From contig NW_022985196.1 of the NCBI RefSeq assembly GCF_010093535.1, positions 635,974-699,973 of the forward strand: DNA of 64,000 nucleotides. The letters are read 5' to 3'. A model generated the notes under the pieces. It saw only the letters and a program-made list of their open reading frames with translations. It had not been told where the DNA came from and did not search any database. Source of the stretch: Lindgomyces ingoldianus. Lineage: Eukaryota > Ascomycota > Dothideomycetes > Pleosporales > Lindgomycetaceae. Shown here piece after piece: positions 1 through 64,000 of the stretch; within the stretch, counting starts at the first letter, position 1; each line of letters begins with the position of its first letter. Made by a program: the position numbers and the translations under genes.

Positions 1-1312
1 GTTTCCTGGGCTGAGCCCACAGTTCTCAAAATTAAGCACTCGTACCTTAATTCGAAGCGGAAGCCTTATGCTGGAACCCTTCGAAACGGACTGTGCCCTG
101 CACATTACGCCGTAGCAAGCAGATGGAGACGATCCGAAAACCACTTTCAGCAGTTTCCCCTGCGAGGCAAGCCGGCAACCTGTTTTCATATCGGTTCTTT
201 CAGCACGGCTTCCACGTCCGAGGACGTCCGCCGCGCTGTTTTTTTCCCATCTGACAAGACACATCGTTCTAGGACCACTTGCATGGTTCCGAACAAATTT
301 TGTCACAGCAGGCAGATATAGATGTGCTGGTACATTTACAAGACCTTCAATCCAACTTTCGCGGCCTTTATCCCTTCATGTCTGTGGACACCTAATTTTC
401 CGGGAGCCAACTGTATGGCTGCAGATACAGACATCACTCAATAAAGACTGTTCGGCAGAAGGACAGGAACCGACGGACCTCACTCTCCAGAGCTTCAGAC
501 GCCTCTAGTTCACCATTAGCAGACTCAACTTCTAGTAGGCCAGAAATGGCGAAGCTTCGAGTGCAGCGAGATTCGACAATCTTGCTTGGTTCCGACGTTC
601 CAGGAGGACATCCATCGGATTGGACTAGGGGTGAACCTTCAGGGGTCCTCGTCCAATCCGCTGTGAAGGTGATCGCATTTCCATCCATCGCCTCTCACGG
701 CTTGACCCGTGAAAAGCCCCTTTCCCTTGTGGACTGGGTATGGAACAGGACTGACGTCCCTGTGTGCGCGAATTCGTCATCTCCACAAGTTCGTCATCAT
801 CGTGGGCTCTGGGGTCATCACATGTGGGGTCCGGGGGTCAATATTCCAATTGTGGGTCCCGGGGGTATTTGTCTTGTCCTACTTCCTTCCCCCTTCACTT
901 CTCCCACCCGCCTTTTACTAATGCATTGTCTCAGCGCGAAAGCCAGGTGCTGAGTGAGTGCGAGGAGATCAGGAAGTGTATGCCCTCTCTGCACATTTTC
1001 TTTTCAACAAACATTTTCCGCTTCCAATTAAGCTAGAGCTCGTCCGAACGTCACCTCCCGTGAGACGAGTGTGGACAGGGAAGCGAGATTAACAAATCAT
1101 TGCCCGCTTACCTCTGGGTGGTGGTGCCTTTGCGTACTCCGTTTCCTCTGAGCTCGTTTCGTGGGCTTAGGGGTTGAGTCGTGGAGGGTACATATCTTTT
1201 AGGAGGAATGCATTAGGTCGGAGGTGGGGAACAGGAATAAATGCATTTACCCGTCATTTGCTATCTGTATCTGGTTTCCAATGCTCGTCCGCAATATCTG
1301 ACGTTGAGCTGC
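1..1312. other. No gene recognised at left edge
   Basis: No reading frame here has convincing protein character or plausible introns. Open frames up to 135 codons exist on both strands (for example 546-953 and 1174-1542), but their translations are low-information and overlap one another. The stretch probably holds the 3' flank of the minus-strand gene that ends at 1313, plus intergenic DNA. Confidence 0.5.
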
Positions 1313-4300
1313 TTACTGCACTGTCCCTTGCATCAGATCCGTCGTTTCCAATCGCTGCACGGAAGACCAAACCTGTTTCGGCTCTGTTCTCTCCCACTTC
1401 CCTCTTGCTGCATCAGCTCTCTGAACAGTGCCAACAACCAATTCACCGCCTTCCTCCCATACAACATGAACAAGTTCCTCTCTCGGTATACCTATCTTCG
1501 CAAAACTTCGTCGAAAACTGGTCACAGCCTTCTTGCCTCTAAATGCATCAATCTTTCGCGCGAATCCTCCCTCTCCTAGCTTCACTTCCCAGAGCTTATT
1601 GGTGCGAGTCAGGAGGACGATGCGTGATGTGTTCGTGCTACTTTGGGTGGCAGCTTGGATCTTTTCTCCTCCGAACTGGGATTTGAGGGTTGTGATCTGT
1701 GTTTTGAAAATCAGGCGTGGGGGGGTGTCGGAGAAGGTTGTTAGGAGGGTACGCTGTGTGGAAGGATCGTGGAGAGCGGATGTTAGGCCCCTGTCTTGAC
1801 TGCCCTGTATATGGAAGAAGGTATGAGTATTTTGGTCGACAATGTTACTGCCTTTAGCTGCGCTCTAAAGGGTGGGGGTTCGCATCGACGCACCTGGGGG
1901 ATTTGGAGGGATGTGCGAGTCGGGACAGGCGCTCTGTCTGCTTCAGAATGATTCAAGTGCCAGCGATGAACAACAGTGTTATGTTTGCCGCATATGGGTT
2001 CGCTGGCTTGTGTGGCTATGGTGATGTGACATCCATCTACTGAAATGGAGAGTGTTTGTTCTACCATGTTGTGGAGGTCGTCTTCGACCAGTAACCTACC
2101 AATGTACGATGGGTTTGGACTCGACAACGAAAATTGGAGAACTTGGTTCCCACAACTAATTGCGGCATATCGATCATCTCCAGATACTACAATGCACATG
2201 GCATTTTTTGCGTAGCCGTTCACCGGGACCTCGCATTCGGCGTACATGCATTCTGAGACGTTGACAACGCCTAAGTAGTATTTGTGAAGGTCCTAGCTGG
2301 ATGTGAGAAGGTGAATTGTTAACAATCTCCATTCTACACTTACCACAAAATCTTTTCGGAGAACGACAATCTTGTTCTTTCCTGCGCCAGCGAGCTGAAT
2401 TCCTTCGATGTGGAATTTCCGGCCGGGTACCGGGTCGGTGTGTAGATCGTACAACTGGGCGATATATCCACCATCCTTGTGCCATATGATAAGATTATCG
2501 CCGCTGGAGGAAAATGAGAATGCAGCGTGCGCCAGGTTCAAAGACGTATCTTCCCTATTTCCAAGTCTAGGTGAGATTTCCGGCCTCGACTCGTTCGAGG
2601 CGTCAGATAAAGGAATGCTTGTATTTGAGCCACTGGAGCCCCTATGGCCAAACCAACTGTGGAGAGAGAGCCTAGAGTCCCGAGCTGGGTGAGTAGAGAG
2701 CTTTGATGGGATTATGGGCTCCCGAGGAGTCTTTTCGTCAAGTGGGGCACTAGGGAGAGTCTTCGAATTGGTTGGAAGGTCGCCGTGGATTTTCAAGTCT
2801 CCGAGTGATCCGTTTGGTGTTCTTATATGGGATAGAGAGCGCGAGTTAATGTTGCGTGGAGATTCATAGAGCTCATCATCTGCATCACTCTCAATCTGGT
2901 CGGTGTGAGGGAGAGTCTTTGCTAAGTCTCGAAAAGATCGGGCGGATGGAACTGGGATTCGATGGTTGTCCTGACCATGATAGCCCTTTTGGAGTAGTGA
3001 TTGTATTGAGGTGATGGGCTCAATTCGTCGAGCGCGGCTGATGTCACCCTCGGTTGGGCATCTTGGACATCGAGTCCCAGGCATCAATGTCTTGGATACT
3101 TTCAGCCAATGTTGAAGGGAGAATACGAAAAACTTACGACGAGGCTGTCTTCTTTCTCGTCTAATACTTTCCCTTCTAACCATTTCCCCGGAACCGGGTG
3201 AAGATTAGGGCACTGTACTATGTATGTCGGAGTAAGTATACCATCTAATGAGCGGAGATCATCTGCGCTGGAGGCTAGGCTCTTCTCAAGCCAGTTCTGT
3301 AGGAGGCTTCGGAAATCTGAAGAGAGTCTTGTAAGATCTGAATTGCAGCGTTGCATGTATGATTTTCTCGATAGAAGAAAGTTTCCAAATTCTACGAGCG
3401 CTTGATCGTGGGTAGGAAAGCTATTCGAGTCCTTGAAAGAGTCAGCAGAGCCGTTACCGGGGCAAGGAATACATACCATGGAATCACCTCCATAGTATTG
3501 CAATAGTTCCAAAATCTCAGGCTCACGCGTTTCGAAAAGTGTGATCATGATGCATGACAGAGCGGGTTTGCTTTGAGTCGAGCTTTGAGATCCTTTGTGG
3601 AAAAGGCTCCGGAGCGCATTGGCTCTAGATGATGCTTCCGCCGTTATAGTACATCCAGACTGCCGAGTGATGGCAGAACCAGAATCATTCTTACTCGACC
3701 ATACTTTCGCAGCTTCTAATGCCCAGAGTATGTCAAAGATATTCCAAAACAGTCTAGGCGATATAGTAGTGTCTTCTTGGTGTATTTGCACGGAGAGGGG
3801 TTGCAGAAAGGCCTCGTCGAGATCGAGGAACTGAGAGGATCAGTGAATCGTTCACTAGTAGCAATCTATATCATGCACACCTACCAGCCCGGTAGTAAAT
3901 TTCGGAAGTTCAACGTCCCCACAAGCTGGGATGTATATCCGACCTTCTTCGTCGTTGCTGATCGACCATTCGCAGTAGGTGATAATTGTCGCTTCAAGTG
4001 TAGGAGACTCTGGATCCTTCCAAACCTTCCTCAGTTCAGAGAGTATGATCCGTATTTCATCCACTACACCGAGATGTAGCGGCTGCTGTAAGAGAAGAAG
4101 TCGGATCCCTGACAATATTGTGCAGGCGGCTTGGGTGCCGACTGCCCGTACGTTAGGTCCATTAGTTGGTAGTATATAGAGCTCAGAACTCAAAGAGATG
4201 ACAGAGAACACAGTCGCCGAGACAAGATACGGATCAATGATAATCGAGTGAAGGTCACTCAAAGCATTTGAGGATTGGAGGTAGGTACGCTGAAGGTCAA

Positions 4301-5239
4301 AAATAGCTTTGATCCACGAGACGAGCTGACTTGCTTGATTGAGGGTGGAGTCCGATGTAAGAGTAGGTGATGTATGGAAGAGGTGCGTAAATTGACCTAG
4401 GATTTCTCGTAAAATGCAGTCAATATCGGTTTGGCCCTGAAGAAGAGACCACACTTTGGCCAAGGGGTGCCGGTCCATCCCACCGTTCGCGAGTTAGGTT
4501 GCTAGGGGGGAATGGAATGCTGTGTATGGCGTAGTAAGCAGGTCTGCGATCGGCGGCTTTCCGCCCAAAGACCTGCGAGAGGGTCAACAGACAAGCACGT
4601 TGTGTCGGAAAGAAGAAATAACTTGGCTTCGTTCAGTCTTTGACAATACGCCTGCAGCCAGTCGCCCCATGACCTTTGCTGCAACTGGTAATAGTGGCTA
4701 AAATGGCTGAAATAAGACTCGTCTTCTTGTTCAGAAGCGTGATCGATGTTCTCTGAATGAAAATTACTATTCGCGGAACGCTTTTGGTGCTCCAGAGCAT
4801 GCAAGCCAACGTCGCCTACCCATGTAATGCTTTTGGACTGTTGGCTACAGCCTGAACACGATTGGGGGCCTCAAAATATGTGTCAATCAGCACATGTCTT
4901 CAAGGAGCCTAGAGCCAGTACCTCTTGTCAAAGAGAATGAGCCCTTGGTCGGCGGAACGAAGCTGGAAGCGAGGGCGAATGAGAGCGTAGGCCTCACTTG
5001 GCTTCTTTAAGGCGCTTTCGTAAGGCAGCAAAGTGAGCCCGCTTAACCGGATACATGTCGGGACATTGACAAGAGGAAGCGTTGGCGCTGCTAGAGGTAG
5101 CCTTGTGGGTAGGCAGTGAGGTCGAAGCGTGGTCCAAGCTGCAGCCACCAGCCGAACAAGAGCAACTTCCATTCAGCAGTAATCTCGGATTACGCATATA
5201 TATTACTCTCGTGTTCACGTGCTCTATAGGTATTATCAC
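1313..5239 (-). CDS. Uncharacterised multi-exon protein with beta-propeller-like C-terminal half
   Basis: I do not recognise a named family. From the 3' end, phase-consistent exons are 1313-1804, 1894-2292, 2344-3090, 3138-3431, 3477-3830 and 3885-4396, about 930 residues. The 45-nt intron 3432-3476 is in frame and could be retained. The last four of these exons, in order of translation, give short beta-strand-like repeats with SGDN and SGDDRYAA turns, suggesting WD40-like or other propeller folds, preceded by a Ser-rich linker and a CPRCP motif. The 5' end is unsettled. Coding-like sequence continues to about 5239, including a WVGDVGLHALEHQK stretch and, at 4455-4570, one ending LTRERWDGPAPLG, which joins in phase at 4396 through a weak GTGTGG donor. 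Alternatively translation starts at an ATG at 4478. The gene lies about 100 bp downstream of the GTPase-RING-patatin gene on the same strand, which may indicate a shared role; that is inference only. Confidence 0.55.
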
Positions 5240-5337
5240 GTGTTGCGCAGCTCCGAGATATCCTTTCGAAGTACTTGTACGAAAATGTGGGTAGCTTCAG
5301 AAAAGTATAGATCGAAATAAGTCTATTAAAGGCTCTA

Positions 5338-8300
5338 TCATAGTCCCATGCCTCTGCTATGAAGCTCCTTCAATGTGACAGGGAAGCCGCTGATTGGAAT
5401 TGAAGTGTTTCGATTCTTCAATCTGACTGCTAGAACCTGCTGAGCATTTTCGACATCAAATGTGGAAATTGTCACTGCTATTCTGAACCTTTTCCCCAAC
5501 GTTCGGACCTCATTTCGTTGCTCATCAGTCAGGCCTATTTTCTTGGAGGTCGTAGAAGTGGATGAACTGGGATTCAACCCATTGTGCGATTTGTTCACGG
5601 ACTCCATAAGAGTAAATTCATCGATTTTATTGACCAAGTGTTTCAACTCGGGACTCTCGTGGGCAAGCCGACACCGAATGGAGCCAAAGAGCATAGACTT
5701 CTTGGGCTTGACAGGGTCGCGAACGAGAGATGTTGGCGATGTTCCATCATCTATCTCGAAGAAGAACAAGCTAGCAATGAGAATGTCTGCAACTTCAGCG
5801 ATTGATCTTCCCAGCTCGTTCAATGTTCCGTCAGGCTTCAGCACCTGTTTATTCAGCATCTGGTCTAGTTCCTCGAGCTTGGTATGGTCGTCCAAAGCAA
5901 CATATCCGCCATCAATTTTCGCGTTTAATCTGCGGATCCGTTGGTATGCCGGACTTTTTTGAGAGGCGTTCATCAAGGTCTGATAGGAGCGTTCAGTATC
6001 AAGACTGTTCTGGAATAAGGCAAATATCTTCTCGATGCCTCCAATTTTGGCCATTGAAGGAATGTGATATTCCCTCTCTTGAATTCCAGTTCCAACAGAT
6101 ACAAGAACATCCAAAGAATTCGATTGCGGCCAAATCTTAGAAGCTTCCTCAAGCGCAACTGGGACTGGGAAGTTTGCGTGAAGTGCACCATCTACATAGT
6201 CCTTGTTAGAGGCATTCTTCTTGAACGGGCGAAAGTATAAAGGAGCAGCAGATGTGGCTAATCCTGCCTCCCATGTCCGAAGCTCTTTTTCGTTTTCATC
6301 TTCGCGCTCAAAATCGTCACTATTCTGTAGATTGAAGCGATTGTAATTTGCAATGAGGCATAGACTTGCCGAAGCATCTTTGGTCGAGGTGACAGCAACA
6401 CGTGTAGCTCTTTGTTGCCTTATTTGACTGGTGGAAGAAAACAGCGTGGTGTCACGGCCGAAGAGCTCGATTAATCCCTTCTGCAAGGGCGTCGTTGGAT
6501 AGATGCTCGGGAAAATTTGAAACAGCATCATGAGTTTAGAAGTGATCTTGAACGGGTCGATTTTACTGATCAGCTCTCCTTCTCTTCTTTTACCGAATGT
6601 CTTATGAGCCAATCGTATAAAAGTTTCCTTCATTTGCCCAATGGTCAAATCATCCTTGACTGTGAGCCCTAGAGCGATGATGCCGCCTGAACGTGTCAGT
6701 AACATTCCTTTTGCATGAGCTTATCTAGAATATATACGCATCTCAAGAATGGGAATACTAACCGGTACTGGTACCTACAATGAGGTCGAACAGATTCCGA
6801 ATAGGCACATTGATGCCAACGAAACTTTCAAGATGTTCTAGTATCCCTAACTCAAGGACGCCTCTAATCCCCCCTCCATCTAACGCTAAAACCCGGAGGC
6901 CAGCACATTTCGGCTTCAGTTTGATACGCTGAAGAGCTTCAGGCCAGTGCATTTGACACAAGATGCATCGATCCATCACATATGCGCCCTCATAGTATTC
7001 GCACTTCCTCCCGAATTCTTGGATGCAAGGTGTGCAATACACATGCCCGCAAACCATTGGATGATCGGGAACGTTTTGCAGACAGGTGAAACAAGTTTTA
7101 TTGCTTTTTAATGTCTTCCATATGTCTGTAAATTGTTGTAGTACTTCCGTTCGAAGTTCGCGCGCCTGTTCTGGAGTTGGAAAGGTGGGTGCAGAGTCAT
7201 CAGAGTTCAAAATGTCCGATCCAAACAATTGCCGTGGCTGAGTCTGAGGGGTGCAAAGACTCCGGTATAGCCAGTTGAATTCCCACTGGATATCATCCAG
7301 AAGCTTTCCACCTTTGTCCCTAGAACTTTTGAAAGGTCCAGGACTTCTGTTTCCGGCAGCGTCGCAATGCTGGTCCCCATGTCCAAGAAATCGGGCGACA
7401 CATTGGGCACCATCCCTAAAATGAAACTCGCATTTCTGGAAGCGCTCAACGTATCCATGAAACGCCCGCTGACACCAATCTCGAAGCTCTCGTGAGTACA
7501 TGTCTTGCGGCTCATGAACTTATGCTATCGTTAGCAGAGCAATTCAAGTGAGGATACTAGAAACTCACGTTTGAAAGTTCGCAATGCCCAGCTCACCAAG
7601 CTGATGGACACTACGTGAGAGACAACCGAGTCCTCATTCAAAGGGATATTCTGAGTTTCATGAAAGTGGCGCAAGAAATTCGTTATATGGTCCGCCATCG
7701 AGGAAGGGTTGGGGTTGTCCCTCCTGGCAGCGTCGTAGAAATCGAATGGGGAATTTGACGTCCTAAAGTGCTCAAATGCTCGATTCAAGATATGGGTAAG
7801 AGTTGGAACATTATGTTGCATCAGACTTCGGGCTTTCCTGATTTGAGATTCATGACATGCTTGGGTGATCAAATGACGAAGTTGCCGATACTGGCCAAAT
7901 ACCTGCTCATTCTCGGCCCTAGCCTTGTCCGGGATATAGCACACGTTAACATCTTGAAAAAATAGACGAAGGAAGTCTCTATTATCGTGTATTTTGCGGT
8001 CGTAGTGGGGCTGGGACTTATTGTACTCTTGACGGAATTTTGCGAGGGATGGAGAGCCCTCCCAAAATGGTTTCAAATTGCCCAGCATCGAGGTCTTCAG
8101 AATCTCATTGTTGTATAAGTGAGAGTCGTGCAGACCAGTCATGTTCCGCACTATTACCAGGGTTCTTCGTGCCGAAAGGTTCAGCGATTTGAAAACCGCA
8201 GACGATGACCACTCCAGTAACCGCTCTATATCCGGCTGGAGAGTGGTGTCATTTTTGGTGACGAAAACCACTGCATCGCTTATAGTGTAAAGAAATCGAG

Positions 8301-9252
8301 CGTAGAACAAGTCAACCCCATCCTTTCCCCCATTTCCATAGCTTGATGCTACAATAGGCTCGTCTGATATAATGTTGTCGCTGTCAAAACCCGGTGTGTC
8401 TTGCTCGTGGGCGAATGGACTCCGGTCTCTCCGAGGCCCTCTCCTTCTTGATGAAGATCGAGCTCGGGATCTTTCAGAGTTTGTGGTTGCAGTGCCTGCG
8501 CGAAAGCCTTCACAGTCCGCGAAAAGAATGGGGAATGAACGTTGCACGTTGTCCTTTTGGATGCTGAGGCTTGTCGAACCGTACTTGTCCTTATAGAGAT
8601 GTACTCCCAAACTAGTTGGGTCGGTGAGTCGACGATAGTCTGCCGTTCTTGTAACTGGTCCGTAAGAGCCTTCAGTGATGACTTCCTTGAGCCTGGACAT
8701 AGTTGATCTCTGCTCATCTATTTGGCTGGGTCCCTTCGATTCGCCCCCAAAGCCTGACGGATCTACAATACCCATCAACAACATTGCACGGAGAAGAGTA
8801 GACTTCCCGACACAGGTATCTCCAATTAGAGAGACGAAGCTTGGGTACTGGTTGGCACTCCACCGATTCCCTGAAATCCCCGGATCACATAGCTCAGTGA
8901 ACCGATCAGTGACCTTCAATTGTGCGTAGCCTCCACCAGATCGAACAGATTCGATAGTGAACCAACGCGCATTTCTGTCCCGGTTGTGGAGAGCTTGTTG
9001 TTTGAATGGGTCTGGTTCCGAGTAGGTCACAGCCTCCACAAAGAGCTGTGGTAACGGATCGATCATCTGATGTTGCTCCTCTGCACCTTCGTAGTTAGGT
9101 ATGTGCTTACCCCAACATGAAGGATGTTTTGAACAATCTCGGGTACGGCAATCTTTCTCGGCACAGATGCGAAGGCAATGAAAAGGTGGTTCGGAACTGC
9201 CTCGAGGCCCACCACAATGCGTGCATTGTCTAGCATCGAGAAATTCAACCAT
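5338..9252 (-). CDS. P-loop GTPase - RING finger - patatin phospholipase fusion protein
   Basis: A multidomain protein of about 1262 aa, assembled in phase from exons 9252-7569, 7518-6763 and 6686-5338. It has a Cys/His-rich N-terminus (CTHCGG, CAEKDC, HPSCWGKH). A P-loop GDTCVGKST follows near residue 143, with DCEG (switch-II-like) near 250 and TKND (G4-like) near 337, which makes a GTPase likely. An RS/RR-rich insert follows DCEG. A RING-like C3HC4 cluster near 704-750 begins CFTCLQNV and includes CGHVYCTPC and CILC. The patatin domain has the oxyanion loop DGGGIRG near 790, the nucleophile elbow GTSTGG (codon split by intron 2), and DGA near 980 as catalytic Asp, so the Ser-Asp dyad is intact. 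Predicted activity is acyl hydrolysis of phospholipids, with NTPase and RING parts likely giving regulation or ubiquitin linkage. The architecture recalls NLR-like or immune-type fungal patatins, but no repeat domain is seen. Start at 9252 is the first good ATG; an upstream exon cannot be excluded. Confidence 0.85.
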
Positions 9253-10150
9253 ATTGCTGCAAACACAGCAACAGCGGGGATGGAGACCGGCCTAGTATGT
9301 TGTGAGTAAGTCGAACACGTAGACCATAATATTGAAGTTACTGACATGTCGACTCATTCTGCGATACTTTCTGACCCTTGACTATTTCAGTTTAGAGAGT
9401 AAGCATTTAGTCTTGAAAGTGTAAACCCTTCAATCTTCACTGAGAGTTAATGCGTCCTGAAAGAGATTTCCGAGGAGAGGGCCGTGGAACAAAAACCTGG
9501 TGAAGGTCCAGGTGAAGTGTTAGGCTCAACCGCCTAGGCTGAGCAGAACGCTTGCTGCGGCCTGTCGCAGTCAAAAACGGGCGTCTCGGGCAGCACCCAG
9601 GAATAAAAGAAGCGAAGCGGCGCCATGCATGTATCAGACAATGGAAGGAAGACTAGTGCTATTCAAGTGTGACAGGGAAAGAAGGTGATTCGCATGGGGT
9701 GGTGCATGGCGTCCACGAATCCCAAGGGAGGTACAGTAAACGACGGCAATGTCCGCTGTCAACTTCCAAGCGCCAGCGGCGCACTCTGCTCTTCAAATCA
9801 CCTCTTGTGTCTCCCAGTCGCGTAACTTGTCGCAAACACCTACTAAACGCATCTCGATTTGCAATGACCCTACTTTCATCGATTGAGCCTTGCGGGCTGG
9901 TTCGCCTCTTGAGCCAAACGAGGCGGCGTGTCCCCTTTGGTCGGCCCCCTTTGTTCCTTTCAAATGTCGAACTCTTCGAGGAATTTATATGCCTTTGAAT
10001 AGGGGTGGAAGAATCCTGTGACTTTTTAGCCTACCCGTAATCGCTTCATTTCTATGTCTATGCCCTTGTCTCTAAGGAAGACCTCTGCTACTGCTACAAC
10101 CTTTTTGCAGGCACCAATTCGCTAGTGCAACTCCCATATATATCGCTACC
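9253..10150. other. Divergent promoter region
   Basis: Separates the minus-strand patatin gene from the plus-strand permease. No credible coding frame. A pyrimidine-rich tract at about 10055-10110 just before the permease ATG is typical of filamentous fungal 5' regions. No specific operator was recognised. Confidence 0.5.
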
Positions 10151-12366
10151 ATGGAGAGCGGTCAGGAGCCCATTCGTATGCGAAATCGAAGAGAAGATGA
10201 ATCAGAAGCCCCGGCTATGTCCGAGTCCCACGACAATGAGGATGATGAGCCGTCAATTGATGAGCGTGGATACAGCAAGGACTTGAAGTACTATATTACT
10301 TCCAATGAGTCGTTCGCTCTGACAGATAAATAGGAAAGACCTGAAGGAGGTTCATGTAGCCATGATGGCCTTTTCTACCTGCGTTGGTGTAGGACTGTTT
10401 CTTCAAGGTGGGCGCGCTATATACCTCGCTGGACCTGGCCTGGCTTTCATCGCGTACATCATCGGTGGCTCAATCGAGTGGGCTACCATGGCTTCCTTGG
10501 GGGAAATGACTGCGCTCTTTCCAATTGAGGGCCCTATTTTTGCCTTTACATGTCACTTCCTGGATCAAGGGCTGGGTTATGCTGCAGGATGGCTTATATG
10601 GTTCGCACAGCAGGCTTGACCTTTTGTGCGACCGTCACTGACAATTTATCAGCTTCTCATGGACTATCGTCGTTGCCGCAGAGATTCTGGCCATTACGCA
10701 GCTTTTTAAGTTCCGCTTTGACCCCCACTACCTCCAGAAACTGCAATACCCGGATCCATCACTTGGTTGGAAGGTTGGACAAGAAACTAGTCCAGCTATC
10801 TGGTGTGTCATCTTCATGGCCATCATACTCGCAGTTAACTTCCTCCCAATTCGGCGCTATGGCCAAGTAGAATACTGCGTTGGCACTATCAAAATCCTCT
10901 TCTTCGTCTTGCTGATTATGTTCAACATTGTCTTGAGCGGCCTCCAACTAGTACCCCGCGGTGGCCGATTCTGGACATACAATGCACCTTACGGATTCGC
11001 AGTACAGAACTACACCATACCTCTGGCGACAGCTAAATTCCCCTACGAGGGAAACTATGCCCGCAAAGTTATTACTGGAGATGCAGGGCGACTGGCCGGG
11101 ATGTGGTCTGCCATCACTACAACAATTTTTTCCATGACTGGGTTTGAGACTGTTGCTATTTCGGCAGCAGAGAACCGCGATCTTCGTCGCTCAGAAGCGA
11201 TAAAACTTGCTACCCGCAAGACAGGCATACGAGTCGTCATTCTCTACACGCTGGCTATCGCTACAGTTGGTCTAAACGTTCCTTACACAGACCCATATCT
11301 CAGGGACATGTCAATCAACTCGATCAACTTCGGACAAGACTCCCCATTCATCCTATCTGCAGTGTACAACCACCTGAGAGGCTGGCCCCACTTCTTCAAC
11401 GCCTTCTACATTTTCTCCGCTACGACATGCGGTATAAATGCGCTTTATAACGCTTCTCGCACGCTGCACGCTATGGCACGTATCAAAGAAGCATGGCCAA
11501 GCTGGGGTCCCGTCCAAAGTGGCCGAGAGAGACTGGAACGCACACATGCGGGAATTCCCTTTGTAGCTATCACCACATGTTGGCTTTTCAGCTTCCTTGC
11601 CTTCCTCGCAACGAAACCATTTCCCGCAAAGGTATATTGAGCACCTTCGGAACATATTGTGCGTCGTCCTGACTGATTGAGTTTGTAGGTCCTTGGAAGG
11701 ATTGCCACAAATTCAGTAGCCTCTCATCTAGTTGTCAACATCGTCATCTGTCTAACCTACCTTCGATTTTACAAACGGTTAGTTAGCCTGCTCATCTTCT
11801 CTTGTCATGTCAAACCAACCATACATTTCCCTGTCTAACCCTTCCCCTTACAGAATAAAACTCGCAGCTGGCGGCCAAGATCCCACCGTCGACCAACACC
11901 TAGCCCGCGCTTTCGACCGCGACAACAGACGGTACCCGTACAAAAGCCGAGGGCAATACATGCGAGCATTGTACGCGCTGTTCGGCTCCCTACTAGTCTG
12001 TCTCTTCAACGGATGGCGCTCATTCGTAAGCCCAATGAGTATCCCGGACATCCTCGTCGCATATATCAGCGTACGTAGCCCCCAATCGCATTCATTCTGC
12101 TCCGCTACACCCCTGTAACTCACTCACATATACTGTAGATCTTCGTCCTCATTTTCATCCTCACCCTCTATCACATCCGCGATGAAGGCTGGAACCCGCT
12201 GACCTGGACTCTGGTCTGCGACTCCGACTTTCCCAGACCGGGACCTCTGCGCGTTTCGGTCGAGAGCTCCCGTCGGAGGCGAGGAGTCCTTAAGTTCCCT
12301 GACGAAGGCTTCACAATGAATAACCTGCGCACGCTGGGCGCTTGGGTGGTCGAGTGGATGAGGTAA
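10151..12366 (+). CDS. Amino-acid permease, APC superfamily (YAT-like)
   Basis: A secondary transporter of the amino acid/polyamine/organocation superfamily, probably an H+-coupled amino-acid importer in the plasma membrane. Phase-consistent exons: 10151-10287, 10334-10600, 10653-11631, 11689-11777, 11854-12070 and 12139-12366, giving about 638 aa. The acidic cytosolic N-terminus (about 50 aa) precedes TM1 with CVGVGLFLQGG, the unwound-helix substrate motif of this family. A run of about 10-12 hydrophobic segments follows, with SMTGFETVAISAAEN, typical of YAT permeases, in the middle. Intron 1 (10288-10333) is needed because exon 1 otherwise meets a stop at 10331; it has a good CTGAC branch site. 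Intron 2 begins with an unusual GTTCGC and its splice yields Cys (TG|C) where this family usually has Trp. Substrate cannot be told from sequence. The 3' end converges on the flippase gene. Confidence 0.85.
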
Positions 12367-12743
12367 GAGGATGGAGAGGGGGAGAGAAAGCGCCAAGAAC
12401 TGGGGTGTACATGAATGGCTATGGCTATTGTTAGGATTAGGATAATGTGACATGTAAATGATGCAAGGCATTGAATCCGAACATGTACAGAAGAACCCGC
12501 CATTTAGGCAAGGAAAGGGCAAGACAAGAAAGTTTAGGACAATACCCCGACGATCGATGTAATGAGCTTAACCAGAAGGTAGTGGTTCGAAATACCATGC
12601 AGCAGGACCTTAAACCCTAGTCAAACGAAGAGAAAATCACTTTGATATATTCACCAGGTCTAGCCAACCCTCTGGGGCAAAGATATCAATCAAGTATTGC
12701 AATTGAGAAAATTCATGATATCATTTCCAACTCTCTAAGTCGT
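12367..12743. other. Convergent intergenic spacer
   Basis: Lies between the 3' ends of the permease (+) and the P4-ATPase (-). No coding frame or strong hairpin terminator recognised; it should hold both polyadenylation regions. Confidence 0.5.
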
Positions 12744-15700
12744 TCACTCTTCCCTAACCCTACCATATGCGCCCTCAAAAAGCCGTTCCGGATCCTCACT
12801 TCTCCGTTCCCCCTCCTCTCCACTCATCCTCGCCCTCCCACTACTCCTCCTACCTCCCCCGTCACCCTCCTCAACCCTACCCCTCAACAACTCCTTAACT
12901 TCGCCCTCCCTCCTCTCCTCCTCCTTCCTCTCCAACTCATCTAACACTTTCTTAACTTTCTCTTCTTGCTCTCTCTTCTTTTTATTCTTCCCATCCCACC
13001 TCTCCTCCCACCCTGCCTGTAACTCCCCAGCCGCCGCCTCCTCAAACCTCCTCTTAACACACTCATCCTTCTCCAGTGCCACAAACACATCTTCTTCCGT
13101 CGTAAAGAAACTCGCACGCAAGCTTGCTACACCGAGCTCGAAGACAACGGCAGAGGACAAAATGAGGATAAGTGCGAGCCACCAACCCAGGCTGCGGCCA
13201 AAGGAGGCGAAGAAAGTATTGCGGACGTAGTAGATCTTAGATGTGGGTTTGTAGGTTGTGGAGAGGATGATGTTCCAGAGGAACCAGCCGCCAATGGAGA
13301 GGAAGAGGGAGAGTGCGGCAAGAAGGGATTTGGAGTGCATTTCGATTAGCCTGGGGGAAGTTAGATGGTTCTGTAGAATACGGATTGTGGAGGACGGTCA
13401 ACGCTGAGGGGGTTGGGGAGGTAGGGGTACGTACTGCATCTTTGTAGAAATGAGGATAACACAGCTCGTGAAAGTCAGCGTCCCAAGCGCGAAGATGGAA
13501 TTATCCTCGGTGAACAACGCTTGCCCGTACAAGCCTAGCATGCAGAAATATACTATCATGGCCTCGCTGGACGCCATGAACATCCAGCCAAGATAGACTT
13601 TGAAGTTGAACCCGCCATTCTGCTGACCTTTTGTATACAACTCAGGCACGGCGAGCAGGGTTGATGCGGCGAGGTCTTTTTCAAAGATGCCCATGAAGAT
13701 GACGGGGAGTGAAGTAAAGAGTGTATTGAACATGGAGAGGGACCAGGATTCGTAGAGTGAGGTGCCGGTGTAACCGACGGAGCGTTGGAAAAGGGCTTGG
13801 GTGAGGTAGAAGAGCTGCAACTTGTATTAGCACATCGTCTGACCCGACTGCTAGGTGGGCTCCGTTGACAAGGAAATTAGTACTCACCATCTCCTTCCAG
13901 AAGGTTCCAACGGTATACTTGCACGTTCTAATATAATTCCACCTTCCATGCACTAGTAACAACTTCGTCAAGAACCTGAATTGCGCAATCGAGTAATCGC
14001 TCGTACGGGCAGCTTGCAAACCCTCTTTACCCGTGATACCAATTCCAACATGCGCTTCCTGGATCATGGCAATATCGTTGGCACCGTCACCAATCGCGAG
14101 AGTAATGCTCTTCTTAACACGCTTGCGGATATTCTTGACAAGCCCTGCTTTCTGCGAAGGCGAGGCACGACAGCAAATCACCGAATCCGCGAGGATAGCG
14201 AGATCGTAGAAGAGCACTTTGAGCGGTTCTACTTCGTTGATCTGGGCAAGCGTTTGGCCATCTACGACAATGACAGAGTGGGCAACAGTCCCGCGGTTGA
14301 TAGCTAGAATAGCGGCGCCAATGCTCTGCTCTACCTCGCCCGTCTCGTGATCTAGGACGGTAACTGAGGAGTAGTCTTTGATCAGACGGCAGGAGTGCCC
14401 GATGTTGATGGCAGTCTCGCGTTTGTCACCAGTTAACATCCACATCTTGATCTTAGCTCTGCGCAACTTGTCGATGGCTTCGGGAACACCTTGCTGAAGC
14501 TTGTCTTCGATAGCCGTTGCGCCAGAGAGCTCGAGTTCCTGTTCGATAAGATCTCCTGCTTCCTCGATCAACCGTTGTCGATCAACAAGGCTTGTGGTGG
14601 CATCTAGATATCCCTTCTTCCAAGTCATGTATTCATCTTCGTCTAGAAATCGGTATCCGTAGAGTAGGGTACGCAGACCCTCTGTCGCAAAATCATTAAT
14701 ATGTTGAAAGCAGCGCTCAATAACCGCAGCTTCATCAGCAACAAGACTCTCGTCAACAATACCCTCCATTTCTTCCATCTGCAACGAGCTTCTCGCCTCA
14801 GACAGAGCTACTGAGTAGCGATTGAGACCGGAAAGACCCGAAGGCCGAGGCGAGTATGCATTGGTTTCCTCAATCGACTCAATTTCGTAATCTCTTTCGC
14901 GCTCGCGTAACCACTGATCAACCTCATCACGCATCGGCTGGGGTGTGCGACCTCCCGTGCTAGACCGTCCAAGACCACCAATACTAGCTCGGTTGAACGA
15001 AGTGCTCGCCCGACCGAGAGTGAAACTTGCACGAGCTGCACCAGCAAGAGTCATACTTCGTCGGCCACCCACACTGCTCTTCCGCTCTATCTGCTCGCTC
15101 TTACGAGCGATAGCATATTGCGCCTCTAGGCTCTTCCTCTTACTCGCACGACGTTCAATCTCCACCATCTTTTTATTCGCAAGCGTGGACAGCTTTAGCC
15201 GCTGCATGACGATCGAATCTGCGCCCTTACAGAAGATACAAATCCGGCCATCGGGGAAGCGAACGACAATAGACATTCTTTTCCTTTTGCTAGAAAACTC
15301 AATAACATCGAGGACTTCATACGTCTCAAACATAGGCTCTGCGTCAGTTCCAGCAGGCATAATCTTGAGTGTGATGGTATGAACATCGCGATTGATGAGA
15401 AGAAAGCCCATATCTTGAGCTGCCTGTACCAAAGCAAGTTCATCGGGAGACGATGCCATAAAGTGCGTCGTCCCATCTTCCCGGGCTTCCGGAAGACAAG
15501 TATGGCATAGCGCCATTGATAGAAGGAACACACGAGCTTTCTTTGCAAACAACGTGTGCGGTCTCCGTTGGATATACCGGAGCAAATCGACGGTCAGTAG
15601 TTCTGGCTGTGACTTCCCAGGTCTTGCAGAAGACTTCCACTTCGTTCCGGGAGTCTCCGGTTCGACTATATCTTGGATATCGTTGGCCTCAAGAGCAGGG

Positions 15701-18012
15701 GTCGTGGGTTCGATGGGTGTAATCATATCCCTTGCCGACCGGACGCTCTTCCTGACGGGCTTTTTACCCTTGTTCCTTTTCTTATGTAGAAGCTGCTTCT
15801 TCTGGGTCTCCTGCAGGTCAGCGTCATGGAGCCAAGCTGTTCCTGCAATGCTCATCTTTCGAAACTTCATCGAGTTATCGGTAAGAGTGCCCGTCTTATC
15901 CGAAAATATATAGCTGATTTGTCCAAGCTCTTCGTTGATAGTAGACGTCCTCGGCTCGCAGGGTGTATCGGAAACAGGATCGTACATGTCGATATCATTT
16001 AGGAAGTACATCTGCGCAAGCTTGACAATTTCTAAGCTTACGTAGAGCGATAACGGAATCATGGTGTTGAACATGATGATGAACGAGGTTAGGTTGGGGA
16101 AGAAGGCGACCGATGCATTTGACAGATACCAAAGCTGCTCCTCGGTGCGTTCCGACCAGATCTGGTAAGCGACGGTGTTAAAGATAGCTAGCAACAGAAC
16201 GAATATGACGATGACGATGACGATCCTGTTGACTACGAACTGGAGTGATGGGGCCTTGATTCTGGGGTTCTTGTTGGCGTTCATCCGGATTCGGCATTCT
16301 TCTCCCGAGTAGATGACCATACCTACAACGTCAGGGGTATTTCTCAAGATGCTGCCTCGATAGATGATCTCTGTTACGGTCAAAGGTGCGGTCTTCTTCG
16401 CAACCGTCACACGACCTTCAAAATTGTATAGATCTAGAGACGGATCTTCGACGACGAATTCGGCGTTGCACGTAGCTACATCTTCCTGTTTTGTGATGGC
16501 CTTCGAAAGAGAGGCTGTGGTTTGTTTGCTCTTGAGGTTAGTTTCTCCATCTAGGGCCATTGTCTCCACATAGGCTACGCCGTTCTCGCCGGTTGTATGT
16601 AGGAGGACCAAGTCGGCTGGCGCAGCGTCATCACGTTCCAGCTTAATGACATCGCCTACGTTAATGTGTTGCCACTTAGTCGCCGCCCAATGAAGAGGCC
16701 CAACCGAAGGCGACTCTGAATTTTCTGCATCACTGGAGATGCTCGTTGGGGTCGGTTTGTATGCATGAAGCACCTGAGCCTCTCGATTATTTTCCGCCTT
16801 GTCGAGCCGGTATCTCCTCAGATCATCATACCCCTCTTTTGCAATAGACAGTCCAACGAAAAACATCAAGGGCACGATAGTCGTGTAAGTCCCCGTGGTA
16901 CTAAGACCGGGTATCATCTGAAGAATAGACACGCAAAGAAAGTAGAAGTTTGCGAGTTTGGAGAATTGCGCTACTAATTGCCGCGGGAAGAAGTTCCAGG
17001 CCGAGTAGCGGGTAGAGCGGATCCAATTGCTGGTGTAGGGCTGCTTTGTGCGTTCGTCAATGCGACGCTCTTTCCGCGTGGGATCCAGATCAATATGCCG
17101 ACCATCCTTGCTTGGGGGGATGTCCTTGATCCGGAGAAGGAACTTCCTTGCTTGGACGCCAAAGGCTCGAGCCTTTTGCACTATGCCCGTTTTCTTTTCC
17201 TTTGCCTGTAGCCAGGTGTCGTAGTTTCGGAGCGCAATGGGTCCTTTCCCTAGTTTCCCCTTCGGGGCTCCCACGTGTTCCGAACCGTAATCGACACCGG
17301 CGGGCGAAATCGCAACCACCGTGTCTCGATCCTTCTCTCCTGCCTCGTCTCCCTCCACAAGGGTATGCCGTGACGACCCAGCTCTCTCCTCTAGCTCAAT
17401 GCTCGCCCCTGGCGATTGTGTCTGGTCGTGAATGTTCCTCTTGAACAAAGCACTACGCAGCGAATATCCGCGGGCCCGGCTGGTCGGTGAGAGTGGAGAC
17501 ATGCTGCCAGAACTCCTTGGTGAAAGGGGAGAGAGAGCGGGAGGGGACACAATAGTGCTCTGGCCTACCGCAGAGGAGCTCCCTGCTGGACGAGCATGTG
17601 TGTCGACGGTAAGATCTGGGGTGCCAGACCGCTTTCTCGAAGCCGCTGAAGCCCTCCCTGCCTGCGCAATCTCATCAATTGACGCTCCTGCGGTGCCTGG
17701 CCGTGACTTTTGTGCGGACGGGTGGCGCTCAATGTCGGTAGAGAAGCGAACTCGAGGCGCGGCGTCGGTGGACATGCGAGACATTGATGGTCTGGCGGTT
17801 GGATCAAGGGCGGACGACTGCGAGGCGGGGGCAGCATCGGGGTCTGTTGCTGAGCGTCGCGGGGGTTCCATCGTGTACATGGTCGCTGATGCCACGGTAT
17901 CGCCGGTTTGCACTGCCGCGCTCTGGTACTCATCGTCGATGTAGGAATGCGACGAGTGTCGCCGGCGAATGCCTCCATTGCCTGGACTCGGGGGCTCTCC
18001 ACCTCCTGACAT
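12744..18012 (-). CDS. P4-type ATPase, phospholipid flippase (Dnf3-like)
   Basis: Translocates aminophospholipids from the exoplasmic to the cytosolic leaflet of late secretory membranes, energised by ATP. Exons 18012-13888, 13814-13435 and 13350-12744 join in phase to about 1703 aa. Hallmarks: a long Ser/Pro-rich N-terminus of about 270 aa, actuator-domain DGETNLKSKQ, phosphorylation motif DKTGTLTDN, a large nucleotide-binding domain, LTGDKRETAINIG and hinge GDGANDIAMIQ, then the C-terminal TM helices. The nucleotide-binding domain carries a long Ser/Arg-rich insertion (RRSMTLAGAARASFTLGR region). That insertion and the overall length suggest the Dnf3 branch rather than Dnf1/2 or Drs2, with moderate confidence. 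The tail ends in a highly charged Glu/Lys/Arg segment of about 100 aa, predicted to be helical. Such enzymes normally need a Cdc50/Lem3-type partner, which is not in this window. Confidence 0.93.
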
Positions 18013-19466
18013 GATGGAATGTCATCCGTCACCCTCTCTTGTCGCTCTCGCTCTCCGCTAGCCTTGCCGGCGAGGTTTTCGTCTTCGGGGCGATGTTGAG
18101 GGCTCGCACGCTTATCCTACGTACCTGTCAGCGGTCTCAATTACGCGTCGATGCTAGAGGGCTGAGGGCTCTGCATCCCCCTGGAGTTCGTCGTGCAAAC
18201 AAAAGGGCAGAAGTGGTCAGGTACCGCCAGAAGCAAGTTCAGCGTCAAACCTACACGGCTGTACCCGATCTCACGGTGCAGCCACATGATGTGCAACCCA
18301 CCAAAAACCACCCAAACCCCTGCATCCCTCCCAAACCTGCACAGCCCTAACTAATTATTTTTGACATCTGACGTAACCACATTTATCGTGTCCATCATCG
18401 ACTGATTCTCCTCCTAACTCCCTTTTCCATCAAAGTCTTCGTTTCATCAAGCGCGCGTATGTGCAAGGCAGATTTCCGGTGCTCAACCCTCCTCAGCACA
18501 CCCCAACCCATAATCCAGGTCCGCCCGGCTCGTTTATCACAGCATAGTCACGAGCCTCATGCGCATAAACCTCCAAACAACCCTCTTAACACCTGATCGA
18601 TAATCCTCTCGTCCATAATCACGACACGCAAAGGCATTTAAAAGGTCATATTGATTTGAATTAGCCATAATCATTCTCAATGCAGATATCCTAGATAGAT
18701 AGAACTACCCCTGATACATTTCTCCCAAACACCCCATCCCATACATCCACGAAACTCAGACTCATCGACGAACCAACCTCTCATCATCCAAACTGGAGTT
18801 TTCCGCACTCGCAGATAGGGCCATTACTAGGAATTAGGAGAAATGCGAGGAGAGATAGCAAAGAAGATAACCGTAGCCACATTCCTCTAGCGAGCCCAGC
18901 TCTGGCCGTACTGTGGTGCATCTTAACTGGCTTGAGATGAACAATGTAGAACAAAGGAAAAGAGTTCTCGTAAAAAAAATGCTTTCCAGACATTTTAATT
19001 AAGCGTGTCGCTTCCAATCTTTTTGAGCAAAAGGGAAAATCCAAGAAACTCATAATGCAAGCACGCTAAAAAGACCAAATGGCCAAAGTCCATAAGGTAC
19101 CATGTGAATTTGCACTAAGCCTCCTTCTCCTCTCTCCATATCCACTACCGGAATCTTCCATCATTGGGTAGCAATACCTTCCCTAAAAATATGGTATAAT
19201 GAAGAAGCGACAGGTCCCATTCTTGAAACCCATCCTCCACTGTAATCCAAAAGAAGTCACATCACACTCCACTCCAACTCCGGTATAGATTCCCGTGTCC
19301 AAAAGCCAATCAGTCTGAGTATGGGATGGTATCCGGTCGTGTCGCTTCATTAAGTATGGAAATCGAAAATATGATGAGCCGTGGCGCCTTGCAATATGCG
19401 GCAGAGATAAATGTTGCACTCCATGATGATGACGCGATAATGAATTAAGGAAATTCGTCCATCTCG
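18013..19466. other. Intergenic region upstream of the flippase
   Basis: No gene recognised. It carries the flippase promoter/5' leader (roughly 18013-18400, GC-rich) and the 3' flank of samB. A minus frame at 18784-19053 has a hydrophobic tail but nothing else in its favour. Confidence 0.45.
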
Positions 19467-21311
19467 CTAGTTTGCTGCCACACACCAGTGCCGGTGGAAG
19501 ACCCAGGCGCTCTTTTGACACTCTTTGCTGCAGTATTTTGTGCGTCGGCAGCGGCGACATTTGGCGAATTGTCGAGTAAATTCCTCCCATCTCCCGCACT
19601 GGTAATACGCGCATTGTCGAATGCCACCTCTTGAGTCATCTTTCCGACACAGGTTTCGCATCACTACGCTTGCCCAATACTGCATGTCTGAAGTGTGATG
19701 TCGGACGGTGAACTTTTCGACAAGCGGGAAGATGTTGAAATCATCCGGAAGGAGGTATTCCTCGTCTTCTTCTTCGTCCAATACAGGAGATGGGCTCGCT
19801 ACCTCTCCGTCAAGTAACTGTAGGTCTGAACCGATCTTGAGTTTTGGGACGAGGTGAGATTTTTGGAAGTACGAGCGGAGGTTGCAGTATTTCGACACGT
19901 ACGCGAGGAGCTGGAGGGACATGAGGACGTCCTCATCTCGAGGCATTGCAGCGAGTACGCCAGCAGTGGCATTACGATCCTGGGAGTAGCGGGGGTACCA
20001 CGGTGGAGGGGGATTAGTATTAACCACGTTGATGGCTGGTTGCACGGGAGAGAAACCACCAATGGGACCAGTGGTCTGAGTATTGGCGGGATTAATGAGG
20101 CTTCCATCCAGGGCGGGGCGGTGGGTGATGTTGAACGTCTCGTGGCTTTCATCAGCCCCCTCTGATGGTGGAGCTGCGAGGGCGACTGGGGTAGCTCCAG
20201 CATCGAGCATCTCCGCATTATCCACCATGTCAGACATATTAATCTCGTTTTGTATTCCGACAATGGGCTCATTAACAGCCGCACCGGCGTTTGTGGCTTC
20301 GGCAGCCATCTCCTCGTGGTGGCCATCAATGTCAGACTCCCCAGACAGAGAAAGTTGATGGCGAATGGACGGGCGGCGTCGTGATCGTCCGGCACCTGGC
20401 CGGGGGCTGGTCTGCCGGCCGTGTGGAGCGTTTGGCGTGGTTGGAGATTCGGGTTGGGAAGTGATTTCCCCCTGCAACGCAGGAAGCATTGAGGGAAGTC
20501 GATCAACATCTCGCACGGGCCTCAGCGCAAATGTGGTTGTGGTCTCCATGGCCGGCAATGCTGAGACCATCGGCTGCCCGATATTGCGAGTTGTGCCGCC
20601 AACGGTTCCAAACAGGTGAGCCCTGCCTTCTTGGCTGCGGTGATGATGATGATGATGATGATGATGATGGGGGCGGGCGAATGATGTTCGTTCAGGCGGT
20701 GAGCTCAGTGAGAAGGCCGGGGTGGGGGTGGTGTCTCCAGCCTGCGATTCCAAAGGCGTCTGGGTGAAGGTCTGTGGAATCTCGATCGGAGGGGGTATTG
20801 CACGCCTCGTCCGCTCAGCTCTATGGCTGGAGCTGGAAGCTACCTCGCCTGAACGTGATGAGTGGTGTCTGCTTGAGCCGCCAAGACGGGTGGTTTTACG
20901 CAGCTCAGCTTCTGCCCGCTCCCTGCATTTGTCCACAACCTTGATGTAGTTGTCTAGAATGGTTGCAATTACGGGCACCATGTCCGCCTCCACCACTCTA
21001 GTTCTGACGTTCTCGGAGCCACGCACGCCAATATTGAAGATGCATTGGAATGCGAGGTTCCACTTCCACATGTCCATCATGTCCTTGCTCCTGCCGTCCT
21101 TCAGTATGCATATCAGCCGCTCGATGCCGCCATCGACGGTGAGGATATCTCGTATCCGGGCCGAGGACGCAGTCAGGTACGCGAGATGGTTGAGCGAGTT
21201 GATGAGCGGCAGGGTCGAGGTGCAGTCGAGGGCGCGACGATCGTAGAGGGCGGTGGTGATACCGACCGAGGCCTTGTTGGCATTCGGAATGCTGAAATTG
21301 ACCTCCCTCAT
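19467..21311 (-). CDS. samB: MYND-type zinc-finger protein SamB/Mub1
   Basis: Single exon, 614 aa, close to the length of Aspergillus SamB. In yeast the homologue Mub1 works with the Ubr2 E3 ligase in protein turnover (for example Rpn4); in Aspergillus samB mutants show altered polarity and septation. The N-terminal 130 residues are a conserved helical armadillo-like region beginning MREVNFSIPNANKASVGIT. The middle is long, disordered and Ser/Pro-rich. Residues about 570-610 form a MYND finger, reading CAYYQCGRWEEF, CRRCRRTKYCSKECQ and HRHWC. A (CAT)n run at 20641-20668 encodes a stretch of about 10 histidines in the disordered part. The gene is divergent from the CorA gene across a 1.4-kb GC-rich spacer. 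Confidence 0.93.
   Translation of the reverse strand: MREVNFSIPNANKASVGITTALYDRRALDCTSTLPLINSLNHLAYLTASSARIRDILTVDGGIERLICILKDGRSKDMMDMWKWNLAFQCIFNIGVRGSENVRTRVVEADMVPVIATILDNYIKVVDKCRERAEAELRKTTRLGGSSRHHSSRSGEVASSSSHRAERTRRAIPPPIEIPQTFTQTPLESQAGDTTPTPAFSLSSPPERTSFARPHHHHHHHHHHRSQEGRAHLFGTVGGTTRNIGQPMVSALPAMETTTTFALRPVRDVDRLPSMLPALQGEITSQPESPTTPNAPHGRQTSPRPGAGRSRRRPSIRHQLSLSGESDIDGHHEEMAAEATNAGAAVNEPIVGIQNEINMSDMVDNAEMLDAGATPVALAAPPSEGADESHETFNITHRPALDGSLINPANTQTTGPIGGFSPVQPAINVVNTNPPPPWYPRYSQDRNATAGVLAAMPRDEDVLMSLQLLAYVSKYCNLRSYFQKSHLVPKLKIGSDLQLLDGEVASPSPVLDEEEDEEYLLPDDFNIFPLVEKFTVRHHTSDMQYWASVVMRNLCRKDDSRGGIRQCAYYQCGRWEEFTRQFAKCRRCRRTKYCSKECQKSAWVFHRHWCVAAN
20641..20668. repeat. Trinucleotide microsatellite encoding poly-His in samB
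   Basis: About nine consecutive ATG/CAT units. On the coding (minus) strand they read CAT/CAC and give a polyhistidine tract within a disordered linker. Such tracts often vary in length between strains; variation here is inferred, not seen. Confidence 0.8.
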
Positions 21312-22758
21312 GTTTGTTCGGTGTGGTTGGGCGTGTCAAGCGGAAGGGACTCGGGATGCCGTGTGGGGTGATTGCAGCACTAGTGTCGCATGTGGTGAAA
21401 GGCAAGCCGTGGAGGGGATGCAGGTCAATCGACGGGCAAACTGGGGCAGCCAGCAGGAGAAAGGCAGCAGGGCCAGTCCTTTCTTTGCTCGCGGGCTTGG
21501 GTGCAGGCTCGTGTGCTCTGCAGTCAAAGGGCCTTCGCTTGGGACGAGCAAACTCGGCGCTGAGCTGGGTTTGCTCGAGGTTGAAAGGAATCCAGCAGGC
21601 TGGTGAGGCAGAAAACAGCCGGACTCGGTCGAGGGGTGCTTAATATCGAGTCGGCCGCGCGATAGGGGGTGTCGAGATGGCTGGTCGAGGGAGATGAAGA
21701 TGTTTGCTATGCGTTAGGGGTGTCCAGGCCAAGGAAAGTGCGCGTGGCGAACGGACGCCAGAATCGACTCTCTGCTGCGCGATGCTCGACGGCAACGGCG
21801 CTAGGCGGGCGGCGGGACTCGATGCGGGCTGCGGCGAGGGAGGATAGAGGATGTCGAGTAGCTGGCTGCTGGGGGGGATGAATGGGACGAAGCACGGCGG
21901 GCGTGGGTTCGGTGAGAGAGGAGGGCGGGTGGAGAGAACTGACTGCTGGAGGAGAGCGGGCGGTGATTGGCTCGCCGTTTCCAGCCCGAGTCTCAATCTC
22001 ATGCGTTAAGAATAACAGCTGGGGTCCCGCCGGCAGCAACAAGTAGTCACTGTGCGCGGCAAAATGCTGGCAGCAATTATAACACTGGAAGGCAGTGGCA
22101 TGCAAAATGCATCGCGTCGGATTAGTTTTTCTTCTCTCTCGCCAGCCGCGAGCCCTCGCCGTCGGTGGCGATGCGATGGGATGAGGCTGACAAAGGCTCC
22201 TCCGCCGTGTCACTTGAGTGAAACCCTGCCTGTCATGTCTCCCATGTCTCCCATGTCCGAAATGGCCGCTATTTCACAGCCAGAGGCCTGCTCCCTGCCC
22301 GTTCGCGTGAGAGAGTACGTGCTCGCCGCGCTTTTGCTCTGCTGCTGCATGGAAGGTAGAGCCACTGCCCAAATTGAGCCTCTCCACCGCGTCTTCCTGT
22401 CAGATGGATGGCGGCGAGGTTGTTCGCGGTTCGCAGGCGCCTGTGTGTATGCCCGCTCCACCTACCCCATCCACGGCTCGCGCGAGGCCCGATGCCCGCC
22501 GCCAGAACGACCTGTGGGCTGAAACCATGCTCCTCTGAGCCAGCTGAAAATATCCATCATTACATCAGCACCTCTTCGTTGTCAATGACAAAGACTCTGG
22601 TTGCATTGCGAACGTCAATATTTCACAGCTGCAGCCGCATTCACCTCCTCAATGGCTAATCGCCTAGTTGCTTTTTCGCGCACCCGACAATTTAGTCCCC
22701 GACAGCCCCCTCAGGTTTCTTCTTCGCGGTGACGTAGAAACCCCCAACAGCAACCAGA
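21312..22758. other. Divergent promoter between samB and CorA-type gene
   Basis: A GC-rich spacer of about 1.45 kb with overlapping open frames on both strands but no protein-like translation. It probably contains long 5' leaders and control regions of both genes. A short direct repeat of CCCATGTCT occurs near 22240-22258. Confidence 0.5.
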
Positions 22759-24981
22759 ATGGCCTCCCCAATCGACCCCAAGGTACACGACTTTGCGTCG
22801 CCGCAGAGTCCCGCAGCACCGCAGCGCCCGCATTTTGGCGACGACACCCTGCGGCTTGAGACCTCGTCTTGTGGACGGCAGCCCAGCTCCGCTAATGCGA
22901 CAGCTGCCCAGGTCGACGGCAACAGCCTCTTCTCCCCCTCGCGATTCTCTATCGATTCCACACTCAGACGCCGGCCTACGCGCTCCAATACCGTGCGACA
23001 CTACCATTCCCCAACTCGGCCAAAGTGGGAGGAGCCCGGTGCCGAGCCTGGCATAGACACCAAAAAGGAGACTGAAGCCCACAAGGATCTGCAGCGTCGT
23101 TGCGACATAACCGTGGTGGACTTTTCCGAGGAGCACGTCGAGTGCCACCCACTCGACAATGACACCCTGGAAGCATTTCTGAACCTACCTAAGGACGAGT
23201 GGGTTTCATGTCGGTGGATCAATGTCAACGGATTGAGTTGGGACGTGATTCGCATGCTCGGCAACCACAAAGGCCTCCACAGACTAGCAATCGAGGATTT
23301 AATGAACACTAGAGGACGAACCAAGGCCGATTGGTACTCTGACCAAGCTTTCTGTAGGTGCACTATCTTTCTTGCCTCGCTTCCGACATCCGTGCCCCCT
23401 TTCCGACTGTTTCTGTTCTTTAGTGTCAGGCATTTGGCCCTCTTCCCACAATAATCTATCGGAAAGACATGTTACCACTGGTAATGGAGAGAACCAACCG
23501 CTACACAAAACTGACTGTTGCCAAGTGCTGTTCACGCTCTCGAAACTTGTCACTATCCCGGACGACGATTCCGATAGTAGCGACTCCGATGTGGAGGGTG
23601 AGACGAAGAAGCCAAGAAATCCAAGACACTCCAAGAAGCGAAAACCGAGATCCTTCTATAGACACGTGAAGGAATTGTTCGGCTCTGGATCGAGTGAATT
23701 TCGCCCACGACAGGATCCTGAAAATTCATGGGGCACCGAGGAAAAGGACTACAACCTCGATGGCACCATCCCTTCGCGACCGTACTATGGAGGAGCTCAG
23801 CAGCGGGAAGAAATACGCACCCTTCAGCGCTATCGCGGTGGGCCGAATCTAAACAGAACTATCTACTTAGAACAGCACTCTGCACTAGCAAAAAAACAAC
23901 TAGCAGTGAGCGTGGAGCAGGTCTCCATGTTCGTTTGCGCAGACAACACCGTCATATCATTCTTTGAGCACTCAGCAGCTGACATTGAGTCTCCTATTCT
24001 CAAACGTCTGAACTCTGAAGATACCATCCTTCGGCGCAGCTGCGATGCAAGCATGCTAGTTCAAGCTATTATTGATGCTATTATCGATTTAGCCATTCCT
24101 GTCGTTACAGCCTATGAGGTATGTCACCAGCTCGCACGTAAAATTCATCGCTAAAGCTTCGTAGGATGCCATGGGAGAACTAGAATTAGATGTCTTACGC
24201 GACCCTGAAATCTGGCATTCACAGTCTCTCTATATTCTCACGTCGGAGCTGTCTATCCTCCGAAACACCATCCAACCCATCATATCTCTTATTAATGCCC
24301 TCCGGGACCACAAATCCGAGCCTGCCCTCACCCCTGGCTTGTCTGGAGGCCCAACCCGCAAGATCATATCTTCTATAACCATTTCCCCCCTTGCACATAC
24401 GTATTTAGGTGACGTCGAGGATCATTGCATCATGATAACGGCATCCTTGGATCAGATGAGACGGGCTGCTGATAATCTCATTGACCTCATTTTCAATGTG
24501 ATGGGCTCCTACCAGAATGAGTCGATGAAACAACTCACGAGTGCCACTATCTTCTTCTTACCTCTGACATTCATAACTGGGTATTTCGGACAGAATTTTA
24601 CGAGGTTCAATGGTAAGTACTCGAGTCGTTGATTGGCTTGCGTATTATTGACTCTTGAAAATAGGAGTCAACAACCACTCTGATGCCTTCTTCTGGAAAA
24701 TCGCCATACCCGTTATGTGTGTCACGATCCTCGTGCTCATGAACAGTGGGATCAGGCGACAATATCAGCGCTCGATTGGCAAATGGAAACTGCGCAAAGC
24801 CACCCGCAAGCGGCAGGCTCAAATAGATCGCGAGGTTCATCCAAATGGCGTTGCAGGAGGCGTGGCCATGGCCATGGGACTGAAACATGATTCACAAGGG
24901 CATGGAAAGAAAAGGAAGGTTAAGAGGAAACAAACAATGTACACGAAGAATATGAACGGTCAGATTGGGGGGTCCTTTTAG
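22759..24981 (+). CDS. CorA-like Mg2+ (divalent metal) transporter, Alr/Mnr2 type
   Basis: Channel-type divalent cation transporter of the CorA superfamily, plasma-membrane or vacuolar. Exons 22759-23353, then either 23424-24118 or 23526-24118, then 24165-24612 and 24665-24981. Both choices for exon 2 keep phase, giving about 684 or 650 aa. The shorter form makes a smoother protein ([12 protein letters not shown]); the longer one uses a more normal 70-nt intron. Visible features: disordered N-terminus, cytosolic alpha/beta domain ([10 protein letters not shown] onward), an acidic [14 protein letters not shown] loop, the long pore helix, two C-terminal TM helices, then a basic tail. The pore signature after TM1 is YFGQNF, so the canonical GMN reads GQN. 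Two TM helices at the C-terminus with a cytosolic tail match the family. Confidence 0.88.
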
Positions 24982-26843
24982 AGGGTAGGATTTTGGATGT
25001 GAATGGAGTTTTGAAAGTTGCGTGATACCCAGAGGCGGTAATAGCCTAGCGTGTGTGCCAACCCGTAGTCAGGGCATGCTGCAGATTTTCCAGTCTGTAT
25101 TATTCCAATAGTTTGAAAGATAGACGTTTCACGTTCTTCCAGACTACTTCTCATGCATTGAGTCGCGACTGCTTCTCTCCCATGGGAGCTAAACAAAGTC
25201 GGAGGAGCTTGTGGAGTGGGTTCTTCCTTCGTCCACCCCGCCGCAGTCATGGCTCCTTCTAATGCTGGATATTAATCAGTTGTTGCCCACCTGCTCTACT
25301 AGATCTCCAACTCCTCATTCACGTGCAGACCTCCGGACCTTTTGCTATCTTCAGCCTTGCTTAGGCCCCTGTCTCTATCTTTCCATTGCTTTCGATAAGT
25401 TCACTTTTGCTCTTTATCTCTATCATGGTTACGCCTACCGCCCTAGAGATGCATTTTAGCGAGAGGCGAGAGCGTCGCCTGGCTGGCTTGACTAGCTTCC
25501 CTCCCACGACGCTCGAATACAGCTACACATGCAACAAGCAATACCATGAAAGGACCCTCTTAACGCCATAGATTATAGCTAGTACAAGCGCAAAATAATT
25601 CCGAAACTCTCAGAAGAGGAACGTGGGGGAAAAGCAAGTGGTTACGAGACAGCTTCCGTAGAGGTAAAGGAGAAGGCGTGTGAAGTATGTATATGTATGG
25701 GGACCCATTACCACCTCCAGCAGACGTAGGTGGGCCACAGGCGAGCCAATTCCAACGTGAAATTCGAGGTAAAGGCGTCGGTATTATTGAAAATAAATAT
25801 GGCTGGCCGGTTTGGATATAGCGAGACAACTTAGAAGACGACTGTCTAGAGACTTTTTAGTCAGTGTCCTTTTCGGGCACTTGCCGGATTAGCTTCCGCA
25901 TAATAATAGCCCAATTAACACTGAGAGGGAGAATCGGCCTAACTCATTGATTCCTTGAATATGGTACTCTGCATCCCATATGGATATTGAACCAACTGGC
26001 TTGAATATGCGCCATAAGTGTCCTAGAGAGTTTCCGGATGTTGAGCCTTATACCTAATATCTTTCTTGCCCCAAGCTCGCCTCCGACTGGAAGAACCACC
26101 TTCTAGCAGAACACCTTCTTCGGCCACGCAGGCAATATCTATGCGGAAAAGCCAGAGTATACGGTATTGGACACTACGACTCCACGCATGGCGAGCTTAC
26201 TGAAAGGGCTCTCGGTCCGCAGTAGGGCTCACACTTGGCGAAAGTCAGAACACGCCAACCAGAGAGTTTGGAGTTGATGTATTGCATTGCATTGGACGTT
26301 AAAGGAGGGGAGAGTGAGGGGGTGGGAGAGAAGGGGAATATAGGGAGGACGAGGGTGTCAGGGGAGGCGAGCAAGACAGGAAATGTAGGAGATGGCGGAG
26401 TGAAAAGGAAGAAGCATCGGTGATGCCCTCTTCTTTGAGAAATCTGGCAGCTCTAGATTTTAACCTCTTCGTCGAAATAGCGTAGTAGTCAAATAAACCC
26501 GATCTCCTCTAGAACTGTCAACGCACCACTTTCACTATATAGAGTACTCACGAAGCTTAGTATATGCTCATATCCGACTTTAAGGTGGGATGGAAACTAA
26601 AGCATATTTATGTCAACCAATCAGCAGCGTGGGGTAAGCCGGACGAAATCGTCCGTTCCACACACGTGCGTTCGTGCTTGCCCCGCCACACCGCCACGCT
26701 CTTCGGGGACATGGTCGCGAAGCTTCCACGCACATCAATCGTTGCCTGAACACCGTGCCTCGTAATCCCATGAAAGAATCTCCTTCGCAGTGCTGCAGTA
26801 ATCACCCAAGCACTCACTGAGACCAACAAATATACCCTAAGCT
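24982..26843. other. Intergenic, no gene recognised
   Basis: Almost 1.9 kb with no credible exon on either strand. Short open frames (for example 25211-25459 and 26235-26423) are not protein-like. It should carry the CorA 3' end and the promoter of the downstream gene. Confidence 0.45.
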
Positions 26844-29093
26844 ATGCAGGTCCAGTTATATGTGTACGACCTCTCCCAAGTAAGCCAGCTTCCCAAGTAA
26901 CGGGAAAGCTTCACTGACAGTCGGCTTCTAGGGTCTGGCTCGGACGGTATGATGCCCTATTGAGAGCCCTTCAAGAGCGCTTCTAACCCAGCATAGATGT
27001 CCAGCCAGCTCCTCGGGAGACACATTGGTGCGGATACCTCGAGCAAAGCTCCAATTCATCTGCTTACCGTGCTGCATAGACGCCGTATACCACACCTCAC
27101 TTGTTTTTGAAGGTATAGAATACTTTTTCGGGCAAGGAGTACAGACATGCAGGGCGGGCAGTACACATCATGGAAAGCCCATGGAGGTCATTCCTATGGG
27201 AGTGACGGACCTGCCTATGGAAGTTGTTTTGGAATATCTGGATTCCCTAAAGACGGTGTATACAGCTGAGGTGAGTACTATCCCCCCAACGCGGGTTGGA
27301 TGGAAGCTAATGGATGATGATAGTCATATGATTTGTTCCTGCACAATTGTAATAATTTGTGAGTGTTTTAATATCTTCTGCTTAAGCTCCCGGATGCTTC
27401 CTGTCGTAAGACGGAGGTCGGAATTCTTTAGCCTTCATCTTGAATTTGGGAATGGGTTTTAATGATCAAGTCTACTTTTTTGATTTCCACAGTAGGCACA
27501 AGTATACTGATATGTTTAAGCACCAACGACTTCGCTATGTTTCTCGTCGGCAAAGGCATTCCAGACCATATCACTTCCCTCCCAGAGACGGTGCTCAATA
27601 CTCCCTTTGGGCAGATGTTGAGACCTCATCTTGATAATATGATGCGACCCATTACCCAGGCGCCAACGCCTGCACCATTTCGCCCCTACGAAACTAATGG
27701 AAGTCGACCGGCTCCTGAATTAGATCACCAACAGCCGTCTTCTAAGGCCGCGATACCGACACGGGCTTCAGCTCCTACTCCGGCCCAAGTACCACCAGTT
27801 GCATCAACTTCTCCCCTGGCTGCCTACACAAGTAGAGTCAATAACGAAACCCGTCTCCAAGACGTCGAACGTCTCCTCCAGCTAGCCTCAGACCGCTGCG
27901 CTATTATCTTTTTCACAAGCTCCACCTGCGCACCCTGCAAGCTTGTATACCAACCATACGATGACCTAGCAGTCGAGGCCAATATGAAGTGCATCTTCAT
28001 AAAGATAGACTTCAGCTACGCAGACCGCGCCATCAGTGCCAAATTCCCACATGTGCGAGTCACGCCGACGTTCATCACTTTTTTAAAAGGCCAGCAACGT
28101 GATGAATGGAGTGGGGCTGATGCGAGGATGTTGAGGAATAATGTAGAGATGTTGTTGAATGCTGCATTCCCGCCACATCTGCATTTGAGTAAGAACGTAC
28201 CGACGCTTTTGAGGCAGAGCCAGAGACCAATTATGTACGCAAAAGTTCCGCCACTGGAAAAGGTCGTTGCGAAAATGGGTACTGTGGGGAAAGATCCTGT
28301 TGTGAGTTCGATTGTGTCGTTTATTGATGCAAGGGAGAGGTTTGGTGCAATGGAGGCACCCCTCACCAAGTTGCCCTCTTTTGCAGAGTTCCTCAAGAGG
28401 AGCACAAAGTCGCTCCCTCCTGATCTCCTGTTCACGGCGCTAGATCTATTGAGGATCACACTCACCGACGTCCGCGTATCTGGATTCTTCGCCGAAGAGC
28501 ACAGAGGCGCGACGGGCACTCCAGCAACAGTCTCTCACCTCCTCAGTTATGCCGACAAGCTTGGGACTTCCACACCATATCCGTTAAGACTTACAACATT
28601 GCATCTCGCATGCAACCTCTTCACGTCCCCGCTCTTCATCCCACACCTTCTTTCTTCTCCACTCTCCGCTACGCTGATATCGCTCCTCACAACCGCCCTT
28701 CTCGATGACAAACACCCAGCGCTCAAGGCCTCAGCCCTAAGTCTCGCTATGAATATAACATCCTCAAATCACAAGATCCGGATGAAGAAACACAGTAACG
28801 CCCCGCCTTCGCAAAGCACGCCGCACTCGGACGTCGAACTCGACGAGGCCGAACAAGTCGAGCTTCTTGCCTCGCTACTTGAAATCCTCGGCACAGGTCA
28901 AGGGGAGAAAGACGCGGAGGTCAAAAAGATGGCGCTGATTGCGACCGGCTGGCTGGTGTATTGCGCGCCTATGGATGGAGAGGTGAGGGACTTATGGAGG
29001 GTTATGGATGCGAAGGGAACGGTGGGAAAGGTTAAAGGGAGCAGTGTAGAAGAGAGGTTGATTGTTAAAGAGGTGCAGGAGTTGTTGAGCTGA
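26844..29093 (+). CDS. PPPDE (DeSI-like) peptidase - thioredoxin - PUL domain fusion
   Basis: About 626 aa from six phase-consistent exons: 26844-26879, 26932-26946, 26997-27027, 27080-27270, 27324-27358 and 27521-29093. The N-terminal PPPDE/DeSI fold has the YVYDLSQGLAR start, catalytic His in AVYHTSLVF and catalytic Cys in LHNCNNF, so deSUMOylating or deubiquitinating cysteine peptidase activity is expected. A Pro-rich linker leads to a thioredoxin domain with an active CAPC pair (SSTCAPCKLVYQPYDDLA). The C-terminal 270 residues match a PUL domain, an armadillo-like fold that binds Cdc48/p97 in Ufd3/PLAA. Together this suggests a ubiquitin/SUMO-linked protein quality-control factor recruited to Cdc48. 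Exon 2 is only 15 nt (GLART). It is required to keep the conserved sequence and phase. Confidence 0.9.
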
Positions 29094-29651
29094 GGAGCGT
29101 GGTGGTGGAGAGGATGCTGAGGTTCGCGTTCGGTGGTTTGGGTTGATGGAACGAGTTCGTGTCATGGATGGACTGTTTGCTAGAATTAGGCAAAGCGTTC
29201 TAGAGGATAGAGATTTCGGTGCGGAAATAGACCTCTCCTTTCCTCAGCTCACACTTCAATCGTGCCCTCTTCCTGAAAATATCTCTTGGGCTCTTTCTCA
29301 CCGTGGGCAATAAAGTAAATAGTACTTTGTAAATCTCACGATTCGCTAAACGAAAGAGGTGCATCCTACATTAGAATATGGTGATGTTCTCCCTCACCCG
29401 GTAGTCAGCTGGAGATTCACGCCCTGCCTTTGTGCATGCACATGAGGGTGTCGGGATGTGATCCAACCATGAGCTGGCCTTGGCAAACCATCAGATCCCT
29501 CCCAAAATGGTAAAACGTAATTTTAAATTTTTTTTATGGCAGACTAGCTCCTCCATGGTCGCACGACTATTTAAGCAACGGGTCCCTTAATTTACAACTT
29601 CTCCAGAACATTAATTCCCTCGCATTACGTTTGCAACACGTTTAAAATATA
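29094..29651. other. Spacer left of the transposase-like locus
   Basis: No gene. From about 29520 the sequence becomes A/T-rich, and a first palindrome copy (AACACGTT) lies about 15 bp before the ATG at 29652. If the locus is a mobile element, its left terminus should lie here; no clear terminal inverted repeat or target duplication was found by eye. Confidence 0.4.
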
Positions 29652-32600
29652 ATGAATGAACTTGACAATTCTGTCGCGCTCTACAATCCTTTCCTTGTCA
29701 GGCATGATGTAGAGGAGAGGCAGGATCACACATTTGAACTTGGAGACCAGTTTACGCAGCCATTTGACGCCTCAATCCAGGATGACGAAGATACTGAGGT
29801 ACGTAGGAAAGCCTAATGCGATAGAAACATGTTCTAAACGTGCTACAGGACATACCAAACGTGTTCACTGTGGGAAACAATCAAGGACCTCCCCTTACTG
29901 CCTCTGAAACGCAGTTTGTTGCAACACTACCAGCCTACCCAAAGACACTAGACGGGGGCTGCGCCTTTATAATTCCTGTAACAAGGAATCAAGAAGGAGA
30001 GATACCAGATGTAAAGGATGTCTACAAGAAGGCAACAGAGGTTAGTAATTCTCGAAACACGTTCACAACATGTTCCTAGCACGCACTGAACACGATCAGT
30101 TTCAATATTCTAAGCGTCTCATATCTGGGAACCGTCCAACTGTGTGTCCATTCTTCAACAAGCAGCCTGCTCGACGATGGAGATACCAATGCTCTGGTAT
30201 CAAGTGCTGTCAATACCTTCTAAACACGTTACAAAATTGTTCTCATAATAAGGTCGATGATACCCTCTGGGATAAGATCCGATCACTTCGACCTAATCCT
30301 CATACAAGTAAGGATGATGACAAGCAAAGGGCTACAAAGTAAGTATTTTAATACATCTAAAGCGTATTTTAAACATGTTTGTAACAGAATATAGTACCTA
30401 CATTGGGGCTTGTAAAAGTTTTCAAGAAGGAGCTTGCCGTGATCAAAAGGAGACATGCGGGCCTATTCTTTGCCAACAAGGTGAAGTCGTAAGTGTACAC
30501 ACAATAAACATGTTATAAACGCGGTTCTAACGCGTTTAGTCTCTAGCTGGAGGTCAACCATGGTATATTGGTTGTAAGAGTTGGCACTGGTCTACAAAGG
30601 ATACAGAGAAGCATTTTATCAAGACGGTTGATGCCAAAGTTGATATAGAGTATCTTCAATCACTGTTTGAGCATGGCTTACCAGCAGAGAATCAGCAATG
30701 TGAGCATTGCTTTGTAGTGGAGCCAACGTCAGCACGGGGCGAGAACTGTAGTAAGCTAATATCTAGAACACGTTTGAAACACGCTTCTAACTTGTTTATA
30801 GACAAGGACCACCCCCAAGGCGTTGGAAAACTTACAACTGTTCCTTGTTTAGCCACGTGGCAAATTATTATACCAGTTGACCTGAGGGCAATCCCGTATT
30901 ACGTTCTAATCGCGATTGGAACACATACGCATGTACCGCCTCCTCCCTCTGTGGTTCAGGGTGAGTATGTTGAGGATCTTAAAGATGTGTTGCGGCCAAT
31001 GCTCACCCCAGGGCTTACGAGATGTGAGTCTGCTTCAGTAACGCGTTTACAACACGTTCTAAATAAGTTTAGCTCAATTCCTAAACTCTAGAGCGCTTCA
31101 TGTGTATCTTGACCAGCATGGATATCGTTCAATAGAGGACTTACATGTAGCCTTTGCAAACAAGGATCGAGTTTCAAGTATTATCAAGAGCGAGAAGCTT
31201 TCTACGTTTCCATATGGGGGTGGGCTTCAAAGTGTTGTTTATGAGTGGAGGACAAGACATCAAACCCCTGAAATTGTAAGCTTTCCTTTATAACACGTTT
31301 CAAACATATTCTAAGCACGTTTAGGCGTATATCCGACAGATTATCTCTGGGGTTTCTGGAAACATTATTGTCTGTTTTTTTGACGAGCAGGCTAAGATCC
31401 TTATGGACCAGAAGACCTTTCAGATAGATATGTCGTACAAAAGACTCCAAGGAAAGTGGGCTGAGATTCTTATCGCAGTCTTCCATGGGCCGCATAGCAG
31501 AAGTAAGTAGCATACAATAGCACGTTTGAAACACGTTTCTAACATGTTACAGTGCTTACGCTTGGTCGTATAGTAACTGACACAGACTCCCGGGACATAT
31601 CCTTTCTTGGGTTCTGCGCCTTTTTCAAACTAGTTGGAGAGCGTACACAAAAAATTGTCCAGTGGCAGCACCTCCATAAAAAAGGGTTTTACGGGACTAC
31701 CCTTGACATGTGCAGCAAGCAGATGAAAGGTAGGCAAGTGATCATGTTTGAAACGTGTTATTAACGTGTTTGAAGGGTTTGGTCTATATCTCCAGACTAT
31801 GGACATGCAGCAACGGGACTGGAGATGGCAACTTGCCTCTTGTACCCGCTTCTGCCTAGCGCACTTTACGCGTAGTATTAATACTGCTGCCCCAACCTCT
31901 AGCCACTCAGAGGACTCTGTCTGGAGCCGTATGAGGTCCCTCTGCCAAGTAGAGACAGCTGAGGATTATAATGCATTGTGCAACCTACTAATTCGTAAGT
32001 AAAATGTAACAACGCGCTCTGAACGTGTTCTAATCACGTTCCTAGAATCCGAGGAATCTGTATCAGTGAAGAACTGGGCCCTGAACAAGAAGAGTCCTGT
32101 GATTGCCGCAGGGATTGCTAGATGCTGCAGTCTGATGACGCTAGACACTTGGAACACGTTAGAAACACATACCAACGCAGCTGAGCAGGCTGGTATGAAG
32201 GGATACAGGACCGGCATTCGGGTGTCTTTACTAGAGGCGATACAGAAGTACGATTCTTATTAACACGCTTTAAACATGTTTCTAACGCATTCTATAGTAG
32301 TCAACAAATGGACCTCCAGGACGTAAAGGAATTTAATGCAAGGGATAAATATAGGATCTGTACTGCACATAGTAGTGACCAATCACTAAGCCAGCAATAT
32401 TCTGCTAATCAAGGGCGTGAGGCAAGTAAGTATTATACAATTATGCAAGTAGAACACAAACTAATACGTTTAGAACGGAAATATCAAGAAGAGGAAGAGG
32501 TTATTGTCTTATCTGACAACGATGAGGTACTCCCCTCAGTGGGACGTAAATCGAAGTCTCAGAGTCGGTCAAGGGCTTCGCAAGGGAGGTCCTCACCTGC

Positions 32601-32864
32601 AAGGTCTTCACCATCAAGGTATTCGCCTATAAGATGGTCACCACCTCCTAGGTATGTTATTTTAACACGTTTAGAACATGTTTCTAACACATATATAGGA
32701 GTTCAGGTTCCCAGAGCCTTCAAAAGCAAGTTCTAGTGTCTAGCCAGGATATTGCGTACGAGCTGAAGCAGCTGGAGCTTCAAAGGGCTCAGTTACAGCT
32801 TGAAAGGGAGAGATTTGAGTTTGAGAAAGAGAAATACGCGTTTGAGATGAGAAAGCGTATATAG
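29652..32864 (+). CDS. DDE-transposase-like protein, 14 exons, with Zn-finger N-terminus
   Basis: About 846 aa with an intact frame. Exons: 29652-29798, 29849-30040, 30115-30338, 30395-30488, 30540-30750, 30802-31023, 31073-31275, 31325-31502, 31553-31729, 31776-31994, 32046-32247, 32298-32425, 32474-32651, 32699-32864. Residues about 114-200 form a Cys/His-rich region (CPFFNKQ, CSGIKCC, CRDQKETCGP, WYIGCKSWHW), probably DNA-binding in the WRKY/GCM/FLYWCH style. GTHTHVPPPP follows. A plausible RNase-H-like core begins near residue 455, with Asp in FQIDMSYKR (about 466), Asp in TLDMCSKQMKGFG (about 542) and a C/H motif in CTRFCLAH, resembling MULE-type transposases. The exact superfamily is uncertain. 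The C-terminus is SR-rich, then a heptad-like coiled coil (ELKQLELQRAQLQLERERF). A final intron could shift the stop by a few codons. Every intron carries the locus-specific palindrome array. Confidence 0.75.
29799..32698 (+). repeat. Thirteen introns built from 11-bp-spaced AACRYGTT palindromes
   Basis: The introns of the 14-exon gene (about 46-75 nt each) are 29799-29848, 30041-30114, 30339-30394, 30489-30539, 30751-30801, 31024-31072, 31276-31324, 31503-31552, 31730-31775, 31995-32045, 32248-32297, 32426-32473 and 32652-32698. All contain one to three copies of an 8-bp palindromic unit, consensus AACRYGTT (AACACGTT, AACATGTT, AACGCGTT, AACGTGTT, some with one mismatch). Adjacent copies are usually separated by exactly 3 nt, giving an 11-bp period, about one helical turn. 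The second or third copy overlaps the branch site (TCTAAC). Exon-flanking intron sequence outside the array differs between introns. Confidence 0.88.
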
Positions 32865-33070
32865 TTAGTACAACACGTTTTAAACGTGTTCCAAGCACGT
32901 CCTAGTTATAACCAATTAGCTAGCATTCACGTGCATGCCAAGGTAAAATTTTTCACTAGTGGACCTTGGTAACTACAAAGAAGGACTCGGAAATATAGCC
33001 GACCCTGCCCACATTGTTTTCTCAGCACGTTTCTAATACAACATCCTTATATCCTCACAACAGGCTCGTC
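32865..33070 (+). other. Spacer or 5' leader introns between the two plus-strand genes
   Basis: Contains further palindrome arrays at about 32872-32900 (three units) and 33026-33045. Both lie between GT and AG sites, so they may be introns in a leader of the downstream gene or in a longer transcript running on from the upstream gene. No protein-like exon was found in between. Confidence 0.45.
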
Positions 33071-34055
33071 ATGGGGAACAAGACATTAATGCTTAATGTC
33101 AGTGCCCTGAAACACGTTTCTTCTAACGTGTCCTAACATTGTTCTAGCCTGTTTACCAGAAGTACGCTGGTCTTCAAACCCTTCCTGTCAACACTCCAGA
33201 GTTGCAGGAAGATACTACTAATCCGGGCTGCTATACGGTCTACAACGGAGAACTGTTTTGCCGGGCTCTTTGGGATAGGACTGAGAAACAGTCAATGTGT
33301 GGGGTATGTGTTAAAACACGTTCCAAACGTGTTGCTAACCACTTTGCTTAGAAGAAGTTTAGTGATAGAGGTGCTGTTATCTACCATCTAAAATCTTTCC
33401 ACAAAGACTATCCACCAGCCCCTAAGCAGACTGGTCGTTCAACGCATGCCTCTGAACAAACCGCGCTTAGGTTCTATCGGTCACTCTTCTCCCCACCGCA
33501 ACCCGTTCCAAACACGTTAACAGTACGTTCAGCTAGAGAGGGTGAAACAGATGGCGAAGGGCATGTAGACATGGAAGATCCCCCAAGGGATAAACCAGTA
33601 GCTGAGGGACCTGGGGTTGAGGAGACTGAGGTTGAGGGAAATGAGGACGAGGGGGCTGAGGAGCCCGTTGGTTTAGAACGCGTTGCAAATACGTTGGAGA
33701 GAGATTCTCTTGCTCAGCCTTCTAGGAGAAAGCGAAAGCGGACACTATCTACCACAGCAAATGCAAAGAGGACTAGGGCTGCTCACGCAGCAAAGGATGT
33801 GCTGCCTCCTCTCCCGCTGTACCTGGCTAGCAACGCCAAGAGAGGCCAAGTAAAGAACGAGGTAACATGCACGCAAACACGTTCAGAGCACATTCTAATC
33901 ACACACAGGTGAACTATAAAAAATGTCTCCACATTCTGAGGGCAAAAGGTCTATCTACTCTCTGTCAGAAATGCGCGAAGGGGGGCTTTGTCCAGTGTCA
34001 ATTTGGGGAGCACTGTCAAAGTTGGAATCAGTTTCAGAAGCGAGCAGAGGTGTGA
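33071..34055 (+). CDS. C2H2-type zinc-finger protein of the same mobile-element-like locus
   Basis: About 279 aa from exons 33071-33097, 33148-33303, 33352-33861 and 33909-34055, all in phase. A C2H2-like finger is visible (CRALWDRTEKQSMCG, then HLKSFH about 12 residues later), split by an intron. An acidic Glu/Gly-rich stretch (EETEVEGNEDEGAEE) and a nuclear-localisation-like RRKRKRTLS follow. The C-terminus has a second Cys cluster (CLHILRAKGLSTLCQKCAKGGF with CQFGEHC). All three introns carry the AACRYGTT array. Exon 3 also holds two such arrays (33498-33533 and 33677-33700); each sits between potential GT and AG sites, so this exon may contain further, optional introns. Function unknown; a DNA-binding accessory protein of the element is a reasonable guess. 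The start ATG is the first that reaches the finger in phase. Confidence 0.6.
33498..33700 (+). repeat. Palindrome arrays inside coding sequence
   Basis: Two arrays with the same 11-bp period lie inside exon 3 of the zinc-finger gene. The first, at 33498-33533, has units AACCCGTT, AACACGTT and AGTACGTT; the second, at 33677-33700, has AACGCGTT and AATACGTT. Both are read through in frame. Single or paired units also occur in exons of the upstream gene near 29856, 30221 and 32155. Confidence 0.75.
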
Positions 34056-34125
34056 TCAGAGGAGACATCTATTCGTTCAAGAAAATATAGAATCAGATCT
34101 GAACACATTCGCCCCACGCCCCACC

Positions 34126-35061
34126 CTACTTCTCCTCCTCCTCTCCCCCCTGCTCTTCACCCTCCTGCTCCTCCTCACCCACCTGCTCCTCCTCCTCGTT
34201 GTCCTCCTCATCTCTAAAGGCAAAATAGTCCCTATTCTCGCAACTATCAGAATCACCCACTGGACGATCGAAATGGCAATCTGAATGAAACACGTTAGAA
34301 GCATGTTAAGAATATGTTCCAATAGTTTCACCCAACTCAAGAAGTAAAATGGATGAGGCAAATAAAGAAATAAAAATAAAGAGAAAAAGCATAAACTTAC
34401 TCACGCGCGAGCCCCAGTCACGACGGCAGGCAGCGCACAGCACCGTTTTACCCTAGAGCTTAAGGAGCCTGCTCATAGCGGTGAGGTTGACCTGGAACAC
34501 GTAAGCAACACATTTAAAAGACGCTCCAAAAATCTAATACCTTGCCCCCATATCTGCCACTAGTGTGGAAAATGACCGGCCTCTTGTTCAAGATGGGCAG
34601 CGCAGCACTCGCACCAAGCCTCTCGCGCTCCCGCGCAGCAGCAGTCTCTACTGCCACCAAACGATCATGCTCAACTAGTATGTTCAAGTACCATTCTGGT
34701 AGTATTAGTGAAACACGTTAGAAACACGTTGGGATCTTGTTATCTTTCACTTCATTGATATATCTAGTCGAAGGCTTGCCCTCATTATCAGACGAGACAA
34801 CATCAATACCATGCTACGCCTCAACATGAGTACACAGCGCGCCCCGAGTACCAACTACTTTCTAATGCAGTGTCAGTGAAACATGTTTGTAACACGATGG
34901 GAACATGTTCCTACTCCGCAGAGATCTCTGCCAACCTTGATGCGGCAGCGTACCTCAGGAGGATAACAATTAAACAAATTTTCAGCTGCTCGCCTTCGTT
35001 TGTGTGGGCGCGCTAACTGATTTGAACCTAGCCATGGTTGGGTGACCTGCGGCCTGCACAT
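34126..35061 (-). pseudogene. Decayed convergent gene with palindrome-array introns and TAG stops
   Basis: Protein-like exons on the minus strand can be followed from an ATG at 35061 (basic start with KRRRAAENLF) to a Glu-rich end at about 34126 (RDYFAFRDEEDNEEEE). Four stretches between them have GT and AG ends in minus orientation and carry the same palindrome units: about 34868-34914, 34690-34745, 34485-34545 and 34283-34335. Two in-frame TAG codons interrupt conserved-looking sequence, one after LCTHVEA and one after SRLLKL. Both would be single C-to-T changes from CAG. At two junctions the phases do not match, so small indels are likely too. Parental protein family not recognised; the CAACRRDWGS-like and VETAAARERERL stretches look genuine. 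It converges on the zinc-finger gene. Confidence 0.6.
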
Positions 35062-36646
35062 GAGGTGATTACAACCCTACAATCTCGGTTTGGCAGTTTC
35101 TGCGGAAGCCGGAATCTGATATCGAGTGACACAGTTAGTCTTGGGATCTCTCGGTGAGTCTAACTACCACAGGAAATCTTGCGATAATTTCCATGTAGAT
35201 CGACTACTGTGACGCGTCCCAAAATATTATTATTCTCTGTGCGGAGTAAGATGCCTCGCGTTCAGGTACCTGTTGGGAAAGGCTGCGCTGACTTTCGTGT
35301 CTTATATTAGAACGTAGTGTAGTGCAGTAGTTACAGATGTTCGGTAAAAGGAACTAAGCATATTAATCCTCGGGCGAGCTTATATGTCTACCCTAGTGGC
35401 CCCGAATCGAATCAAAATCAGCCTTGCGCAACGTGTGAAATCTTCCCGCGAAAATGCTAATTTAAAAGCTACGGTTTCAGATAAGTTTTTTGCCACACAC
35501 CTTAGTTGAGGCTAGGAATGAGTTTCGTTGGATATGAAAATGGGAGTCCAAAAGATGTGTTGAACCCACAGTTCAAGCATAGTTTCAAGTGGAGTTGTGT
35601 TGGTTCCGTCGGTTCACGAGTAGGGTACAGATCGTATGATTGATGAAGGCCGAATATGTTCTAAACTAAGCCCTCACCAACTTAGGATTTCCCTGAAAGC
35701 GTATTACATTCTTTCGACAAGATCTCGGGGTTGGACGACAGTTTTCCAGCTTGGGTAGTTGCTCTGCTGCGGACTGAAGATGAGCGGTAGTGCTGTCGTT
35801 GAGGTGCATCTGGTGTTACGGCTCGGAGTTCATGCAGTTGGGTGAGCTTGCATCGGGAGGTTTGCGACTTAGCTTTGGGGCAGAGCGCCTGCAAGCGCCC
35901 ATAAAAACTAATGGGCATCATATTAGTACGGCCGTTACCCATCGTACTAACTTAAGCTATACACTTAGTCACGGCCTTGTTGCTCCTTTGGTTGGTGGCG
36001 GTACTGTGAGGAGCTCCTATGGCCACTTCCTCAGCCCTGACATCATAAGAGCTCATCATACAGTCGGCTCTTTCACAGCGGAGATTGCAGCCTCAGATCG
36101 GGAAGGATCTCATCGCCTCGTGTGCACTTCGTATAATCTTATTTCGAAACGTTGATCGGGCAATATTATTTTCGCCCCCAATCCCCGCGTCCCTTGGCAG
36201 ATGGCTGCGGCTTCGCGTAATTTCTCAACGAGGCAGACAACCTCTCTTCACGGAGCAGAAGGATTCCAAAAGGGAGAGCTTGACTTGCCTAGGTGAACAC
36301 ACGAGATTTGACAAAACGTTTCGTGGTAATCTTGGGGCGATAGATGGGCTGCGCCTCCAGCCGCGAGAGGAAGATGAAACAACTAGGACCAAGAGACCAG
36401 GCTTCGATTCCTTCAAACAAATTAGTCGCACGTTTCCATCGTCATGTTACTACGAACTTCAGTTTTTAGACCCATTAGGGCTTATAAAAAGATCTTGGTT
36501 CCCTTCAGCATTTGTATCCAGCAAGCAAACAAAGCTAGCAGCATTAGCATTTCAGCGATACCCCCCGAGCTATTTCCTAACACCAAAGTTTTTTTCCTCT
36601 CATTTTAGTCACTCTTTCCATTCCGACTTATTAGCACTCATTCAAA
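35062..36646. other. Gene-free stretch between mobile-like locus and secreted-protein gene
   Basis: No supported exon. A plus-strand open frame at 36085-36747 runs into the secreted-protein gene in another frame and looks accidental. Sequence from about 36480 is likely promoter and leader of the gene at 36647. No clear right terminus of the preceding element was found. Confidence 0.45.
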
Positions 36647-37527
36647 ATGCGTTACCAAAGTATCATACTTGCCGCAGCTACTGTTGCATCTGTTTCTGCC
36701 CGAGCCCATATGCCGCTCTCAAAACGGGAGGAGGTCAACGATCCTAATGGCAACATCAAAATCACCTGTACGTCATATTCCATCCTGAAATATCAGTCTA
36801 GTACAGGTTAGTCTAACAGTAGAAACAGTCTCTGACGAAACCGTCAAACTCGGCACCATTACCATCGAGACAATCATCGACGCTCTCGCCAAAGCTTGCA
36901 GTACCCAGGGCCAATGCGACACCAGTGCTCTTGAATTCAAAGGACAATTAGTCGAGTCTGGCACAGGCTCGGTAACAGACGAAACTTTGACCGTCGATCC
37001 AAGTGGTGCATATCCAACCTGGATCCATAATGGTCTCATTGATAGTCTCTATGCTGCCGTCAAGGCCATTGCCAAATGTGAAGATGTCACCAACACGCCA
37101 ACTTGCGGATTTTCAGCATATTACTGCCCATGTGAGTGGGATCTCCTTCAAGCCCTATTCCAAGCCTAGAGTTTAGGACACAGTTGGTAGAGAAATTTTA
37201 CTAATACTGTGCTTTCCCAGCAAAACCATTCACGGTAACGGAATGTGTTGTCCCGCAGTACTGGGGAATCAACTACCAAGCTCCTGATGCGACAAACGCT
37301 GCTCCTCCATTCATCGGTGCCGACATGCATATTACGCTTGACGAGGGAGGCTTCTGCACAACGCTCTTGACTAGCTTGGGTGCGGTTGCTGGTAAGTCAT
37401 CAGCCATTCTCTTCCTCTTCACAGCCTCGAAAATATTGCGCTCGTATACTTACACGGAGTTCTAGGTGCTGTGCACGGTGTCGGAGGCGGCATTTTCACA
37501 CTTCTGAGCTTGGCTTGCAAGGATTAG
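36647..37527 (+). CDS. Small secreted cysteine-containing protein, candidate effector
   Basis: About 218 aa from exons 36647-36767, 36829-37131, 37221-37391 and 37466-37527, all in phase. The first about 20 residues (MRYQSIILAAATVASVSARA) are a clear signal peptide. A dibasic Lys-Arg at residues about 27-28 (LSKREE) suggests Kex2 processing. The mature part has about eight cysteines, spaced as in ACSTQGQC, CEDVTNTPTC, YYC, TECVV, FC and LACKD, so disulphides are likely. No catalytic motif is recognised. Extracellular role unknown; such proteins can be effectors or cell-wall components. It sits just right of the transposon-like locus, a common setting for fast-evolving secreted proteins. Confidence 0.8.
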
Positions 37528-38190
37528 GGAGGAAGGAAGAGTTTGGTTGGGAGGGACGGAATACGAATATATCTTCTGTGTATGATCTTCTTTCAAATTA
37601 GAAAGCTGCTACGGCAACGCTACAATTAAAAGCTTATTTCAATACCACATTCGCGTGTCCAGCTGGTTAGTTGATTTGTGGGTGAAAGGGGAATGATAGT
37701 TATAATTATGGCTCGATCTGAAGTCGTTATGCTTTATTTCAGCAAATCTGGCTTCAGGACTTTTCATTCGGGCTAAGAGATACGTTGAAGTTGAGTCGAG
37801 AGAGGCCCTTAGGTTTGGTGGTGGCTCAGCCCTACGGAAGTGATAAAGTACTGCAGAATCTTATTGTTAGAAATGTCGGCCTTGAAAAGAAATCTCCATT
37901 GTGTACGCGTTACGCTTGCTACCGAATACCCATAGATAACAACAAGTTCTTCCGTTACTTACCCGGAAACAGAGTGGTCTTGTTTACTGTAGTACCTCTA
38001 TGTTTGGGGACTTCTGACTCCTTTTTTGGAGGTTTTCTGTCACCGCTTTTGGAGTCACTTGCACCTGAAGTGCCAAGTCCAGCTCCTGCAACTCCGTAAT
38101 TAAAGCCGTCTATATTGAAAAGTAATTAAAAGGTCGTCCGCTACTTCCAATTGATTACACAAGATGCTCGCTAGTGAAGAACTCCAACTC
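37528..38190. other. Convergent spacer
   Basis: Between the 3' ends of the secreted-protein gene and the C2H2 gene. An open frame at 37785-38099 has no homology I recognise and no splice support. Nothing else seen. Confidence 0.4.
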
Positions 38191-41100
38191 TTAGCCCGAA
38201 TCAAGAGCATTTAATCTTTTTATATTAGGCCCAGTCTCTGCGGTCAAGTCCACTGTGTTCCATTCCCAAATATCCTGCAAGTTCTCCGTCATCCAGCGTT
38301 CATCCATCATTTCATCCCCTTCCTTATCTTCTTTCCGATTGCTTGACCGTGTATGAGACAACGGCACAGCCTCGATTCTCCGAAGTTGATCCCTAGCTGT
38401 TGGCAAGCTAGAAAGGGTACTTTCATACATGTTGCTGGCGTTGGCGCCGAGTTGAGCGTTGTCAAATGCGAGTAGATCCTCCTCTAGCGGCGAGTTCCAC
38501 CCAACTGAAGTATCACAAAGCTGGGCTGTAACATCATTGGGGACATTTTGTTCCAAGGACAATGAAATTATGCAATGTCCAGGATCCTGAAGATGAGGTG
38601 TCGATGTTTCTGTGTTCGGGGTGTCTTTTTCACTAACTACTAGAGATGTTAGGGATGCGTTAGGATCTCCGCCCGCACTAGAGCCGCTTCCAGTCGATTG
38701 AGTCTTGTGGTTTTCAGGCGTGTCAGTGCGCGGTTGTTGTAGACGTGCTTTGCAAGCTTCTACAATAAGACTGATTCGATCTTTAATGCCATCAAGGATG
38801 CTTGGAATAAAGTGGGATAGTTCCTTCTGTAACTCTTCTTCTAGGACTTCGCTAAGAACCTCTTCGATCCGGCTTAACATGACCATTTTGTCAACTTTTC
38901 TGTCACGTTAATGAAAAGTGTTGATTGAAGACAGAAAGACTTACATGGAGGCGGAACCTTCCTATATCCCGGAAAAATAGCCTTGAAAAGCAGTGTCCAC
39001 TTCTCTTCAATGTTAGTCTGCCTGCAAATGACATCTTTGGCAGTTATACGCTCCCAGTGCTCTGGTGTTAGGCGGTCATCTGGTGGCTCATCGCGTAGCT
39101 CGCATGATGTTGCGCTTCGGGTGTGTAGTTTTAAATCCTTCCTCGACTTCATATCCATCCAGCATCGCTCACATCGAAGTGGCTGAGTGTGGTCACGTTT
39201 CAGGTGTGTCCTAATCAAGGTCATTGATGTCCTATTACCTCCATACAGGCACAATACCTCAGTCGGGACATATTGGCGAAACCCTTGCCACTACTACAGG
39301 CTTGGATTTGCGCGTACCTTTCTGGATCTCTTATGTAAAAAGGACAGCGCAGACCCAGGTGTGGCCCCCGGTCTAGGGGGCCTTTCCCTCTCTTCTTTCG
39401 CCGCCGTTCATCGTCATCATCATCCTGAGAGTCGTTTTCCCCATCATCGCCAGGGTCTCTATCGTCATCTCGTGTTCTTTTCCTCGACCCAGACTGACTA
39501 AGGGAGCCTGTAGTGAGTAGTGGAGCAGATGAAGATGATGACTGTTGGTTTGAGTGTACACTCGAGTTGGGAGATCCTAACGAGGTCCAAGCGCCAGTGA
39601 CCATTGGAATGGCACGCTCCAACAGGTCCCCAACCATCGTTGAAACAAGTCTCGATGCTACCGAGCCAAGTATTCCATCCATGTCTACATGTCCTGGAAG
39701 ATTTGGTGATGACACTGGTCGGGTTAGAGGAATATCCGACACCTCAGCCTTCACTACTGATGGAACCTTCGGTATCGTGTCGCTGGGATCTATTGAGGCT
39801 TGAGTAGTCTCTGGAGACGCCTTGACAATATTTCCTGTTTTGGAATTTCCTTCAAAAGCCTGCCAGGACCCTACCGAATTAGGGATATTGTCATCTGAAG
39901 AGTAATTCCCCAGCGACCTGTTGTCCGAGTCATCATCGTCATCACTTGCCGAGCCTTCGGTGTGCTTTTCAGCGCTGCTGGATCCGCCCACATGTTGTTT
40001 GATCCAACAGCTACTATTGGATTCATCTTCATAATGCGAGAGGATGTGTCGGCACCTTTTGTCCCACGACTTGAAGCACTTAGAACAAAACGGGCATTGG
40101 AGTTGAATGTTTGGTCGAAAGTCGAGTTTTGATCTCTCAAGGACCAATTCATGCTCCAGACTCTTGTGGTAGTCTTTGGCATGTTTAATAAACTTGTCTC
40201 TGCGACCGATTAAGAACGGATTCGGTTCCTTGCCCTCCAAGCATAAGTAGCATAGCCAAAGCTCTTGTGGTTCATGCAGTTCTTCATGACGCCTCCAATC
40301 AAACGAGTACTTTGTACTTCTTCCGCAACCGAAGGTACACTTAAATGGGCCAACTGTGACGACTCGCCGTCCATCACTTTGAGCTCGACGCCTTTTACAG
40401 ACTTGGATGTACTTCTCTACCAAATCTAGCTGGTCTCGGGGAAGATGTTTGTTTGCTTCTGCAACCGAATACGAGGATGAAATGCGATCCTTCTGATAGG
40501 TATATCCTTTGGTGGCCTTCCCAGAGGTTATAGCGGACCCGATTATGTAGTTGCTGACCAAATGCGAAGGGGCTTTGACAAGGGTGGACAGTGCATTTAC
40601 CTGTTCATCAGTGACCAAGGGATTTTGATTTAATCTGACCCAATTTTTGATGAACTTCTCCTGTCCATTGGTCAATCCTTCGCCCTTATAAGAGGGTCTA
40701 AACTGTGAGAGCTCAGGATTCGACTGAAGCATAGCATTGTGCGGGAAAGAATAATGGCCATGGAAACCATGTGTCCTCGGTTCTGTATCCAGTCTTTTTC
40801 TCTCCAGGGAAGATCCGTGTGAACTAGATAACTCGCTTGAGACTTGCCCGAAAGGTTTTGACTTTGAATAGAATAAAGGCGGAATACTATGTAACCACAG
40901 TTCTCCGGGGTGGAAATTCCGTGAGACAGTCTGCGACGCAGATGTGCTACTATGATATGCCGAGTCATAGATGGTATTATTAGCCTAGTCAAATCAGAAA
41001 CAATTCGTGCATAGGTCTAGGTTTATACGGAAAACCTAGGTTATAGGTCTCGCAAAGAAGACAACGTTCGTCGGACCGTTTCCGCTGACGAAGGTTCGAA

Positions 41101-41353
41101 CAATGTTGAGTTGAGAATGTCTACTCACCATCTCATCCATTGGATCATGCCGCCAATTCTCAGTTCCGCCAGGAACAGAATATTGAAGTGACTGTGGAGC
41201 TGCGGAGACCAGACTCCCCTGGTCTGCAAAAGCATATGTCGAGAGAGGGCCTGTCGAACCATGTTCATGTGCAGTACCTGATTCATTACTTTCGTGGCTA
41301 AGCATGTCTGTACCTCTGTTGTCAGAGGCCTGAATTGGGGACAGGAAGTCCAT
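38191..41353 (-). CDS. C2H2-type zinc-finger protein, putative nuclear regulator
   Basis: About 973 aa from exons 41353-41129, 40984-39258, 39210-38945 and 38894-38191, phase-checked. Several zinc-finger-like units are visible. A middle cluster contains CTFGCGRSTKYSFDWRRHEELH, CYLC and CPFCSKCFKSWDKRCRHILSH. A C-terminal fungal array begins CPFYIRDPERY, continues RTHLKRDH and ends CERCWMDM, the last two split from the first by a 47-nt intron with branch site TCAATGAC. Between them lie acidic (SDDDDDSDN) and Ser-rich segments and a basic DDERRRKKRGKGP stretch that may act as nuclear signal. The N-terminus is low-complexity. The spacing of the last fingers is common in filamentous fungal proteins of unknown function. 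DNA binding is likely; targets are unknown. Confidence 0.8.
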
Positions 41354-42886
41354 TGTCGTAGGCCGAAGGCCAAGTTGTCGTGCTCAAGAACGAGAGAGCA
41401 GACCAGTGACCTTCGCTTACCTCTCAGGGACGGGTTGTGTTGTGCTTGTTTGAGGTAGTGTAAGGGTCACTCAGGCTTCTTAATAGATTGATGGCGTACA
41501 GGGAGTGAATCCACCATGTTTGGGTCGATTGAGCATAAGTATTTTCGGTTATGGAGCTAGAAATCATCTACGGCCATCGTTCAAGGTTTCAATTTTCTGC
41601 TTCAGCAACACCGAGGTTCAGCTCAAATGTGCTGCAAGGCTGAAACCTGGGCTATGGCAGTGCAGTCGCCTTGGTTTCTAGGCCAATCAGCAGGTCGACT
41701 ACAGTAGCCACAATAAGCAGCCACAAGTGAAAGTCTCCAGATACCGATTGGCTAGCGGTTCTTTTCATAGCAGAGTGCCGATTTGAAGCTTGGTAAGTTA
41801 AGGTACGCATTGTGCTTCAATGGTTGAGCCCTTTCAATGGTTGAGCCCTTTCAATTTCAGAAGCGATGATATTATTAGTGTTCTTTATGCGCGCATTAAA
41901 AATTTCTTTTCAGTCCAAGATCCTGGATTCGCATACTAGTGATGAATGACTTCACAACTATTAAAACTGCAGTACGTCTGCTCACCAACCAAAACCTCAG
42001 AATTATGAATCACCGTATCGTTCAAAATGTACATCTGGAATCATTAGTTATGTGTGAATCCCATTAACCAACCCAACCCAACTAGATTGGTTTGAGCAAG
42101 AGGCTCTACTCTTCACTGCTATTCTGCCCAAACGATCCGACATAATATCCAAAGACACTCAACCACAACACAGAAAACAAATTGACCGTGAGGCGTAGAA
42201 AGACGCGGGACGCTTGACGGCGGAGGCGCTCAGGGCTGAGAGAATTAGGAGGGAAACAAAGTAACACGACTTATAATTCATAGATTAGGGTGAAACCCCT
42301 TACAAATACCTAGGTGGTAGAAGCCCTCTATCACAAGTGTTGTCATATGCCATATGCCGAGTTAGTTTCCTAAGAGGGCTCACAGTGCACAACAGGCCTG
42401 CATGATCGCTTCTCGATTTCGCTTCGACTTCGCTTCTAATACCATTGCATGCAGAGCATGCCACGTTGGAAGATATTCCGACAAGTAAAGACAAACAAAA
42501 GTTCACTTAAGGAGCGATCTAACGGTTTCGTTAAGTTTTGATGATACCAAAAGCAGTAAGAGTTAACATTAAACGAACTAACAACCGTGGAAGTCTGTGG
42601 TAAGTTGCAGTAAATTGTACTCTTAGTTATGTAATACTAGTGAGAGAAATGTTAGTTGGAGCTAGGATAACGGCAAGAAACTTGTGCTGCGATCAGATCA
42701 AATAATATGTTGGCTTAGACGCCTACAAGTTCGGGAGCAAACCTTGCAAGGTATGAAGGCATCGCAGCCAACCTTTCACCCTTTATATGGAAGGGGACGC
42801 AGTGAGACGACAGCTTGAGTAAAGGCGTCGGCTAGTTCAGAAAGTCACGTGATCACCAGGTTTTGTTGGGAAAGGAATACCCCCTG
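41354..42886. other. Gene-free stretch with a short tandem duplication
   Basis: No credible coding exon. A 19-bp direct duplication (unit TCAATGGTTGAGCCCTT plus 2 nt) is at about 41818-41853. The left part is likely promoter of the C2H2 gene. Confidence 0.45.
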
Positions 42887-43595
42887 TCACTCATCGTCAT
42901 TGGGCTTTCCCTGTTTCCTCTCTCTCCTAACCAACACAACCTCCTCCCTTACCATCTCCGGAGCAAGTATGCCTTCTAGCCCATTGTCATCTCTATCAAA
43001 ATAAAGTGCCCACTCCCCAGGCCCATATTTGACTGCCATAAATCCTTCCCAGCCCTCGAAGGTGACCCTCCTATCCATCTTGGTGACATCCCAAGGGCCC
43101 ACAAGATGCGGTTCAGATTCCTCACGATTCCCATGCTTGACCTCATGGGTATCTTGATCGACGTATATCCAATTTAGCTGTGGAGGGTCGTCTGAGATGG
43201 TGGAGACAAAGCCCTCTCCAAGCCTACCCCAATTCTTGTCTGGAAACGGGAGAAAATAACCTGCGAAAGGGTGATCCTCGGGGCAGCCGTCTGGATATTC
43301 CTCTGTTGACATGGCGAGGTACAACTGCGGAATCGTTATCATTCGTCGTGACCCAAAATGGGTTGATCCTCGTTGAGACATTCGGGGGCCATCGCACCTT
43401 ATTGCTGCTTAGAACTATTTCGCATCCATCAACTTCCCTCCCGTCCTCCGAGAATCGAGAACAGTTCACGATAAGATTTGTCTTCAAGCCCCGATGCTTT
43501 TCTTTTGCATTCTGCTTTTGGCCTTGGCGCACTGCTTCAGTCGTACCTATAATTGCGGGACACGCGGCAATCGCAGTAAGAATGCCCAACACCAT
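42887..43595 (-). CDS. Conserved fungal protein of unknown function
   Basis: 211 aa from exons 43595-43398 and 43324-42887, joined in phase. The N-terminus MVLGILTAIAACPAIIGTTE followed by a basic QNAKEKHRG stretch, and the later HPFAGYFLPFPD, LNWIYVDQDTHEVKHG and LYFDRDDNGL motifs, match a protein I recall as widespread in Pezizomycotina. No function has been assigned to my knowledge. The hydrophobic N-terminus could be a membrane or signal segment but is short. The last 100 residues are rich in Trp/Asp, suggesting a compact beta-rich domain. The unspliced second frame gives an internal start (43381) that lacks the conserved N-terminus, so the two-exon model is preferred. Confidence 0.8.
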
Positions 43596-44344
43596 GATCT
43601 CTAATTGACGAGTGGAAATGCTTGGACGAAGGCGTAATAACCGATTCCTTGTGGATTAATCCGCAACGAGGGAGTTTTGGTAATTTTTGAGTTGGAGGAC
43701 AACCTGTAAAGCGATCTCAGAAAGTCTAAAATTTTCGCGGCTCCGCAAATGCTTACGAAATTTGGTTCATCACTGGAAATTCGGAATGACGTCGATTATC
43801 ACGAAAAGAGAGCGCGACCTGTTAAGGACAGCCGAACCGACATGCACTCTGGAGCGCTCATTACTGACATTGAAACGCGTCACTGGAAGGACTCCCAGTT
43901 TTCATTGGTTCCAGAAAGCCACTAGGAATGATAAGGTTCTGATCACAGTAGATTTCCCAGAGGCAAACGGAGTGCAGCGCCTACTCCCTCAATTTAAACC
44001 TGCTTTGATCCTCCCATCGTTCATCTCTTGGGCTTGACCCTGTTTCTGGACGCGACGGGCGCATTGCGGTGAGATGCACTGCCCGCGCAACCCCGCCACC
44101 TGGCCAAATAAACCGGATCTTCAACAGTTGCTTTAGTTCCGTGTGAATTTGAGTGTAAGATGTTCAGGTGCTGACCATACAGTTCCGCAATGACGCCATG
44201 GATTTCAGCTCCCAAGTTTTCTATAAGAAAGGCCTTTGTTACTATCAATTCACCCTATAATTATTCAACAATTCATCGGTCCATCAAACATCACTTAAAA
44301 CGTTGCTCCCAACGACATTAAAGAGAACAGATTCTGCGATATCG
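43596..44344. other. Intergenic, promoter of two divergent genes
   Basis: No gene supported. An open frame at 43687-44037 has no protein character. Serves the minus-strand gene ending at 42887 and the plus-strand gene starting at 44345. Confidence 0.45.
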
Positions 44345-44863
44345 ATGGCGTCAGAGTAAGTCCCAACTTGCGCGTCCTACTATCCTAGCTCTAGCCTTTC
44401 ATTCCGAGTAACACTCCTTTTCCAGAACTCCCGTTACCGATTACCCAGCCCAGGGAAACACATCATCTGAAAGTTCTTCTAGTCCAGCAGCCGAGCGCAA
44501 GAAGCCGAAGAAGCTTGGCCAGAACCAGCTCCAAAAAGCACCCCCACCACAATTTAACGATTACGATGACGATGACGATGAACAGGCATTCGGAGCCATC
44601 CCGCCCGAACCTGTTGTCATGCCAAGGAGGAGCGGAGGTCGTAGGATGGTGCCGGTCCACCAGTCTCGCATTGCAGATCGACCAGCGAAAGTGGGGGAGA
44701 AGGACAGTAGTTTGAAGATCAAGATCGAGTTGGATCTGGAAGTCGAGGTAGAGATATACGCTCGGGTGAAGGGTGATGTGACGATAGGGCTGATGTAGTG
44801 TGTTGTTTATAGGTCGAAATTTACGCCCGAGTCAAGGGAGATGTCACGATTGGTTTATTGTAA
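44345..44863 (+). CDS. Small acidic protein with duplicated last coding exon
   Basis: 127 aa from exons 44345-44355, 44426-44747 and 44813-44863. The protein has a disordered Ser/Lys/Pro N-terminus, an Asp run (NDYDDDDDEQAFGAIPPEPV) and a C-terminal beta-like segment (LKIKIELDLEVEVEIYARVKGD split over the exon end). It resembles a common family of small fungal proteins ending in alternating hydrophobic residues; function unknown. Oddity: the intron 44748-44812 itself encodes the same ending. Reading on without splicing gives 16 codons and a TAG at 44796-44798, also 127 aa, differing only in the last residue (Met versus Leu). The first exon is just 11 nt. A further donor-like GT overlaps the final codon, so longer forms are possible. 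Confidence 0.8.
44748..44863 (+). repeat. Tandem duplicated 51-nt terminal coding exon
   Basis: Copy 1 is 44748-44798 and copy 2 is 44813-44863; a 14-nt spacer ends in the acceptor AG. Of 16 sense codons, 15 encode the same amino acid in both copies. Eleven of those 15 differ at the nucleotide level, all silently, and only the last codon changes residue (ATG versus TTG). Stops are TAG and TAA. Confidence 0.92.
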
Positions 44864-45850
44864 GATGTGAGTTGAGCATCTGTCGTCGGAACGAAATAGT
44901 AATTCATTCTTACAGTACAACATGAACATGGCTTTTGAGACATGACCCACGCTTTCTTCACCGCCCTGGCCGCCCTCGCCTTCCTACTCACCCTGGGTTA
45001 CTTTTGGAGCGTTTACAGTTGTTTTGGTAGTTAATGGGGACCCCGGGAATCTCGCAAAGTATTTGTCGCATGCGAGATCTACAGAGAAACCTCTGTCCTC
45101 ACAGAAAACTAATACTCGGACAAGTAAATAGCAATATTACCTACATCAGGATTTTCACGGCTCTGAGAGAACCCACCTAATTGTGGCTGGTGCATGTATA
45201 TTTGTGATCCTCAAATTTTCGTCGACGGGAATACTTACGAGCACTGCGAACCAGTTACTAAGCACGATCCGAACTTTGAAGAGAAACCTTTTAAACCTTG
45301 AAATGACGCTCGAAGACCTAGGTACAGAGAGGTTTGCATGTGGGAAGTGACGCATAGGCCATGTGCAATTGGGAGTGCACCTCGGTACACACATGCCAAC
45401 AGTGGGGCAGATGATGCACTCACTTGACGCAAAAATTATCCACGACCGTTTTGTTGGTGAAAAATTAAATAGTTCACCAGTCCAGCCCTTACCTAGCACT
45501 TTCACACCCAGGAACGTTCACACTCAGGAAGTTGCGGCGTTCGTCCACCTGGGTAGCATCGATTAGCACAGAATAAGCCTGCTACAAGAGAAAGTGGGTC
45601 AGAGGACGATCGGACGGAATCTCACACGATTGGAGCCTAGATTTTGTTGGGAGAAGAATGGGTCCGTGAGCACATGCTACAGCTGCCTTCTGTATCATGA
45701 AACCGTGGCTTGTTGGGACAGAGAAAGATATGTATGCGCACATACGCGTCTTCACTCAGAAAGATCAAACCACCATGTAAAGTGGAAAAATCCGTCTTCT
45801 GGTTTGGCCATATTGAAAAAAAATCCCCCATTTTGTCCAACAACAAAGCA
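44864..45850. other. Intergenic, no gene recognised
   Basis: No supported exon on either strand. Open frames at 45155-45505 (-) and 45594-45854 (+) lack protein character. Probably holds the promoter of the hydrolase gene. Confidence 0.45.
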
Positions 45851-47541
45851 ATGATAGGAACTTCCATCTTCGACTACGTTTTCATTCGGTCCTGCATATT
45901 TTTCCTGCACTGGATCGCTCCCCTTAGTGTTTTCTGCTGTTTAATATCTCTCGTCTACACTCCCCCGTTCCATGTCCCTCTGAGCTTGCAGGTTGCGGCC
46001 GCCCTCGAGACAGCGTTTTACTTTCTCGTGTACCACCCTCGCAAGATCTACCTGCAGAGATCCGCGACACATCCAACGACTATCAGCCGCGATGAGCGCC
46101 GTGCGCTCTTCCAGCGTTGTCTCGAGAATACTCCGGACCCGGAGCGTTTCCTCACTAAATGGTTCGTGGATGCCCCTGCATCGGAGATCAAACGGGAGAA
46201 CCTCAAAGATTTCTTTCGTTGGGCCTATTTGAATACTGGGGAGCCTGACATTGAAGAAAATGAAGAGCTGGAGGAGTATGTTAGAAGAATGGAGGAACTA
46301 TTAGGGAGGAAATTGGAACCTGGGAGGGGGAAGGCAGAGTGCTTCAGGCTTACTCTTAACAAGGTTGATATGTTACATCGGAGTTTAACATGGTACTTGG
46401 TAAGCTCTTGCGGGAAGAATTGTGCATGATTTTGCCATTCCAAGGAACGAAATACACAGCCAGCCTGACTTCCTCACATAGTGTGTGTTCGTCGTCGACA
46501 CCCTGGCATCTGCATACATGCTCTACCATTCCTTCAACTTCTACCCTACTTCTCTCCATCGGTTTCTCTCTGTTTTCCCATTCCGGCCCCTTGGACTTCT
46601 CAGCTCTCACCGCTCTCCTGCGAAAACAATTGCCTACTGGCACCGTCCACACACCTCCAAAACCAGACTTCCCGTCCTGTTCATACATGGTATCGGCATT
46701 GGACTTTATCCATACGTAAATCTATTAGCCGAACTGAATTCAGAAGATGACACAGATGGAGACTTGGGCATCATCGCCGTGGAAATCATGTCAGTGAGCT
46801 TTAGGATCACGGATGAAGCGCTGAAGAAGGAAGAGATGTGCCAGGAGATCGATTGCATATTAAAGGCGCATGGGTGGGAAAAGTTTGTGCTGGTGTCGCA
46901 TTCGTGAGTCTCCCCTTCCACATATTCTCACTGCATCATCTCCAGGAAATATTCTAGTACCAGTCCTAATCTTACGTTCAGCTATGGAAGTGTAATCGCT
47001 ACTCATCTCCTGAACACGCCAAAAATCGCGCAGAGGATAGATTCACTCGTATTTATTGACCCGGTGACTTTCTTACTACATCTCCCAGATGTAGCATACA
47101 ACTTTGTAAGACCTTTCCACCCCCCTTCGAGATACGTCCCCACTTACCTCCATCCCAAATTAGACGTGCCGTAAACCAAACCGCGCCAATGAGTACCAGC
47201 TGCATTACTTCGCATCCAAAGATATGGGCGTCTCGCACACCCTCTTTCGGCGCTTCTTCTGGAGTGAGAATATATTGTGGAAGGAAGATATTCAAAATCA
47301 TCGTGTGACTGTGGTGTTGGGGGGCAAGGATCTGATCGTGAACACCGAAGCTGTGAGAGCGTATCTTGCCAGCAACGGGAGTGCGAGCCCCGAAAAAGGA
47401 ACCTGGAAAGAGGGGCATTGGAAAGGAGACAAATTAGACGTGTTGTGGTTTTCTGAGTTGGATCATGCCCAGGTTTTTGATAAGAGGAGCACGAGGGCGA
47501 CGTTAGTGGATATTGTTAGGGCTTATTGTGATACTGAATAG
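45851..47541 (+). CDS. Membrane-anchored alpha/beta hydrolase
   Basis: About 490 aa from exons 45851-46399, 46482-46903, 46982-47105 and 47164-47541, all in phase. Two hydrophobic segments at residues about 7-40 and 50-65 suggest an N-terminal membrane anchor. The core has the oxyanion-side HGIGIG, the nucleophile elbow SHSYGS (Ser near 324, its codon split by intron 2), a likely catalytic Asp in GGKDLIVN and a His in ELDHAQVF. Predicted carboxyl-ester or lipid hydrolase; substrate unknown. The elbow has Ser-His-Ser-Tyr-Gly rather than Gly-x-Ser-x-Gly, a variant seen in some fungal hydrolases of this type. Start at 45851 is the first ATG giving the hydrophobic anchor. Confidence 0.85.
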
Positions 47542-50500
47542 CTAGTGATGGCTACCAAGGGTATGGTTATAGATTGTAATATTAGATAGGCTAGGATGCC
47601 TGATGGATTAATGCCTCTTCAAGTATATTTAGGTAGCTGCAGCACTTCGCTTAGGCGCCTCACCACCACGGACACTGAATTATTGGATGGTATTCTTTTT
47701 CTAAACGATCTCCCTAGAATCTACTCAAGCCTGTCAGTAACTAAACATCTGGGCGGTAAATCACCCTTTTCAAATCCTTCCCGGGTCCAACGTGACCAAC
47801 AGCACGGACTACGATAGAACTTCACAAGACGTTACCACGTGAACCGTACAAAAGTAGTAACTTTGTGAGTCGTAACTTACGATTGATGAAGCTGAAAAGT
47901 TGAGTCATATTACGATTGAGATAGACTTTTTGGAGCCATAATCCTACTGTGGGGACAATATGTTTTAATGCATTAGGAGGGATTTTTCACATTACTGTTA
48001 ACGAGTTCCTATTGTACAACAAGCAGAGACTTTTGTATTACCTTGTATGGGAGAAGACGTGAGGACTCACTTAATTTATCATCCTCATCACATATTTTTG
48101 GATCCCCATCAATATGATCATGTCAATCTCCTCTCCTCGGCAACGATTGAGGGGCTACAATTGCAGAAGAACTCAGTCGTCGAGCTGAGTCATATTGGCC
48201 ACGCTGCTCGAGTTGTCCCCAGATTCCAACAACACATCACAATGAGTGCAAAAATTCATTGACATCCTTGACTGTCCTCATTTCATTCCCTGTTTTATTA
48301 CTGAAAAATGCCGGAGGGACTGTACTCCGGTTTGCTTGTTTTGGTCTAACGGAGGAAGCTAGAGGTCATTATGGTGAAGGTTGGTAATTTTACTCCGCCG
48401 TCGGTGCTATGGAGAACAATCCGTTTATTCTTATTTAAATCCTAGTTGGTAGCAGATTATATTGTTATAGGTGGTCTTAGACAGAAGGTGGAGTGTCTAT
48501 GCATTAGCAACCAGGGGACAAAGGAAGGAATGTGCACTAGCGAAGCGGGCGTACGTGGTTGACAATCCCTCCAAATTCAGAATCTCCTATTAGCGGCGCA
48601 TTACAGCCTCCTATTCTATGCAAAACATCACTGATACCGAACAGGGGCAATTTCCGTCGCCGTTTAGCTGAAGACCATAGTAGCTTTGGCTCGCCTTCAG
48701 TCAGGAATATCACATTATTGTGTAGGATATCTAGCTCTATTACTTTCGCCCCGCTCTTTTTTTTTCTACGCTTCGATCATAAATATTTAAATTCAGAATT
48801 TCGAGTCTCAATGACACTTCAACTTTGCTCTGAGGCGTACTCCATAACATCCAGTATCCCAGCATATGTTCCTACTCCTTTTTCATATCCTACCACTAGT
48901 GAAACCCAAAAGTGTTCATATATTCCAACACTATATGATTCGACCCCAGAATCAGCTACCTAGCATTGAGCACTTATTTTATATAGCCCGGCAATAGCGC
49001 GCTGATCATGCTGGGTCTGATTGTTGGGTCCTTTTGTCATGACTATGGTGTCGAAATAATTTACCACATGGGAGCGTAGTCGCGATAGTTCATTGCTGTG
49101 AGACAGAAGTCGTGAAATTTTATTACCATGATAGCGCAGTGGAGATAATTTAGTGCCATGACTATAAACTTTGGACGACTTTATTCATCTTAACTTCATC
49201 CCTGCTAAGCCCTATATGCAGTCTATAGAGTGAACATGCAAGAGCTCTAACATTTGAAGAGCTTCGTTCTAAACTTCACTAGAGGAGCGGAGAAGACGTT
49301 TTCTGTCGTTTAGTCCCAAGGAGGATAGGACGGCCCCGGCCCGACTTGCTGCGTATAATACTGATTACTGTAGTGCCGTTTCATCACGGATATCGAGACT
49401 TAAGAGTGTAATATTTTAGTCGCAAAAGGAGCTAGACTAGTCTTTCCTTCCAATCAGCACTAGACAATCATGCAGCAGAGCTCAATGCGTTTTTTGGGCC
49501 CAAGGGAGGTTTCAACCCGTCCTGCTGGTTTTCATAGTTGTGTGTTGTGGTTTCCTTCCAAGGAGGACATTTAGGTTAATGGTGGCATGATTTAGTACTA
49601 AGCGGAGGGAGACATTAGCTTCCATGTTGAACTGTTTTTGTGGGAGGAAGGGGTGTCCTTGTGTGTAGAGAGACGGAAGGAGGGTGCCGTAGTGGTGTTT
49701 CTCTACGTTAAGGAGTATGAGGAAGAGGAGGGGGTGGAAAGAGCCTAGCGGAAGTGAATTGGGTGATCTGTCTCCATGTGGCGGCTTCCCTCAGGAGTTG
49801 CCGCGTCATCGCAATGCCAGGAGCGGACATAAGGCGCGTAACCTAATGTAAGCGAATAATCCCCTGACCTAGAGCTAATTGGGATTCTACTAGTTGAATT
49901 GGCGTAGTTTTGAAATGAACTGAGTGGAGCATGTACTAATACAACCAGCGGTGCATGGGTCCAGAAACGTCATTGTTTTTTGAGAATATCCAGTTATTGG
50001 ACTGCATCTGAGACGATTCCAAGTATTCATATTATTTAAGGGGAATAGTGACAATTACGCCATATTCAGCTCGTAATTTTCTATCTACTGAAGTACCAAG
50101 TACGTATTCCAATTCTATCTAACGCCCCCAACGGGATACCATGTGGTTGTTGCTAGGGATTTTTTTTGTTTCATCCCATCTTGTGTGTTCCAGCATCTAG
50201 AGATCTAACTATATTCAGATCATTCTGCAATTTTCTTGCCATTCACTCACAGCCATGGCTCTAGTCTTTAGGATTTTTATTTATTCCAGTTTGAACTACA
50301 CAGTAATACAAGCATTTTCATGCCGGAAGAAAGAGACATAATTCAATTCTCCAACTATTTTGAGTCTCGATCCTGGTTGGGCTTGGTAACACATTTGTCT
50401 CGAGTGCATGCTAGGGAGGAAGCCGGGAAGAGGTAGAAGGGATTTATGTAGCCGAAGGTGCCGCCAGATTAGTTAGGTTTTGTGGCGAACTTGCCGAAAC

Positions 50501-51151
50501 CCTGGGTTATTCTCAGAGAAGCAGTTCGAGTCACACTGTAATTCATCTAGAACTAGATCGTTGGAGGATGGGTTGCCTATGTTATCCTGAAGGCAGAATG
50601 AATTCATGAAGGAGATAATGCCTAGTTCTAGTTACGTAAATAACCAACACCAACGTCATTGCGCTGCAGTGATGTGTCGATGACTGGGGTCAAGTTCACC
50701 CAATCGACTGTGTAACGTGTTCAATCTCCCCGTTGGGTGAACCATCCCACTGGAGAGTACCATTACTTTGACTTTTTTAGCGAATCAGCCACGCATTCAG
50801 GACGAATCATCATGCAGCACTCAAGTACGACGATTCGCGTGACTGGGGGTTCCATTGCGTGAGTAGACCCGCAACTACATAAATACTCTAAGTACAGGAG
50901 ACAAAATCTTGGTAAGAGACGAAACATTTCGGGATGGTTATCGTATATTACAATGCAAAATAACTGGCGGCAAGGAGATTCGTAGAGAGAATAGCAATTC
51001 GCATGACCTAGCGGAAGTTATTTGAGGCAGCTGAGGGATCTAAGAACGGCTTTCTATCTTACTAGGATTCGCCTTTCCGAGCTCTATAGCCTACTTTTGC
51101 CCACCTAGAACACCATATTCATGATCATACCTAACGGTCGCATGTTATATA
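47542..51151. other. Long gene-free block
   Basis: About 3.6 kb with no exon that I can support on either strand; the longest open frames are short and not protein-like. A/T-rich patches and stop-dense frames suggest decayed repeat DNA, but no recognisable transposon protein remains. It contains a diverged 30-bp tandem repeat near 49047-49170. Confidence 0.5.
49047..49170. repeat. Diverged 30-bp tandem repeat, about four units
   Basis: Four consecutive units of 28-32 bp share a pattern of about GNGAAATAATTTATTACCAT followed by a GNAGCGNAGT-like end. Units begin at about 49048, 49080, 49110 and 49140. Identity between units is modest (roughly 55-65 percent by eye), so the repeat is old. Confidence 0.4.
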
Positions 51152-52467
51152 CTAGGGCTGTGGAGAAGGTCTCAAAGCTCTCTCGATGTCCGCATCCCTT
51201 GACGAGAGTTGTCGGCTTTGCCAATAATCTCCCAGTTCAGGTGGTGGGTCTGTAGGTCGGAGGGTGTGGATAGGCGTGAGCGGTGTCGATGAGGGTATAA
51301 CGCTACAATTACTCCACTCATCCTCAAATTCAACGCGAGCAAGCGATCGTGTTGTGGTGGTGCTATTCGAACGTAGTGCTTGCCCGCTCGACGTTGGCTT
51401 GAAGGAGCGTGGCCATGGTGTTTGGGTAAGATTACTGCTGATATGGCGTATGCGGGAAGGTGATGTCGTTGACGTGATAAGAGAGTTTAGGAAGGGGAGA
51501 TTTGCGAAGCAGATGATACCCGTGGCCTCAGCCCCGTACCAAAGTAGGTGCATCGGGTTTGACGAGTGAATTATTACATAGTATCGTCCCAGTATCGCTG
51601 TAATAAGAACAACGGCCCCAAAGGCCAAAAGTATTGCAAGAAGCAGCTTCCGCGGTGTTGGAATCATCGGTATCGGAAATATGAGGACAGTTAGGATAGT
51701 CGTGGTGTCAAAGAAGAGGGTAATGATAGAGTGAGCATGATATGTAGAGCATTGTGCTGCATTACGTTAATTGGTAAGTCTAGGGAGTGGAAAGCACAAC
51801 CATACAGGTAGTCGGTGACATGTTCCAGTAGCCCTGGACAGGGCTGCAAAGTAGCGGTTGTAATATTTGGATGATGAGGTATGTGAGCAGACAGTAAGCG
51901 GATGTCCAATCGAGGTATCGACGCTCTTTCCCGCCAGGGCTACCAAGAAGTTAGTGTCTCTCCAAAAGGTCAAATTCAGTTGGTCGAACCCAGTAAGACA
52001 TACAATATCCTCCTGTACAGAATTAGGAGACATGCTTTGACAAGCCAAGAGCTCGTAATTTGAAACTCTTCCAGAGCGAATCTCATTTTCAGACCCCATA
52101 CTACGTCAGGCTTATCAGAACCTAGTAGACTCTCATGGCGCGCAACTTCGTTCGCACACACAATGGTTCCGGTAAAGGGGACCTATTTAGAGTGGTAAGT
52201 GTCACGTGATTTACCACATTTCGCCTATCTATGTGTGATAGGTTCCATGACTCACCAAAATAAAAATCATTAGCCAGTCATCTAATTGAAGGTTCGAGAA
52301 TGAACCCAGCGTAAGTCGTCGAGAAATGCTTCTATTCGTCAATATCGTTTATGAGGGTTGAGCGTGGACGTCACATGGGCAGCTTACATTCGTAAGAGGA
52401 TTAAACATGTGCCAATTACATACAGTGTCGATGATTCAACGGTAATAACGGAGAATGAGGTGGACAT
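51152..52467 (-). CDS. Fungal rhodopsin-like seven-TM integral membrane protein
   Basis: About 357 aa from exons 52467-52388, 52331-52256, 52182-52004, 51939-51806 and 51756-51152; all five join in phase, and splicing is essential because no single frame exceeds about 170 codons. The protein fits the fungal 'rhodopsin domain' membrane family: TM1 in the first exon, then the conserved DDWLM at the start of TM2, SSWLVKACLLILYRR in TM3, CSPVQGYW in the loop after TM4, and TTILTVLIFPIP and LLWYGAEATGIICFANLP in the last helices. The tail of about 110 residues is Ser/Thr-rich and cytosolic. Unlike true microbial rhodopsins these proteins lack a retinal-binding lysine; some (PTH11-like relatives) act as sensors. 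Function here unknown. Divergent from the GMC gene. Confidence 0.85.
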
Positions 52468-53483
52468 GACTTAAGAGAATATAACTGTAATGACTGACGA
52501 AGGTGACAGATATCATAAAATAGGGAGACGTGAGGACAGACAGAGCAAGGAAGGATCCTGTCGGGAGGTTTAAGACTCCCTGTGTATCCCTTTGTCGCGG
52601 ATGTAATCATAGCCAGGACAGGAGACCTAAGGCGAAGTCGAAAATCATACAAAGACCGTTGCTTGTTGCTTCTATTGAATGTTCTTTGCGAGCCTGCAAA
52701 AAAAGCATTGTGTGTCGTTGCCATCCTGGAGCAGGGTGACGATAACACATGGTGGCTGAAGTCATCCTACAAAGGCTGGGAAGGGACTCCGCTGAGCAAG
52801 ATGTTTGCGTAGACACCGGCGTGCGTGAGAGATGAAGATGCTGGCGAGAGGTCGCGATGGCTGATGAAAGTAGGACTCACAGGGATGATACGGTGGTTGA
52901 GTGAGCCGAGGTGTGAAGACAGAGTGCCGTCCCTTGTCGGCAAACTCGGCAAGACATAACAAAAACAACAACATCCATCGTGATTGGATGTCATGGATCT
53001 TCACCACCAGGCTTGGAGACGCGTTCCTGATCCTCAGCGACGGGACGAAGCGATCTTGGACAGATGATCTCGGGGATCATTTGGGCGTGGGGGGCCATTC
53101 CATGCTTTGATCCATGGATTGCGCTTCAAACCCTGGCACGCCACACTCTCATGGAGTCTGAGGATAGAGCAAGTGATTCTGAAGAAATCGCTCTGGAATG
53201 ACTCTCGTGCAGTAGTTGTGCGAGAATCAGTCCACCGTGAAGAAAGAAGGCCAACATCAACGAATGCCCTCTCCCGATGCCTTCACAGAAAAAATATTAT
53301 CCGAGAAACCGTAACCAGCCGGCCGGACTTAGCCCCCTCTTGATGCATGGGCTGGATGCTGCCAAGAATTCAATGATAAATCTCCACCGCCACCAAGCCA
53401 TCTCGTCTCAAATTTCCTCCTTTAATTCAACACATCCCGACCGACTTCCATCTCCTGACGAAAGCTGCTGATCCAATAACGCA
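52468..53483. other. Divergent promoter between 7TM protein and GMC oxidoreductase
   Basis: About 1 kb with no supported exon; several overlapping open frames of 60-110 codons are not protein-like. Expected to carry both promoters. Confidence 0.45.
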
Positions 53484-55563
53484 ATGACCACCTTAAAAGA
53501 CCCCTCCATCACCCCCTCCACATTCTCTACCACGCGCTTTGATTATTTAATCGTGGGTGGGGGCACTGCCGGTCTCGTCGTTGCGGCCCGTCTTTCTGAA
53601 GCCAGGGGATCTTCCATCACGGTTGGGGTGCTGGAAGCGGGGCCGAAATCTCTTGACGACCCGCTCATCAATGTGCCTGGTCGATTTGGAGAATCCCTGG
53701 GTGGTCAGTACGACTGGCGGTTCGAAACTGTCCCGCAACCAGGCCTCAATGGGAGGAGGCTGCTTTGGCCGCGCGGGAGAGTTCTTGGCGGGACGAGCGC
53801 TCTGAATTTCATGACCTGGACGAGAGGAAACAGGGAAGACTATGATGCATGGGAAGAGCTCGGGAATGAAGGATGGGGGTGGGACGGCATGTTGTGAGTG
53901 AGTTTCGTGGGGCATCCCTCCTTGCGAGAGGACATTCTACACCTACGCAAGAGCTAAATATCTTCATCACTGCCTTAGAACTCACCCTGCTTTTATGTAC
54001 CTGGCTCACCTCTTCTATTGAACTAATATCTGATCAGGAAGAAGAGATTGCAGTCGAAAAGGACATGGGAATCTGGAGCTGACCTATTCATAGGCCCTTC
54101 TTCAAAAGAACAGAAACACTCCACCAATCAAGCCCCAAACATCAATCTCAACACCAATCACACTTCAACACCGAGTTTCACGGCACAGATGGGCCAATCA
54201 GTAGCATTTACTCCAAAGATTTCTCTGCCCCACATCAACACTGGCACGCTACGCTGAACAATCTTGGATTGGAGACGAACAAAAGCCACTTTTCAGGGTC
54301 GAATCTAGGCGCATTTACGACACTGACGTCTGTGGATCCGGATACGCGGACTAGGGCGTCTTCCGCAACCGCATATTATCTACCGAATCTTGGGCGAAGT
54401 AATCTCCATGTGCTTCCAGACGCAACCGTTCACAGAGTGTTATTGGAAGGTAGAGATGATGAGTGGGTGGCAACTGGCGTTGCATATGCTTGTGGTGGTC
54501 AAGAGTTCGTCGTGAGGGCCGCACGTGAAGTCATTCTTTGTGCCGGCAGCGTGCAGTCGCCCCAAGTCCTTGAACTCTCCGGCATCGGAAATCCAGAAAT
54601 CTTGGAGGCAGCAGGCATTTCTGTGAAAGTAGCGAACTCAAATGTTGGGGAAAATCTACAAGAGCATATGAGAAAGTACCCTAGGTTTCCCTTCCTCGTT
54701 ACAGATAAAGTAACCAGTTATCAGTGACGGCAGCAATCTACGAGCTCCCATCCGATCTTATTGGGCCCGACGAACTCCGCGCAGATTCCGTTCTCGCAGC
54801 CGCCGCCCAAGAAGCCTACAAAACCTCCCAATCTGGGGTCTATGCTATGCTTCCCTGCGCCCTCGGCTACGCCTCACTCTCGCAGGTTATTCCCTCCCCG
54901 AAACTCAGATGGATTCTTAGCAACCTTCCCACAGCAGAAACTTCACGTGATAAAATCTTATCAAAACAGTTCACAAACTCGAAACGCGGACAGATAGAAT
55001 ATCTTTTCGACTTGGGCAACTGGTCCCCATATTTCAAGTCCGAGCCGGGGAGGGTTTATGGGACGATGCTTATGATGCTTCAACTTCCCCTGTCTAAAGG
55101 AAGTATACACATCACTTCATCCTCCATAAATGACAAACCAGCTATCGATCCAAAGTATTTCGAAGGCCCCGGTGGTGAATTGGACTTCTCCATTATGTCT
55201 TACTGTCAACGCTTTGCTGACAAGATCTGTCGCACTTCGCCATTATCTAGCATCATACAAAAGCGTGTGTACCCTCCCGAGTCATTTTTTCCTTCTCCGT
55301 CCGAATACAAAGAAGATTTTACTTCTTGGATTCGCTCCTCTTGCATTACAGACTGGCATCCCATCGGCACCTGCGCGATGGGCGGACATGAAGGCATTAA
55401 AGCCGGAGTCGTGGATGCAAGATTAAGGGTCTATGGCGTGAAAAGATTGAGAGTTGCGGATGCCAGTGTGATGCCCTTGCATATTTGTAGTCATCCACAG
55501 GCAACAGTTTATGCGATTGGAGAGAAAGCTGCGGAGATGATACTCAACGATTGGGGATCGTGA
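53484..55563 (+). pseudogene. GMC-family FAD oxidoreductase with damaged splice donor
   Basis: Flavoprotein alcohol/aryl-alcohol/choline-oxidase type. Exons 53484-53893, 54094-54668 and 54725-55563 would give about 607 aa. The dinucleotide-binding motif IVGGGTAG is near residue 25, GMC signature 1 (GRVLGGTSALNFMTW) near 100, signature 2 (GSVQSPQVLELSGIG) near 280, catalytic His in WHPIGTCAMG and a second His in HPQATVYAIGEKA. No signal peptide is evident, so it is probably intracellular. Intron 1 is long (200 nt). Phase and family alignment place the second donor after 54668, but the intron begins TGAGAAAG, not GT. Read on, the frame stops at 54725-54727. The nearest GT (54676) joins in the wrong phase. 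So a full-length enzyme cannot be made by standard splicing as sequenced; a one-base lesion or sequencing error is the simplest reason. Confidence 0.75.
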
Positions 55564-58500
55564 GGTTTGGCTTCGATTTCCTTGTCATGTTCACTTAGGG
55601 GGTAGGCACAATTTTCCTCCGCGCTATTTACCTTGTGGGTAACCCCAAGATGACTAGTTCAATCGATAAAAACTCATCCATTTAACTTCGATCCACAAGC
55701 TCAGTGGCTAAATTCAGAATCTTCCGTGTTTTCCGCCCTCTATCCCTAGTCCAACCTGATTTGCATTTGAGTTGAAAGAATACACCACCTTGAAAACCTA
55801 GAGTATAAAAGCCCTAAAATAGTGTCCTAACCAGACGCCACCTCCGGTGGCCAGATAGATTTCAAAATGTGTCGGCATTTTGACGTTCCACGGAAAGGGT
55901 GCTGTCTGCAACAACTACTGGCAGTGATTAAGCTCTCCCAAGATGACAAAGCTTGCCTTGTACCCACCTTCAAGACTGAGCAAATGGTTCGTTGTGCTCT
56001 CGAGCGACGTTTCCGAGGCGATATATTCTCTGCTCGATCCATACTCAGTCAAAATACTGGAGATTTTTGATTGCGGTATCGACCACGCTAAATGTCAAGG
56101 AGACTCCAGCTTCTTTCGTTCTATTCATGATGAAAACAAATTAGGAAAGTTTTCCCACTTCAGCGCAACAGCCCTCGTGGATATACAGTCACCCACCCTC
56201 ACCATATAGTGATGCGTCTTTGAAGTCTCAGTTACATACGATTAAAGTACTGTCTGAACAGCACAGGCACATGGAGCTGTAAATGTGTATGCTCTTCTCA
56301 TCTCCTATGTTTTGACACACATAGTTTCAGCAATTGGTCTTGCAAGATTCCGCACGGGGATTTCACCAACACTGTTCACCGGAAAAAGCTGGTCCTATTC
56401 AGCTCAAAGGCGACGGAACCAATAGCAGCCTCATGGCAAGGTGGATCGGAGTCTCTCCACAAACATGGTTAGGAACCACAAAGCACTATTCCAAGAACGT
56501 AGAGACGTTAAATTCTTCTTGTAGTCACAGATCTTGACATCAACTTGGATAAGGTGCTACCAATTCGTGTTGTCATTACTGAGTTGATTAGGGCCGTCAA
56601 CCCCAATTTATCGTCGACCTTATCTGCATCATTTTTAGAGGCCTCTACATCCTGAATCCACTCTCCCACATGCAGCCGATCAATTGCAACTGTGCCTATC
56701 TCAGAGGTCATGCCGATACTCTGGCAATGTTAGACTAAGTTTAAGACTTTCCTTCACAAGCGGATTGAATCAATCGAAACCTCAGAATTCCCAAAGAAGT
56801 AATGTCGCCATTCACCATCGTCTCCTGGGATTTGGATACACCTGGCACAAGATCGGGTAGATTGTTGATCAGATCTTTGATAAAAGCGGTAAGCGTCTCA
56901 AATTTGGCTTTATCATGAATCGCCTATTTCCTCTTCGCTATCGTGTTAGGTTGTAGTCGAGTATCTAGTGGAAACAGCCGCTGAAACGATTTCCGGAAGC
57001 AGCTGATTGCTAACTGAATCCTATAGCGGTCCCGAAGTTTATCAGCGTTCAGACAGAGATACAATTGACTTAAGGTATCTCTCTATAAGACCTTGTTTCG
57101 AACTATCTAGTTCCTTATTGCATCCTTCTTTCGGATCTTGAGTTCTCGACAAGATCACCCCAGGTGAGTAATATCTCCTTTTAGTAGTCATGTTAGATTA
57201 AAAGGAGTTCGGGGTAGCCTGGAAGTAATAAATACATTATAAGCAAGTGCTGAGAGTGAGGCCCACGCCACCGCACCAATCAGAAGGCTGATGGGCTCGA
57301 ACGGGTCCATGGTGGACGAGAATGTGTATAGATCAAGAGTAGAACGTAAAGGATTGAATAAAAACTAAAGGGAGACTAGTCAACTTCAAAGTCTAGATAT
57401 ACGCAGTTTTTCAAAAGATGTAGCTGAAAGACGCGTACTGATCTCGTGTGGCCGGGCTGAATTTGCTTCCGGTTTTACGGCCACCTTGGATGTTTGTACA
57501 GCCTTCCCTCCTACATAACCTGCAATATTCATACCTCAGCATATTCTAACAGTGGCTCCCTAGGACCTTTTGACAGAAGTATTAACGAGAATGGAACGGC
57601 CACGAGGGTATTTGAAGCAGTGGATTGGGAATTGACGCTTAGAAGAGGGGTAATCGTGCAGTCTAGTGGGTCTGAAGTAACACTAAAGGAAGGGATGTAG
57701 GGTAAGCTAGAATGTACTTTCGAGATGTGAGTTAACTCCTCCGATCTCGCATCGCCTGCAGCAGGCTTTAAGGAGTCATGCCGTCTCTTCACCCACCGCT
57801 TGGAAGAAGTCCGCTCTTCGGGGTACTGGCCGCATTTTATCTGTCTCTCAAGTTCCAGGATTGGATAGTGGAAGCTCTCAAATATTTACGCCGAAAACTA
57901 TACAACACAGAAGAAGAAGACAGGTTGGAAACGAAAGCCCACGAGGGTATCAAAGATAAAGCGTAGCAAAGAATTTGGTATTGGGTGCTGATGGCATTGC
58001 TTATGGTCCTTGCTTAGATGCTGCTCTCCTGACGAGATGTGAACCGGAACCGAACACCAGCGAGGGCATCAAATATAGACCACGACCAATATTTTGGCAT
58101 AAAGCCTTCAGCAGAAACAAAGAGATTACACCAGAACAAGAAAGGGAAAACTATGATATTCGAAATGGCATGGATACGTGCGTTTTATAGGGACATCCAC
58201 ACCTAGACCTGTATAAGAGGTTTGATGGGAAACCAAAATTGTGAGCCCGGCTCTCAGCATACGATAACAAGCCTGGGGGCCATGATCTTAATTGGTACAA
58301 TATTTATTCGGTTCTAATTTGATAGTATTGCAGGGATAAAACCATACTGTTTTATGCAGGAGAACCTTGGAAGCTATGGAAGGATTAAGTTCGAGAGTTT
58401 GGACTCTGGCTCATACTTTCTGCTGCTGGAATTGGAACGATGATATTTTCAGGTACTTGTCAAAATTTATCGCTGTACGCTCTAATGATAGCTAATGCCC

Positions 58501-58960
58501 TAGAATCATTCCAGCGAACCCCTAGATTGCTTAAGGAGACTATACAAGTAGCAGGTACCCGAGCTCTACCACCTCAACAGAAGTCGAATGCCTCCACCCC
58601 ATCCACTTCATACCGAATCAACTTCATTTTCTCCAAATGCAATTAACAGCACCGTCAAAATTACATTCGCGTTTCCAAGATTTAGCTCGCGGCGGTGAGA
58701 GCGACGATGTTACGACATACGTTTGGAAATTTCAGGAGCAGTATCACTTCCATGGGTCACCTAGGCCCCAAAATGTACCAAACCCAAAACTATCAACATG
58801 AAAAAACAACTACAGCTGCGAAGCGCTACGTGGCTACTATAAACTACCTAGTTTACGTTTCGAACTCATACCTCAAGATTATACACATACATCTAGCTCT
58901 CTCTATACATGCCTTTTCACGTCGTCTCAACCTCTCACAAATACGTCGAAACCGAACCTC
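55564..58960. other. Gene-free block left of tel1
   Basis: About 3.4 kb without a supported gene. Short protein-like frames at 57778-57966 and 57975-58190 (+) may be remnants but have no recognisable family and no consistent splicing. Sequence quality looks like degenerate intergenic DNA. Confidence 0.4.
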
Positions 58961-61900
58961 CTAAGCATAGCTAGCCCACCCGGAATACAGCACCGCCAAA
59001 TTCCGCTCATCCGTCGCCATCTGAATAAGCTCATTAACTGTCGCCCTTGTACTTAATGTCTTACTCAACTTCTTCTCCACCACACTCAAAGCCCGTCCCG
59101 CCTCGCCCGCCTGCTCTTCTCGTTTCTTGTTACTCTGTTCCCCACCATCGTCGATCACACCCGATATTCCAATCGCCATTGCCGGGCCAGGGGTGCTACC
59201 AGGCATAACGCTTCCCGCTCTACTCGGACCGGCGCCATTTGCTGCGTTCGTTTCTTGGGGCCCTTCTTGCATCCTCTTTGCTTTCGTAGGTGTTACGCTC
59301 CAGTTAACTAGGGGGTCGTAGCGCAGGACATTTAACAGCGTCATAATCGACTCGCGTTCTTCCCGAAGTGTGTCCATGGTGAATTCACAGCACCTCCTAA
59401 ACACACCTTCTGTTTTCGTATACCCCATTGCATCGACTAGGTCGCGGGTGAGCCTAAAAGGCACCACTTCAGGAACAGGTAGAACGCGTCCGGCTTCGAA
59501 ACTAACCCCGAGGTCGATGTGAACGACTTCTCCTGATTTCTCATCGAGGAGGATGTTGTGGCAATGGCGATCTCCGAGGCCGAGAACGTGGCCGAGGATG
59601 GAGATTGCGGCTGTGGATCGTGTGTATGCTAGACGTCGTTCAAACCATTCGTCGGGGTCCTCGAACCGCTCGAGCAGGAAGTAGCGTAGGACAGGATGGA
59701 AGTTGTCTGCTGCTCTCTGCCATATTTTGACCCGTGTATTCAGTGAGTCGTTTTGGCATTTCCCGATTTCCTTGCGGCATTGTTCTGATCTCCAGTCACT
59801 CGGATAGTATTTTTCGTGCGCAGGCATGACGTACGAGTGGAGTGGCATGGTGTTTGGTACGAATTCCATCAGCCCGGATCGAGTGGAGAGGGGGAGGACT
59901 TTATAGGTGCGGATTCCGAGGTTGCGGATGCGTGTCGCTGTATGGTTCTTCAGAAGACGAGACACCTGATCGAAGACTTGCTCCATGATGGCGTCTTGCC
60001 GGAGGTCATCGTTGCCGGATTTAAACTTGGATTGAGTCAGCTTACGTTGTAGAGATGCACAGGTTGATACATACAAGTTGTTTGTACGGCCTGCCATCAG
60101 AAGCGAGTGCCGTGATGATCTTCGGTGCGCTGAGGCCGTTGGCAATTGTCATCCTTGGTTTGAACCCAACGATCTTGGGCAAGTCGCTGTAGTCGCAACT
60201 GGCACGAACCTCAATTGCTAGTGTGGCGGGAGGGACCCCCATCGGCGGAATCTTCTGAAGCATTGCCTTCGACTCTCCATACTTCTCCAGCGCGATGTCT
60301 CTGCCCATCCGGTTATCCTGTTCGTTCTTGAACATGGCAAGGTTGTGATAGAGTCCATTTGATTGATATATCACATTCCAGTACTTCCCTGCCTTCCTGT
60401 CGCTACCTAACATCTGGGCGATCTGAGCCGCAGCCCGCTGTCGAGACTTCGCCGACTCATCTTTTGAGCGGACGACATCCTCTCTTGTAATTGAACCGAC
60501 CTTCATTTGAATAGCAAAGATCTGGTGCATACCATGATACGGGTGCTCAGCACAAATTCGGAACACTAGCTCAAACAAGAGCTTCTGGAAGTCGGTCGCT
60601 TCTGCCTGTAGTCGGGATGATAGTTGGTTCATCAGGAGGGCGAATTTACCGCTGGGTACTCTTGAGAGATAAGCTCGAACAGCCTCATTCGCTAAAGGCA
60701 TATCTGAATACTCAAGCCATAGGGAGAAGACACGGAGAGCGTCGTTGTTGTACTCGTCGCTCGCTTGGAGTGAGAGGAGGTAATTCTCCAAGCATTGACG
60801 TAAGAATTGTTCACGGCTTTTGCGCAACCTCTCATACTCACCATGGTCGAGATTATACCAATTTTGGGCTCGCTGCGCGTTTCGTCGGTAAGTTTCCCTC
60901 ATACTCTTGCTCTTGTCCGTTTGGCTCAGCTTTAAAAAGTCTTGCCATTCCTGGTGCTTGCGGTCCATTACCGTCTTGATACGCGCAATGTCTTCAGCGG
61001 CCTCTGGGCTTTGTAATTGCTTATCGCAGAAGAGGGCATATTCGTGAAAGACTTGCCCTGGGTATGTGCCTTGTGTTTGTCCTTTCAGCTCATGAATCGC
61101 CGGTTCGAGGTACTCCTTGATAATGGTATCAGGTTTGGCCAAACGAGCTTCAGCCAGATGATGACCCTAAGGGTGTTAGTATCAACTGTTGGATTCTTCG
61201 TAATTGTACTTACCAATTTCGCTAACAACACTGGTAGACTGATGTTAGTGGCTTGAGAATCAAAATTGGCATTATCGATAAGATGCTGGCGCATTCGAAT
61301 GGATGTTTCGGCCTCGCCTTGCTCCCAAAGAACACTGGCGACCTCGTGTTGCGCGGCCACTTCAATGTCAAGGCCTACCGACTTGCATTGCTGCACGATA
61401 TCTGACAAATAAGTAACACTCGCCAGAGATTCCTGAAGAGCCCCCTGTTTTCTGCAGATAGCTGATGACGAGACAAGCGCTTCCACTTCCATGTGACGAA
61501 CTGTTCCAGTGCGTGCACATAGTGAATCTAGCAACGAGGGGTTGGTACTCAGTACGCTGAATAGCGTTTCTCGGCAAGACAAAAGTAGTCGAACGTCATC
61601 GAATCTACGCAAAATTTAGCAATCTAGGGGGGTGATAGCGGATTTGGGGGACGTACTCTCCTGCTCGCATCCATTTCTCCCGACCTTTCATTTGATCCCA
61701 AATATCGAGGAGATGTTCCGGGTTTGTGCAAGTGACAATGTCGTCTGCTTCTGTCAACACGGCAAGCGTTCGCAGAGGAGTTTTCATCGACGTAGAGGAA
61801 CTGTCGCGACCGGAGAAGTAACTCATGGTGGCTAAGAATTGTCGGTTAAGCGACTTCCTGGCGCTCAAAGCGTCGGAGGCGTAGTGCAAGCTCTGGAATG

Positions 61901-64000
61901 CCTTAAAGAGTGTACTCGACTCGGTATGGTTCCCTTCTGGAGCTTTGATATCCCATTGACCAAGTTTCCGTGCAGTGTGGAGAGTGCTATCAACAACATC
62001 GTCCCCAATATCCTTGAATTGGTCGTTGGAAAGTAATGAGTGGGTAATGCTGTTCATGTTAAGTGATATAAGTGACTTAACCATTCCTCGAGAATCAACC
62101 GATTCGATCGCATTAGATCGCCGAATCTGGCTGTCTAGGCGAGCTCCGCGAAACAAAAGGCTCTTCACCCCATCTCCCTCGTAGTCCAAGCGATCCAGCA
62201 CCGAAGACAGGCTAGAACCCCTATCTACTCCATAGAATGAGTCCGGTTCGTCCAGATTTTTGTAAATAGAAAGCTGCAGCTCAACTGGAAGTTTGGGCGG
62301 CCCTACTAGTATTGATGATCGTCTTGAAGTGCTCTTGACGATTGGCTGACCTGATGAGGTCTCTGCGAATAGTAGCGCACTTCTGTACATACCACAGAAT
62401 GTTGCAGCTTGGGACGCTTTTAGGTAATCCACTTCCACCCATCGATCACGGTCGACTCGGGTTACCTCTTTCGGGGTAGGCTGGCTGCGGAGGTAGAGAA
62501 TGGCCTCAATCAGGATTCGCACGTATGAAACGGTAGTCGAATCGCAGTTACTAAACCATGACATGGTTGCTTCAGACATAGTACCCCGAACAACCCTTTC
62601 TCCATCGAAGTCTTGTAGTAAGACGAGATGGAGAATATAAGGGAATAGCAGTTCTGCCATACCTTCAATGCCTTGAAGGATTCGGGACAATGAGCCTAGA
62701 ATTGGATCTTGCGCAGCTACTTGGCACAGTGAAATGGCGAGATCTTGAATCCATGTAGATACGGATTTGGGTTGAGAAGGATATGCACTCTGCTCAAGCG
62801 TCTCAGTATGTACGACTGACCTGGGCTCGGGTTCCTCTGGCATAGGTAGATTGAGGGCGGTGCCAATGGGTACCGGTACTGTCTTTTGCAATTCTCCAAC
62901 ATAGGTGTCATCCGAGGAGAGGCGGGATATGAGCAACCGTACTCCATCTTCTGCCAGGCTCACCTCCTTACGATCATCGCTATAGAATAAGTCGATAATA
63001 TTCTTGACGATTGCCGCACGCGAACTCTTACCTAGAGATGCTCTCGGGGAATGAGACTGGCCAGACCAGGGGCGGGACAGTCTTGCACTTCGCTTCACCT
63101 CTCCGCAAGCACTGAAGGTCCGGCCTAAGACTCTAGCTGCCCATAATAGATAGCCATCACCGATATTACTACGTTGACATGATTCCCATACCTGGGGTGC
63201 ATAGTCAACTACGTCCGCATCTGATCCGAGGACGTCTTCTCGGGCGGTCAGTGCTGGCTGAAAGTTCTGGCAAAGGAGCCCAAGGGCAACCTCTCGTGAG
63301 GTCTTATTGAGAAGTCTTCGATCAGACCGAACGTCATCTAGTATTTCCAGCAGTAGCCTACTCTCGTCACTACCTTTTATTGAATTACCCTCAGTACGGA
63401 CACGAGAAGCCGCTGTAATAATTGACTTGAATGCCTTGACGGCAGAATTTGAGCCACCAGAGGCGAGTGTATTGGCGAGTGACTCGAGGTATGTTGTGAA
63501 CCATGCATGAAACATTTGCGCTTTGTTCATCGTTGCGGTGTGTTGAGACTGCTGGGTAGTGCTCTCCTGGGAGGATCCAAGGAATTCTCGAATAGAGATG
63601 AGGATAGACAAGCCAATCCCGGTTACGAAGTTGAGCTGAGAACTTAGATAGCGAGCCCCGTGTTCGAAGAGATACTGCACGATTCCTAGCGTATCCTCTG
63701 CGCATTGTATGTCTGTGAGAAATGGTCGTAGAGATTGAAGAGTCATGTGCAAAGGATACCCTTCATAGGCGACCTCTCCTGCAAGGGCGATGAGGATACG
63801 GACCTTACGGATGATGGACCGAGCGTGAATCGAACCAAGAGCTGGATGAATACGGTCCAGGAGCATCCGCATTACAAAAGTGAAATTGCTCGGCGTCCAA
63901 AAGCGTACCGGGTCACCACCAGTGCGACGGCACAGACGTTCAAGTTGGTCAATCAGATAGAAAGCAGAAAATGACGGCTCGATTTTTAGATCAAGTTCCT
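58961..64000 (-). CDS. tel1: Tel1/ATM checkpoint kinase, C-terminal part (runs off right edge)
   Basis: Phosphatidylinositol-3-kinase-related Ser/Thr protein kinase that senses double-strand breaks through the Mre11 complex and maintains telomeres; nuclear. Exons 64000-61657 (open to the window edge), 61604-61214, 61166-60075 and 60025-58961 join in phase and give about 1630 residues of a protein usually near 2,900. In order: HEAT-repeat solenoid, FAT domain (about the exon 61166-60075 region with long helical repeats such as [20 protein letters not shown]), PI3K-like kinase domain with [11 protein letters not shown], catalytic loop [13 protein letters not shown] and metal-binding HIDLGVSFE, then a FATC tail ending [15 protein letters not shown] in place of DFG is normal for ATM. 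A low-complexity, Pro/Ala/Gly-rich insert lies between kinase core and FATC. The 5' end is beyond 64000. Confidence 0.95.

Follow-up and report, generated by a model that had tools for sequence, protein, structure and literature searches.

Helically phased palindrome arrays at regular steps along a DNA transposon of the fungus Lindgomyces ingoldianus: a candidate ladder of operators

A DNA transposon of Lindgomyces ingoldianus carries arrays of the palindrome AACRYGTT, with units spaced at 11 bp, along its whole length at steps of about 200 bp, and introns are the commonest location of these arrays. The element (W) lies within a window of 64,000 nt, the whole stretch of DNA that was analysed, and all data come from this one genome (68.4 Mb). 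We give an about even chance to the reading that the arrays form an element-wide ladder of operators, with a dimeric protein of the element as their likeliest reader and a role in chromatin or expression. The coordinates of the element, its genes and its arrays are listed in Table 1.

Judged from its sequence, W is a DNA transposon. The homology of two other loci, C27 and C13, to W begins at 29448 and 29447, and the direct repeat flanking it measures 11 bp; moving the right end 2 bases further on makes it 9 bp. W encodes a transposase-like protein and a small protein, and its third gene lies on the opposite strand. Target-site duplications of other copies are 9 bp (L036 and L037) and 8 bp plus a mismatch (L034), and the 9-bp duplications, near the size expected of Mutator-like elements (MULEs), together with the inverted repeats, resemble those of MULE/IS256-type elements. 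Gene 1 shows, by eye, a D..D..CxxH..E order that we take to be that of MULE/IS256-type transposases. The MULE domain PF10551 went unmatched in gene 1 and in all eight of its homologs up to E = 1, and with the limit raised to E = 10 a scan of the genome reported only C7 and C2, away from the element. No match to 29801-32900 was found in phage records, and the exact three-unit array was absent from the viral contigs searched.

The splice model was blind to the motif but rewarded a CTRAY branch point. It placed three introns in gene 2 and, in gene 1, 13 at one setting and 11 at a stricter one, the two that were lost (30751-30801 and 32426-32473) being readable through; the boundaries of the intron at 31730-31775 were reset using homologs. 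Gene-1 introns are 46-59 nt long. Of the 16 introns of genes 1 and 2, nine are spliced in public gene models: the gene-2 model is identical to P0009 over 279/279 residues, and P0006, a partial model, has six gene-1 introns spliced out, reads into the start of intron 11 (32248) and terminates there. Gene 3 is possibly degenerate. Genes 1-3 gave no Pfam match above the cut-off and no recognised DNA-binding domain, both structure models were of low confidence (pLDDT 44 and 52), and a search of solved structures by sequence returned nothing credible. Gene 2 is found only in W within the L. ingoldianus genome, and the transposase product is common to W and the copies L033, L034 and L036-L039. Homologs are also present in genomes of Melanomma, Lentithecium, Bimuria, Clathrospora and Zopfia.

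Table 1. Features of transposon W, in window coordinates.
Feature	Position	Strand	Basis or remark
Transposon W	29448..35054	+	11-bp direct repeat at both ends; homology of C27, C13
Left direct repeat TGCACATGAGG, putative target-site duplication	29437..29447	+	
Right direct repeat TGCACATGAGG	35055..35065	+	
Left terminal inverted repeat, weak	29448..29471	+	arms 19/40 identical; CCAACCATG common to both
Right terminal inverted repeat, weak	35032..35054	-	
Gene 1, transposase-like, 851 aa, 13 introns (11 at stricter setting)	29652..32864	+	splice model; homologs P0001-P0008
Gene 2, 279 aa, 3 introns, Cys/His-rich stretches below Pfam cut-off	33071..34055	+	equals public protein P0009
Gene 3, with acidic tail; two exon-intron models that disagree	34100..35000	-	
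Array upstream of gene 1; exact unit 29635	29624..29642	.	
Intron 1; units 29826, 29837	29799..29848	+	splice model
Single exonic exact site	29858..29865	+	
Intron 2; units 30056, 30067	30041..30099	+	splice model
Exonic array coding YLLNTLQN	30212..30241	+	L033 and L034 arrays overlap same codons
Intron 3; unit 30372	30339..30394	+	splice model
Intron 4; units 30507, 30518, 30529	30489..30539	+	splice model
Intron 5; units 30767, 30778, 30789	30751..30801	+	splice model, one setting; spliced in P0006
Intron 6; units 31040, 31051, 31062 (weak)	31024..31072	+	splice model; spliced in P0006
Intron 7; units 31292, 31303, 31314	31276..31324	+	splice model; spliced in P0006
Intron 8; units 31519, 31530, 31541	31503..31552	+	splice model; spliced in P0006
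Intron 9; units 31741, 31752, 31763	31730..31775	+	homologs; spliced in P0006
Intron 10; units 32011, 32022, 32033	31995..32045	+	splice model; spliced in P0006
Exonic site coding WNTLET	32153..32160	+	L034 exonic array over same codons
Intron 11; units 32262, 32273, 32284	32248..32297	+	splice model; unspliced in P0006
Intron 12; 7/8 unit only (weakest)	32426..32473	+	splice model, one setting
Intron 13; units 32664, 32675, 32686 (weak)	32652..32698	+	splice model
Array between genes 1 and 2; units 32872, 32883, 32894	32872..32901	.	
Gene 2 intron 1; unit 33111 and another that is not in 11-bp phase	33098..33147	+	splice model
Gene 2 intron 2; units 33315, 33326	33304..33351	+	splice model
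Gene 2 exonic array (QPVPNTLTVRS)	33500..33529	+	
Gene 2 exonic array (ERVANTL)	33677..33695	+	
Gene 2 intron 3; unit 33876 and weak units	33862..33908	+	splice model
Gene-3 region array	34289..34318	-	inside predicted intron
Gene-3 region array, no exact unit	34496..34525	-	inside predicted intron
Gene-3 region array	34712..34741	-	partly inside predicted intron
Gene-3 region array	34880..34909	-	inside predicted intron

The window contains 36 exact AACRYGTT sites against 3.1 expected (0/100 shuffles reach 36), and 35 of them fall within 29448-35054, where 200 shuffles gave a mean of 0.35 and a maximum of 3. These 35 are placed in introns (22), exons (5), the gene-3 region (5) and outside genes (3). 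W also holds 22 three-unit clusters (0.01 expected), while the window outside it has one exact site and three loose clusters, which is about background. Sites matching at least 7/8 positions and no more than 60 bp apart are spaced at 11 bp (28 pairs) or 22 bp (10 pairs) and little else. In a test that made no use of the motif, identity at lag 11 in the 16 introns of genes 1 and 2 was 0.49; the other lags, and the exons, gave 0.26 each. All 16 introns hold a unit of at least 7/8, which is exact in 15, and 14 of them have two units totalling at least 14/16 at 11 bp (shuffle mean 0.04). The initial annotation, which had described an 11-bp-periodic palindrome in at least sixteen introns of two plus-strand genes, is borne out, and the background level outside W is consistent with its remark that introns of other genes in the window lack the palindrome. 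On overlap with the branch point, which it also described, 10/16 introns have a CTRAY whose A is followed by 9-13 nt, and in seven of those ten the CTRAY starts a unit of at least 6/8. Of the four intron-like arrays it saw in gene 3, three lie inside predicted introns and one only partly, in one of the two discordant models. Its statement that exons are free of the motif was incorrect, as exonic sites or arrays occur at five places, and it did not remark on the run of arrays over the full element in steps of about 200 bp.

The exonic sites were counted in four gene models from three elements, and gave seven exact sites against 1.13 under synonymous-codon shuffling (0/1000 shuffles reach seven) and three phased pairs against 0.01. 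The excess comes chiefly from W (5/7 sites). Exonic arrays of different elements cover matching codons, those for YLxN[TS]L in each of the three (W, L033 and L034) and those for WNTLET/WNVLEE in two. Being present in exons beyond codon choice and also between genes, the arrays are not restricted to introns. By a loose cluster rule, W has 24 clusters with a mean gap of 229 bp (P for the maximum gap, 0.0007), L033 has 14 (mean gap 207) and L034 has 17 (mean 202). None of 20,000 random placements was as even in spread for W, and none was as even, or had as small a largest gap, for L033 or for L034, although the merging of neighbouring sites itself favours even spacing of clusters. Evenness is less strong under a stricter three-unit rule, where P for the CV was 0.0000 (W), 0.0042 (L033), 0.0032 (L034), 0.0070 (L036) and 0.16 (L037). 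The exons too are of even length (mean 183, CV 0.21), so the evenness of the arrays may be cause or effect of theirs.

The relatives L033 and L034 encode transposase paralogs at 34-43% amino-acid identity. Eight intron positions agree across W, L033 and L034, within one alignment column and in the same phase, and W and L034 have 11 of W's 13 introns in common. The initial annotation had suggested a test of whether other copies of the gene carry arrays at the same intron positions, and L033 and L034 carry them at no fewer than eight. Alignment scores of same-position introns (1.62, 2.31 and 0.94; 8 pairs each) are no higher than those of different-position introns (2.36, 2.22 and 2.10; 56 pairs each), so it is the motif that persists there. 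Introns inside W or L033 are slightly more alike (means of 4.52 and 3.71) than introns between elements (about 2.2). Across the whole genome, as had been suggested for a search, the 11-bp pair occurs at 18 places, 12 of them in this transposon family, and the 22-bp pair at 10, nine of them in the family (together, 21/28 within and 7/28 outside); a reversed control pattern was found at none. All six 11-bp pairs outside the family have AAA or TTT spacers, and the G+C around three of the out-of-family pairs is 0.32, 0.20 and 0.39. An equal density in ordinary introns, which would have spoken against the arrays being special, was not seen in this search, an indirect measure based on phased pairs. 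In the distant relative L055 (C73, G+C 0.21) there is one weak cluster and not a single exact site, but this locus is uninformative on arrays because of its RIP-like base loss.

The form of the unit (a palindrome, in helical phase, on a mobile element) fits the earlier suggestion of a site for a dimeric protein, although the binding itself is putative. Such a protein would recognise AAC-RY-GTT, and adjacent units, since they lie on one face of the helix, would be bound cooperatively. The transposase is ranked first as the candidate reader because its product is common to W, L033, L034 and L036-L039, with the products of gene 3 or gene 2 as alternatives. The C17 locus (L010) carries arrays and a gene-3 relative with no transposase match reported, which makes the transposase less favoured. 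Arrays that extend over coding DNA also differ from the sites of ordinary transposases, which are terminal or subterminal. Coating of the element would most likely serve to distinguish W from host DNA and to set its chromatin or expression. Arrays would be lodged mostly in introns because introns tolerate them, letting them persist without dictating protein sequence, and the AAC of an intronic array could serve also as part of a CTAAC branch point.

Alternatively, a host transcription or chromatin factor may read the arrays, with the transposon exploiting it for expression. A constant host reader would account for a motif that is constant in families diverged to 34-43% identity, but phased sites would then be expected at host genes, and in a comparison resting on phased pairs only 6/18 and 1/10 lie outside the family, all six of the former with AAA or TTT spacers; we consider this unlikely. 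The arrays could instead be transposition machinery, sites at which the transposase acts in synapsis or cutting. Repeated subterminal motifs serve as transposase-binding sites in other families, and the transposase is the product most widely common to array-bearing copies. Here there is no concentration at the ends, the outermost arrays lying within the element at some 180 and 145 bp from its termini and the others all along its length, so that this explanation is quite improbable. A role in RNA as splicing signals, either branch-point doublets or hairpins, draws on the CTRAY that starts a unit in 7/10 introns. Structure that aids splicing, as raised in the initial annotation, is weakly supported: mean folding z-scores of -0.43, -0.21 and -0.58 (single introns reach -3.1) give no consistent signal, arrays are also exonic and intergenic, and splicing would not call for helical phasing of a palindrome. 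Of all the explanations, we regard this as the least probable.

Introner-like elements in Dothideomycetes are described as near-identical introns, newly gained, in hundreds of copies in unrelated genes (PMC4457414). By analogy, the introns of W may be copies of one ancient intron with an 11-bp array that spread in the transposon's ancestor, the arrays being functionless remains. As with introner-like elements, there are many short introns with common sequence, in the same fungal class; the array fills most of each gene-1 intron and is found in nearly all introns of the element, and similarity among introns is slightly higher inside W or L033 than between elements. In contrast to introners, W introns have hardly anything in common but the motif, are those of a single transposon family rather than of many unrelated genes, and occupy old shared positions. 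Eight positions and phases common to such diverged paralogs mean that any spread was old and not a recent gain, the motif survives where same-position introns otherwise show no kinship, arrays also occur in exons and between genes, and just 7/28 phased pairs lie outside the family. The introner-like spread first envisaged is thus disfavoured; the W introns are probably not introners, and we think an introner origin of the arrays improbable.

RIP offers a further explanation, in which phased microhomology is sensed by RIP or the units are spared as unmutable by it. RIP is reported to sense homology in units 11-12 bp apart, and the perfect homology reported to trigger it is 155 bp (PMC4858203), far longer than the arrays of about 30 bp. 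In L. ingoldianus RIP strongly prefers TCA and CCA. L036 and L037 are copies mutated by RIP; none of 15 CpA cytosines within exact motifs was hit there, against 260/457 and 298/485 of those elsewhere, respectively. Motif CpA cytosines stand in a context that is seldom mutated: outside exact motifs, mutated fractions were 1/29 and 3/32 for AACAY, 1/24 and 1/27 for ACAYG, and 0/12 and 0/14 for AACAYG (many of these probably near-motifs), compared to 125/134 and 137/139 for TCA. Coldness to RIP leaves the exact palindromes, the 11-bp phase and the positions common to W, L033 and L034 unexplained, and an origin related to RIP is very unlikely. Protection of the sites by a bound protein was considered and rejected, as context accounts for the low mutation and non-CpA cytosines of exact motifs were mutated at 6/18 and 8/18; site persistence in dead copies is consequently no evidence of selection. 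W, L033 and L034 themselves show little RIP mutation by appearance.

For the operator ladder, the closest known system is probably that of the VANDAL transposons of Arabidopsis, and a chromatin role of the arrays is proposed by analogy with it. VANDAL21 and VANDAL6 are described as carrying motifs bound by VANC anti-silencing proteins (PMC5735166, PMC10398659). According to the same accounts they, like W, are DNA transposons in which a short motif, placed in introns and upstream regions, is dense inside and rare elsewhere (for W, 35 sites against 0.35, and 21/28 phased pairs in the family), and the motif renders the element recognisable, as it may do for W. Sites in W are mainly non-coding, with 22 intronic, 3 outside genes and 5 exonic of 30 (the gene-3 region apart); its exonic sites exceed codon shuffles despite this placement. 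VANDAL21 motifs are reported to have a single orientation, to be gained by tandem repetition and to change fast (PMC5735166, PMC10398659), whereas W has a palindromic unit that keeps strictly to an 11-bp phase and forms arrays of one to four copies, which run along the element, exons included, and are kept between diverged families. Among the matches listed from the open-access literature, none describes an element with such an arrangement.

The MetJ met boxes and the 11-bp iterons of ParR/parC are also short units about one helical turn apart that are bound cooperatively. Those systems are bacterial and consist of a single operator or centromere, unlike the W ladder, which runs along a transposon and through introns.

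A stronger form of the operator reading, which we put forward only tentatively, is a self-recognition ladder, in which one-turn-phased operators recur at roughly nucleosome intervals over the whole element, introns are present, or retained, in order to house them outside the protein code, and the element's own protein reads them and sets the chromatin state in a RIP-active fungus. If true, a need for DNA operators, and not splicing or chance, could determine where introns lie and preserve them. Fungal transposons would possess an element-wide recognition code of their own, with a logic like that of the plant VANC targets but built differently, and retained over deep divergence. A 30-bp probe and three candidate proteins would then provide a handle on self-marking in fungi under RIP and heterochromatin.

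The motif-bearing introns sit inside a DNA transposon (W) in the 68,406,928-base genome of its Pleosporales host, where the window corresponds to C35:635974-699973. The similarity of two other loci, on contigs C27 and C13, to the window begins at 29448 or 29447, with none before, and W is flanked by copies of an 11-bp word (see table). Its termini form a weak inverted repeat around CCAACCATG, with 19 of 40 positions in common. The ends of L036 and L037, two RIP-mutated copies, are clearer, with inverted repeats identical at 34/41 and 33/40 aligned positions and 9-bp duplications.

Features of the window element W (window positions) and of related loci (contig or locus positions)
Feature	Position	Strand	Remark
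Direct repeat, 11-bp word TGCACATGAGG	29437-29447 and 35055-35065		both flanks of W
Gene 1	29652-32864		13 or, under a stricter setting, 11 introns
Relocated gene-1 intron	31730-31775		moved under the guidance of homologs
Gene 2	33071-34055		3 introns
Gene 3	34100-35000	minus	two models disagree
L033 intron	L033 4341-4394		seems to be a GC-AG intron with a degenerate array
L034 intron	L034 6836-6882		sole L034 intron with no unit of at least 7/8
L034 element	L034 4024-7881		about 1 kb shorter than L036/L037; lacks a stretch adjoining one end, which bears further arrays in L036
Small fragment	L033 9606-9836		fuses distant L034-type segments (resembling 4803-4862 and 7488-7573); may be a copy with an internal deletion
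Low-G+C gene-3 relative on C17	L010 4829-5527		arrays retained at ~200-bp steps
Fragments of another relative	C60:236330-236784		within open reading frames 1313 and 1411 aa long; arrays nearby (L035 4428-4836)
Pfam MULE domain match	C7:572147-572430		one above-cut-off match elsewhere in the genome; outside the places matched by the gene-1 transposase

Gene structures in W were predicted with a splice-site dynamic programme that is blind to the motif but rewards CTRAY branch points. The gene 2 product corresponds to the public protein P0009 at 279/279 residues, and P0006, a partial public model that stops within intron 11, has six gene-1 introns spliced as modelled here. In gene 3, a stop codon breaks the otherwise preferred reading frame; the gene may be degenerate, its arrays nonetheless being intact. 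Homologs of gene 1 were all uncharacterised proteins, three being matched by the single sequence and eight by an alignment query (7996 best word-sharing candidates scored), two of the eight from L. ingoldianus itself, and a Pfam search of the gene recognised no family. The D..D..CxxH..E order of its product (DMSYKR, TVDMD, FCxxHF, HSNAAEQ) resembles, by eye, that of Mutator-like transposases. The gene 2 product is related to two proteins elsewhere, including one of Zopfia rhizophila (40%). In a fold search with P0006, the sole viral structure matched at E < 0.001 was an uncharacterised bracovirus protein (O92526). More distant, stop-ridden transposase matches (E 4e-7 to 8e-4) are found on C73, C67, C29, C22, C36, C1, C5, C20, C46 and C70, and L055 (G+C 0.21), the locus examined among them, contains no exact AACRYGTT.

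Within the 5,607 bases of W there are 35 exact AACRYGTT sites, compared with 0.35 in shuffled sequences. Introns account for 22 of them, exons for 5 and the gene-3 region for another 5; the remaining 3 lie outside genes. The units are mostly 11 or 22 bp apart, and a motif-free measure, the lag-11 identity of introns, is 0.49 in W, 0.51 in L033 and 0.52 in L034 (12 L033 introns, one added by hand), against 0.26, 0.27 and 0.26 at other lags, which upholds the 11-bp period proposed in the initial annotation. In exons the lag-11 signal is absent (0.26, 0.28 and 0.27 vs 0.25). Under a loose rule (a unit of at least 7/8 with a partner of at least 6/8 at 11 or 22 bp), W has 24 clusters, L033 14 and L034 17 (0.39, 0.23 and 0.29 in shuffles), with mean gaps of 229, 207 and 202 bp and a more even spread than random placing would give. 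When the stricter rule of three units was applied, P for evenness was 0.0000 in W, 0.0042 in L033, 0.0032 in L034, 0.0070 in L036 and 0.16 in L037. This regularity partly reflects the regular lengths of the exons (mean 183 bp).

L033 and L034 are diverged relatives of W in the same genome, with protein identities to gene 1 of 37% and 34%, and 43% to each other. Eight intron positions, within one alignment column and in the same phase, are common to all three. Eleven of 13 W introns are shared with L034; of the 11 L033 introns, 8 have a W counterpart at most one column away and 10 at most three columns away. Exact units occur in 15/16 introns of W (genes 1 and 2), 7/11 of L033 and 8/13 of L034 (0.37, 0.09 and 0.15 in shuffles), and units of at least 7/8 in 16/16, 11/11 and 12/13; two units at 11 bp, matching together at 14/16 or better, occur in 14/16, 9/11 and 7/13. 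Since same-position introns align no better between elements than different-position ones (global scores 1.62, 2.31 and 0.94 vs 2.36, 2.22 and 2.10), it is the motif that persists at shared positions. In P0004, the public model of L033, seven introns agree by eye with our model and the rest differ.

The earlier statement that exons lack the motif did not hold; the initial observation is otherwise confirmed. Across W, L033 and L034 there are 7 exact exonic sites against 1.13 expected and 3 phased pairs against 0.01, a level reached in none of 1000 synonymous-codon shuffles, so protein sequence is not the explanation. The excess comes mainly from W, as L033 and L034 give one exact site apiece (0.58 and 0.28 expected). 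One array overlaps equivalent codons in W (YLLNTL), L033 (YLENSL) and L034 (YLDNTL), with the exact unit on equivalent codons in W and L034 and displaced one 11-bp step onward in L033; a second is shared by W (WNTLET) and L034 (WNVLEE). The possible GC-AG intron of L033 was added by hand in the exon-site shuffle, exon-codon and lag-11 analyses. The exonic sites appear to be maintained at the DNA level.

Genome-wide counts were made of phased pairs. In 68.4 Mb the strict 11-bp pair is present 18 times. Twelve of these places belong to the transposon family (W 8, L033 1, L036/L037/L038 elements 3), and the 6 outside it all have an AAA or TTT spacer. The strict 22-bp pair is present at 10 places, all but one (on C73) within the family. 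Neither spacing gave any match for the reversed control, and the seven non-family places are absent from the transposase-search matches.

In the mutated copies (L036 3681-8490 and L037 4655-9568 compared with L034 4023-7881), RIP has altered 86-99% of TCA/CCA and 17-28% of ACA/GCA contexts. AACAY is nearly spared (3-9%). L036 retains 11 of the 12 exact L034 sites and L037 retains 10, and in both copies all 15 motif CpA cytosines are unmutated. Shielding by a protein footprint was rejected by this context control: AACRYGTT is RIP-cold through its sequence. That coldness may help such sites last, and is no proof of binding.

The initial annotation had offered spread of the introns as introner-like elements, a structure aiding splicing, or protein-binding sites. 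The introner and RNA-structure readings are disfavoured. A splicing purpose is unlikely because arrays also occur outside introns, and cutting is unlikely because they are not confined to the ends of the element. The best remaining reading is that the arrays would serve recognition of the whole element. AAC-RY-GTT once per helical turn would be the layout needed if a dimeric protein were to bind one face of the helix cooperatively.

As to the reader, a transposase is common to W, L033, L034 and L036-L039, the last four being mutated copies. Within this genome gene 2 turned up in W alone, and gene 3 is represented both in W and on C17. On C17 a relative of gene 3 lies with arrays at a locus for which no transposase match was reported, which weakens the transposase as reader and leaves gene 3 a candidate. 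A phased operator ladder for element-wide recognition, read most likely by the transposase, is the best explanation as a whole, with perhaps an even chance of being correct. Among cases known from experiment, the nearest is VANC of Arabidopsis VANDAL elements; according to two papers (PMC5735166; PMC10398659), its motifs are dense in the element's introns and upstream regions, and its binding accompanies loss of silencing marks. VANDAL repeats share one orientation and evolve fast, unlike the W-family arrays. By analogy, the latter might have an anti-silencing role. A phased operator ladder on a fungal transposon, lying mostly within introns and preserved between families that have diverged, would extend the range of known self-recognition arrays of transposons.
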